Shown here: one piece after another, positions 1 to 44,715 of the stretch
Numbering within the stretch: position 1 is the first letter of the stretch
Layout of the letters: each line of letters opens with the position of its first letter
Assembly: GCA_009693325.1 (NCBI GenBank)
Contig: SHXM01000005.1
Coordinates: 1 to 44,715 of the forward strand
Length of the DNA stretch: 44,715 bases
From: Rhodoferax sp.
GTDB lineage: Bacteria > Pseudomonadota > Gammaproteobacteria > Burkholderiales > Burkholderiaceae_C
Direction of reading: 5' to 3'
Made by a program: the position numbers and the translations under genes
The notes under the pieces: generated by a model
Databases searched by the model: none
Told to the model about the DNA's origin: nothing
What the model saw: only the letters and a program-made list of their open reading frames with translations

Positions 1-495
1 GGCGTTGCGCCCGTGAGCCAGCGCATCATCCAGCAGTTCGGGCACTACTTTCAAGGTCAGACGCAGGTCGCTGAGCGTGGTTTTCTCAAAGCAGGCGGTG
101 CAGGCCAGCACCGGTACAAACCCATGGCCACAGGGCTTGTGCCAAAGTTGCGCGGGCAGCGCCGTCACGCGGTTGCCCCAGCGTTTCTCCCAGACCCAAA
201 TCATCAGCACATGGTCATACAGCTGGAGTCCGGCCTGCGTCAGGTGGTAGGCATGGCGCTGCGGGCGCTCTTGGTAAATTCTCTTGCGCAGCAGGCCCAG
301 TGAAACCAGCTTGGAGAGCCGCTGTGCCAGCGTCGAGCGGGGAATGTCGAGCCGGGTCTGCCAGTCTTCAAACCGTGTGAGCCCGGTGAAAGAGCCCATG
401 ACCACAGCCACGGTCCAGCGGTCGCCCAGCACCTTCAGGCCATGGTTAAGCGTGCTGCTTTGCAGCGCGTCACGGGTCAGGAGAAGGTCGAGCAT
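1..495 (-). CDS. HxlR-family transcriptional regulator (3' end outside window)
   Basis: This gene begins at the ATG read from 495 and runs off the left edge, leaving about 165 codons. The N-terminal half has the HxlR winged-helix pattern: HGLKVLGDRWTVAVV, then a helix pair ending RSTLAQRLSKLVSLGLL. The usual HxlR N-terminal redox cysteine is absent from the start, but a CGHGFVPVLACTAC stretch near the visible end could hold cysteines of a metal or redox site. It lies 28 nt downstream of the thiolase stop on the same strand, so it may be the last gene of the operon and its regulator. Family is clear; the ligand and target sites are not. HxlR proteins often respond to aldehydes or electrophiles, which would suit an oxygenase/aldehyde dehydrogenase operon (inference). 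Confidence 0.85.
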   Translation of the reverse strand, partial: MLDLLLTRDALQSSTLNHGLKVLGDRWTVAVVMGSFTGLTRFEDWQTRLDIPRSTLAQRLSKLVSLGLLRKRIYQERPQRHAYHLTQAGLQLYDHVLMIWVWEKRWGNRVTALPAQLWHKPCGHGFVPVLACTACFEKTTLSDLRLTLKVVPELLDDALAHGRNA

Positions 496-523
496 GTCTT
501 TGTGTGCAACGGCCCTGCCGGGC

Positions 524-1759
524 TCAGGCCGGGCAGGCCACGACAAAGCTCACCACGGTGGCGCATGAGCCGCCGATGTTGAGCGTCTGGACGCGCTGCG
601 CCCCTTCAATCTGGCAGTCACCGGCGCTGCCGGTGACCTGGCGCGCCGCATCAAACAGCATGCGTGTGCCGGTGGCACCCACCGGGTGGCCGCAGCCAAT
701 CAGGCCGCCGCTCATGTTGACGGGGCAGCGGCCGCCAGACTCGATGCTGCCGTCTTCCACCGCCTGCCAGCTTTGGCCGGGCGCGGTCAGCCCCAGATGG
801 TCGATCGCCATGTACTCGGTGGTGGTGAAGCAGTCATGGGTTTCCACGCCTTGCATGGCATCGATCCCCGCCACACCGGCTCGGCGCCAAGCGTCCTCAA
901 TGGTTTGGCGCAGGTGTGGAAAGACATAGCTGGCTTCGGCGCTGCGCTCGAACTTGTCTTTGAGCCGCAGTCCGGCATTGCGGTGGCCCCAGCCGGCGAT
1001 ATGTGGCAGCCGCGCCAGCGTGCTGCCGCGGCGCTGGGCGTGGGCCTGGGCAAAGCTGGCCGAAGCCAACACCACGGCGCAGGCGCCATCCGTGATCTGG
1101 CCGCAATCCTGGCGCCGAGTGCCAGGCTCGATCACCGGGTTGGCCTGGTCGTCATCGGTGAAGCTCAGGGCATCGAAGGCCCACTTGCGGGTTTGGGCCA
1201 ACGGGTTGCGCTTGGCGTGGCTGTAGTTCAGCTCGGCGATCCGGTTCAGGTGTTTGCGGTCCAGCCCATAGCGCCGCTCATACTCCTGGGCCAGCAGGCC
1301 AAAGGCGGCCGGCCACATGAAGGTGCAGTCAATGTCTTCATGGCCCTGCCAGGCAGCGGCGTTCTGGTTTTGGGACGCTACATTGCCGGGCAGGTTTTTG
1401 AACTCCTCAACCCCCAACACCAGCACGCAGTCGTAGCGGCCAGCTTCAATCTCGGCCATGGCGCTGAGCACGCCCAGGGACGACGAGGCACAGGCGCCCT
1501 CATGGCGCATGGCTGGCACGCCCCACAGCTCGGGCACCACTTGCGCCACCATGGCGCCCAAATGCGCCTGCTGGCGCTGCAGCTCGCCAAAGGCATTGCC
1601 CACATGGATGCTTGCGATGGCGGCGGCATCGAGCTCGCAGGCGGCCAGCGCGCCCAGCGTGGCCTCACGCGTGATGTCGGAAATATCCTGGCCCTGGCGG
1701 GACCAAACCTTGGCGAAATCGGTCTGGTAACCGCCTAGCACATACACGGGTTCACGCAT
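524..1759 (-). CDS. SCP2-type thiolase / acetyl-CoA acyltransferase
   Basis: A 411-residue thiolase-like enzyme expected to cleave or form 3-oxoacyl-CoA in the cytoplasm. The nucleophilic cysteine is C90 (HEGACASSS), a histidine lies in VETHDCF (H308), and the C-terminal loop GGLIGCGHPVGATG gives H358. The short length and HDCF pattern place it with the SCP2/archaeal-type thiolases rather than PhaA/FadA. Its ATG lies inside the last codons of the upstream nitronate monooxygenase gene (8-nt overlap), so the two are probably translationally coupled. In context it would take the last thiolytic step of a CoA-dependent side-chain degradation. The exact substrate cannot be read from sequence. Confidence 0.9.
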   Translation of the reverse strand: MREPVYVLGGYQTDFAKVWSRQGQDISDITREATLGALAACELDAAAIASIHVGNAFGELQRQQAHLGAMVAQVVPELWGVPAMRHEGACASSSLGVLSAMAEIEAGRYDCVLVLGVEEFKNLPGNVASQNQNAAAWQGHEDIDCTFMWPAAFGLLAQEYERRYGLDRKHLNRIAELNYSHAKRNPLAQTRKWAFDALSFTDDDQANPVIEPGTRRQDCGQITDGACAVVLASASFAQAHAQRRGSTLARLPHIAGWGHRNAGLRLKDKFERSAEASYVFPHLRQTIEDAWRRAGVAGIDAMQGVETHDCFTTTEYMAIDHLGLTAPGQSWQAVEDGSIESGGRCPVNMSGGLIGCGHPVGATGTRMLFDAARQVTGSAGDCQIEGAQRVQTLNIGGSCATVVSFVVACPA

Positions 1760-2744
1760 GTTGGTCTCCTGTGCCCAGCCAGGGCAGTTGTTTGAATCGG
1801 TTCAATGCTTGTTGGTAGTCGCGGGCCAGTTCGTCCACCACCGAGGCCACGCTGGCCACCGATTTGATCGGGCCCAGGCCCTGCCCGGCGGCCCAGACTT
1901 CGGTCCACTTTTTGCCAGCGAACGACTGGTTGCTGTCGTACTGGCGGCCTGGCGCATCGGGCATGTTGTCCGGGTCCAGCCCCTGGGCGCGCAGCGAGGG
2001 TTTGAGCCAGCTGGCGGCGGTGCCGGTGACCCCGGCGCTCACCACCAGGTCGTCGATGCTGCTGTCCACCACCATCTGCTTGTATTCCGCTGGCGCCAGG
2101 CTCTCGGCGGTAGGGATAAAACGGGTGCCCATATAAACCAGGTCGGCACCGCTGGCCACGGCGCCGGCCACACCCCAACCATCGCCGATGCCGCCACCGG
2201 TGATGACATAGCCGTCAAAAAACTCCCGCACGGCGCTAACAAAGGCAAACGGCGACAGGAAGCCGGTATGGCCGCCGGCGCCGGCGCACACGCAGGCCAG
2301 GCCGTCGGCGCCAGCCGCCACAGCCTTCTTGGCCAGTCCGACCGAGATCACATCGGCGATCACCAGGCCGCCATAGCCGTGCACCACCTCGATTGCCGGT
2401 TTCGGGCTACCCAGCGCCGTCACCACCAGTGGCGGCTTGAAGCGGGCCACCAGGGCCAGGTCTTCCGCCAGGCGGGTGTTGGAAGAATGCGTCACCAGGT
2501 TGGCGCACCAGGGGCCGATGGTGGCTACCGGTTGCGCTTCGCGCGCCTGCGCCAGGCCTTCGGTAATCTCGTACATCCAGTCGGCCAGCACCGACACCGG
2601 TCGCGCATTGGGCGTTGGAAAGGCGCCGATGATCCCGGCCTTGCAGGCCGCCAGCACCAGCTCGGGCCCGGAGATCAAAAACATCGGTGCTGCCACCACG
2701 GGCAGGCGCAGGGCAAAGCCGGCAGAGAGATTCAGCAAGCGCAC
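1752..2744 (-). CDS. Nitronate monooxygenase-family FMN protein
   Basis: The protein of about 330 residues belongs to the nitronate monooxygenase/2-nitropropane dioxygenase TIM-barrel family. Visible FMN-binding loops are AGAGGHTG (154-161), ITGGGIGDG (181-189) and YMGTRF (204-209), and the N-terminus LPVVAAPMFLIS is the typical first strand. The reading frame is open far upstream, but that part overlaps the hydrolase gene in another frame, so I start at the GTG read from 2744, which has an AGAAAG ribosome-site-like sequence just upstream. It overlaps the hydrolase stop by 13 nt. Family members oxidise nitronates, but many act in other pathways as flavin oxidoreductases, so nitroalkane chemistry is not established here. 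Confidence 0.85.
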   Translation of the reverse strand: MRLLNLSAGFALRLPVVAAPMFLISGPELVLAACKAGIIGAFPTPNARPVSVLADWMYEITEGLAQAREAQPVATIGPWCANLVTHSSNTRLAEDLALVARFKPPLVVTALGSPKPAIEVVHGYGGLVIADVISVGLAKKAVAAGADGLACVCAGAGGHTGFLSPFAFVSAVREFFDGYVITGGGIGDGWGVAGAVASGADLVYMGTRFIPTAESLAPAEYKQMVVDSSIDDLVVSAGVTGTAASWLKPSLRAQGLDPDNMPDAPGRQYDSNQSFAGKKWTEVWAAGQGLGPIKSVASVASVVDELARDYQQALNRFKQLPWLGTGDQHA

Positions 2745-3490
2745 GGTTGTCTTTCTGTAGTTTCCAGGTTCAATTGCCCTGGCTTGGAGAGGATAAAACC
2801 CAACAGCAGCTCGGCCAGTGCCGGTCCCTGCTCGGTGGGCGTTTGGTGGCCTGCACCCTCTACGATTGCCAGTTGGGCGTGGGGAATGAGTTCGCTGAGT
2901 TCCTGCGACAAAGCGAGCGGCGCCACCCGGTCCTCGCGGCCACACACCACCAACACGGGCTGCCTTATTGCGCTGAGCATGGCGCGGTGATCCGAACGCG
3001 CCATGATGGCACGGTTTTGCCGGATGGCGGCCTCAGCACCGACTGAGTGCATCATTTGCCGCATGGTTTGTACACACGCTGCTTCAGCCAGGCTTTTGGG
3101 ATGCAGGCTGAAGGCGATGATGCTCTCCACAGTGCGGGAAAAATTTCGCTCCAGCGCGCTGATAGTTCGCTCGCGAAGCAGCAGCGATTGCGCTGTCTCT
3201 ACAGCCGCCGAGGTGTCAACCAATGCCAGGGCCTGAACCCGCTGACCCTGTTGCGCCAGCATCTCAATTGCCACGTAGCCGCCCATGGAAAACCCGCAAA
3301 CAACCAAGGGCCGGTCTGGTCTCTGGTCAGCGACCAGGTCCCAGGCGCTGTGCGCCATGGCGGCAATGTTGTCCTGTGTCAAAACATCTGCCACCCGAAC
3401 ATCAAGGGCGTTGCCGATCCGGGCGCGCACCGCATCCCAGACCGCTGTGGTGTTGAACATGCCGGGTATCAGCAGGAGCAGGGGCTTCAT
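2732..3490 (-). CDS. Alpha/beta-fold hydrolase
   Basis: A hydrolase of 252 residues. The start is the ATG read from 3490 (MKPLLLLIPGMF), which overlaps the ligase stop as ATGA; the open frame further upstream is a shadow of the ligase gene. The nucleophile elbow is GFSMGG (S68). A strand carrying VCGREDRVAP supplies the likely acid and EGAGHQTPTE the likely catalytic histidine. There is no signal peptide, so it is probably cytoplasmic. The surrounding CoA ligase, oxygenase and thiolase suggest a thioesterase, esterase or ring/side-chain hydrolase role in the same pathway, but the fold is too versatile to name a substrate. Confidence 0.87.
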   Translation of the reverse strand: MKPLLLLIPGMFNTTAVWDAVRARIGNALDVRVADVLTQDNIAAMAHSAWDLVADQRPDRPLVVCGFSMGGYVAIEMLAQQGQRVQALALVDTSAAVETAQSLLLRERTISALERNFSRTVESIIAFSLHPKSLAEAACVQTMRQMMHSVGAEAAIRQNRAIMARSDHRAMLSAIRQPVLVVCGREDRVAPLALSQELSELIPHAQLAIVEGAGHQTPTEQGPALAELLLGFILSKPGQLNLETTERQPCAC

Positions 3491-5223
3491 ACCTGATCCG
3501 GTGCCAATGCGCGCGCCTGTTGGCGCAGCTCGCGCTTGAGTATTTTGCCCAATGGGTTGCGTGGCAGGGCGGGCAGGGCGAGCAGGTATTCCGGGAGTTT
3601 GAAGGCAGCCACTCGCTGCAGCTTTAAAAACTCGAGAAGCTCGGCCAGGCTGAGCGCCTGTGGCCCTGCGTAGACCACGCAGGCACATAGCTTTTCGCCC
3701 AAAATCCGGTCGGGTACGCCCACCACTGCCACCTCCTTGATGCCGGGACAGCCGGCCAGCAGGCCTTCGACCTCTTCGCTGGAGATGTTCATGCCGCCCC
3801 TGATCACCAGGTCCTTGGAGCGACCGACATGGCGGTAGTACTGCAACTGTTCGCCGCCAATCTCGAACAGGTCGCCGGTGCGGTAAAAACCTTGTTCGTC
3901 AAAGGCGCGGGCGGTCATGTCGGGCGCTCTGAAATAGCCGCTAAAAACGGTCGGCCCCTTGAAGCGTAGTTCACCGGGCTGGCCGGCTTGGGTGATGTCA
4001 GCCCCGCTGGCCAGATCCACCAGCCGGGTCTTGATTTTGCGGGTGGTCGAAACCCGCCAGTCAAAGCCGGCCACGCCGGCGCGCGGAAAATATTGCGCCC
4101 GCAGTGCCGGTTCGGGAATCTCGATATCGCTGCCCGACAGGGCTGCGCCCTCATTGGAGCCGAAGTAGTTGATGATTTGTACGCCGTACTTGTCGGCAAA
4201 ACCCTGCACCATCCAGTCAGACAGCGGCGCCGACCCAGAACCGATGCGGCGCAGGCGCTGAAAATCAATGCCAGCCAAAAGGCTGTCGTCCTGGAGCATC
4301 ATGTTCAAGATGGCCGGTGCCGCCACGGTGTAGTCAATGCGCTCTTCGCGCAACTGCTGCAAAAACACCGGCAGGCTGAATGGGTGGTGCTGCACCACCG
4401 TGCCACCCAACACCAGCCAGGCTGCCAGTGCGGATGACAGGCCCGACATATTCACCAGCGGGAAGGGGTTGAGAAGTCGTGCACCGGGTTCGAGTTGGCC
4501 GGCCTCGATGATGCTGGGGGCGGCGATCAACCACTCGTTGTGGCTACGCGGCACGCCTTTGGGCGCCGCTTCGGTGCCTGAAGTCCAGCAGATGCTGAAC
4601 ACATCATTGGCGGTAACAGCAGCGTCCCGCTCGGCGCGGGCCAGCTGCGCCAGGTGTTCAGGCCTCAGCGCGGCGGGCCAGGCCGACTCAATGTCCAGCA
4701 CACCGTCTGGCAGGTGTGGGCCCCAAGCCAGCACCGAGCGCAGGCTGGGGTGCGCGCTGCTGAGCTGGCGGTACATGGCGGCAGCCTGGTGGGTATGCCC
4801 GGCGCGACCGATCTGGGTGAAGGTGATGGCAGCGGCCGCTTCGGTGATCGACAGAATATGAGCCAACTCGTGTTCACGGTACTGAACTGGCACTGGCGTC
4901 ACCACCAACCCAAGCCGGGCGCAGGCCAAGTACACCAGGTACTGTTCTACGCCGTTGGGCAGGTGCACCACCACGATGTCGTCGCGGCGCAGGCCCTGTT
5001 GCAACAACACCAGGCTGAATCGGTCGGTGTCCTCAGCCAGTTGGCGCCAGCTCAGGCGCTGCTGCGGACCATGGGCGAAATCACTGCGGTTGCAGGCGTC
5101 AACCACAGCCTCGGAATCACCGCGCGTGTTGACCTGCTGCACAAACACATCCCACAGGGTTTGCTGGCCCCACCAGCCTTTCTCGGTGTACTCGGCGATG
5201 GTCTCCGGCTTGACCAGCACCAT
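3487..5223 (-). CDS. AMP-forming acyl-CoA ligase
   Basis: An ANL-superfamily adenylate-forming enzyme of 578 residues expected to activate a carboxylic acid as its CoA thioester. It shows the phosphate-binding motif CWTSGTEAAPKGVPRSH, the YFGSNEGA adenine motif, YRTGDLFEI, the hinge GRSKDLVIRGGMNISSEEVE, and a C-terminal PRNPLGKILKREL with the catalytic lysine. The start at 5223 (MVLVKPETIAEY) is preferred because it leaves a single base after the stop of the upstream oxygenase gene, a coupled junction. It is distant from FadD and closer to short-chain or aromatic acid ligases. In context it would activate the acid released after oxidative cleavage and aldehyde oxidation (inference). Confidence 0.9.
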   Translation of the reverse strand: MVLVKPETIAEYTEKGWWGQQTLWDVFVQQVNTRGDSEAVVDACNRSDFAHGPQQRLSWRQLAEDTDRFSLVLLQQGLRRDDIVVVHLPNGVEQYLVYLACARLGLVVTPVPVQYREHELAHILSITEAAAAITFTQIGRAGHTHQAAAMYRQLSSAHPSLRSVLAWGPHLPDGVLDIESAWPAALRPEHLAQLARAERDAAVTANDVFSICWTSGTEAAPKGVPRSHNEWLIAAPSIIEAGQLEPGARLLNPFPLVNMSGLSSALAAWLVLGGTVVQHHPFSLPVFLQQLREERIDYTVAAPAILNMMLQDDSLLAGIDFQRLRRIGSGSAPLSDWMVQGFADKYGVQIINYFGSNEGAALSGSDIEIPEPALRAQYFPRAGVAGFDWRVSTTRKIKTRLVDLASGADITQAGQPGELRFKGPTVFSGYFRAPDMTARAFDEQGFYRTGDLFEIGGEQLQYYRHVGRSKDLVIRGGMNISSEEVEGLLAGCPGIKEVAVVGVPDRILGEKLCACVVYAGPQALSLAELLEFLKLQRVAAFKLPEYLLALPALPRNPLGKILKRELRQQARALAPDQV

Positions 5224-5224
5224 C

Positions 5225-6670
5225 TCAGTAGCCGCGCGCCAGGCGTTCGCCGCTGACCCAGGTGGCATGAAAGCCGTTGGGCACGCGTTGCGGCAGGCGG
5301 ATGCGGCAGACCGGGCCCTGGGCCACGTCGTGCGCGTCCAAGATGGTGACCCAGGAGCTCTTGCCTAGGTCGTCCCACATGAAGCCGACCAGGTAACCGT
5401 CGTCTTCGGCCTGCCAGTTGTCTTTAGGTGCGAACGGGGCTTCGCTGAACCACTTGTGCACGCCGGCGTGGTAGGTGCTGCAGCTGTCTTTTTCAAGGTC
5501 ATAGCGGGCGATGCCACAGAAGCGCGGGTCTTCAGCGCGGTTGCTGCGGCCCATCAGCACGCTCCAGGAGTAGCGCGTTTTGTGGCCCTGCATCCAGGAG
5601 TTGATCACCGGGAACTCCTGGTTGATGATGTCGTCAATGACCCTCTCCTTGGTCTGGCCGGTGCGCAGGTTGAAGCGCCACTCGTAGAACATGAAGTCAT
5701 GCTCCAGGTTGGCCAGCATTTTGGGGAAACGCTCCACATCGACCTTGCCACGGATGTCGGTGGGCAGCCGGAACGGGGTGCCTGTCATCACGATCTCGGT
5801 GCCGCCCTGGCCGTCGTCTTCTTCCCAGGCATTTGACGCGTGGTACATATAGGTCGGGTTGGCCTCAAACCAGCGGATTTGGTCCGGTGTGCCGTGGCGC
5901 GGTACCACGCCAAAGCGCGAGGGCAGGGTGTGGTGAAACTTGAGCTTGTGCCGGCCGGCGGCAAATGCGTCCATGTCGTAAAACAGCGGCAGGTCGTGCA
6001 GGATGGTGTAGTTGGGCGTGATCGCCATGTCGTGTGGCAGTCGCGGCCCGGGTAACTGCACCGGCATGAAGGTCTTGAGCTGACCCAGCCGGTCCATCAC
6101 GCCATAGTGCATGTAGGGAGCCTCTTTGCCGTAGGCAAAAAACAGGAACTCGCCGGTGCGCTCATCGACCTTGGAATGGGCCGAGATCGGCAGACCCACC
6201 AGCCGTGGGTCCACCGGCAGCCGGCCCACGGTGGACAGGTCGTTTGGGCGGCACTGGTAGACCGAGCCACCCAGGTACCACATCGAGACCAGGTGGCCCG
6301 CGTAGTACTTGACATCGGTATTCGATGTGTTCTTGACCGGCATATCGGGGCGGTCCTTGCGGGGCGGGTCCTTGATGCCCTGCCACAACGCCGAACCTGC
6401 GCCGAGTTCTTCTTTCAGGCTGTCGGTCATGACCCAGCGGTTTTGGTACTGCGCTTTGCCATTGGCGAAGCGCACTGCGTGCAGCATGCCGTCGCCGTCG
6501 AACCAGTGGTAGCGGCCGGGCGCCTCGAAGCGGCGGTTCGGGCCGTTTCGCACATACATGCCGGTCAGGTCTTTCGGGATTTCGCCCTCGATGTCGGTCA
6601 GGTCTAGCGTCAGCTCTTGCTGCACTGGCGCAAAGCCGCCGCTGAGAACTGGGATGTCGTTGTGGCCCAT
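5225..6670 (-). CDS. Carotenoid oxygenase (RPE65/CCD) family non-haem iron dioxygenase
   Basis: The 481-residue protein has full family length. The four iron-ligand histidines expected of the seven-bladed propeller are visible: H165 (SAHSK), H213 (LPHDMAIT), H277 (MYHASNAWEE) and H468 (GFHATWV). The N-terminal MYVRNGPNRRFE and YHWFDGDGML motifs are also typical. Members cleave C=C bonds in carotenoids, apocarotenoids, lignostilbenes or isoeugenol-type phenylpropenes and yield aldehydes. The start has a good AAGGAAAA ribosome site. It sits 11 nt after the PaaN gene and is followed at once by the CoA ligase, so aldehyde production, oxidation and CoA activation are encoded side by side. Whether the substrate is a stilbene, a phenylpropene or a terpenoid cannot be told. 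Confidence 0.9.
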   Translation of the reverse strand: MGHNDIPVLSGGFAPVQQELTLDLTDIEGEIPKDLTGMYVRNGPNRRFEAPGRYHWFDGDGMLHAVRFANGKAQYQNRWVMTDSLKEELGAGSALWQGIKDPPRKDRPDMPVKNTSNTDVKYYAGHLVSMWYLGGSVYQCRPNDLSTVGRLPVDPRLVGLPISAHSKVDERTGEFLFFAYGKEAPYMHYGVMDRLGQLKTFMPVQLPGPRLPHDMAITPNYTILHDLPLFYDMDAFAAGRHKLKFHHTLPSRFGVVPRHGTPDQIRWFEANPTYMYHASNAWEEDDGQGGTEIVMTGTPFRLPTDIRGKVDVERFPKMLANLEHDFMFYEWRFNLRTGQTKERVIDDIINQEFPVINSWMQGHKTRYSWSVLMGRSNRAEDPRFCGIARYDLEKDSCSTYHAGVHKWFSEAPFAPKDNWQAEDDGYLVGFMWDDLGKSSWVTILDAHDVAQGPVCRIRLPQRVPNGFHATWVSGERLARGY

Positions 6671-6681
6671 GGGGTTTTCCT

Positions 6682-8394
6682 TCAGTTTGGTTCCGTCTTT
6701 TGCTTGGCGCGGGCGGGTCGGCGCGACTGGCTCACGCAGAAGCGGTTGGCCACAAAGGCCAGGTGCGTCAGGGCGGCGTTGCCGGCCGGGTTCAGCCCGG
6801 TGACATGGTAGTCACTGTAGGCGGCTGCAAAATTGAGCGGCATGGCGCCAGTCAGGTTGATGGTGAGTTGAGCGCCAGCTTGCGCGTAGGCGAGTTGTGC
6901 TTGATCGATGTAGGACTCGTCGGTGGAATACACAAAGGCTGTGAGGCCGCCGAACTCACGCACATCGCGGGTGGCCTGGGCCAGCGCATCAGCAGCGTCG
7001 TCGCAGGCGATCACAAAACTGATCGGCCCGAAGCGCTCTTGGCCATACAGATCGCGTTCGGTTTTGCTGACCCGGAGCATCAGCGGCGTGCTGGTGCGGG
7101 CTTGCGGGAACTCGGGGTGCGCATAGGGTTTGGGCGCCAGCAGCACCTCACCGCGCTGCCCGCCTTGGGCCTGCATGTGTTTGAGCAGTGCCAGGGTCTG
7201 TTCTGACTGAACCGCAGCCAAAATCAGGGCTGCCTTGGCGGGTTCGCGCGTCAAGGTCGCAACTGCCGTTGCGAGCCGCTCGCCGACGTCGGCAAAGCCA
7301 ACCAAGCCATCGGGCGTGCGCACCCCGCTTGCCGGGACATAAATGTTTTGCGGGCTGGTGCACATTTGCGCGCTAAACAGGCACAGCGTGGTGGCCAGGC
7401 TGCGCAGCACGGCGTCAAGGTCATCCACCGACTCCAGCAACACCGTATTGCAGCCGGCGGTTTCGGTGAAGCTGAGCGCCGGATGGGCATTGCGCTCGAC
7501 CCATTGGCCGAACTGCACGCTGCCGGTGAAGTCGACCATCGCCGTTTTGGGGTGTTTGACCAGCAGTTTGCCGATCGGCTCGGCGGTGCTGTCAATGGCC
7601 AGAGTCACCAGGTTGGGGTCAAACCCGGCCGCCTGAAGTACCTGTCGGAACACGCATACCGAAATTGCCATCGGCAGCACCGTGGCCGGGTGCGGCTTGA
7701 CGATCACGGCGTTGCCGGTAGCCAGGCTGGCCATCATCGAGGGCCAAGCGTTCCAGGTGGGAAAACTAGCACAGCTAAAGCAGACCGCCACACCGCGCGG
7801 CACCAGCCGGTAGGTTTTTTCCAGCGCGATGTGAGCAGACCCAAACTGGCGCTCCCAGCGGGCCTGGGGAGCCACGGCATGCTGCGCCTGGTGTGCATAG
7901 ACCAGGGTTTCTATCGCCCGGTCAAGCGCATTGACACCCGAGCCGGCATAGGCCATGTTGAAGCTTTGGCCCGTGGTGTGCATGACGGCCTGCGTGATCT
8001 CGAACAAGTGGCCCTGGTAGAGCCGGTCTACCACCTCCATCAGCACACCAATGCGGGTGTCGACGGTCGCGCCAGACCAACTGCCGATGGCCCGCGTAGC
8101 CGCATCAAACAGGGTGTTCGGGTCAGCCTGGGGGTAGACAATGCCCAGCTTTTGACGGGTATACGGGGATACTTCTTCGCCCTGTTCGCCAACCCCGCCG
8201 GGCTGGTCAAGCACAAAGCTTTTGTCCCCTGCGCCGCCGAGGTGGGCGCGGAATGCCGCTAGGCCCAGGGCCTGTGCCGCGGCGGAATCGGGATATTTGG
8301 CGGGCATATCCGGGAAAGGGCTCCAGCATTCCCGCGTCGCGCAGGCGACCTGCGCCCGCTCAAACCGCGCTCGGTGCGTCTCAAAGTGCTTCAT
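6682..8394 (-). CDS. paaN: PaaN-type aldehyde dehydrogenase
   Basis: A 570-residue member of the aldehyde dehydrogenase superfamily, of the PaaN type linked to phenylacetate degradation. Visible features are the cofactor loop IVKPHPATVLP (K233), FTGSVQFG (289-296), the general base in FTETAGCN (E311) and the nucleophile in LFSAQMCTSPQN (C345). It lacks the MaoC hydratase domain of the two-domain PaaZ enzyme. The start at 8394 (MKHFETHRARF) overlaps the TGA of the upstream lipocalin-like gene as ATGA; the open frame further upstream overlaps that gene. No other paa genes lie nearby, so a role in oxidising the aldehyde made by the neighbouring oxygenase is at least as likely as a phenylacetate role. 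Confidence 0.85.
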   Translation of the reverse strand: MKHFETHRARFERAQVACATRECWSPFPDMPAKYPDSAAAQALGLAAFRAHLGGAGDKSFVLDQPGGVGEQGEEVSPYTRQKLGIVYPQADPNTLFDAATRAIGSWSGATVDTRIGVLMEVVDRLYQGHLFEITQAVMHTTGQSFNMAYAGSGVNALDRAIETLVYAHQAQHAVAPQARWERQFGSAHIALEKTYRLVPRGVAVCFSCASFPTWNAWPSMMASLATGNAVIVKPHPATVLPMAISVCVFRQVLQAAGFDPNLVTLAIDSTAEPIGKLLVKHPKTAMVDFTGSVQFGQWVERNAHPALSFTETAGCNTVLLESVDDLDAVLRSLATTLCLFSAQMCTSPQNIYVPASGVRTPDGLVGFADVGERLATAVATLTREPAKAALILAAVQSEQTLALLKHMQAQGGQRGEVLLAPKPYAHPEFPQARTSTPLMLRVSKTERDLYGQERFGPISFVIACDDAADALAQATRDVREFGGLTAFVYSTDESYIDQAQLAYAQAGAQLTINLTGAMPLNFAAAYSDYHVTGLNPAGNAALTHLAFVANRFCVSQSRRPARAKQKTEPN

Positions 8395-8852
8395 GGCGCG
8401 GGCCTGCGTTGCCACTGGAGTCGGTGGTGTCTGGCGATCTGGGTGCCTGGCAACAGGTCGCTGGCCGACAAGGTCAAGCACCCCGGCACTGACAGATCGA
8501 TGTCCCGTATCTGCTCGGTGCCGACAAAATTGGGATTCAGCGCGTGCGTCACGCTGTGCACCACCCGCTGACCATCGCCCTTGGGTTCAATGCGGTAACG
8601 CCCGGCATATTGAAAAAAGCTCTCGAATGCCGCCAAGCGCTCTGGCACGGGGGCGCTGCGAACACTGGGGGACGACAGCCGGGGGCGCGCTGCTGCGGCG
8701 ATGCAGGCGCTCATGCTGCCATCATGGGTGTAGCAAATCAGGCCCGTGGCGTCAGCGCCGTAGGGCAGGCTGTCCGGCCTGCCATCGCCATATTGGATGG
8801 CCCAACGCACCAAGTGCCAAGTCCCGAGCAGGGGGTTGTCTGTGCCAGTCAA
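8391..8852 (-). CDS. Lipocalin-like domain protein
   Basis: A protein of 153 residues that begins NPLLGTWHLVRW, the first-strand signature of the bacterial lipocalin-like family (Pfam Lipocalin_5 type). YGADATGLICYTHDGSMSACI and FQYAGRYRIEP also fit a small beta-barrel. No ATG is available; the start is the TTG read from 8852, with a GCGAG-like site upstream. It is the first gene of the leftward operon and its stop overlaps the paaN start. Lipocalin-like partners often occur beside oxygenases and may bind a hydrophobic substrate, but no enzymatic role has been assigned to the family. A weak TTG start as the leading codon would keep its level low. Confidence 0.8.
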   Translation of the reverse strand: MTGTDNPLLGTWHLVRWAIQYGDGRPDSLPYGADATGLICYTHDGSMSACIAAAARPRLSSPSVRSAPVPERLAAFESFFQYAGRYRIEPKGDGQRVVHSVTHALNPNFVGTEQIRDIDLSVPGCLTLSASDLLPGTQIARHHRLQWQRRPAP

Positions 8853-8921
8853 ATTGTGTCTCGCTTACTTTCTTAACTAGACTAATGTTATCAAGAGACT
8901 CGGGCTTTGGCAAGGCTGAGT

Positions 8922-8980
8922 GTCGGGAGTGTCGGGAGTAAATGAGTTGTCCGGTTTTTAGCAAGTAATCTGTCCGGTTT
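8922..8980. repeat. Short direct repeats in the divergent intergenic region
   Basis: The gap between the leftward operon (start 8852) and the rightward antitoxin fragment (start 8992) contains a tandem 9-mer GTCGGGAGT (8922-8930 and 8931-8939). A 10-mer TGTCCGGTTT occurs twice (8948-8957 and 8971-8980). The second pair lies 11-35 bases before the antitoxin start and could be an old operator or an insertion scar. The leftward operon promoter must also lie in this gap; a TTGATA hexamer on the minus strand (plus positions about 8889-8894) is a possible -35, but I see no convincing -10. Confidence 0.4.
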
Positions 8981-8991
8981 GTGGAGGAGCG

Positions 8992-9300
8992 ATGCAACAC
9001 GCCCCCATAAGCCGGGCCCACTTGCTGCAGCATGCTGCGCGACTTGCTGGCATTTTTGAGGAGGTGCAGGCCCGCGCGCTCAATCGGGCACTGACAGAGC
9101 AATTAGACGACGCTATGCGAAGCGGCAATCTCAATAAAGCAAGCATGGCACAGCGCATGGCCACCAGCCGTTTCCAACTGGACCGCGTGCTGGGCCCTGG
9201 CAACTTGTCCATACAACTCGATACCAGGCCGGCGAGCTTTCGGTCATTCAAACCTGAAGTCCAGGGTTTCGCTTTGGTGGTGACGCTGCCCTCGTTATAG
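8992..9300 (+). pseudogene. Truncated HigA-like HTH antitoxin
   Basis: The first 78 or so residues match the helix-turn-helix antitoxin family partnered with RelE/HigB-type toxins. They read IFEEVQARALNRALTEQL, then a DDAMRSGNLNKASMAQRM segment and TSRFQLDRVLGPGNLSIQLDT. The start has a strong GGAGGAG ribosome site. After about position 9227 the sequence no longer fits the family: the expected conserved tail (ARAAHAVGR-type) is replaced by unrelated residues up to a stop at 9300. No toxin gene lies upstream, where it is usually found. It is therefore most likely a remnant of a toxin-antitoxin locus, although the intact DNA-binding part could still be made. Confidence 0.6.
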
Positions 9301-9337
9301 AACACATACGGCGCGCAGACCCCGTCGGGGTAGCGAC

Positions 9338-9799
9338 TCAGCTTTGCAGCCACAAATCCAACGGCATGCCCCCGGTGCCGATGACGAGTGGCTGCGCATG
9401 CCCAAACTGCTGCAAAAACGCGCTCAGGCCCGACACGTTGCCCACGTTGCGCCCGCTTTTGACTTCCAGCGCCTGCAGCGTTGGGCCATCCCGCAGCACG
9501 TAGTCCACTTCCTTTTGGCCGTTGTTCCAGTAATGGATGATGGGGTGGCGGCGGCTGTGCGTGAGGTGCCGGGCCAGTAGTACGGTGCCTACGGCGCTTT
9601 CTGCCAGTCGGCCCCACACATCGGGGCGTAATTGCGCGGCTTTCAGGCCCAAGCCTTGCGCGACCCAGTGGCAGCCCATCAGGGCATTGTTGAACACCTG
9701 CAGCTTGGGACTGGATGCCCGCTGGCGCACCACTTGGCCCATGTATTTGGGCAGGCCGCAGGCCATACCCAACTTAGAGCGCAGTATGCAAGTCGTCAT
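9338..9799 (-). pseudogene. C-terminal remnant of a DUF4143 AAA-family ATPase
   Basis: The 153 readable residues match only the C-terminal DUF4143 part of the AAA_14/DUF4143 ATPases: LPKYMGQVVRQRASSPKLQV, VWGRLAESAVGTVLLAR, HYWNNGQKEVDYVL and LQALEVKSGR. These carry the E..D..ExK restriction-nuclease-like pattern at the end. Intact members are about 400 residues with an N-terminal Walker ATPase and a winged-helix region; both are missing. Upstream of 9799 the frame closes at a TAG, and nothing resembling a P-loop lies between here and srkA. It converges on the antitoxin fragment, so 8992-9799 looks like a decayed accessory island. Confidence 0.75.
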
Positions 9800-10002
9800 G
9801 GCCGTTGCGGACCAGATCCACTATGACGCTGGCTCCAGCTTTGATGATCAATAGTTCAATGATCAATCGCTGTATAGGCGGCGTCCTTTTCCCGAGCATG
9901 ATGCGAGACGGCTTTGTGGCTGACCCTGGTCATTTGTGCGGGCGTTTTCAGAGATTTTTAGCCGGCGATTGATCGAAGCAACACAGGCACGACAATGTCT
10001 TG

Positions 10003-11070
10003 ATGTCTGCCAAATCGCCTCCCGTCGCACTACATGCCTTCGAGACCCTGACACCAGATCTGGTGATGGACGCGCTGGCCAGTGTGGGTCTGTATGGCGA
10101 CGGCCGGCTGTTGGCGCTGAGTTCCTACGAGAACCGGGTTTACCAGGTGCATCTGGAGGACGCCCAGGCGGTGGTGGCCAAGTTTTACCGCCCGCAGCGC
10201 TGGAGCGAGGCGCAAATACTCGAAGAGCATGCTCTGGCCGTCGAACTGATGGCCGCCGAAATCCCGGCGGTTGGCCCCCTGCTGCTGCAGGGGCGAACCT
10301 TGCACCAATTTGGCGACTTTGCTTTCAGCGTCAGCCCGCGCCGTGGTGGCCGGGCGCCGGAGCTCGATGATGCCGATGTGCTGGAATGGATAGGCCGATT
10401 TTTAGCTCGAATTCACAGCGTGGGCGCAGCGCGGCCTTTTGCTTGCCGGCCGGCCCTGGATTTGCACAGTTTTGGCACCGAGTCGCGCGACTGGCTGTTG
10501 GCCAACGACCGGTTGCCGCTGGACGTGCAGTCTGCCTGGGCGCGTACCGTGCAACAGGCGCTCGAGGTGATAGCGGCCTACCCGGTCCTGCAAGGGGCGG
10601 CGGCCCAGATGTCTGGAGCCCCTAAAGACGCTGGCGGGGCTGCCATCCAGCGCCTGCGCCTGCATGGTGACTGCCACCCCGGCAATATTTTGTGGACGCC
10701 GCTCGATGTGCCTGCCACCGCCGGCCCCGGTCCGCACTTTGTTGACCTCGACGACGCCCGCACCGGCCCGGCCGTGCAAGACCTGTGGATGCTGCTCAGC
10801 GGTGATCGGCAACAACGCAGCCGCCAACTCGGCGCGCTGCTGGACGGCTACGAACAGTTTCGGGAATTTGACCGACGCGAACTCGCCCTGATAGAGCCGC
10901 TGCGCACTCTGCGCTTGATTCATTACAGCGCCTGGCTGGCACGCCGCTGGCAAGACCCGGCCTTCCCTATCAATTTTCCCTGGTTTGGGTCTAGCGACTA
11001 TTGGCAGGGCCAGGTGCAAATGCTCGAAGAGCAGTTGGAAGCCATGCAAGAAGACCCGCTGGCAGCCTGA
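10003..11070 (+). CDS. srkA: SrkA-type stress response serine/threonine kinase
   Basis: A 355-residue cytoplasmic kinase of the SrkA (formerly RdoA/YihE) family, related to choline kinase-like folds. In E. coli this protein counters programmed death under stress. The catalytic loop is HGDCHPGNIL (221-230) and the Mg-binding segment is FVDLDDA (246-252); YENRVYQV near 42-49 lies in the nucleotide-binding lobe. The C-terminal WLARRWQDPAFPINFPWF segment is characteristic. I use the ATG at 10003; a TTG one codon earlier is possible. It stands alone, with decayed DNA on its left and a convergent permease gene on its right. Confidence 0.93.
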   Translation: MSAKSPPVALHAFETLTPDLVMDALASVGLYGDGRLLALSSYENRVYQVHLEDAQAVVAKFYRPQRWSEAQILEEHALAVELMAAEIPAVGPLLLQGRTLHQFGDFAFSVSPRRGGRAPELDDADVLEWIGRFLARIHSVGAARPFACRPALDLHSFGTESRDWLLANDRLPLDVQSAWARTVQQALEVIAAYPVLQGAAAQMSGAPKDAGGAAIQRLRLHGDCHPGNILWTPLDVPATAGPGPHFVDLDDARTGPAVQDLWMLLSGDRQQRSRQLGALLDGYEQFREFDRRELALIEPLRTLRLIHYSAWLARRWQDPAFPINFPWFGSSDYWQGQVQMLEEQLEAMQEDPLAA

Positions 11071-11094
11071 GCGGGCACCAGTCCGCAGCAGTGC

Positions 11095-11841
11095 TCAGGA
11101 GGCCACCGCTTGCACGGCGGACCCGAGCATGCTCAGGCCTGCGACCAACAGCAGGGCGTCCATCAGCAGCTCAAAGCGGGTCGCATCGATGCGCAGCACC
11201 AGTCGTTTGGCGATAAATGCGCCGGCCATCAAGGAGGCGCCAATCACCAGCCCCCGTGTCAGCGTGGCAAGCGGCAGCGCATCAAACGCCCGAAAGGTGA
11301 GGGCTTTGGCCCCGTAAACCGCCAGCGAGCCCATGGCCTCGGTGCCCAGGTAGGCGCCCTTGACCAGCCCGTAGGCCAAAAAAAAGGGTGCGTTGATAGG
11401 CCCGGTACTCACCACCACGCCGGTCACATAGCCGATTACCGCGCCCACGGCGGCCATGTGCCACAGGCGCAGCACCCATTGCTGGCGCGCGATCCAGCGG
11501 CGCAGCCCAATCATGCCGATGAAAAAAAGCCCGATTAGCAGCTCGACCAGGCCCGGCTCCAGGCTCAGCAACGTACGTGCGCCCACAATCGCAGCCGGTA
11601 TGGCGGTGACGCTGTAGGCGGCCGTGACGCGCCAGTCGACGTCTCGCCACCAGGCCAGCACTCGCGCGGCGTTTGCAAGAATCGCCGCAATAGCCATGAT
11701 GGGCACCGCCTCACGCGGGCCGAAAACCAGCACCAGAGCCGGCATCAACATGATCGATGTGCCAAACCCGACCACGCCGCCCACGGTGCCTGCCACCAGG
11801 CCCAGCATCAGCACCGAGGCCAGGCTCATGGCTGAGCCCAT
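11095..11841 (-). CDS. TauE/SafE-family sulfite exporter-like permease
   Basis: An integral membrane protein of 248 residues with about eight hydrophobic segments in the two-repeat TauE/SafE pattern. The first repeat opens GLVAGTVGGVVGFGTSIMLMPALV, and GAVIGYVTGVVVSTGPINAPFF opens the second. Family members export sulfite, sulfoacetate or other small organic anions; the substrate here is unknown. The start at 11841 (MGSAMSLAS) is one base away from the FKBP stop; a second ATG at 11829 is possible. It is probably cotranscribed with the FKBP gene upstream and converges on srkA. Confidence 0.88.
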   Translation of the reverse strand: MGSAMSLASVLMLGLVAGTVGGVVGFGTSIMLMPALVLVFGPREAVPIMAIAAILANAARVLAWWRDVDWRVTAAYSVTAIPAAIVGARTLLSLEPGLVELLIGLFFIGMIGLRRWIARQQWVLRLWHMAAVGAVIGYVTGVVVSTGPINAPFFLAYGLVKGAYLGTEAMGSLAVYGAKALTFRAFDALPLATLTRGLVIGASLMAGAFIAKRLVLRIDATRFELLMDALLLVAGLSMLGSAVQAVAS

Positions 11842-11842
11842 G

Positions 11843-12295
11843 CTACTTGCCGTTGATGGCCAGTAGTTCTACCTCAAACAACAGGGTTGCCTTTGGAGGT
11901 ATCACGCCGCCGGCGCCGCGCTCGCCGTAGGCAATTTCTGGCGGGCAGGTCAGCTTGGCTTTACCGCCCACTTTCATGCGCTGCACGCCCTCGGTCCAGC
12001 ATTTGATGACCCCGCTCAGGGGAAACTCAATGGCCTCGTTGCGCTTGTAAGAACTGTCAAACTCGCGGCCATCAGGAAAAGTGCCGCGATAGTGAACCTT
12101 GACTTTGTCCGAGGCGCTGGGGCTGGCGCCCGTGCCGTCTTTGAGCGAACGGTAGACCAGGCCTGAGGGCGTCACCACCGCCCCCGCTTCTTTGGCCGCT
12201 GCTGCTGTGACGGTGTTGTCGGCCCAGGCGAGGTTTTGTGTGCACAACAGGCCGGAGGCGAGCGCGAGGGTGGCTAGGCGGGGGATGCTTGTCAT
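11843..12295 (-). CDS. Exported FKBP-type peptidyl-prolyl cis-trans isomerase
   Basis: A 150-residue protein with an N-terminal signal peptide ending near LAWADN, so it acts in the periplasm. The single FKBP domain covers roughly residues 45-148, with VKVHYRGTFPDGREFDSS, FPLSGVIKCWTEGVQRMKVG and PPEIAYGERGAGGVIPPKATLLFEVEL. Aromatic and aspartate residues of the proline pocket are present. It lacks the long dimerisation arm of FkpA, so it is a minimal periplasmic FKBP. It is likely the first gene of a two-gene unit with the permease. Confidence 0.92.
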   Translation of the reverse strand: MTSIPRLATLALASGLLCTQNLAWADNTVTAAAAKEAGAVVTPSGLVYRSLKDGTGASPSASDKVKVHYRGTFPDGREFDSSYKRNEAIEFPLSGVIKCWTEGVQRMKVGGKAKLTCPPEIAYGERGAGGVIPPKATLLFEVELLAINGK

Positions 12296-12363
12296 ATTTG
12301 GGGGGCGTGTCCGGATTTTTGTGTTTGAGGCGCTTGGGTAAGTCAGGATGCATTTTACGATCT

Positions 12364-12687
12364 AGCTTGGTCGATGGGGCGACAGCCGCGTTGGCTCAAC
12401 ACGCGGGCCTGCTGCTTACCTGCAAACTCGAGCACTTCCAGCCGCTCGGTCTGGCCTGCGTCGCCCCTTTGGCCACTCCAAACCTTGTTTTTCTGGCAGA
12501 GCCAGGCAAGCTGGATCACCATTTTCTAGCCCTGACCAAAGACACCGGCCTACCCAGCCGCTGCTGGACGGATGCCTACCTAGCGGCGTTTTCGCTGGCG
12601 ATCCAAGCCCGACTGATTTCGTTTGACAGCGATTTTCAGCGCTTTGGCGGTTTGGACTTTTTGCACCTTAGCGCGTCGCTGTCCTGA
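12364..12687 (+). pseudogene. Two fused VapC (PIN-domain) C-terminal fragments
   Basis: The frame reads, from 12364, VDGATAALAQHAGLLLTCKL, EHFQPLGLACVAPL and then LVFLAEPGKLDHHFL. It closes with SRCWTDAYLAAFSLAIQARL and ISFDSDFQRFGGLDFLHL before the stop at 12685-12687. Each half looks like the C-terminal end of a different PIN-domain toxin: the first ends in a CKLEHFQPLGL-type strand-acid motif, the second has WTDAYLAAF plus SFDSDF. No N-terminal catalytic aspartate precedes either, and there is no ribosome site or antitoxin gene. The longer open frame back to 12238 overlaps the FKBP gene and is not real. I call this decayed toxin-antitoxin debris. Confidence 0.6.
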
Positions 12688-13036
12688 ATTTTTTTGCTAC
12701 CAGTGTGTGCCACTATCGATTTGCCAAATCAGCCTCGAGCCCTGGTAGATACAGCGCAGGGTTTGATCATCCCGCAGCGGCAGCTTGATGCCACAGCAGT
12801 TCACCGGACCGGGCGCGGTGCCAGCCCGCAGCGATTCAGAATCGCCGATTCGTCCCGCAACTATCGGCTGCGCTGATCGACCTCAAAGTCAGTTGCCGGT
12901 TAGATCGCTCCGGTGGTTGGTGGCCCGTCCTGATCGTTGCCCTTGGCTTCTGGCAAATGCCCGCCGGGCCGCAGCCCCAGGCCCTTGTCTGTGCTAGCCT
13001 TTGGTACTCGACCACCAACAACTCAGGAGAACACCT
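12688..13036. other. Intergenic stretch without a recognisable gene
   Basis: Between the VapC debris and the Bug receptor gene I see no convincing coding region. Short frames exist on both strands but match no family I know and lack ribosome sites. The last 15 bases contain the CAGGAGAA ribosome site of the receptor gene (about 13024-13031). The receptor promoter must lie here, but no clear -35/-10 pair stands out. It may be further decayed accessory DNA. Confidence 0.5.
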
Positions 13037-14020
13037 ATGTCAACCCGGCGCTTTAGTTTGCTGCAATCTGCGGTTTTTGCGGTTTTTTTAATGCTTGGCA
13101 GTTATCCGGCCTGGGCCCAAACCGACTACCCCAGCAAGCCGGTCAAAGTGGTCGTGGCCTTTCCGCCCGGCGGGACCAGTGATGTGATGGCCAGAATGCT
13201 TGCCGACGAACTCAGCAAGAGCCTCAAGCAGCCCTTTGTGGTGGAGAACATTGGTGGCGCTGGTGGCACCATTGGCATTGAGCGGGCCCTGAAATTGCCG
13301 GCCGACGGCTACACACTGATCCAGACCGGCGTCGGCCAAAGTGCCGTGGCCCACGGGCTCGACCCTAATTTGCGCTACAACTCGATGAGCGACTTCATCC
13401 ACCTGTCACAAGTGCACTCGGGCCCCAATGTGCTGGTGGTGCACCCCGCCACGCCGTACAAGACGGTTGCCGATGTGGTCGACTTCGCCAAGAAGAACCC
13501 CGGCAAGCTGGACTACGGCTTTACCCATGCAGCCTCTGGCCACATGGCCATGGAGCTGTTCAAGCAAACCGCGGGCATTGAGCTCACTGGCATTCCCTAC
13601 AAGGGCGGCGGCCCCATGCTGATCGACCTGCTGGCCGGTGTGATTCCCACCATGTTCATCAACCAGGATGCGGCGCTGGCCCATGTGCGCGCTGGCAAGA
13701 TGCGGGCCATTGCGGTGAGCAGTGTGGCGCGCAACCCGCTCTACCCCGATGTGCCAACCATCGCTGAATCTGGCTACAAAGGTTTTGAGGCGCTGTCCTG
13801 GTCGGGCATGTCGGTGGCCAAGGGCACGCCGCAGGCGGTGGTGGACAAGCTCGAAGCCGCCATCTCGCAGGCCATGCAGTCAGACACCATTCGCCAGCGC
13901 ATGACTTCGGTCGGTTTTGTTGTGCCGCCCCAGGGCAGCAAGCACTACACCACCTTCGTCAAGTCTGAACTCGACACCTGGGTACGAGTGATTAAGACCG
14001 CTGGTATCAAGCCGGAATAA
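13037..14020 (+). CDS. Bug/TctC-family tripartite tricarboxylate receptor protein
   Basis: A 327-residue periplasmic solute-binding protein. The signal peptide ends near YPAWAQ|TDYP. The mature protein opens with the Bug signature YPSKPVKVVVAFPPGGTSDV, followed by VVENIGGAGGTIG and ADGYTL. IPYKGGGPMLIDLLAG and PTIAESGYKGFE follow later. Such proteins bind carboxylates and feed TctAB permeases, or act as orphan sensors; no tctA or tctB lies in the window. The start at 13037 has a strong AGGAGA site; twelve upstream in-frame codons are not needed. It stands alone and converges on htpG. Confidence 0.93.
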   Translation: MSTRRFSLLQSAVFAVFLMLGSYPAWAQTDYPSKPVKVVVAFPPGGTSDVMARMLADELSKSLKQPFVVENIGGAGGTIGIERALKLPADGYTLIQTGVGQSAVAHGLDPNLRYNSMSDFIHLSQVHSGPNVLVVHPATPYKTVADVVDFAKKNPGKLDYGFTHAASGHMAMELFKQTAGIELTGIPYKGGGPMLIDLLAGVIPTMFINQDAALAHVRAGKMRAIAVSSVARNPLYPDVPTIAESGYKGFEALSWSGMSVAKGTPQAVVDKLEAAISQAMQSDTIRQRMTSVGFVVPPQGSKHYTTFVKSELDTWVRVIKTAGIKPE

Positions 14021-14071
14021 GGCCAGGCCCAGCGTGGCGGATGGCGCTTGCTGGTGCGGGCTTTTTGCGCA

Positions 14072-16054
14072 TCAAACCAGCAGCGCGTTAACCCGTTTCA
14101 CGTAGGCGGCCGGGTCGGCCGGCAGGCCGCCTTCGGCCAGCAGCGCCTGGTCGAACAGGATGTGCGCCAGGTCATGGAAGTGCACCGAGCCGTCGAGCTT
14201 TTTCACCAGCGGGTGCTCGGCGTTGACTTCCAGCACCGGTTTCACCTCGGGGGCGGTCTGGCCGGCCTGCTTGAGCATGCGCGCCAGCTGGGTGCTCATG
14301 CCGTGGTCTTGCACCACCAGGCAGGCCGGGCTGTCCACCAGCCGGGTGGTGACGCGCACGTCTTCGGCCTTGTCTTTGAGCGCCTCTTTCAGCTTGGCAA
14401 GCATGGGCTTGAAGGTTTCGGCGGCTTCTTCAGCCGCTTTTTTCTCGGCCTCGTCCTGCAGCTTGCCCAGGTCGACCGCGCCCTTGGCCACGCTTTGCAT
14501 CGGCGTGCCGTCAAACTCATTGAGGTAGTTCAGCGCCCACTCGTCCACGCGGTCGGTCATCAGCAGCACCTCAATGCCTTTTTTCTTGAAGACTTCGAGT
14601 TGCGGGCTGTTCTTGGCGGCGGCCAGGGTGTCAGCTGTGATGTAGTAGATCGATTCCTGGCCTTCCTTCATCCGCGCCTTGTAGTCGGCCAGCCCCACGC
14701 TCACGGTGTCACTGGTGCTGCTGGCAAAGCGCAGCAACTTGGCCAGCCGGTCCTTGTTGCCGAAGTCTTCGCCCAGGCCTTCTTTGAGCACAGCGCCAAA
14801 CTCGTTGTAAAACTTGGTGTACTTGCCGGCGTTGGCTTCCGCCGCCGCCTTGTCCTCTGCGCTCAGAACGTCGGTGACCTCGCCCTCGGCGGGCACAGGC
14901 ACCTGGTCATGGCGGGCCAGGTCTTCAAGCATGCCGAGCACGCGCTTGGTGCAGCCTTCACGGATGGCCTTCACGTCGCGGCTCTCCTGCAGCAACTCGC
15001 GGCTGATATTGAGCGGTAGGTCGGCCGAATCGACCACGCCTTTGACAAAGCGAAGGTAGGTGGGCATCAGCGCCTCGGCGTCGTCCATGATGAAAACACG
15101 CTTGACGTAGAGCTTGATACCGGCTGATTTGTCGCGGTTGTACAGGTCCATAGGCGCTTTGGACGGGATGTACAGCAGCTGGGTGTACTCGGTGCTGCCC
15201 TCGACCCGGTTGTGGGTGTGGGCCAAGGGCGGCTCAAAGTCGTGGCTGAGTTGCTTGTAAAACTCGGTGTACTGCTCGGCCGAGATGTCTTTCTTGGCCC
15301 GGGCCCAGATGGCATTCGCCTTGTTGACTGCCTCCCAGATCCCGGTCTTGACCATGGCACCAGGCTGGCGGCCGCCTTTTTCGTCGCTTGGGTTGATCAG
15401 CTCGCCGTCTTTCCACTCTTCTTTTTCCATCAGGATCGGCAGGCTGATGTGGTCGGAGTACTTGCCGATAATGCCTTTTAGCTTCCAGGCGCTGGCATAG
15501 TCCAGTGCGTCTTCCATCAGGTGCAGGGTGACGCTGGTGCCGCGGGCGGCGCGCTCAATCGCCTCAACCTCGAAGTCACCTGCGCCGCCGCTCACCCAGC
15601 GCACGCCTTCGCCGATGGCCAGGCCAGCATGGCGTGACTCCACCGTGATTTTGTCAGCCACGATAAAACCAGAGTAAAAGCCCACGCCAAACTGGCCGAT
15701 CAGCTGGGAGTCGGCTTTCTGGTCGCCCGAGAGCTTGGAGACAAAGTCTTTGGTACCGCTCTTGGCAATCGTGCCGAGGTGGTCAATCGCCTCCTGCTGG
15801 CTCATGCCGATGCCGTTGTCGGTGATGGTCAGGGTCTTGGCATCTTTGTCAAAACTGACCCGCACTTCCAGGTTGGGCGCGTCTTCATACAGGCCGCTGT
15901 TGTTAATGGCTTCAAAACGCAGCTTGTCGCAGGCATCTGATGCGTTGGACACCAGCTCCCGCAAAAAAATCTCTTTGTTCGAATAAAGCGAGTGGGTGAC
16001 AAGGTGCAGAAGCTGGGCTACTTCGGCCTGGAAGGAGAGGGTTTGCTTGCTCAT
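14072..16054 (-). CDS. htpG: HtpG (Hsp90) molecular chaperone
   Basis: A full-length 660-residue bacterial Hsp90. The N-terminal ATPase domain shows [39 protein letters not shown] and [11 protein letters not shown]. The middle domain and the C-terminal dimerisation domain follow without interruption. It is a cytosolic ATP-dependent chaperone for client folding under stress. It is monocistronic, converges on the Bug receptor gene and is preceded by a recognisable sigma-32 promoter. Confidence 0.98.
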
Positions 16055-16126
16055 AGGGAATGGGTTGTCTCAAAAAAACGAAATGCGCCGTCAAAGCGCC
16101 TGAGCCGGTTACCCGGACAGGCTGCA

Positions 16127-16153
16127 ATTATGGGCGATAGCGGTGATTTCAAG
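16127..16153 (-). promoter_or_regulatory. Predicted sigma-32 heat-shock promoter of htpG
   Basis: On the minus strand CTTGAAA (plus 16147-16153) is followed after 12 bases by CCCATAAT (plus 16127-16134). This fits the sigma-32 consensus CTTGAA, 13-17 bases, CCCCATnT. The htpG start codon lies about 73 bases downstream of the -10 end, which leaves a leader of about 65 nt. Confidence 0.75.
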
Positions 16154-16208
16154 CCGCGCCACGCCGCCTCGGTTGGGCGGGATTCTTGGCAATCAGCTGG
16201 CGCTGGGT

Positions 16209-16231
16209 TAGCGCCGGCGTGGCCGGCGCTA
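16209..16231 (-). terminator. Hairpin 3' of the small exported-protein gene
   Basis: TAGCGCCGGC and GCCGGCGCTA form a perfect 10-bp stem around a GTG loop, 15 bases past the stop of the gene at 16246-16482 and upstream of htpG. There is no clear U-tract on the minus strand, so termination would be imperfect or Rho-assisted. Confidence 0.45.
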
Positions 16232-16245
16232 TTGCCGGGCACTGG

Positions 16246-16482
16246 TCAGATGCCAAGCAGTTTCTTGGCTTCGCCCAGGGCTTTTATGGAGTCGTCGTGT
16301 TTGCCGGCTTTGTGCAATTTTTCGCCCTCGGCGCGCATGGCCTGCACTTTGGTCATGTCCGGGCCAGTCAGCACCGGCTTGGCGGCCAGTTTGGCATCAA
16401 TCGCCTTCATCTCGTTGGGGCAGTTGTGGGCAAAGGCCAGGGTGCTGGACAGAGCCAGCAGGGCGAAGAGGTATTTTTTCAT
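16246..16482 (-). CDS. Small exported protein of unknown function
   Basis: A 78-residue protein starting MKKYLFALLALSSTLAFAHN. That is a signal peptide with cleavage after AFA, and the mature part of about 60 residues reads CPNEMKAIDAKLAAKPVL then a charged helical stretch ending HKAGKHDDSIKALGEAKKLL. The mature part is probably two helices in the periplasm. Similar small proteins occur in related Betaproteobacteria as I recall them, but I know no function. A longer frame to 16533 adds 17 residues before this signal peptide and is unlikely. A single cysteine follows the signal peptide, without a lipobox. Confidence 0.75.
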   Translation of the reverse strand: MKKYLFALLALSSTLAFAHNCPNEMKAIDAKLAAKPVLTGPDMTKVQAMRAEGEKLHKAGKHDDSIKALGEAKKLLGI

Positions 16483-16559
16483 GGGTGGATTAGCCGAAGA
16501 CACCAGAAAATTCTGGCAAACAATTGTTGTCATGGCGCCAGCCCTGCAAGCCTGGCCAA

Positions 16560-16581
16560 AGCAATACCCTTGGGTATTGCT
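16560..16581. terminator. Perfect hairpin next to the first MITE-like repeat
   Basis: AGCAATACCC and GGGTATTGCT pair perfectly around TT. It lies between the pseudouridine synthase stop (with the repeat 16588-16717 between them) and the next minus-strand gene. It could terminate minus-strand transcription; only a short T run (TTT) follows on that strand. Confidence 0.4.
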
Positions 16582-16587
16582 GGGTCT

Positions 16588-16717
16588 TTAACCGAGATTG
16601 GCCATGCGGGTTTGGGTGCAGGCGGCTCATTCACGACCATTTTCGCCTCAGTCAGGACAAACTTCCTCGTCACTGCATCTACCTGCACGCCAAACGCTAG
16701 TGGACAAGCTCGGTTAA
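16588..16717 (-). repeat. MITE-like repeat, copy A
   Basis: About 130 bp flanked by imperfect terminal inverted repeats of about 35 bp. The left end reads TTAACCGAGATTGGCCATG and the right end, read on the minus strand, TTAACCGAGCTTGTCCACTA; both continue into GTTTGG-type sequence and a GTGCAGG. The inner core (minus strand, GATGCAGTGACGAGG followed by GTCCTGACTGAGGCG) is shared with copy B at 17896-18072, which lies in the opposite orientation. No open frame is encoded. The right end provides the TAA stop of the adjacent pseudouridine synthase gene. The layout suggests a non-autonomous element mobilised in trans, or a dispersed terminator-type repeat. Confidence 0.65.
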
Positions 16718-17661
16718 AAACGCTCGTGCGGCGCCAGGTAGCGCCACTGCCCGAGCGGCAGGTTGCCCAACATCACCTGGCCGATGCGCACCCGTTTTAG
16801 CCCCACCACCTTCAGGCCGACCAGCTCGCACATGCGCCTGATTTGCCGCTTTTTGCCTTCGGTCAGCACCACGCGCAACTGTTCGGGGTTTTGCCAGCTG
16901 ATCTTCGCTGCTTTGAGGGCTTGGCCGTCCAGACTCAGGCCGTGTCGCAGTCGCTCCAGCAGGGCCGGCGGAAACACCGCCTGCACGTTGGTGCTGATGG
17001 GGTCGTCGTCGTCCATGCGCAGCAATTGGCCGGGCTGCGGGTCGGCATTGGCTTGGCCGCTCTTGTCCAGCCCCAGGTAGACCACCCGCACCAGGTATTC
17101 TTTCTCCATCACCGAGTTTTCGCCAATCAGCTGGCGCGCTACCCGGCCGTCTTGCGTGAGCACCAGCAGGCCAATCGAGTCGATGTCGAGCCGGCCCGCC
17201 GGCACCAGGCTTTGCAGCTGTTTGGGGTGAAAGAAAAAGCGCGCATTGTCCTCGGCCCAGCGGTTTTGCGGCTGCACCAGGGTGATGGCCGGCAGGTGCC
17301 CGTCTTCGGCCTGGCCGCTGACAATGCCCATGGGCTTATTGACCAGGATGGTGACCTGATTGGCCTGCTGGCCCTGTGCTTGCGGGCTGACCTCGATGCG
17401 CACATCGGGTGCCACCTGCATGCCCATGGTGGCCACCAAGCCGTTGACCTTGACCCAGCCCTTGCCGATCCAGTCGTCAGCCTCGCGCCGCGAGGCCAGC
17501 CCCAGTTCGGCCATGCGCTTGTTCAGCCTCAGCGTGCCGTTGGGCCCGATGGCCGCGGTATTGGTCTGCCCAGCCGGGATCGGCGGCCGATTGGCTGGCG
17601 GCGCAGCACGCCGGAAGACGGGCGCTGCCGATGCGGTTCCGGACGGGTCGGATTGGGTCAT
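16714..17661 (-). CDS. RsuA/RluF-family rRNA pseudouridine synthase
   Basis: A 315-residue enzyme that converts a specific uridine of rRNA to pseudouridine. A proline-rich tail of about 40 residues precedes an S4 RNA-binding domain (LRLNKRMAELGLASRREAD, WIGKGWVKVNGLVA). The catalytic domain has the motif GRLDIDSIGLLVLTQDG with D159 as nucleophile, and RIGQVMLGNLPLGQWRYL near the end. It is closest to the RluF (23S U2604-type) branch, but RluB/RluE/RsuA specificity cannot be ruled out. The stop codon lies inside the terminus of repeat copy A, so the last residues may have been set by that insertion. Confidence 0.9.
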   Translation of the reverse strand: MTQSDPSGTASAAPVFRRAAPPANRPPIPAGQTNTAAIGPNGTLRLNKRMAELGLASRREADDWIGKGWVKVNGLVATMGMQVAPDVRIEVSPQAQGQQANQVTILVNKPMGIVSGQAEDGHLPAITLVQPQNRWAEDNARFFFHPKQLQSLVPAGRLDIDSIGLLVLTQDGRVARQLIGENSVMEKEYLVRVVYLGLDKSGQANADPQPGQLLRMDDDDPISTNVQAVFPPALLERLRHGLSLDGQALKAAKISWQNPEQLRVVLTEGKKRQIRRMCELVGLKVVGLKRVRIGQVMLGNLPLGQWRYLAPHERF

Positions 17662-17895
17662 TTGCTATAAATTCAGGAGCTTTGGCACCTGATTTTACAA
17701 GTGCTGAAGACTCAATAGCTGTTGATGACTGCAGGCCAACAGCCATGGCCTGAACCCCTCCTCTAGCCGCCCGGCCTCAGCGGTAGCGCGGTTCGGGCGC
17801 GGTGCTGTGCACCGGCCGCCGCAGTGGAGCCTTGCAGCCCGCCTCGGTGCCATTTTGTTGACGTGATGTGATCTGTCGTACCTGGCCGAGAATTC
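17662..17895. other. Non-coding stretch upstream of the pseudouridine synthase gene
   Basis: I see no gene between the pseudouridine synthase start (17661) and repeat copy B. The first part (TTTGCTATAAATTCAGGAGC, about 17662-17681) resembles a dispersed AT-rich motif that I associate from memory with Comamonadaceae genomes; that link is weak. The promoter of the synthase gene should lie here on the minus strand. Confidence 0.35.
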
Positions 17896-18072
17896 AACCG
17901 AGATTGTTCATGAGGGTTTGGCGTGCAGGCCGATGCAGTGACGAGGCAGTTTTGTCCTGACTGAGGCGTCCATAGCTTGGGCTTTGGACAAGGAAGAAGG
18001 GCGGATGTGACTGTCAATGCGCGGCCTGCATCCAAACAGCACCGCAGGTGCGCCTCATGGACAATTTCGGTT
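17896..18072 (+). repeat. MITE-like repeat, copy B
   Basis: A second copy of the element at 16588-16717, in opposite orientation. It opens with AACCGAGATTGTTCATGAGG, continues through GGCGTGCAGGCC and the shared core GATGCAGTGACGAGGCAG then TTTTGTCCTGACTGAGGCG. It ends in the inverted counterpart CTCATGGACAATTTCGGTT. It is longer than copy A (about 177 bp) through extra internal sequence and a 13-15 bp insertion in the right arm. Its right end touches the TGA of the Crp/Fnr gene (18072-18074), just as copy A touches the stop of its neighbour. Confidence 0.65.
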
Positions 18073-18785
18073 CAACCTGCAAACACCTGGGTCCGCAGCG
18101 CGCCCAGGTCCAGCACCCGCAGGCCGCCGTACTCGATCCGGATCGAGCCCTCTGCGGCCAAAGCGCTTAACGCCTCGTTGACGCGCTGGCGTGACAGGCC
18201 GACCAAGTAGGCCAGCTCCTGCTGTGTGATGCTGAGCACCTCGCCCACGCCGGGATAGAGAACCGGGTTGAACAGCGCCGCCAGGCTGCGCGCCACGCGC
18301 AGGTTCGGACTGGGCATACGGTCAATCTCGCGTGCTGCGATGAACTGACCCAGGCGCTCGTTGAGCTGATTCATCACAAACCGGTTGAAGGCAATGGAGT
18401 TGTCTAGCAGCCAGTGAAAGGTCTCGACATGCAGACCTGCAACCCGGCTTTTGCGCAGGGCCTGCATGTTGTAGCGGTAGCTTTCGCGCTTGAGCGCCGT
18501 ACCCTCGCCAAACCAACCCCCTGGCGGAATGCCGGTGAAGGTCATGGTTTGTCCCTGCGCGCTGTCGCTGCTCATCTTGAGCAGGCCGTCGATCACGCCA
18601 AACCAGTAGGTGGCGGGGCGGCCCGCACGGCACACAAACTCACCGGCTTGCGCGTCGGCTATTTTTAAGTCTTGTGCGGCGCGTTCATGCTCGGCCGGCG
18701 CCAGCAGTGCCATCCAGGGGATGGCATGGGTCTCGGCCTCGGTGGGGCGGCGTTGGCGATGGTACAGGGGTGCCTGGGATCTCAT
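18072..18785 (-). CDS. Crp/Fnr-family transcriptional regulator
   Basis: A 237-residue regulator with an N-terminal cyclic-nucleotide-binding-type barrel (GEFVCRAGRPATYWFGVIDG, GGWFGEGTAL), a dimerisation helix and a C-terminal winged helix (LSITQQELAYLVGLSRQRV then NEALSALAAEG). It lacks the cysteine set of iron-sulfur FNR. The recognition helix reads SRQRVNEAL, with Q where Crp and Fnr carry the base-contacting glutamate, so its site should differ from TGTGA/TTGAT. I start at the ATG read from 18785; a GTG at 18824 would add 13 residues but runs towards the promoter region. It is divergent from the ligase/ABC-importer operon and is its likely regulator. Confidence 0.9.
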   Translation of the reverse strand: MRSQAPLYHRQRRPTEAETHAIPWMALLAPAEHERAAQDLKIADAQAGEFVCRAGRPATYWFGVIDGLLKMSSDSAQGQTMTFTGIPPGGWFGEGTALKRESYRYNMQALRKSRVAGLHVETFHWLLDNSIAFNRFVMNQLNERLGQFIAAREIDRMPSPNLRVARSLAALFNPVLYPGVGEVLSITQQELAYLVGLSRQRVNEALSALAAEGSIRIEYGGLRVLDLGALRTQVFAG

Positions 18786-18843
18786 GGTGTCGCGCGGCTG
18801 TAAGTTGAACCGAAGGGAAAACACCTAGCAAATAGGCGTCAAA

Positions 18844-18861
18844 TTGTCGTTCAAACGACAA
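18844..18861. promoter_or_regulatory. Perfect 18-bp palindrome, predicted Crp/Fnr-type operator
   Basis: TTGTCGTT and AACGACAA form a perfect 8-bp inverted repeat around CA. This is the 2-fold spacing expected for a Crp/Fnr dimer, with half-sites related to TTGT rather than TTGAT. Flanking GGCGTCAAA 9-mers (18836-18844 and 18866-18874) form a direct repeat around it. It lies in the gap between the divergent Crp/Fnr gene and the ligase/importer operon, centred 41.5 bases before the start point predicted from the -10 at 18882. Confidence 0.75.
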
Positions 18862-18881
18862 CATGGCGTCAAACAGATGCC

Positions 18882-18887
18882 TATCAT
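18882..18887 (+). promoter_or_regulatory. Predicted -10 element of the ligase/ABC-importer operon
   Basis: TATCAT matches the sigma-70 -10 consensus at five of six positions. No good -35 hexamer stands 16-18 bases upstream, which is usual for activator-dependent promoters. With +1 near 18894 the upstream palindrome is centred at -41.5, the class II activator position. The leader before the ligase ATG at 18949 is then about 55 nt. Confidence 0.55.
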
Positions 18888-18948
18888 TGGGCGTATTCAC
18901 GCTGGCAGTGCCACGCAGCGCGCTTGCACAAAAAGCCAAGGTTACGGG

Positions 18949-20895
18949 ATGCAGACCACTTTCCCTCAATTGTTATTTCAGCATGCCGTCCAGCGCCCGG
19001 GCGATGCGGCCATGCGCGAAAAAGAATACGGTATTTGGCAGGCCCTGAGCTGGGCCGATCTCGCCACCATGGTGTCGCACCTGGCCTGCGGCCTGCACCA
19101 AGCCGGTCTGCGCCGGGGGCAGCACATGGTGGTGGTGGGAGCCAACCGACCGCGCCTGTACGCAGCCATGCTGGCCGCGCAGTCCCTGGGTGCGGTGCCG
19201 ATCCCGCTGTACCAGGACGCAGCCGCTGCAGAGTGCGTGTTCCCAATCAACAACGCCGACGTGGCCTTCGCCTTTGCCGAGGACCAAGAGCAGGTCGACA
19301 AACTGCTGGAGGCACGTGCCCAGTGCCCAGGCCTGGCGCACATTTATTTTGATGACCCCCGCGGATTACGGAATTACGACGAGCCGGGTCTGGCCTCGCT
19401 GGATGAATTGTTGGCGGCCGGCCAGGCCTTCGCCGCGCTGCACCCGGATTTCGTCAAGAGTGAGGTGGCGCTGTCGCAGCCCCACGATGTGGCAGCCATG
19501 TTCTTCACCTCGGGCACCACTGGCAACCCCAAGGGCGTGGTGCACACCCACAACTCTTTGCTCGACCGGGCCCGTGCTGGCGCCGAGTTCGACCATTTAA
19601 CGCACCGCGAAGAGGTGCTGGCCTATTTGCCGCCAGCCTGGATCGGGCAGAACATCTTCAGCTATGCGCAGTGGCTGTCCTGTGGCTATGTGGTCAACTG
19701 CCCTGAATCGCCAGCCACGGTGACGATCGACCTCAAGGAAGTCGGGCCCACCTATTACTTTGCCCCGCCCAGGGTGTTTGAAGGCCTGTTGACCAGCGTG
19801 ATGATTCGCATGGAAGACGCCGGCACCCTCAAGCGCCATTTGTTTCATGCCTGCATGGCCTTGGCCAAGCGGGTTGGCCCGGCCTTGATGGACGGCGCGC
19901 CAGTCGGCTTGACCGACCGGCTCTTGTATGCGCTGGGCAATCTGCTGGTCTACGGCCCGCTGCGCAACACCCTGGGCTTGAGCCGGGTGCGCGTGGGCTA
20001 CACCGCAGGCGAGGCCATAGGCCCAGACCTGTTCACCTTCTACCGCTCGATTGGCATCAACCTCAAGCAACTCTACGGCTCGACCGAGACCGCCGTGTTT
20101 GTCTGCCTGCAGCCCGACCATGAAGCCCGCGCCGATACCGTGGGCGTGCCGATTGCCGGGGTTGAGATCAAGGTGTCTGACAACGGCGAAATCCTGGTCA
20201 AGTCACCCGGGCTGCTCAAGGAGTATTTCAAGAACCCGCAGGCCACGGCCGAGGTGCTCACCGCCGATGGCTGGTACCACACCAGCGACGCCGGTTTTCT
20301 GGATGCGCACGGCCACCTGAAGATCATCGACCGCGTGAAAGACGTCGGTCGCATTCGCGGCGGCGCCAACGACGGCGCCATCTTCGCGCCCAAATACGTG
20401 GAGAACAAGCTCAAGTTTTTTCCGCACATCAAGGAGGTGGTAGCCTACGGAGACGGTCGCGAGAAGGTCTGCGTCATGATCAACATCGACTTTGACGCAG
20501 TGGGCAATTGGGCCGAACGCCGCAACCTGCCCTACGCCGGCTACACCGACCTGGCGCAAAAGCCCGAGGTCTACCAGCTGATCAAAGACTGCGTGGAAAA
20601 AGTCAATGCCGACCTCAGCGCCGACACCCTGCTGGCTGGCAGCCAGGTCAGCCGCTTTCTGGTGCTGCACAAGGAACTCGATGCCGACGACGGCGAGCTG
20701 ACCCGCACCAACAAGGTCCGTCGCGGCTTTATTGCCGACAAATACCTGCCACTGGTCGACGCCTTGTACGGCGGCGCCAGCAGCCAGTTCATCACCACCC
20801 AAGTCAAGTTTGAGGATGGGCGCACCGGCAGCGTTAGCGCCACCCTGCGCATCGATGACGCCAAAACCTTCGCCCCGGTAAAGGCAGCTGCATGA
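18949..20895 (+). CDS. Long AMP-forming acyl-CoA synthetase (FAA1/FadD15-like)
   Basis: A 648-residue ANL enzyme of the long (COG1022-like) type. It shows MFFTSGTTGNPKGVVHTHNS, YTAGEAIGPDLFTFY, YGSTETAVFVCL, GWYHTSDAGFLDAHG and the hinge KIIDRVKDVGRIRGGANDGA. A late ELTRTNKVRRGFIADKY carries the C-terminal lysine region. It starts at ATG 18949; the frame upstream runs through the promoter. It is first in an operon with a full LIV-type importer and overlaps the next gene as ATGA, so the imported acid is probably activated to a CoA thioester on entry. The substrate could be a fatty, aromatic or terpenoid acid; sequence alone does not decide. Confidence 0.88.
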   Translation: MQTTFPQLLFQHAVQRPGDAAMREKEYGIWQALSWADLATMVSHLACGLHQAGLRRGQHMVVVGANRPRLYAAMLAAQSLGAVPIPLYQDAAAAECVFPINNADVAFAFAEDQEQVDKLLEARAQCPGLAHIYFDDPRGLRNYDEPGLASLDELLAAGQAFAALHPDFVKSEVALSQPHDVAAMFFTSGTTGNPKGVVHTHNSLLDRARAGAEFDHLTHREEVLAYLPPAWIGQNIFSYAQWLSCGYVVNCPESPATVTIDLKEVGPTYYFAPPRVFEGLLTSVMIRMEDAGTLKRHLFHACMALAKRVGPALMDGAPVGLTDRLLYALGNLLVYGPLRNTLGLSRVRVGYTAGEAIGPDLFTFYRSIGINLKQLYGSTETAVFVCLQPDHEARADTVGVPIAGVEIKVSDNGEILVKSPGLLKEYFKNPQATAEVLTADGWYHTSDAGFLDAHGHLKIIDRVKDVGRIRGGANDGAIFAPKYVENKLKFFPHIKEVVAYGDGREKVCVMINIDFDAVGNWAERRNLPYAGYTDLAQKPEVYQLIKDCVEKVNADLSADTLLAGSQVSRFLVLHKELDADDGELTRTNKVRRGFIADKYLPLVDALYGGASSQFITTQVKFEDGRTGSVSATLRIDDAKTFAPVKAAA

Positions 20896-21677
20896 GTGCC
20901 AAAAAGACCGGCGATGTGGTGCTCGATGCCAAGAACATCTCCCTGAGTTTTGGTGGCGTCAAGGCGCTGACCGACATCTCCTTTGATGTGCGTGAACACG
21001 AGGTACGCGCCATCATCGGGCCCAACGGTGCTGGCAAGAGCTCCATGCTCAATTGCATCAATGGGGTGTACACGCCGCAGCAGGGCACCATCAGCTTCAT
21101 GGGTCAGACCTTTGACCATATGGACAGCCATCAGGTGGCGGTGATGGGCATTGCCCGCACCTTCCAGAATCTGGCGCTGTTCAAGGGCATGAGCGTGATC
21201 GACAACATCATGACTGGGCGCAACCTGTGCATCAAGAGCAATCTATTTTGGCAAGCGCTGCGCATCGGACCGGCCCAACGCGAGGAAGAGCGACACCGCG
21301 AGTTTGTGGAGCACATCATTGATTTTTTAGAAATCCAGGCTTACCGCAAAACGCCGGTGGGCCAATTGCCCTACGGCTTGCAAAAAAGGGTCGACCTGGG
21401 CCGCGCGTTGGCCATGGAGCCCCGGGTGTTGCTGCTTGATGAGCCCATGGCCGGCATGAACGTGGAAGAAAAACAGGACATGTGCCGCTTTGTGCTCGAC
21501 GTGAACCAAGAGTACGGCACCACAGTGGTGCTGATCGAGCACGACATGGGGGTGGTGATGGACATCTCTGACCGGGTGGTGGTGCTCGACTACGGAAAAA
21601 AAATTGGTGACGGCACATCGGATGAAGTACGCAACAGCGAGGAAGTGATCAGCGCCTATCTGGGCACCAGCCACTAA
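20892..21677 (+). CDS. LivG-type ABC transporter ATPase
   Basis: A 261-residue ATPase of the branched-chain amino acid (HAAT/LIV) importer class. Walker A is GPNGAGKSS (43-51), the signature region reads LPYGLQKRVDLGRAL (a variant of the LSYGQQR motif), Walker B is VLLLDEP and the switch histidine is in LIEHDMG. The insertion before the signature is typical for LivG rather than LivF. It overlaps the ligase gene by ATGA and is followed 5 bases later by the permease gene. It powers uptake across the inner membrane with the LivF-type subunit at 25314. Confidence 0.93.
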   Translation: MSAKKTGDVVLDAKNISLSFGGVKALTDISFDVREHEVRAIIGPNGAGKSSMLNCINGVYTPQQGTISFMGQTFDHMDSHQVAVMGIARTFQNLALFKGMSVIDNIMTGRNLCIKSNLFWQALRIGPAQREEERHREFVEHIIDFLEIQAYRKTPVGQLPYGLQKRVDLGRALAMEPRVLLLDEPMAGMNVEEKQDMCRFVLDVNQEYGTTVVLIEHDMGVVMDISDRVVVLDYGKKIGDGTSDEVRNSEEVISAYLGTSH

Positions 21678-21682
21678 AGCAC

Positions 21683-22612
21683 ATGGCATTCTTTCTTGAA
21701 ACTTTGTTGGGCGGCCTGATGGCCGGCATGCTGTATTCACTCGTGGCGCTGGGCTTTGTGCTGATTTACAAGGCCTCGGGCGTGTTCAATTTTGCGCAGG
21801 GCGCCATGGTGCTGTTTGCGGCGCTGGCCATGGCCCGCTTTGCCGAATGGATTCCAGCCTGGACCGGCCTGAGCAGCCCGGTCTTGGCCAATGTGCTGGC
21901 CTTTATGGTGGCGGGGGCGATCATGTTTGTGGTGGCCTGGCTGATCGAGCGTCTGGCCTTACGCCATCTGGTCAACCAGGAGGGCACCACCCTGCTGATG
22001 GCCACCCTGGGCATCAGCTACTTTCTGGACGGCATTGGCCAGACCCTGTTTGGCAGCACCATTTACAAGATTGACATCGGCATGCCCAAAGACCCGATCT
22101 TTGTACTCGACACGGTGTTCCCCGGCGGTATTTTGATCAACAAGGAAGACCTGTATGCAGCCCTGATCGCGGCCCTGCTGGTGACGGGACTCAGCCTTTT
22201 CTTCCAAAAAACCGCCACCGGCCGTGCCCTGCGCGCGGTGGCCGACGACCATCAGGCGGCGCAAAGCATCGGTATTCCGCTCAACCGCATTTGGGTGATC
22301 GTCTGGTGCGTGGCCGGGGTGGTGGCGCTGGTGGCCGGCATGATCTGGGGCAGCAAGCTGGGCGTGCAGTTTTCCCTGACCACCGTGGCGCTGCGTGCCC
22401 TGCCGGTGGTGATTCTCGGCGGTCTGACCTCGGTGCCCGGCGCCATCATCGGCGGACTGATCATCGGCGTGGGCGAGAAACTCTCCGAGGTGTTCCTGGG
22501 CCCCTATGTGGGCGGCGGCATCGAGATCTGGTTCGCCTACGTGCTGGCCCTGGCGTTTTTGATGTTTCGCCCCCAGGGACTGTTTGGTGAAAAAATTATT
22601 GACCGAGTATGA
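21683..22612 (+). CDS. LivH-type ABC transporter permease
   Basis: A 309-residue membrane protein with about eight hydrophobic segments. It starts FLETLLGGLMAGMLYSLVAL, with GFVLIYKASGVFNFAQGAMV typical of LivH. The EAA-like cytoplasmic loop is represented by KTATGRALRAVADDHQAAQS, followed by GIPLNRI. It forms the translocation pore with the LivM-type subunit. GC is very high: 44 of 60 bases in 22381-22440 by hand count, unlike the next gene. Confidence 0.93.
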   Translation: MAFFLETLLGGLMAGMLYSLVALGFVLIYKASGVFNFAQGAMVLFAALAMARFAEWIPAWTGLSSPVLANVLAFMVAGAIMFVVAWLIERLALRHLVNQEGTTLLMATLGISYFLDGIGQTLFGSTIYKIDIGMPKDPIFVLDTVFPGGILINKEDLYAALIAALLVTGLSLFFQKTATGRALRAVADDHQAAQSIGIPLNRIWVIVWCVAGVVALVAGMIWGSKLGVQFSLTTVALRALPVVILGGLTSVPGAIIGGLIIGVGEKLSEVFLGPYVGGGIEIWFAYVLALAFLMFRPQGLFGEKIIDRV

Positions 22613-22615
22613 AAC

Positions 22616-22726
22616 CTTGCGGGACAGACCAAGATTTGCGCAGCGAATTTGCTCTGTCCCCAACTAAGCAGACGAACTTGCGGGACAGACCAAGATTTGC
22701 GCAGCGAATTTGCTCTGTCCCCAACT
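22616..22726. repeat. Tandem REP-like palindromic repeat (two identical 50-bp copies)
   Basis: Two identical 50-bp copies (22616-22665 and 22677-22726) lie 61 bases apart between the two permease genes. Each carries GGGACAGA near its start and TCTGTCCC near its end, an 8-bp perfect stem, around AT-rich sequence with GCGCAGCGAATTTGC. The form resembles GGGACAGA-type REP palindromes often linked to REP-associated tyrosine transposases; this link is from memory. The copies add about 140 bases inside an otherwise compact operon and could form hairpins that affect downstream expression. Confidence 0.8.
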
Positions 22727-22754
22727 GAATAGATGGAAGAAAAGAAAGATTTCG

Positions 22755-23831
22755 ATGTTTTACAGAGAAAACGGCCAGTTCAGAACCACTTACCGGGCCG
22801 ACCAGCAAATATTTCCGATCAGCCAAGACCGCTGGGCGATTTTTGCCCTGCTGGTGGTCGCGGTTGTTGGTGTGCCCTTGTTCGCCGATGAATATATGTT
22901 GCGCGCAATTTTCATCCCCTTCCTGATTTTGTCCCTGGCTGCTTTGGGCGTGAATATTTTGGTGGGCTATTGCGGCCAGATTTCACTTGGTTCTGGCGCC
23001 TTCATGGCTGTTGGTGCCTACGCTGCGTACAACATGTATGTGCGCATTGATGGCATGCCAGTCATCCTGGCCTTGCTGACTGGCGGCTTTTTCGCGACTT
23101 TGGTGGGAATCTTGTTTGGCATTCCCAGTTTGCGTGTGAAAGGCCTTTATTTGGCACTGGCCACGCTTGCCGCACAGTTTTTTTGCGACTGGGCGTTTTT
23201 GCGCGTGAATTGGTTTACCAACAACAGCACCTCGGGTTCGGTGGCTGTCGCCGAATTCAATGTCGCAGGCTGGGCGATTACCTCGCCCGCGAGCCGGTAT
23301 TTGTTTTGTCTGGGATTTGTGTTGGTATTCGGCGTGTTGGCCAAAAACCTCGTGCGAGGTGCCATAGGGCGTGAATGGATGGCGATTCGAGACATGGACG
23401 TGGCCGCCGCGGTGATCGGCATCCGTCCGATGTATGCCAAGCTCAGTGCTTTCGCCGTAAGTTCATTCATTGTGGGCGTCGCTGGAGGGCTGTGGGGCTT
23501 TGTCCACCTCGGCGCCTGGGAGCCAGCAGCGTTTTCGATAGATCGATCCTTTCAAATGCTCTTCATGGTCATCATCGGCGGGCTGGGCTCTATCATGGGC
23601 AGCTTTTTTGGTGCCGCCTTCATCGTCGCGCTGCCAATTTTTCTGAATCAATTTTTGCCTCTCTTGGGTGTGCCTTTTGGCCTCACTGTGTCTACCGCTT
23701 TTCTCTCCCATGCCGAATCGATGGCCTTTGGCGCCTTGATTGTCTGGTTTTTGATCGTCGAGCCGCACGGCCTGGCGAAACTGTGGAGCGTGGGTAAGCA
23801 AAAAATGCGGCTTTGGCCTTTCCCCCATTGA
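22755..23831 (+). CDS. LivM-type ABC transporter permease
   Basis: A 358-residue membrane protein starting MFYRENGQFRTTYRADQQIF, then about nine hydrophobic segments including ALGVNILVGYCGQISLGSGA, the LivM signature. The EAA-like loop has GREWMAIRDMDVAAAVIGI. The start at 22755 has an AAGAAAG site; upstream in-frame codons fall in the REP repeat. GC is markedly lower than in the neighbouring permease gene: 28 of 60 bases in 23641-23700. Codons ending in T are frequent, which suggests that this gene has a different history from its neighbours. Confidence 0.93.
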   Translation: MFYRENGQFRTTYRADQQIFPISQDRWAIFALLVVAVVGVPLFADEYMLRAIFIPFLILSLAALGVNILVGYCGQISLGSGAFMAVGAYAAYNMYVRIDGMPVILALLTGGFFATLVGILFGIPSLRVKGLYLALATLAAQFFCDWAFLRVNWFTNNSTSGSVAVAEFNVAGWAITSPASRYLFCLGFVLVFGVLAKNLVRGAIGREWMAIRDMDVAAAVIGIRPMYAKLSAFAVSSFIVGVAGGLWGFVHLGAWEPAAFSIDRSFQMLFMVIIGGLGSIMGSFFGAAFIVALPIFLNQFLPLLGVPFGLTVSTAFLSHAESMAFGALIVWFLIVEPHGLAKLWSVGKQKMRLWPFPH

Positions 23832-23902
23832 TTAGGCCAGGCAAGTGGTTGTTTTGTTCGTTAACCAAAGGTGCGTCCGCACCGCTATTTGAGGAGACTG
23901 TC

Positions 23903-25219
23903 ATGAAAATACGTAACATCGCGATGGCCGGGTTGCTGGCTGCCACTGGCGCCACAGCCCTGGCGCAGGCTAAGGAGCAGTTTTTCCCGGTTCTAACCGG
24001 TCGAACTGGCCCGGTTGCGCCCAATGCTGCCCCCTGGGCAAATGGACATAACGACTACATGAAGCTGGTCAACGCGCGGGGCGGCATCAATGGTGTCAAG
24101 ACTTTGCTGGAGGAGTGTGAAACCGCTTACGACACCGCCCGCGGTGTGGAGTGTTACGAGCGCCTCAAGGGCAAACACGGTGGCGCCACGGTGTTCCAGC
24201 CCTTGTCCACTGGCATCACATTTGCGCTGACCGAAAAGATCCCCGGCGACAAAATTCCCATTATTACCTCGGGCTATGGCCGAAGTGATTCAGCGGATGG
24301 CGGCATTTTCAAGTGGAACTTCCCCCTGATTGGGCACTACTGGGTAGCTGGGGATGCCGTGCTCAAGCACATTGGCAACAAGGTCGGCGGCATGGAAAAC
24401 CTCAAAGGAAAGAAAATTGGCGTCGGCTATCACGACAGCGCTTTTGGCAAAGAGGTCCTGCCAATTTTGCAGGAGCGGGCAGCGCAATATGGTTTCTCTT
24501 TGCTGTTGTTGCCCATTGCGCCTCCCGGCGTTGAGCAAAAAGCTACATGGCTCCAAGTGCGCCAGCAGCAACCTGACTACGTGATTTTGCAGACCTGGGG
24601 TGTGATGACGGCGGCTTCCGTGAAAGAGGCGCAGGCGGTGGGCTACCCTAGAGAAAAAATGTTTGGTACCTGGTGGTCGGGCGCTGAGCCTGATTTGAAG
24701 GATGTTGGGCAGGGTGCCAAGGGCTACAACGCGGTCATGATGCAGCATGGTGCCGAGCCGCAGTCGGCCGTGGTCAAGGAAATTTTGGAGAAGGTGCATG
24801 CCAAGGGGCAGGGAACCGGGGCCAAGGAGGAGGTTGGTGAGGTGCTCTACATGCGCGGTGTAATCGGAGCCATGTTGGCAACGGAAGGTGTTCGTGCAGC
24901 CCAGGAGCGTTTTGGAAAGGGCAAGGTTGTCACGGGTGAGCAGGCCCGCTGGGGCTATGAAAACCTCAACCTGACCCAGGCCAAACTCGACACCCTGGGT
25001 TTCAAGGGCGTGATGCGACCGGTTTCCACCAACTGCGTTGACCACATGGGTGCGGCCTGGGCGCGGGTGCACACCTGGGACGGGGCCAAGTTTGTCTGGA
25101 GTTCCGATTGGCTGCAGGCCGATGAACAAGTGATCAGGCCCTTGGTCAGGAATTCGGCAGACAAATACGCCGCCGAGAAAAAACTGACACGCCGCACCCC
25201 GGCGGACTGCCAGTCCTGA
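23903..25219 (+). CDS. LIV-type ABC transporter periplasmic substrate-binding protein
   Basis: A 438-residue exported binding protein. The signal peptide is MKIRNIAMAGLLAATGATAL with cleavage near ALAQA. The mature part has the two-lobed type I binding fold: LTGRTGPVAPNAAPWANGHN, CYERLKGKHGGATVFQPLST, GKKIGVGYHDSAFGKEV and MFGTWWSGAEPDL. It is longer than leucine-binding proteins and matches the subgroup found with CoA ligases in Betaproteobacteria (recollection). It has a strong GAGGAG site. Base composition is intermediate (33 of 60 GC in 24241-24300) and rises towards the end. Two hairpins follow its stop codon. Confidence 0.92.
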   Translation: MKIRNIAMAGLLAATGATALAQAKEQFFPVLTGRTGPVAPNAAPWANGHNDYMKLVNARGGINGVKTLLEECETAYDTARGVECYERLKGKHGGATVFQPLSTGITFALTEKIPGDKIPIITSGYGRSDSADGGIFKWNFPLIGHYWVAGDAVLKHIGNKVGGMENLKGKKIGVGYHDSAFGKEVLPILQERAAQYGFSLLLLPIAPPGVEQKATWLQVRQQQPDYVILQTWGVMTAASVKEAQAVGYPREKMFGTWWSGAEPDLKDVGQGAKGYNAVMMQHGAEPQSAVVKEILEKVHAKGQGTGAKEEVGEVLYMRGVIGAMLATEGVRAAQERFGKGKVVTGEQARWGYENLNLTQAKLDTLGFKGVMRPVSTNCVDHMGAAWARVHTWDGAKFVWSSDWLQADEQVIRPLVRNSADKYAAEKKLTRRTPADCQS

Positions 25220-25227
25220 TGACCGAT

Positions 25228-25260
25228 CTGTCAGTCCGGGCAGCTTGCCCGGACTGACAG
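25228..25260 (+). terminator. Perfect 15-bp hairpin after the binding-protein gene
   Basis: CTGTCAGTCCGGGCA and TGCCCGGACTGACAG pair perfectly around GCT. It starts eight bases past the stop codon. No U-tract follows. Its place between the binding-protein gene and the second ATPase gene fits a partial terminator or a 3' stabiliser that raises binding-protein mRNA over downstream genes, as known in other binding-protein importer operons. Confidence 0.6.
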
Positions 25261-25261
25261 T

Positions 25262-25297
25262 CCAACCGGCAGCGCTGCGCGCAACGCTGCCGGTTGG
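25262..25297 (+). terminator. Second perfect 13-bp hairpin directly downstream
   Basis: CCAACCGGCAGCG and CGCTGCCGGTTGG pair around a 10-base loop, one base after the first hairpin. The LivF-type gene begins 16 bases later with an AAGGA site. Two stacked stable stems in an operon gap are unusual and point to control of expression stoichiometry. Confidence 0.6.
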
Positions 25298-25313
25298 CAA
25301 ACAGCAAGGATTT

Positions 25314-26123
25314 ATGGACACCCCCACAACAGTGCTCAACGTCAATGGCATTGAGGTCATCTACAGCCATGTTATTTTGGTGCTCAAGGGTGTTTCCCTG
25401 CAGGTGCCCGATGGCAAAATTGTGGCTATTTTGGGAGGCAACGGCGCGGGGAAAACCACCACGTTGCGCGCCGTGTCCAACCTGCTGCGCGGCGAACGCG
25501 GCGCTGTGACCAAGGGCTCGATTGAGCTGCGCGGCGAGCGCATCGAGAACCTGTCGCCGGCCGACCTGGTGCAGCGGGGCGTGGTGCAGGTGATGGAGGG
25601 GCGGCACTGCTTTGCCCACCTGACCATCGAAGAAAACCTGCTCACCGGCGGCTACACCCGTAAAGACAGGGCCGAGATTGCCCGCAACCTGGAAAAGGTG
25701 TACGCCTACTTTCCGCGCCTCAAAATGCGCCGCACCAGCCAGGCCGCCTACACCTCGGGTGGCGAGCAGCAGATGTGTGCCATCGGCCGGGCCCTGATGG
25801 CCAGCCCGAGCATGGTGCTGCTCGACGAGCCCTCGATGGGCCTGGCACCGCAGATCGTGCAAGAGGTGTTCGAGATCGTCAAAGACCTCAACCAAAAAGA
25901 GCGGGTCACCTTTTTGCTGGCCGAGCAGAACACCAACATGGCGCTGCGCTACGCCGACTACGGCTACATCATGGAATCGGGTCGGGTGGTGATGGACGGC
26001 GTGGCGAGTGACCTGGCCAACAACGAAGACGTCAAGGAGTTCTACCTGGGCGTGGGCGGTGGCGAGCGCAAGAGCTTTAAAGACGTGAAGAGTTACAAGC
26101 GGCGCAAGCGCTGGCTGGCCTGA
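25314..26123 (+). CDS. LivF-type ABC transporter ATPase
   Basis: A 269-residue ATPase. Walker A is GGNGAGKTTT, the signature region reads TSGGEQQMCAIGRALM, Walker B is MVLLDEPSMGLAP and the switch is LLAEQNTNMAL. The PxLGLAPxI-type Walker B tail is the LivF mark. It carries a basic C-terminal tail (KSYKRRKRWLA) not usual for LivF. The start at 25314 follows an AAGGA site; the open frame further upstream crosses the hairpins. It completes the importer with the LivG-type ATPase. Confidence 0.93.
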   Translation: MDTPTTVLNVNGIEVIYSHVILVLKGVSLQVPDGKIVAILGGNGAGKTTTLRAVSNLLRGERGAVTKGSIELRGERIENLSPADLVQRGVVQVMEGRHCFAHLTIEENLLTGGYTRKDRAEIARNLEKVYAYFPRLKMRRTSQAAYTSGGEQQMCAIGRALMASPSMVLLDEPSMGLAPQIVQEVFEIVKDLNQKERVTFLLAEQNTNMALRYADYGYIMESGRVVMDGVASDLANNEDVKEFYLGVGGGERKSFKDVKSYKRRKRWLA

Positions 26124-26134
26124 GGAAGACGCCC

Positions 26135-27391
26135 ATGACGACTTTTTTTGACATGCTAGAAACCCGCGAGCCAGCCCAGCGCGAGGCCGCACTGATGGCC
26201 GCCTTGCCAGCGCAGGTGGCCCATGCCAAGCAGGCCGCGGCCGCGCTGGCACAAATTCTGGCGGCGGTGGATCCTGCCGCCGTGACCAGCCGGCAGGCCC
26301 TGGCGCAGCTGCCGGTGACGCGCAAGCACGAGCTGCTGGAGCGCCAGCAGGCCAGCCGTGCCGTGGCCGGCGGCGATGTGTTTGGCGGCTTCAGCACCCT
26401 GGGCTATGGCGCGCAGATGCCGCGCCTGTTTGCCAGCCCGGGCCCGATTTACGAGCCCGAAGGCGCGGGCCGTGACTACTGGCGCATGGCGCGGGCCATT
26501 TTTGCCGCGGGGTTTCGCCCGGGTGAGCTGATTCACAACTGTTTCAGCTACCACTTTGTGCCGGCCGGCTCGATGATGGAGTCGGGCGCCCATGCGTTGG
26601 GCTGCACCGTGTTTGCGGGCGGCACCGGCCAGACCGAGCAGCAGGTGCAGGCCATGGCGCAGTTGCAGCCGGCGGGCTACATCGGCACCCCGAGCTTTTT
26701 GAAAATCATTGTCGACAAGGCCGCCGAGATGGGCGTGGCCCTGCCCAGCGTCACCAAGGCCATGTTTGGCGGTGAGGCGTACCCGCCCTCGCTGCGAGAC
26801 TGGTTTGCCGCGCGCGGGATTGCCGGCTACCAGTGCTATGCCACCGCCGATGTCGGCTCGATCGCGTTTGAGACCGCCGCCCGAGAGGGTCTGGTGCTCG
26901 ACGAGGGCGTGATTGTGGAGATCGTGCGCCCCGGCACCGGCGACCCGGTGGCCGACGGCGAAGTTGGTGAGCTGGTGGTGACCAGCCTGAACCCGGCCTA
27001 CCCGCTGATCCGCTTTGGCACGGGCGACCTGTCGGCGGTGCTGGCCGGACCCTGCCCCACGGGGCGTACCAACACCCGCATCAAGGGCTGGATGGGTCGG
27101 GCCGACCAGACCACCAAAATTCGCGGCATGTTTGTGCACCCGGCTCAGGTGGATGCTATTGCCAAGCGCTTCCCAGAGGTCGTCCGGGCGCGGCTGGTGG
27201 TCACCGGCGAGATGGCCAACGACGCCATGACGCTCAAGGTCGAGACGGCGGGCGAGCCAGCGGCGCTGGCCAGCCGCATTGGGGAGGCCATTCGCGACAT
27301 CACCAAGTTGCGCGGCGATGTCGAACTGCTGCCACTGGGTAGCCTGCCCAATGACGGCAAGGTGATTGAGGACGCCCGGAGTTACAAATAG
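26135..27391 (+). CDS. PaaK-like phenylacetate-CoA ligase family protein
   Basis: A 418-residue ANL protein of the PaaK/CoF-synthetase type: FSTLGYGAQMPRLFASPGPI, FRPGELIHNCFSYHFVPAGS, KAMFGGEAYPPSLRDWF, YPLIRFGTGDLSAVL and GRADQTTKIRGMFVHPAQV. It is last in the importer operon, 11 bases after the LivF-type gene. It is a second CoA ligase beside the FAA1-like enzyme, so either two classes of substrate are taken up or the enzymes act in sequence. The usual P-loop SSGTTGKP is replaced by LFASPGPI, so adenylation chemistry may be altered; similar replacements occur in this subgroup as I recall. Confidence 0.85.
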   Translation: MTTFFDMLETREPAQREAALMAALPAQVAHAKQAAAALAQILAAVDPAAVTSRQALAQLPVTRKHELLERQQASRAVAGGDVFGGFSTLGYGAQMPRLFASPGPIYEPEGAGRDYWRMARAIFAAGFRPGELIHNCFSYHFVPAGSMMESGAHALGCTVFAGGTGQTEQQVQAMAQLQPAGYIGTPSFLKIIVDKAAEMGVALPSVTKAMFGGEAYPPSLRDWFAARGIAGYQCYATADVGSIAFETAAREGLVLDEGVIVEIVRPGTGDPVADGEVGELVVTSLNPAYPLIRFGTGDLSAVLAGPCPTGRTNTRIKGWMGRADQTTKIRGMFVHPAQVDAIAKRFPEVVRARLVVTGEMANDAMTLKVETAGEPAALASRIGEAIRDITKLRGDVELLPLGSLPNDGKVIEDARSYK

Positions 27392-27525
27392 GTGAGATGC
27401 AAGTTGGAAGGCTTGACTTGCGATAAGCTCGCGTCAATCCGTCGTCGGCCTAGGTAGTTTCCGCATTGCGCGCAAGGCCTGGCCCCGCTACCCTTTGCTG
27501 TGTTTGTTTAAATTGGAGACTTGAA

Positions 27526-28509
27526 ATGAAACGTTTGCTAGTTCTTGCTGCTGCCACCGCCGCCCTGTTTGCCCAGGCCCAAACCTACCCCGGCAGCAAG
27601 CCCATCACACTGGTGGTGCCTTTTGCAGCGGGCGGCCCCACCGACCTGGTGGCGCGCCAGCTTGGCGAGGCCATGCGCAAAACCCTGCCGGGCAGCAACT
27701 TTGTAGTTGAAAACGTCAACGGTGCTGGCGGCACCATCGGTGCGACCAAGGTGGCCAAGGCAGCGCCCGATGGCCACACGCTGCTGGTTTGGCACATTGG
27801 CATGGCGGCTACTGCCGGCCTGTACCGCAAGCTGCAGTACAAGCCGCTGGAAGACTTTGAATACCTGGGCATGATCAACGATGTGCCCATGACCCTGGTT
27901 GGCAAGCCGCAACTGCCGGCCAACACCTACCGCGACTTTGAGAACTACATCCGTGCCAATGGCGGCGCGCTCAATATTGCCCATGCCGGTTTGGGCTCTG
28001 CCTCGCACCTGTGCGGCCTGATGTGGCAGTCAGCGGTGAACGCCAAAGAGGCCATGACCACCATACCTTACAACGGCACTGGCCCGGCCATGATCGCGCT
28101 CATCAGCGGGCAGGTCGATTTGATGTGCGACCAAACCACCAACACCACGCAGCAAATCGAGACTGGCCGGGTCAAGGCCTTTGCTGTCACCACGGCCGGG
28201 CGTCTGAACAACCACAAGTTGCTCAAAGACTATCCCTCGCTGCAGGAGATGGGCCTCAAGGGCTTCAACTTGACGGTCTGGCATGGCATGTATGCGCCCA
28301 AGGGTACGCCGCCGGCGGTGCTCAAGCAACTCAACGAGGCCATGAAGGCCGCCCTGAAAGACCCCGAGTTTCTCAAAATGCAGGAAGCCCTGGGCGCGGT
28401 GGTGGTCACCGACAAGCGCGTGGACCCCGAAGGCCACAAGGCTTTTGTAACCGCCGAGATCGCCAAGCTCAAGCCAGCCATCGAAGCTGCTGGCAAATTT
28501 GCGGACTGA
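27526..28509 (+). CDS. Bug/TctC-family periplasmic receptor protein (second)
   Basis: A 327-residue exported protein. The signal peptide is [23 protein letters not shown], and the mature start [20 protein letters not shown] is the Bug signature. [43 protein letters not shown] and [12 protein letters not shown] follow. Two cysteines (HLCGLMW, DLMCDQ) could form a disulfide. The ribosome site GGAGA lies nine bases before the ATG. It is followed by a third Bug gene only four bases downstream. Confidence 0.92.
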
Positions 28510-28513
28510 CGCC

Positions 28514-29530
28514 ATGCAAACCTGTCTCAGGGCTCAGGGGTTCAAGGCGCTCGCCCACGCCAGTGTTCTTGCAGTTGCCGGGCTCTGCCTGGCGGCCTCG
28601 GCATTGGCTCAGGGCAGCTGGCCGAGCCGGCCGGTGAAGATCGTGGTGCCGTTTGCGCCAGGTGGCACCACCGACATCCTGGCCCGGGCGGTTGCGCCTG
28701 AGCTGGCCCGGGCCTTTGGACAATCCTTTGTGGTGGAAAACCGGGGTGGTGCTGGCGGCAATATCGGCGCCGAGCAGGTCGCCAAAGCGCCAGGCGATGG
28801 CTACACCCTGTTGATGGGTACGGTTGGCACGCACGGCATCAACAAGTCGCTGTATGCCAAGCTGGCCTACGACCCGCAAAAAGACTTTGCCCCGATCACC
28901 CTGGTGGCCGGCGTACCCAATGTGATGGTCATGAACACCGAGCGGGCCCGACAACTGGGCATCAACAGCGTGCCAGACTTCATCAAGTATGCGCGCAGTC
29001 ATCCCGGCGAGTTCAACATGGCCTCTAGCGGCAGTGGCACCTCCATCCACCTGGCCGGCGAGTTGTTCAAGTCGATGACTGGTGTCAGCATGACGCACGT
29101 TCCCTACACCGGCTCCGGGCCGGCACTGCTGGGTCTGGTGGCGGGCCAGGTCGATGTCATGTTTGACAACCTACCCTCCTCAATGGCGCTAATCAAGGGC
29201 GGCAAGCTCAAGGCTTTTGCGGTCACCAGTGGCTCGCGCTCGCTGGCTATGCCGGACCTTCCGACGATCGAAGAGGCCGGCCAACTCAAAGGCTTTGAGG
29301 CAAGCAGCTGGTTCGGTTTGCTGGCACCGGCCGGCACGCCCGCTGAGGTAGTGAGCCGCCTGCAGCAAGAAACTGCCAAGGCCCTGAACTCCCCCGACAT
29401 GAAAGAAAAACTGCTGCTCCAAGGCGCGATTCCCAGCGGCAACACGCCACAAGAGTTTGCCGCACTGATCGAGGCTGAAATCAAAAAGTGGGCTCTGGTG
29501 GTCAAGGCCTCTGGCGCCCGGGTGGACTAA
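28514..29530 (+). CDS. Bug/TctC-family periplasmic receptor protein (third)
   Basis: A 338-residue exported receptor with a longer N-region before its hydrophobic signal segment ([20 protein letters not shown]). The mature part reads [72 protein letters not shown] and [13 protein letters not shown]. No strong ribosome site precedes ATG 28514, so translation probably depends on coupling to the preceding gene, whose stop ends four bases earlier. Despite adjacency it differs throughout from its neighbour, so this is not a recent duplication. Confidence 0.92.
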
Positions 29531-29554
29531 AAATATCAGCCTGAGGCGATGGCC

Positions 29555-30505
29555 ATGAAAGCCCAAGCTATTGTTTTCCATGCCCCCCAGTCCCTCTCGG
29601 TCACCGCCCTGGAGATCGCCGATCTTGGTGACCCGGATGTTGAGGTAGAAGTCGACTTCACCGGCATCAGCACCGGCACCGAGCGCCTGCTGTGGGACGG
29701 CACCATGCCACCTTTTCCAGGACTGGACTACCCATTGGTGCCTGGCTACGAGGCCGTGGGCCGGGTGGTGCGGCGCGGTGCTGCTGCCCTTGAGCTCGAC
29801 CTTGGCGCTCAGGTTTTTGTACCCGGCTCTTACAGCTTCAAGGGTGTGCAAAATATTTTTGGCGGCTCGGGCGCACGCTTGATCGTGCCGCAGGAGCGGG
29901 CGGTCAAGGTGCCGGCCGAGCTCGGTGCCAAGACAGTCCTGATGGCCTTGGCGGCCACCGCCTACCATGCGCTGTCTTTGGGCGGCCAGCGCGACCCCAT
30001 CATCGCGCCGGACTTGATTGTTGGCCATGGCGTGATGGGACGCCTGCTCGCCCGCCTGGTGCTGGCGCTTGGCCTGCCTGCACCGACCGTGTGGGAAACC
30101 CAGGCCATCCGGCAGCAGGGTGGGCAGGGCTATTCGGTCATTCATCCGCGAGACGACGAGCGCAAGAATTACTGCGTGATTTACGATGTCAGCGGCGACG
30201 CAGGCATCCTCAACGCGCTGATCGCCCGCTTGCAATCAGGCGGTGAGGTGGTGCTGGCCGGTTTTTACAAGCAAGACCTCAGCTTTGCCTATGCCCCGGC
30301 TTTCATGCGGGAGGCCCAGATCCGGGTGGCCGCCCAGTGGAAAAAGTCAGACCTGCTGGCCGTGAGCGATTTGATTCACAGTGGCAAACTGGCACTGGAC
30401 GGTTTGCTCACCCACAGCCAGACCCCGGGGCAGGCCCGGCAGGCTTACGAGCAGGCTTTTGCCGATCCGCAGTGCCTGAAAATGACCATTGATTGGCGCA
30501 CCTGA
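29555..30505 (+). CDS. bchC: BchC-type 3-hydroxyethyl bacteriochlorophyllide a dehydrogenase homologue
   Basis: A 316-residue medium-chain dehydrogenase/reductase that fits BchC throughout. Matching stretches are SGISTGTERLLWDGTMPPFPG (as FTGISTGTERLLW), YPLVPGYEAVGRVV, VFVPGSYSFKGVQNIFGGSG, LIVGHGVMGRLLARL, YDVSGDAGILNALIARL and LKMTIDWRT. In phototrophs BchC oxidises the hydroxyethyl group to acetyl late in bacteriochlorophyll a synthesis. I prefer the ATG at 29555: GAGG lies eight bases before it but only two before the ATG at 29549. It lies 24 bases after a Bug gene and no bchX, bchY, bchZ or puf genes follow. It is either a displaced photosynthesis gene or a close paralogue with another alcohol substrate. 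Confidence 0.85.
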   Translation: MKAQAIVFHAPQSLSVTALEIADLGDPDVEVEVDFTGISTGTERLLWDGTMPPFPGLDYPLVPGYEAVGRVVRRGAAALELDLGAQVFVPGSYSFKGVQNIFGGSGARLIVPQERAVKVPAELGAKTVLMALAATAYHALSLGGQRDPIIAPDLIVGHGVMGRLLARLVLALGLPAPTVWETQAIRQQGGQGYSVIHPRDDERKNYCVIYDVSGDAGILNALIARLQSGGEVVLAGFYKQDLSFAYAPAFMREAQIRVAAQWKKSDLLAVSDLIHSGKLALDGLLTHSQTPGQARQAYEQAFADPQCLKMTIDWRT

Positions 30506-30609
30506 GATGCGCTTTGCTGTTGAGTGACTGGGCCCAGCAAGACCTGATGCAGGGTTTGTCTGTCACACTGCACTGATCTCTTTGGCTGCGGCCCCGTAAC
30601 CCGGGCAGC

Positions 30610-30945
30610 CTAAACACCCCACATCACCGCCTCACCCGCCTGCTCGCAGCGCCGCAGCATCTCGATGAAGGGGTGGGCGCGTAGGCGTAGGCTGATGCCG
30701 CCCGACTGGGGCGGCCCTGTGTGTTGAGCCAGGGCCTCTGCGACCGCGGCCTGCTGCTGGGCCTCCTCTTGGGCCACAGCCGCTTGCAGCGCCGCAATCG
30801 CGCCGGGTATTTGCTCGGGCAGCAGGATGCCTTGGCCGCTCGGTGTGCCAGGTTTGTCCAGGCCGATGATGCGCAATATGCGTTGGCCATTAGGTTGCAA
30901 CATGATCAAGTCGCCGGTGACTCGGGATTTGAATTTATAGAGCAT
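30610..30945 (-). CDS. DUF1840 family protein
   Basis: A 111-residue cytoplasmic protein starting MLYKFKSRVTGDLIMLQPNG. It continues IIGLDKPGTPSGQGILLPEQ and ends LRAHPFIEMLRRCEQAGE then AVMWGV. This is the DUF1840 pattern, common in Burkholderiales and without a known function. The middle is an alanine- and glutamine-rich helix (about residues 48-72). It starts 15 bases after the RIO kinase stop and is probably cotranscribed with it. Confidence 0.85.
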   Translation of the reverse strand: MLYKFKSRVTGDLIMLQPNGQRILRIIGLDKPGTPSGQGILLPEQIPGAIAALQAAVAQEEAQQQAAVAEALAQHTGPPQSGGISLRLRAHPFIEMLRRCEQAGEAVMWGV

Positions 30946-30959
30946 TTGCCAACTCTGCT

Positions 30960-31820
30960 TTAGCTTGCCATCTGCATGCGCAAACGACGCGCTGCATCCT
31001 CGGCCCGCGCGTCGTCAATTTCTCGGATCAGGCCGCGCACATCCACCGCGCCAGCCTGAGGCGTGAACTGGCCGTTGAGCAGCACATCGGCGCTGAGTAC
31101 ACCGCGCTGGTACAGGGCCCAGATTTCTGGCCCGTAGTGGGTCTGTAGCAGGCTGGGCGCAAAGCGGCCAAAGAAGTCGCGCAGCTTGGCCACATCGCGC
31201 AGCAGCATGCGCTGGGCATGGTTGTTTCCGGCGGCGTCCACCGCTTGGGGCAGGTCGATGATCACCGGCACCGCTTCGCCTGCGTCTTGCCCGAGCAGGA
31301 TGTTGAACTCGGAGAGGTCGCCGTGCACAATGCCGGCGCCCAGCATGCGGACCACCTCGCCAATCAGGGTGGCATGGTGGACTTCAGCCTGCTCTGCGCT
31401 GAAGGCAACATCATTCAGGCGCGGTGCGGCATCGCCGTTGGCGTCGGTCACCAGCTCCATCAGCAGCACGCCCTCAAAGAAGTTGTAGGGCTTGGGCACC
31501 CGCACGCCGGCGTTGGCTAGACGGTACAGCGCATCCACCTCGGCACTCTGCCAGGCCGCCTCCTGTGCCTGGCGGCCAAATCGCGTGCCCTTGGCCATGG
31601 TGCGGGCCTGGCGCGAGTTCTTCACCTTGCGGTTCTCGGTGTAGTCCACCGCCTGCCGAAAACTGCGCTGGTTCGCCTCCTTGTAAATCTTGGCGCATCG
31701 GGTCTCGCTGCCGCAGCGCACCACAAACACCTCAGCCTCCTTGCCGCTCATCAGTTGGCGCACCACGCTGTCAATGAGGCCTTCCTCCACCAGGGTTTGC
31801 AGTCGGGCGGGGGCTTTCAT
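30960..31820 (-). CDS. RIO1-type serine kinase
   Basis: A 286-residue kinase of the bacterial RIO1 (PA4780-like) group. The nucleotide loop is MSGKEAEVFVVRCG, the ATP-binding lysine K44 (CAKIYK), the catalytic loop VHGDLSEFNIL (D168) and the metal-binding loop IIDLPQAVD (D189). RIO proteins phosphorylate serine or act as ATPases; substrates in bacteria are largely unknown. The start at 31820 (MKAPARLQTL) overlaps the vapC stop as ATGA. The upstream open frame lies within vapC. The unusual coupling ties its translation to a toxin-antitoxin module. Confidence 0.9.
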   Translation of the reverse strand: MKAPARLQTLVEEGLIDSVVRQLMSGKEAEVFVVRCGSETRCAKIYKEANQRSFRQAVDYTENRKVKNSRQARTMAKGTRFGRQAQEAAWQSAEVDALYRLANAGVRVPKPYNFFEGVLLMELVTDANGDAAPRLNDVAFSAEQAEVHHATLIGEVVRMLGAGIVHGDLSEFNILLGQDAGEAVPVIIDLPQAVDAAGNNHAQRMLLRDVAKLRDFFGRFAPSLLQTHYGPEIWALYQRGVLSADVLLNGQFTPQAGAVDVRGLIREIDDARAEDAARRLRMQMAS

Positions 31821-32239
31821 CGATCGCCCCCCAGCAGCTTTACCTGCGGGTTCCAACTCGCCGTGCCGGCGCGTCGGGCAAACCGCTTGTCGTCAAACGT
31901 GACCATGCTGGTGCAATGGCGGCACGAGGCATGGTGCAGCGCGTCGGCAAAGTCAAAGCCCTGCGCCAACGCGGCGGTGGCCAGGTCCAGTGCCACCCGG
32001 TCTTCAATGTCCACGTTGGGCATGCCGAGCAGGTGGTTCATCACGGCCTGCACCTCGTCCGGCGCGTTCTTGTAGTAGCCGCGCAGCACCCATTCAAGTT
32101 CCAGCAGCACGGTTTTGCTGACAAACAGGCGTTTGCCGCTTTCGAGCAGTTGCCGGGCAGACTCGCTTTCCTGCCTGGACGGCGCGTCGCTGCTGGCCAC
32201 AAAGTAGCGGGCCAAGACGTTGGTATCCAGGCCGATCAT
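31817..32239 (-). CDS. vapC: VapC-type PIN-domain ribonuclease toxin
   Basis: A 140-residue PIN-domain protein. Acidic metal-binding residues are D5 (IGLDTNVL), E47 (VLLELEWVL), D96/D99 (FDFADALH) and D116 (VTFDDKRF). These are expected to form a Mg-dependent endoribonuclease, classically directed at tRNA. It overlaps vapB upstream and the RIO kinase gene downstream, each by ATGA. All catalytic residues are present, so the toxin is probably active unless bound by VapB. Confidence 0.9.
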   Translation of the reverse strand: MIGLDTNVLARYFVASSDAPSRQESESARQLLESGKRLFVSKTVLLELEWVLRGYYKNAPDEVQAVMNHLLGMPNVDIEDRVALDLATAALAQGFDFADALHHASCRHCTSMVTFDDKRFARRAGTASWNPQVKLLGGDR

Positions 32240-32472
32240 GGTTCTGTCGCCAACAGAGTGGCAACGTCAAAATCAGGCGCAATGGCCGGGCGGCGGCTTG
32301 GAATCAAGCCAAAACCGCTGGTGCCCGGCAGGCGTAGGGCTGCCGCTGGGCGCAGGGCAATGTGGTCGCCCTCCACGGCAAATGTCACGGCCATGCCCTG
32401 CTTCAGGCCGAACTGCTGGCGCACATCGCGCGGGATGGTGACCTGCCCCTTGCTGGTGATGGTGGTTTGCAT
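32236..32472 (-). CDS. vapB: AbrB/MazE-fold antitoxin of VapB type
   Basis: A 78-residue protein. Residues 1-45 form a SpoVT-AbrB swapped-hairpin DNA-binding domain (TTITSKGQVTIPRDVRQQFG, LKQGMAVTFAVEGDHIAL). The tail DFDVATLLATEP is the likely VapC-binding segment. ATG 32472 has GGAG six bases upstream; a TTG start at 32484 would add four residues. It should neutralise VapC and repress its own promoter, which carries a palindrome at 32487-32503. Confidence 0.9.
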   Translation of the reverse strand: MQTTITSKGQVTIPRDVRQQFGLKQGMAVTFAVEGDHIALRPAAALRLPGTSGFGLIPSRRPAIAPDFDVATLLATEP

Positions 32473-32486
32473 GGTGGACTCCAATG

Positions 32487-32503
32487 GTATTACCCGGTAA
32501 TAC
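32487..32503 (-). promoter_or_regulatory. Palindromic operator upstream of vapB
   Basis: GTATTACC and GGTAATAC form a perfect inverted repeat around one C, 15 bases upstream of the vapB start and just upstream of its GGAG ribosome site. Spacing and symmetry fit binding of the AbrB-fold dimer in VapBC autoregulation. Confidence 0.65.
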
Positions 32504-32545
32504 TAGCATGAAACCACGCGACGGACCTGTTCGAGCAGTCCGCCC

Positions 32546-32576
32546 TTGACAGTAAATAGTTTAGGTCTAAACTATT
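32546..32576 (+). promoter_or_regulatory. Promoter with perfect 22-bp palindrome before the aminobenzoyl-CoA operon
   Basis: A consensus -35 TTGACA (32546-32551) is followed by an inverted repeat with 10-bp arms AATAGTTTAG (32555-32564) and CTAAACTATT (32567-32576) around GT. TAAACT (32568-32573), inside the right arm, is a plausible -10 with a 16-base spacer. A repressor on this site would block the promoter; the MarR protein encoded second in the operon is the obvious candidate. The start codon at 32582 lies only eight bases past the -10. Confidence 0.75.
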
Positions 32577-32581
32577 GCCTC

Positions 32582-34894
32582 ATGAATATTCTGTGCATAG
32601 GCGGGGGTCCCGCCGGTTTGTATTTTGCGCTGCTCATGAAGCTGCAAAACCCCGCCCACCGCATCACCGTGGTGGAGCGTAACAAGCCCTTTGACACCTT
32701 TGGATGGGGCGTGGTGCTGTCGGACCAGACCTTGGACAACATGCGCGCGGCCGACCCGGTCACCGGCCAGCTGATTGGCGATGCGCTCAACCACTGGGAC
32801 GACATCGAGGTGTTTTTCAAGGGCCGCAGCGTGCGCTCCACCGGCCACGGCTTTTGCGGCATAGGGCGCAAGCACCTGCTCAACATCCTGCAGGAGCGCT
32901 GCCTGGCGCTGGGTGTGGAACTGGTGTTTGAGGTCGATGTGTCGGACGACCAGGCGCTGGCGCAGCAGTACGCGGCTGATTTGGTGATTGCCAGCGACGG
33001 CCTCAACAGCCGGATCCGCAGCCGCTACGCCGAGGTGTTCCAGCCTGACATCGACACCCGCGACTGCCGCTTTGTCTGGCTGGGCACGCACAAAACCTTC
33101 GATGCCTTCACCTTTGCTTTTGAGCAGACCGAGCATGGCTGGTTTCAGGCCCATGCCTACAAGTTTGACGCCCACACGTCCACCTTCATTGTCGAGACGC
33201 CCGAGGCCGTTTGGCAGGCGCACGGCCTGGCGGCCATGAGCCAGGAGGAGGGTATTGCCTTTTGTGAGCGCCTGTTTGCCAAGTACTTGGACGGCCAGGC
33301 GCTGGTCAGCAATGCGAAGCACCTGCGCGGCTCCGCGCAGTGGATCCAGTTTCCGCGCGTGGTCTGCAACACCTGGGTGCACCAGCTGCCGCTGCCCGGG
33401 CGCCCGGTGCCGCTGGTGCTGATGGGGGACTCGGCCCACACCGCGCACTTTTCGATTGGCAGCGGCACCAAGCTGGCGGTCGAAGACGCGATCGACCTGT
33501 TCAATGAGTTCGCGGCCAGCACCGACGAGCTGGTGGCCGGCGCCGACCTGCTGCCGGTGTTGCAGCGCTACGAGGCGCGCCGCAGTGTCGAGGTGCTCAA
33601 GATTCAGAACGCCGCGCGCAATTCGACCGAGTGGTTCGAAAACGTTACGCGCTACACCGGCATGGCCATCGAGCAGTTTGCCTATTCGCTGCTGACCCGT
33701 TCGCAGCGCATCAGCCACGAAAACCTGCGCCTGCGCGACGCCGCCTGGCTGGGCGGCTACGAGGCCTGGCTGGCCGGCGGTAAACCGGTAGCACCCATGC
33801 TGCTGCCGCTGACGGTGCGCGGCCTGACCTTAAAGAACCGCATCGTGGTCTCCCCCATGGCCACCTACAGCGCGGTGGATGGTCTGGTGCAGGACTTTCA
33901 CCTGGTGCACCTGGGTGCCCGCGCCCTGGGTGGCGCCGCGCTGGTGATGGTGGAGATGACCAGCCCCAGCCCCGAGGGGCGCATCACCCCGGGCTGTACC
34001 GGGTTGTGGAGTGCAGCCCAGGAGGTAGCGCTGAAACGGGTGGTTGATTTTGTGCACGGCCAGAGCAGCGCCGCCATCGGGCTGCAGTTGGGCCACAGTG
34101 GCCCCAAAGGCTCGACCCAGGTGGGCTGGGCGCAGGCCGATGAGCCGCTGCCCGAGCCCGGTGCCAACTGGCCGCTGCTGGCCGCCAGCGCCCTGCCCTA
34201 TGGCCTGCAGAACCAGGTGCCGCAGGCCATGAGCCGGGCCGACATGGACCGGGTGCGCGACGAGTTTGTCGCCGCCACCCGGCGTGCTGTTGCCGCTGGT
34301 TTTGACTGGTTGGAGCTGCACTGCGCCCACGGCTACCTGTTGTCGTCTTTTCTCACGCCCCTTGCCAACCTGCGCAGCGACGATTACGGCGGCAGCCTGG
34401 CCAAGTGCTGCCGCTACCCGCTCGAAGTGTTCGCCGCCATGCGTGCCGTCTGGCCGGCGGCCAAGCCGATGAGCGTGCGCATTTCGGCGCACGACTGGGC
34501 GCCCGGCGGCAACACGGCCGACGACGCGGTGGCCATGGCCCGGCTGTTCCAGGCCGCCGGCTGCGACGTGATCGACGTGTCTTCGGGCCAGACCAGCCGC
34601 GCCGCCCGACCGGTCTACGGCCGCATGTACCAGACGCCGTTTTCCGACCGCATCCGCAACGAGGTCGGTATCCAGACCATCGCAGTGGGCGCCATCACCG
34701 ATGCCGACCAGGCCAACAGCATCATTGCTGCCGGCCGGGCAGACCTGTGTGCCATTGCCCGACCGCACCTGGCCGACCCGGCCTGGACACTGCACGAAGC
34801 CGCCAAGCTACAAAGTCGCGCCATCGACTGGCCGCGCCAGTACCTCAGTGGGCGCGACCAGCTCTACCGCGAGATCGCCAAGCAGCATGGATAA
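32582..34894 (+). CDS. abmA: 2-aminobenzoyl-CoA monooxygenase/reductase (salicylyl-CoA 5-hydroxylase family fusion)
   Basis: A 770-residue fusion of two flavoproteins. Residues 1-395 form a class A FAD monooxygenase ([16 protein letters not shown] at 5-20, flavin motif [15 protein letters not shown] at 281-294). Residues from about 403 form an Old Yellow Enzyme-type reductase ([30 protein letters not shown] at 501-510, [16 protein letters not shown] at 578-593). This matches the 2-aminobenzoyl-CoA monooxygenase/reductase known from Azoarcus evansii, which hydroxylates and then reduces the ring of the CoA ester. The neighbouring CoA ligase, acyl-CoA dehydrogenase, hydratase and RidA-like genes favour this over salicylyl-CoA, but salicylate is not excluded. 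No ribosome site precedes the ATG. Confidence 0.88.
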
Positions 34895-35408
34895 AGAAGC
34901 CCGCCTCCAGGGCACCACAAAGGCCGAACACCCGCAGGCGCTGCGTTTGTGGCTGCGCATGCTGACCTGCACCCAGTTGATCGAGACCCATATTCGGGCC
35001 GACTTGCGCGAGCAATTTGACACCACCCTGCCGCGCTTTGACCTGATGGCGCAACTCGAACGTGCGCCCGATGGTCTGAAAATGAACGAGTTGTCGCGCC
35101 GCATGATGGTCACCGGCGGCAATGTCACTGGCATCACCGACCAGCTGGTCAGCGAGGGCCTGGTGCAGCGGCTGGAGGTGGCTGGCGACCGGCGGGCCTA
35201 CCGGGTACAGCTCACGCCGTCCGGGCGCGCGCAGTTCGGCGCTATGGCGCAGCAGCACGAGGGCTGGATTGTTGACGCCTTCTCTGCCCTGGACGACAAA
35301 GAAGTGGCAACCCTGTACCGGCTGCTTGGCCGGGTCAAGGCGCACAGCCAGGCCCAGTCCGCCCAAACAACCCAGCCGCCTAATCTCACCCAAACCGACA
35401 CCCCATGA
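34887..35408 (+). CDS. MarR-family transcriptional regulator
   Basis: A 173-residue winged-helix regulator. The core reads [40 protein letters not shown], then a [17 protein letters not shown] recognition region and [14 protein letters not shown], the wing. The start ATG 34887 overlaps the end of the monooxygenase gene by eight bases. It overlaps the next gene by ATGA. Coding inside the operon it likely controls suggests autoregulation through the palindrome at 32555-32576. The inducer is probably the aminobenzoyl-CoA ester or the free acid (inference). Confidence 0.9.
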
Positions 35409-36259
35409 AGCATTACATCGCCGCCAACAACCCGATGCACAGCCAGTTCGAGGCCACCGCGGGCTACCAGGCCCGCCACTTTGCCTGGCAGTACCAGGCC
35501 GGCGTGGGCACCATCATCCTGAACCGGCCCGAGCGCAAAAACCCGCTCACCTTTGACTCTTACAACGAACTACGCAGCCTGTTCCACGGCCTGCGCAGCA
35601 GCACCGACGTCAAGGCGGTGGTGGTGAACGGTGCCGGCGGAAATTTTTGCTCTGGCGGCGATGTGCACGAGATCATCGGTCCACTCACCCGCATGAGCAT
35701 GCCCGAGCTGCTGGCGTTTACCCGTATGACTGGCGACCTGGTCAAAGCCATGCGCGACTGCCCGCAACCGGTCATTGGCGCCATTGACGGCATTTGCGCC
35801 GGTGCCGGCGCCATGATGGCGCTGGCCTGCGACATGCGGCTGGGCACGCCCAGCGCCAAAACCGCGTTTTTGTTCACCCGGGTCGGGCTGGCTGGTGCCG
35901 ATATGGGCGCCTGTGCCCTGCTGCCAAGGCTGATTGGCCAGGGCCGCGCTTCTGAGCTGCTGTTCACCGGGCGCGCCATGACCGCGCCTGAGGGCCTGGC
36001 CTGGGGCTTTTTCAACGCCCTGCACGAGCCGGCCGAACTGTTGGAAAAGGCGCAGGCACTGGCCAGCGAACTCGCCCGCGGTCCGACCTTTGCGCACGGC
36101 ATGACCAAGACCATGCTGCAGCAGGAATGGGCCATGACCATCGAGCAGGCGATTGAGGCCGAGGCGCAGGCCCAGGCCATTTGCATGCAAACACAGGATT
36201 TTCGGCGTGCCTATGAGGCCTTTGCGGCCAAGCAAAAACCTCTTTTCGAGGGCGACTAG
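35405..36259 (+). CDS. Enoyl-CoA hydratase/isomerase family protein
   Basis: A 284-residue crotonase-fold enzyme with an N-terminal extension of about 30 residues. Oxyanion-hole segments are [18 protein letters not shown] and [20 protein letters not shown]. The later glutamate typical of hydratases is not obvious: the loop reads [20 protein letters not shown], with D and G in the usual E positions. A hydrolase- or isomerase-like step is therefore possible. In the Azoarcus pathway a crotonase acts after ring reduction. Confidence 0.87.
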
Positions 36260-36260
36260 G

Positions 36261-37514
36261 ATGGCCCCCACCGACCACCTGGCGCTGCCGTTTTTTGACG
36301 CGGCGCACCGCAGCCTGGGCGCTGCACTGATCGACTGGGTGCCACAGCAGCAGATTGACGAGCAGGACGACCGCGCCGCCTGCCGCGCCTGGGTGCGTGC
36401 CCTGGGAGACGCAGGTTGGCTGCGCTACTGCGTGCCGGCGGCCTTTGGCGGGGCCTTGGCGCAACTCGATTCGCGCGCCCTGGTGGTGCTGCGCGAGACC
36501 CTGGCCTACCACTCGCCGCTGGCTGACTTTGCCTTTGCCATGCAGGGCCTGGGCAGTGGCGCCATCACCCTGGCCGGCAGCCCGGCGCAGCAGGCTGCTT
36601 ACTTGCCGGCGGTGGCCCGGGGCGACAAGATTGCCGCCTTTGCCCTGAGCGAGCCGGACGCCGGCTCTGATGCCGGCGCGATGAAAACTGTCGCCTCTCA
36701 GACCCATGCCGCGCGGGCCGGGGGTCAGCCTGATGCCGCGGCGACAGGTTTTGTGCTGGACGGCAGCAAGACCTGGATCAGCAATGGCGGCATCGCCGAC
36801 TACTACTGCGTGTTTGCCAAAACCGCGCCCGAGGCCGGCACGCGTGGCATCAGCGCCTTCATCGTGGATGCCAGCACGCCCGGGCTGGATGCCTCAGAGC
36901 ACATTGCCGTGATGGCGCCGCACCCGCTGGCCACCCTGCGTTTTGCCCAGTGCCAGTTGCCGGCCCACGCCCTGCTGGGCGAGCTGCACGGCGGCTTCAA
37001 GCTGGCCATGCGCACCCTCGACATCTTTCGCGCCTCGGTGGCTGCCGCCGCGCTGGGCATGGCGCGCCGGGCGCTGGCCGAGGCGGTGGCCTACGCCCGT
37101 GCCCGCCCGATGTTCGGCCAGCGGCTGGCGGATTTTCAGTTGACGCAGGCCAAGCTCGGCGAGATGGCGGCGCTGGTGGACGCGGCCGCCGTGCTGACCT
37201 ACCGCGCCGCCTGGCTGCGCGACTGCGTCGGCACCGATACACCCGCGCAGGCGCAGGCCTACACCGCCGCTGCCGCCATGGCCAAGATGACCGCCACCGA
37301 AAACGCCCAGCGCGTGATCGACATGGCCCTGCAGATGCACGGCGGCATGGGTGTCAAGGTGGGCACCAAGGTGGAGAGCCTGTACCGCGACATTCGCTCG
37401 CTGCGCATTTACGAGGGGGCCACCGAAGTGCAGCAGCTCATCATTGGCAAATCGGTGTTGAAAACCCTGCCGCCCAGTGCCGTGTCGTCCGGTCCCCGGG
37501 CGCCTGCTTGCTAA
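36261..37514 (+). CDS. Acyl-CoA dehydrogenase
   Basis: A 417-residue FAD enzyme. It shows the flavin-binding stretches FALSEPDAGSDAGAMKT and GSKTWISNGGIADYY, the DIFRASVAAAALGMARRA helix and the C-terminal YRDIRSLRIYEGATEVQQ with the usual catalytic-base glutamate in IYEG. The start ATG 36261 follows the hydratase stop by one base; the upstream frame is inside the hydratase gene. It probably oxidises the ring-reduced or ring-opened CoA ester in aminobenzoate breakdown, with electrons passed to ETF. Confidence 0.92.
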   Translation: MAPTDHLALPFFDAAHRSLGAALIDWVPQQQIDEQDDRAACRAWVRALGDAGWLRYCVPAAFGGALAQLDSRALVVLRETLAYHSPLADFAFAMQGLGSGAITLAGSPAQQAAYLPAVARGDKIAAFALSEPDAGSDAGAMKTVASQTHAARAGGQPDAAATGFVLDGSKTWISNGGIADYYCVFAKTAPEAGTRGISAFIVDASTPGLDASEHIAVMAPHPLATLRFAQCQLPAHALLGELHGGFKLAMRTLDIFRASVAAAALGMARRALAEAVAYARARPMFGQRLADFQLTQAKLGEMAALVDAAAVLTYRAAWLRDCVGTDTPAQAQAYTAAAAMAKMTATENAQRVIDMALQMHGGMGVKVGTKVESLYRDIRSLRIYEGATEVQQLIIGKSVLKTLPPSAVSSGPRAPAC

Positions 37515-37536
37515 GCCCCTTTCCACGAGGATTTGC

Positions 37537-39168
37537 ATGAGCTACTCCGCCCAGACCGACCGCTTTGTGCATGACCGACTGCCGCCGCCCGAGCAGTGGC
37601 CCCGGATCAGCTACGACTTGAGCGAGTTGCAGTTACTGGCGCGAGTGAACCTGGTGCAGGCCTTGTTTGAGGGCGTGGCCCGGCGTGGCCTGGGCGACCG
37701 GCCGCTGCTGCGCTCGCCCCGCCGCACCTTGAGCTACGCGCAGGCCCGGATCGAGGTGGCGCGCCTTGCGCAAGCCCTGGTGGAGGACTACGGCCTAGTG
37801 CCGGGCAACCGGGTGCTTCTGCGCGGCGGTAATTCCATCGGCATGGCGCTGGCCTGGCTGGCGGTGGCGCAGGCCGGGGCGGTGGCAGTGGCCACCATGC
37901 CGCTGCTGCGCGCCAAGGAGCTGATTGAGATCATCGACAAGTCGCAACCCACGCTGGCCCTGTGCGACGAGCGCCTGCTAGGAGAGTTGCAACAGGCCCA
38001 GGCCCAGCAGCCCGTGCTAAAGACCCTGGTCAGCTTTGATTCGCTGCACCAAAGCGGCCAACTGGCGCTCGCCGCCGCCCGCTACGACGGCCAGCACCCA
38101 GCCTGCGCCACCGCCGCTGATGACATCGCGCTGCTGGCCTTCACCTCGGGCACCACCGGCAAACCCAAAGCCGCGGTGCACACCCACCGCGACGTGCTGG
38201 CCGCCTGCGAAACCTGGCCGCGCCATGTGTTGCGCGCCACCCCAGATGACATCGTGATGGGCTCGCCGCCGCTGGCTTTCACCTTCGGCCTGGGCGGGTT
38301 GCTGATCTTCCCCATGTGGGCGGGTGCCTCGGTGTACTTCCCCGACATTCCCTACACACCGGAGGCGATGGCGCAGCTGATTTTTGACACCGGCGCCACC
38401 ATCGTCTTCACCGCGCCCACCTTTTACCGCCAGATGGCGCCCTTCATGCAGGAGCAAGCGGCGCAGCGGGGCCGGGCCGCGGCGCTGCGCCTGAGCGTCA
38501 GCGCCGGCGAGGGCCTGCCCGATGCCACCCGCCAACTGTGGAAAAACGCCACCGGCCTGGAGATGCTCGACGGCATTGGCGCCACCGAAATGTTCCACAT
38601 CTTTGTTTCGGCTGCGCCCGAGCAGGTTCGCCGCGGCGCCATCGGGCGCGTGGTGCCGGGTTACTCCGCCCGCGTTGTTGACGAACAGGGGCAGGAGCTG
38701 CCGCGCGGCAGCGTCGGCCGCATCGCCGTGATCGGGCCCACCGGCTGCAAGTACCTGGACGATGCGCGCCAGACCAACTATGTGAAAGACGGCTGGAACT
38801 ACCCCGGCGACGCCTTTGTGCAGGACGCGGATGGTTACTTCTTTTACCAGGCCCGCACCGACGACATGATCATTACCTCGGGCTACAACGTCGGCGCCCC
38901 CGAGGTCGAGGACGCCCTGCTGGGCCACCCGGCGGTGGCCGAGTGCGGTGTGATCGGCCAGAGCGACCTGGAGCGCGGCATGATTGTCAAGGCCTTTTGC
39001 GTGCTGCGCCCCGGCGCGGTGGGCGATGCCGCGCTGGTTCGGGCCCTGCAAGACCATGTCAAGGCCAGCATTGCCCCCTACAAATACCCGCGCGAGATCG
39101 AATTCCGCGACAAGCTGCCGCGCACCGAAACCGGCAAACTGCAACGCTTCAAGCTGAAAACCCCATGA
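37537..39168 (+). CDS. abmG: 2-aminobenzoate-CoA ligase (benzoate-CoA ligase family)
   Basis: A 543-residue ANL enzyme with LLAFTSGTTGKPKAAVHTHR, GSPPLAFTFGLGGLLIFPMW, SAGEGLPDATRQLW, GIGATEMFHIFVSA, YVKDGWNYPGDAFVQDADGY, then the hinge and ITSGYNVGAPEVEDALLGHP. PRTETGKLQRFKL carries the catalytic lysine. This is the benzoate/aminobenzoate-CoA ligase branch. It makes the CoA ester used by the fused monooxygenase/reductase. The start at 37537 has CGAGG six bases upstream. It overlaps the RidA-like gene by ATGA. Confidence 0.9.
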   Translation: MSYSAQTDRFVHDRLPPPEQWPRISYDLSELQLLARVNLVQALFEGVARRGLGDRPLLRSPRRTLSYAQARIEVARLAQALVEDYGLVPGNRVLLRGGNSIGMALAWLAVAQAGAVAVATMPLLRAKELIEIIDKSQPTLALCDERLLGELQQAQAQQPVLKTLVSFDSLHQSGQLALAAARYDGQHPACATAADDIALLAFTSGTTGKPKAAVHTHRDVLAACETWPRHVLRATPDDIVMGSPPLAFTFGLGGLLIFPMWAGASVYFPDIPYTPEAMAQLIFDTGATIVFTAPTFYRQMAPFMQEQAAQRGRAAALRLSVSAGEGLPDATRQLWKNATGLEMLDGIGATEMFHIFVSAAPEQVRRGAIGRVVPGYSARVVDEQGQELPRGSVGRIAVIGPTGCKYLDDARQTNYVKDGWNYPGDAFVQDADGYFFYQARTDDMIITSGYNVGAPEVEDALLGHPAVAECGVIGQSDLERGMIVKAFCVLRPGAVGDAALVRALQDHVKASIAPYKYPREIEFRDKLPRTETGKLQRFKLKTP

Positions 39169-39557
39169 AACACCTCCATCCCCCCGGCTGGGTGCCCGCC
39201 AAGGGCTACGCCAACGGGGTGGCCGCGCGCGGCACCCAGATTTTTGTGGCCGGCCAGATTGGCTGGAACGCCCAGCAGCAGTTCGAGAGCGATGATTTCA
39301 TCGCCCAAACTGCGCAAACCCTGCGTAATGTGCTGGCGGTGCTGGCTGAGGGTGGCGCCGGGCCCGAGCACATGGTTCGCATGACCTGGTACATCCTGGA
39401 CCGCAGCGAGTACAAGGCCCGTCTTAAAGAGCTGGGCCAGGTCTACCGCGAGGTGATAGGACGCCACTTCCCGGCCATGAGCTGCGTTCAGGTGGCCGGC
39501 CTGGTCGAGGCTCGGGCCAAGGTGGAAATTGAGGTGACGGCGGTGTTGCCGGATTGA
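39165..39557 (+). CDS. RidA/YjgF-family protein lacking the catalytic arginine
   Basis: A 130-residue member of the RidA family of trimeric proteins. The fold is clear: GVAARGTQIFVAGQIGWNAQ, TLRNVLAVLAEGGAGPEHMV, RMTWYILDRSEYKARL and FPAMSCVQVAGLVEARAKVE. In RidA enzymes that hydrolyse reactive enamines/imines the segment is FPARSCVEV with R105; here residue 105 is methionine. It therefore belongs to the arginine-less Rid groups or has a changed role. Its place at the end of the aminobenzoyl-CoA operon suggests action on an enamine or imine CoA intermediate, where deamination is needed. It starts within the ligase stop (ATGA). Confidence 0.9.
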   Translation: MKHLHPPGWVPAKGYANGVAARGTQIFVAGQIGWNAQQQFESDDFIAQTAQTLRNVLAVLAEGGAGPEHMVRMTWYILDRSEYKARLKELGQVYREVIGRHFPAMSCVQVAGLVEARAKVEIEVTAVLPD

Positions 39558-39604
39558 ATCGTCCAACAAAGCACGACAAAGCAATTGCTCCTGTGGGGAT
39601 CACG

Positions 39605-39689
39605 CTGGCATGGCATCCGGCTTTGCGGCTGTCACCCGCCCTGCGGGCTCCTTCTTGATGCCGCTGCGCCGAATGCCATGCCATGCCAG
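39605..39689. repeat. Inverted repeat with 12-bp arms downstream of the aminobenzoate operon
   Basis: CTGGCATGGCAT (39605-39616) and ATGCCATGCCAG (39678-39689) are perfect inverted copies about 61 bases apart. The intervening sequence holds CCGCCCTGCGG-type GC stems and no gene. It may be a dispersed palindromic repeat or a terminator for the operon. The remaining gap up to 39765 holds nothing else I can name. Confidence 0.5.
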
Positions 39690-39764
39690 CCTGATCTGGC
39701 AAGGTGGTTGGCGCGCCAGAAATGAACATCCCCCTTTGGGCTTCGGGCGCGTAAACTGCCCATC

Positions 39765-40847
39765 ATGCGCATGCTCCGCTCGCTGCTTCCCCTGCTATTG
39801 GCTGCCCTGCTGGCCGGTTGTGCCGACACGCGTTATTACTACCAGTCGGTCAGCGGTCACCTGCAGCTGATGCAGGCGGCGCGGCCGGTGGGAGATTGGC
39901 TGGCCGACCCGCAGACCAGTGCAGAGCTCAAAACTCGGCTGATTCTGACCCAGCAAATTCGGGCATTTGCAGTGGCTGAGCTCAAGCTACCTGACAACGC
40001 CAGCTACCAGCGTTATGCCGACCTGCAGCGCCGCGCGGTGGTCTGGAACCTGGTGGCCGCGCCCGAGTTTTCGCTCAAGCTCGAGACCTGGTGTTTTCCG
40101 GTGGCTGGCTGCGTCGGTTATCGCGGCTACTTTAGTGAGGCCGAGGCGCGCACCCAGGCCGCTGCGTTGCAGCAGACCGGGCTGGAGGTCAGCGTCTATG
40201 GTGTGCCGGCCTATTCCACGTTGGGCTGGCTCAACTGGGCGGGCGGCGACCCGCTGCTCAACACCTTCATCCGTTACCCCGAGGGCGAACTGGCGCGGCT
40301 GATTTTTCATGAGCTGGCGCACCAGGTGCTGTATGTGCCTGACGACACCGCTTTCAATGAATCATTTGCCACTGCGGTGGAGCGTCTGGGCGCGCAGCGC
40401 TGGCTGGCGCAAGCGCTGACACCGGCAGCGCGGCAGGACTACACCGAGTCGGAACTGCGCCGCCGCCAGTTTCGGGCCCTGACGCTCGCCACCCGTGAGC
40501 GGCTCGCCCTGATTTACAAGAACCATTCGGCCCCAGGTCGGCAACAAGAGCTGGCACTGGCCATGAAAAAAATGGCCATGCAGGAGTTTCGTACCAGCTA
40601 CGCCGCCTTGCGCCAGGCCTGGGGCGGTTATGGTGGCTACGACACCTGGGTGGCCGAGGCCAACAATGCTACCTTTGGTGCGCAGGCCGCGTACGATGAA
40701 CTGGTGCCCGCCTTTGAGGTCCTGTTTGAACGCGAGTCACAGGACTGGCCGCGGTTCTATGCGGCGGTGCGCCGCTTGGCGCAGTTGCCGGAGCCCGAGC
40801 GCAACAGGGTCCTCAAGCAATTTATTCCCGGGGCTCAGAGTGGCTGA
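39765..40847 (+). CDS. Lipoprotein zinc aminopeptidase (PF10023-type)
   Basis: A 360-residue protein with a lipoprotein signal: LLLAALLAGC, with C19 as the lipidated cysteine. HELAH (182-186) is the zinc motif, and E199 in FNESFATAVE is the likely third ligand. GVPAYSTLGWLNWAGGDPLL and AFNESFATAVERLGAQRWL are characteristic of this predicted aminopeptidase family. It should sit at the membrane facing the periplasm. Its substrate is unknown. It overlaps the next gene by eight bases. Confidence 0.87.
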   Translation: MRMLRSLLPLLLAALLAGCADTRYYYQSVSGHLQLMQAARPVGDWLADPQTSAELKTRLILTQQIRAFAVAELKLPDNASYQRYADLQRRAVVWNLVAAPEFSLKLETWCFPVAGCVGYRGYFSEAEARTQAAALQQTGLEVSVYGVPAYSTLGWLNWAGGDPLLNTFIRYPEGELARLIFHELAHQVLYVPDDTAFNESFATAVERLGAQRWLAQALTPAARQDYTESELRRRQFRALTLATRERLALIYKNHSAPGRQQELALAMKKMAMQEFRTSYAALRQAWGGYGGYDTWVAEANNATFGAQAAYDELVPAFEVLFERESQDWPRFYAAVRRLAQLPEPERNRVLKQFIPGAQSG

Positions 40848-41154
40848 AATCCATCTGGCACGAGACCACGGCCTGGGCCTGCCCCGAGCCCGGGAAGTCG
40901 CCTTGGTCTGGGTGGCACAGGCCAGGCATGAGTTTGGCCTGCGCTGCACTTACCAAGAGACAGAGCAGGAGGACCTGGCCGATTTCAGCCGCCCGGGTGT
41001 GAGCGGCACGCTGCGAGTCAGCCGCACACAATTTGAGCTGACCGCCAAACTCGGTTTTCTGCTGAGTGCTTTCAAACACCGCATTGAGGCCGACTTGCAA
41101 AAAAACCTTGACCAGCTGCTGGCTGTCACACCAGACCGGCAGGACCTTCTTTAG
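40840..41154 (+). CDS. Polyhydroxyalkanoic acid system (PHA_gran_rgn) family protein
   Basis: A 104-residue protein starting at GTG 40840 (VAEIHLARDHGLGLPRAREV). Later stretches are WVAQARHEFGLRCTYQETEQ, GTLRVSRTQFELTAKLGFLL and FKHRIEADLQKNLDQLL. This fits the PHA granule-region family of small proteins found near PHA genes. The longer open frame upstream is a shadow of the aminopeptidase gene. The GTG sits inside the end of that gene (GTGGCTGA overlap). Its exact role is unknown; neighbours (ACBP, TetR, phasin) support a PHA or acyl-CoA context. Confidence 0.8.
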   Translation: MAEIHLARDHGLGLPRAREVALVWVAQARHEFGLRCTYQETEQEDLADFSRPGVSGTLRVSRTQFELTAKLGFLLSAFKHRIEADLQKNLDQLLAVTPDRQDLL

Positions 41155-41405
41155 CTCAGGGATTCGATCAAATCGACATACTGCTGCATGGCATCGTCTG
41201 CAGCTGTGCCCTTCAAGCCGTTCCACGCCTCCCACTTGGCGCGGCCCACCATCTCGCTGAAGCCGGGCCTGGTTTCGTTGTTATCGCCCAGACTGGCCTG
41301 CTTGTACAGACCATAGATTTTGAGCAGGGTCAGGTTATCCGGGCGTTCGCTCAGGTCTTTTGAGTTGGCGACGGCGGCGTTGAATTGGGATTTAAGGTCA
41401 GACAT
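41151..41405 (-). CDS. Acyl-CoA-binding protein (ACBP)
   Basis: An 84-residue four-helix protein: MSDLKSQFNAAVANSKDLSE, NLTLLKIYGLYKQASLGDNN, ETRPGFSEMVGRAKWEAWNG and AMQQYVDLIESL. The conserved YGLYKQA and KWEAWN ligand residues are present, so it should bind medium- or long-chain acyl-CoA in the cytoplasm. ACBPs are patchily spread in bacteria. The start at 41405 is preferred to a longer frame. Its stop and that of the convergent PHA-region gene share the bases TTAG. Confidence 0.9.
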   Translation of the reverse strand: MSDLKSQFNAAVANSKDLSERPDNLTLLKIYGLYKQASLGDNNETRPGFSEMVGRAKWEAWNGLKGTAADDAMQQYVDLIESLS

Positions 41406-41439
41406 GGTGGCTTGCGGATAGGTGGATGGACAGCCCAAG

Positions 41440-41473
41440 AACCGGGCCGGCGAGAATTATCGCCAGCCCGGTT
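41440..41473 (-). terminator. Strong hairpin between the TetR and ACBP genes
   Basis: AACCGGGC-C-GGCGA and TCGCC-A-GCCCGGTT pair (13 bp with one mismatch) around GAATTA. It begins 25 bases past the TetR stop and ends 35 bases before the ACBP start on the minus strand. There is no U-tract. It is a likely terminator or attenuator. Confidence 0.5.
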
Positions 41474-41497
41474 GTTGGACGCTGGCAAGGCGCACCT

Positions 41498-42166
41498 TCA
41501 GGCCTGGTCGGTTTGGGCCTGGTAGGCCTGGGCCAGGGTGCGCAAATGCAGGCGCTGATCGGGCTCGAGGTAAGGCAGCAAGAGGTTGAGCACATGCAGC
41601 GCACCCCGCACCAGCGCTGCTTGCCCCCTGTCTGGCTCAAGTGCGCTGCGAGGGTTTTGCACGTATTCAAAACTCAGCCAGTAGCTCAGCACCACCACCA
41701 TGCACTGCGCTGTGGTGTCAACCGAAGACCCATCAATCTGCAGCGCGCCGGCGCGCGACATACCTTGCAGCAGAGACTTGAAGGCAGCTGTCTTGTGGTT
41801 AAGAACCGACTTTAGATGGGTCTCGAGCCGCCGGTTTTTGCTCAGCAGGTCATTGAGATCGCGGTATAAAAACCGGTATTGCCAGATCAGCTCAAACAGG
41901 CTGTGCAAAAAAAACCAGGCGTCCTCGACATTTTGCACGCCATCACTCGCCCCAAGCAGCGCATCAATGTCCCGCTCGAAACGATCAAAGAGCGCATTGA
42001 CCAGCGCCTCTTTGGCCGGGTAGTGGTAATACAGGTTGCCCGGGCTGATGCTGAGTTCGTGAGAGATCAGCGAAGTAGAAACATTGGGCTCGCCAAAGCG
42101 GTTGAACAGCGCAAGCGAGACCTCCAGAATACGCTCAGCCGTGCGCCGGGGTGCTTTCGTGGCCAT
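41498..42166 (-). CDS. TetR-family transcriptional regulator
   Basis: A 222-residue regulator. The N-terminal helix-turn-helix reads RILEVSLALFNRFGEPNVST then SLISHELSISPGNLYYHYPA. The C-terminal part has the FELIWQYRFLYRDLNDLLSK stretch seen in the TetR group common near PHA/fatty-acid genes in Betaproteobacteria. It is encoded 9 bases after the phasin gene on the same strand, so the two are probably one unit and the regulator may control phasin expression. Confidence 0.9.
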   Translation of the reverse strand: MATKAPRRTAERILEVSLALFNRFGEPNVSTSLISHELSISPGNLYYHYPAKEALVNALFDRFERDIDALLGASDGVQNVEDAWFFLHSLFELIWQYRFLYRDLNDLLSKNRRLETHLKSVLNHKTAAFKSLLQGMSRAGALQIDGSSVDTTAQCMVVVLSYWLSFEYVQNPRSALEPDRGQAALVRGALHVLNLLLPYLEPDQRLHLRTLAQAYQAQTDQA

Positions 42167-42175
42167 GGTCGGCCA

Positions 42176-42676
42176 TCACACGCGGCCACTGCCCGTACCC
42201 CGCGGCGGCGCCCCGCGTCTGGCCGCCACTTTTTTGGCTGGCGCGCTGCGGCCAGTCCTGGCCGACAAGGCCTGTACTGCGCGGCTAAGCTCGTCGAGCC
42301 GGGCCGCCAGAGCATTGAGGTCTTGGGCTGAGGGCATACCCAGCTTGTGCATGGCCCGGGCCACCCGGTCTTCAAAAATGCTCTCCAACTTGCCCCATTG
42401 GCCAGAGGCTTTGGAGGACACCTCAGCAGCCAACTCGGACGCCCGACTGCTGGCCTCGGCCAGCTTGGCCTGCGCCGCAGATTGGGTTTTGCGCTGCATG
42501 GCAACGCCCTCGTTGACCAGGACCTCAAAGGCCTTGCTGCCCTCGGCCTGGGCACGGTGAAAGGCGCCCAGGCCGGCCTGCCAAATTTGCTGCGCCGAGT
42601 CGCGCACGGCATCGCCCAGAGGGGGGTCGGCGGCTTGGGTTTTTGCAGTGCCGGATTTTTGTGCAGATTTGGCCAT
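42176..42676 (-). CDS. PHA granule-associated phasin (PhaF/PhaI type)
   Basis: A 166-residue protein of the PhaF/PhaI phasin family. It shows DSAQQIWQAGLGAFHRAQAE, GSKAFEVLVNEGVAMQRKTQ, a long amphipathic helix to about residue 105, and KLGMPSAQDLNALAARLDEL, a leucine-zipper-like oligomerisation segment. It ends in a basic tail (APAKKVAARRGAPPRG) that could touch DNA, as in PhaF. It coats PHA granules. It is first in a unit with the TetR gene and divergent from rfbB. Confidence 0.88.
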   Translation of the reverse strand: MAKSAQKSGTAKTQAADPPLGDAVRDSAQQIWQAGLGAFHRAQAEGSKAFEVLVNEGVAMQRKTQSAAQAKLAEASSRASELAAEVSSKASGQWGKLESIFEDRVARAMHKLGMPSAQDLNALAARLDELSRAVQALSARTGRSAPAKKVAARRGAPPRGTGSGRV

Positions 42677-42876
42677 GGGGGCATCTCCAAGTGTTTAGGT
42701 GTTGGGCGGGGTGTCTAGGCCTGCTTGTGTGCGGCTGACTTTACCCCTTGCCGGGCCCCGGCGGTAGGGGCGCCGGCCTAATCTGTTGGCCCTGGTCCGC
42801 CTGCCCCCTCGGTGATAATCTCGGCTCAAATTACCCCCTGTCAGGCGGGCTTTGTCAACCTTCAAGTGTGTAACAA

Positions 42877-43950
42877 ATGATTTTGGTCACCGGCGGCGCC
42901 GGCTTCATCGGTGCCAATTTTGTGTTGGACTGGCTCAGCGTGTTGGATGAGCCGGTGCTCAATCTGGACAAACTCACCTACGCTGGCAACCCGGAAAACC
43001 TGGCCGCGCTGCAGGGGGATGCCCGACACGTGTTTGTGCAGGGTGATATCGGCGACGCAGCCTTGTTGCCCCAGCTGCTGGCGCAGCACCAACCGCGTGC
43101 CGTGCTCAACTTTGCCGCCGAAAGCCATGTCGACCGCTCCATCCACGGCCCGGAAGACTTTATCCAGACCAATGTGGTGGGCACCACACGCCTGCTGCAA
43201 AGCGTGCGCGCCTACTGGCAGGGCCTGGGTGATGCGCAGCGCGCCGCCTTCCGCTTTTTGCATGTCTCCACGGACGAGGTCTACGGCAGCTTGGGGCCGG
43301 GGGATGCGGCATTTACCGAAACCCACCGCTATGAGCCCAACAGCCCCTACTCGGCCAGCAAGGCCGCCAGCGACCATTTGGTGCGGGCCTGGCAACACAC
43401 TTACGGCCTGCCGGTGCTCACCACCAACTGCAGCAACAACTACGGCCCCTACCACTTCCCAGAAAAACTTATTCCTCTGATGATCGTCAATGCGCTGGCG
43501 GGCAAGCCGCTGCCGGTGTACGGCGACGGCCAGCAAATCCGTGACTGGCTCTATGTGACAGACCATTGCAGCGCCATCCGCCGCGTGCTGAAGGCGGGCC
43601 GGGTGGGCGAGGTTTACAACGTGGGCGGCCGGAACGAAAAGCCCAACCTGGAGATCGTTCACACCGTGTGCGCCCTGCTGGACGAACTGCGCCCGCGCGC
43701 CGACGGACATAGCTACCGCAGCCAGATCAGCTTCGTCAAAGACCGCCCGGGCCACGACCGCCGCTACGCCATCGACGCCCGTAAGATTGAACAAGAGCTG
43801 GGCTGGCGCCCGGCCGAAACCTTTGAGACTGGCATCCGCAAAACCGTGCAGTGGTACCTGGCGCATCCCGACTGGGTGGCCCATGTGCAAAGTGGGGCGT
43901 ATCGTGATTGGGTGGCCAAGCAATACGACCCGCAGACCAACAACGCATGA
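42877..43950 (+). CDS. rfbB: dTDP-glucose 4,6-dehydratase
   Basis: A 357-residue extended short-chain dehydrogenase of the RfbB/RmlB type, the second step of dTDP-L-rhamnose synthesis. The NAD-binding motif is [11 protein letters not shown], the active-site segment is STDEVYGSL (D-E pair) and the YSASK motif carries the catalytic Tyr and Lys. Later stretches are [17 protein letters not shown] and [15 protein letters not shown]. No good ribosome site precedes ATG 42877. It overlaps rfbD by ATGA. It is transcribed divergently from the phasin gene across a 200-base gap in which I see no other gene. Confidence 0.97.
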
Positions 43951-44715
43951 AAATCCTGCTGCTCGGCAAAAACGGACAGGTTGGCTGGGAACTGCAGCGC
44001 AGCCTGGCGCCGCTGGGTGAACTGGTGGCGCCAGGCCGTAGCGATGCGGACCTGTGCGGCGACCTCAGCAATTTGGACGGCCTGGCGCGCACCGTACAAG
44101 CCGTGCGGCCAGATGTGATCGTCAATGCGGCCGCGCACACGGCGGTGGATCGGGCCGAGAGCGAGCCTGAGTTGACCCACACCCTCAATGCCTTGGCGCC
44201 CGGCGTCTTGGCGTGCGAGGCCGCGAAAATTGGCGCCTTGCTGGTGCACTACAGCACCGACTATGTGTTCGACGGCAGCGGCAATCGCCCCTGGACCGAA
44301 ATCGATACGCCGGCCCCCTTAAGCGTCTATGGCCACAGCAAGCTCGAAGGTGAGCGTCTGATCCAGGCCGCCTGCCCGCAGCACCTGATTTTTCGCACCA
44401 GCTGGGTCTATGCAGCGCGCGGCACAAACTTCGCCAAGACCATGCTGCGCCTGGCCCAGGAGCGCGAACGCCTGACCGTCATCAACGACCAGTTTGGCGC
44501 ACCTACGGGTGCCGAGTTGATTGCCGACATCACCGCCCACGCCCTGCGCCAGTGCCTGCGCCAGCCCCATGATGCCGGCCTGTACCACCTGACCGCCAGC
44601 GGCGAGACCAGCTGGCATGGCTATGCCAACCAGGTGCTGGCCTGCAGCCGGCTAATGCACAGCGCCATAAAAATCAAAGCAACAAAGGTGGTGCCAGTGC
44701 CCAGCAGTGCCTTTG
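43947..44715 (+). CDS. rfbD: dTDP-4-dehydrorhamnose reductase (3' end outside window)
   Basis: The first 256 codons of RfbD/RmlD, the last enzyme of dTDP-L-rhamnose synthesis. The NADPH motif is [10 protein letters not shown], followed by [44 protein letters not shown] (catalytic Tyr and Lys) and [17 protein letters not shown]. It runs off the right edge. The start overlaps the rfbB stop. The last visible part ([16 protein letters not shown]) is locally AT-rich compared with the rest but is in frame. Confidence 0.95.

Follow-up and report, generated by a model that had tools for sequence, protein, structure and literature searches.

A predicted class II operator for a Crp/Fnr-family regulator between its gene and an acyl-CoA ligase/ABC-importer operon in Rhodoferax sp.

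Analysis of a 44,715-nt contig of Rhodoferax sp. (SHXM01000005.1, here called the window) and comparison with related genomes indicated that a palindrome between two divergent genes is the operator of the adjacent Crp/Fnr-family regulator, from which an acyl-CoA ligase/ABC-importer operon would be activated in the class II manner, with autorepression of the regulator gene being probable (estimated probability about 0.82 for the reading as a whole). This reading is supported by the position of the site, its rigid spacing and conservation, its co-occurrence with the regulator gene, the fact that it follows the operon, and the lack of a −35 hexamer. The genes at the locus are:

18072 to 18785, minus strand: Crp/Fnr-family regulator, 237 amino acids, recognition helix SRQRVNEAL, one cysteine (Pfam cNMP_binding and HTH_Crp_2, both above gathering)
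18949 to 20895, plus strand: AMP-binding acyl-CoA ligase, operon gene 1, ATG at 18949 (PF00501, E = 2.4e-64; ortholog 3′ of the site in relatives)
20892 to 26123, plus strand: homologues of LivG, LivH, LivM, a periplasmic binding protein and LivF (Pfam and NCBIfam matches)
26135 to 27391, plus strand: PaaK-like acyl-CoA ligase (Pfam/NCBIfam matches)

The regulator belongs to the Crp/Fnr superfamily, as both a cyclic-nucleotide-binding-type domain (PF00027, 52.2 bits, cut-off 27.5) and a Crp winged helix (PF13545, 46.7 bits, cut-off 27) are present, and its start codon is most likely the ATG at 18785. The AlphaFold model of the protein, built from a shallow alignment, had a mean pLDDT of 58.8 and was usable for the winged helix only. 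An earlier note on this DNA had spoken of an importer operon; the operon does hold importer genes, but according to Pfam its first gene codes for the AMP-binding acyl-CoA ligase, with those for the importer lying behind it. Judged by its profile matches, the LivG/H/M/F set corresponds to an ABC importer of the branched-chain-amino-acid type, and the PaaK-like ligase gene is the probable last gene of the operon. By eye, three genes for TctC/Bug-type periplasmic binding proteins were also noticed (13001 to 14020, 27466 to 28509 and 28499 to 29530), two of them directly 3′ of the operon. The open reading frames between 32546 and 39168, likewise judged by eye, are reminiscent of an aerobic 2-aminobenzoyl-CoA pathway (FAD monooxygenase/OYE fusion, MarR regulator, enoyl-CoA hydratase, acyl-CoA dehydrogenase and benzoate-type CoA ligase).

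The following elements were located in and around the intergenic region:

18815 to 18827, plus strand: upstream G-rich box GGGAAAACACCTA, about −79 to −67 (fixed distance from the operator in relatives)
18843 to 18872, minus strand: candidate sigma-70-like regulator promoter from a promoter scan, −35 TTGACG at 18872 to 18867, 18-bp spacer, −10 GACAAT at 18848 to 18843
18843 to 18873, plus strand: 31-bp element ATTGTCG-N7-GACAA-N5-CGTCAAA, used for pattern searches with up to 2 mismatches in 61 genomes
18844 to 18861, strand-neutral: operator palindrome TTGTCGTTCAAACGACAA, that is TTGTCGTT-CA-AACGACAA, core TTGTC-N8-GACAA, centre 18852.5 (near-invariant in 111 shared promoters)
18867 to 18873, plus strand: CGTCAAA box, about −27 to −21 (CGTCAA invariant in operon promoters)
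18882 to 18887, plus strand: −10 hexamer TATCAT of the operon promoter (TAnnAT at the same exact offset in relatives)
18894, plus strand: predicted transcription start, from the spacing rule applied to the −10

The coordinates and the centre of the perfect palindrome were re-derived from the sequence and agreed with the earlier note, which had placed the site at −41.5 of a promoter with a −10 and no −35. The distance between the centres of operator and −10 hexamer is 32.0 bp, equivalent to −41.5 if the −10 occupies −12 to −7, and at spacers of 15 to 19 bp the best −35 candidate for the operon promoter matched at only 3 of 6 positions, so that both points held. Of 301 sampled genomes of the family, 262 have an ortholog of the regulator (E ≤ 1e-40). 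The alignment comprised 137 distinct promoter contexts, in which regulator and operon share the region in 111, the regulator alone is seen in 14 (including some contigs that end before the operon) and the operon alone in 12. TTGTCG and GACA are near invariant in the shared set (n = 111). A TAnnAT hexamer matching at 3 or more of its four positions lies at exactly the offset of the window in 129 of the 137 contexts (all four in 105), compared with 0 of 4658 background positions. With a site at about −41.5, conserved spacing to the −10 and no functional −35, the predicted promoter shares these features with class II promoters.

The site also accompanies the regulator gene from genome to genome. 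The 31-bp pattern was found in 49 of the 61 genomes searched, as a single copy in 48 and as two copies in one, and its reversed control gave no match in the same genomes. With the regulator scored as present at E < 1e-80, the pattern occurred in 49 of the 50 regulator-positive and none of the 11 regulator-negative genomes (Fisher p = 3e-11, for relatives of one family that are not independent samples), and the one regulator-positive genome lacking the pattern carries a diverged copy at the expected place. Of 21 exact palindromes in the genomes for which regulator coordinates were listed, 20 lay within 10 kb of the regulator. None of 117 genomes from other families contained the 31-bp element. 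Regulator orthologs with identities near 50% mostly lie next to the same ligase gene in divergent orientation; in 10 of 11 such loci (7 from other families of the order, 4 from more distant relatives within the family of the window) TTGTC-N8-GACAA is kept with no or one mismatch, and 8 of the 11 have a TA...T hexamer at an offset of 37 to 39. As palindrome core and −10 spacing persist in these distant orthologs, the class II geometry is older than the family-specific boxes.

The strongest competing explanation is that the palindrome mainly represses the promoter of the regulator itself, its distance to the operon −10 being incidental. The minus-strand TTGACG-18-GACAAT overlaps the palindrome and matches at 9 of 12 positions (0.1 expected in shuffles), and judged by its sequence it is likely the promoter of the regulator gene; the shared promoters show no variation in A18843 and CGTCAA, the parts that complete it. 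Because the site overlaps this plausible promoter, its conservation could partly reflect autoregulation, and because the same DNA holds both, a bound dimer would probably repress the regulator gene. Regulator and ligase operon are, however, apart in 7 genomes, and an eighth locus has the regulator without the operon in view: the upstream regions of all 8 regulators lack the site and the operon promoter retains it, therefore the site serves the operon. The rigid spacing between operator and −10 also speaks against a mainly repressive role, as does the retention of CGTCAAA in five operon promoters that lack a divergent neighbour and stand behind a tandem gene (L031, L101, L126, L139 and L148). 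We thus regard autorepression as the main role of the site as unlikely. For the operon, activation is likelier than repression, given the absent −35. Locus L148 (3073 to 4224) and similar loci (L101, L126, L139) have a gene for a substrate-binding protein with a twin-arginine-like signal between regulator and ligase; in L148-type loci a copy of the site precedes each gene, the regulator-side copy having a relaxed CGTCAAA.

The recognition helix of the regulator, GLSRQRVNEAL, has Arg-Gln where CRP has Arg-Glu and is nearly invariant in the orthologs, which bears out the earlier observation of Q in place of the canonical E. Aligned in the CRP register, the operator is TGTCG-N6-CGACA, compared with TGTGA-N6-TCACA for CRP. 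In CRP, Arg180 reads the G of TGT, and Glu181 and Arg185 usually read the next two bases. By this alignment the position of Arg180 contact is still a G, and the bases of Glu181 and Arg185 change along with those residues, which are Gln and Glu here. The helix of CooA in PDB entry 1ft9, SSRQTTSTAL, has the same Arg-Gln, and the published CooA consensus is TGTCGGCnnGCCGACA (PMC545781). The argument that Gln for Glu goes with altered half-sites is thus backed by CooA, which combines this helix with a TGTCG-N6-CGACA core. The same comparison qualifies the claim of a novel operator: the half-site is neither TGTGA nor TTGAT, but it is not new either, as CooA already has TGTCG-N6-CGACA, and its TGT is common to the TGTGA of CRP. 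Among paralogs of 35 to 45% identity with SRQ helices, several have similar upstream palindromes and others do not; distant Crp/Fnr paralogs with SRQ helices and upstream palindromes of the GTCGT/ACGAC type were seen at L206, L202, L208, L212 and L211. These sequences hint at a broader subfamily whose operators resemble that of CooA.

Two further boxes and the overlapping divergent promoter add to the picture drawn in the earlier note. CGTCAA is present in all 123 operon promoters of the family (111 of 111 shared, 12 of 12 operon-only), and CGTCAAA is loosened to forms like TGCCAAT where the regulator and another gene alone flank the site. CGTCAAA as the mere −35 of the divergent regulator promoter is disfavoured, as it persists in operon promoters without the regulator. 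The box differs by one mismatch from the operator right half CGACAA and lies 11 bp downstream of it. Tentatively, the operator could have three parts, with an obligatory third, half-site-like CGTCAAA between activator and −10 in addition to the CooA-like palindrome; equally tentative is the idea that this box, one helical turn downstream, would be recognised during activation, be it by the regulator or by some other protein. To our knowledge, no standard class II Crp/Fnr promoter has a CGTCAAA-like box in its spacer. About 30 bp separate the operator centre from the upstream G-rich box GGGAAAACACCTA, which has a single exact copy in the genome; in many relatives (e.g., L145 and L148) it resembles two GGG-N5-CCC 11-mers about 15 bp apart, a repeat that suggests a target of a second protein or of alpha-CTD. 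It was rejected as the site of a genome-wide regulator, there being no excess of near-copies in its own genome. A simple class II site accounts for neither box, and a further protein may be involved.

These unexplained neighbouring boxes also lend some weight to the explanation that the site is real and bound by a different transcription factor. This is nevertheless very improbable: from genome to genome the site goes together with the regulator gene, it is in the CRP register, and CooA pairs these helix residues with this very half-site. That the palindrome is a chance inverted repeat, perfect 8-N2-8 palindromes by themselves being unremarkable and near the chance level for a window this long (4 observed, 1.35 expected as Markov mean), is already refuted by sequence and spacing that are near-invariant in 137 promoters and kept across families; it is this conservation, and not palindromy per se, that makes it non-random. 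The operator sequence itself, at up to 3 mismatches, matched once in the window (0.08 expected). The search for further sites that the earlier note had proposed was run on the 2.77-Mb genome and gave nothing else with fewer than 3 mismatches.

In the preferred reading, that of class II activation, a dimer of the regulator would bind the palindrome centred at −41.5, substitute for the missing −35 contact and recruit sigma-70 RNA polymerase to the TATCAT −10, which would switch on the acyl-CoA ligase/ABC-importer operon. The retained CRP arginine would read the G of TGT, and Gln for Glu would, as in CooA, go with TGTCG instead of TGTGA; the same bound dimer would probably repress the regulator's own gene. 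Binding, activation, start point and autorepression, as well as effector and substrate, are aspects that we infer. The comparison of relatives strongly supports the adjacent Crp/Fnr protein as the putative class II activator, by conserved spacing, co-occurrence and the absent −35.

From this analysis, operator, target and mode of action can be predicted for a Crp/Fnr regulator that occurs in most genomes sampled from one Burkholderiales family and for which no characterisation was found in the open-access literature searched. Literature searches for the operator sequence and the operon returned nothing relevant, and an earlier description of the subgroup may exist. The Arg-Gln helix is tied here to a TGTCG half-site outside CooA, which could help to predict operators of other uncharacterised members, and the invariant CGTCAAA within a class II spacer poses a small puzzle that can be tested directly.

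Compared with known systems, the promoter resembles E. coli CRP class II promoters in the 32 bp from operator to −10 centre (−41.5), the lack of a good −35 and the 6-bp gap between half-sites. It differs from them in the half-site (TGTCG instead of TGTGA), in Gln for Glu181 and Glu for Arg185, and in the conserved CGTCAAA box in the spacer. The NCBIfam CRP equivalog model gave 33 bits with the regulator (cut-off 266), which argues against identity with cAMP-CRP; by eye, Glu94 and Arg104 of the cAMP pocket look retained and the Ser83 position is Tyr. FNR-type regulators share the fold family and the class II position, but their half-site TTGAT is not seen here, and an FNR-type four-cysteine iron-sulphur cluster is excluded by the single cysteine of the regulator (of 18 aligned orthologs, 17 have one cysteine and one has two). 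The best sequence match among solved structures was the SdrP-type Crp/Fnr protein of Thermus (2zcw, E = 3e-12), which unlike the regulator has Glu in its recognition helix; SdrP has been described as active without ligand (PMC12937710). No CooA chain was among the PDB profile matches of the regulator at E ≤ 0.001. CooA, the CO-sensing Crp/Fnr activator of Rhodospirillum and Desulfovibrio, has a heme-binding CO sensor domain (His77, Pro2) and controls coo genes, whereas the target here is a ligase/importer operon, and the inner bases of the CooA operator are GC, whereas they are TC here. The likeness to CooA lies in the Arg-Gln recognition helix, in half-sites of the TGTCG/TGTCA kind in the same register and in the local range of one or few operons. 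The arrangement is a solid but ordinary case of a known type of gene activation that recurs across a bacterial family.
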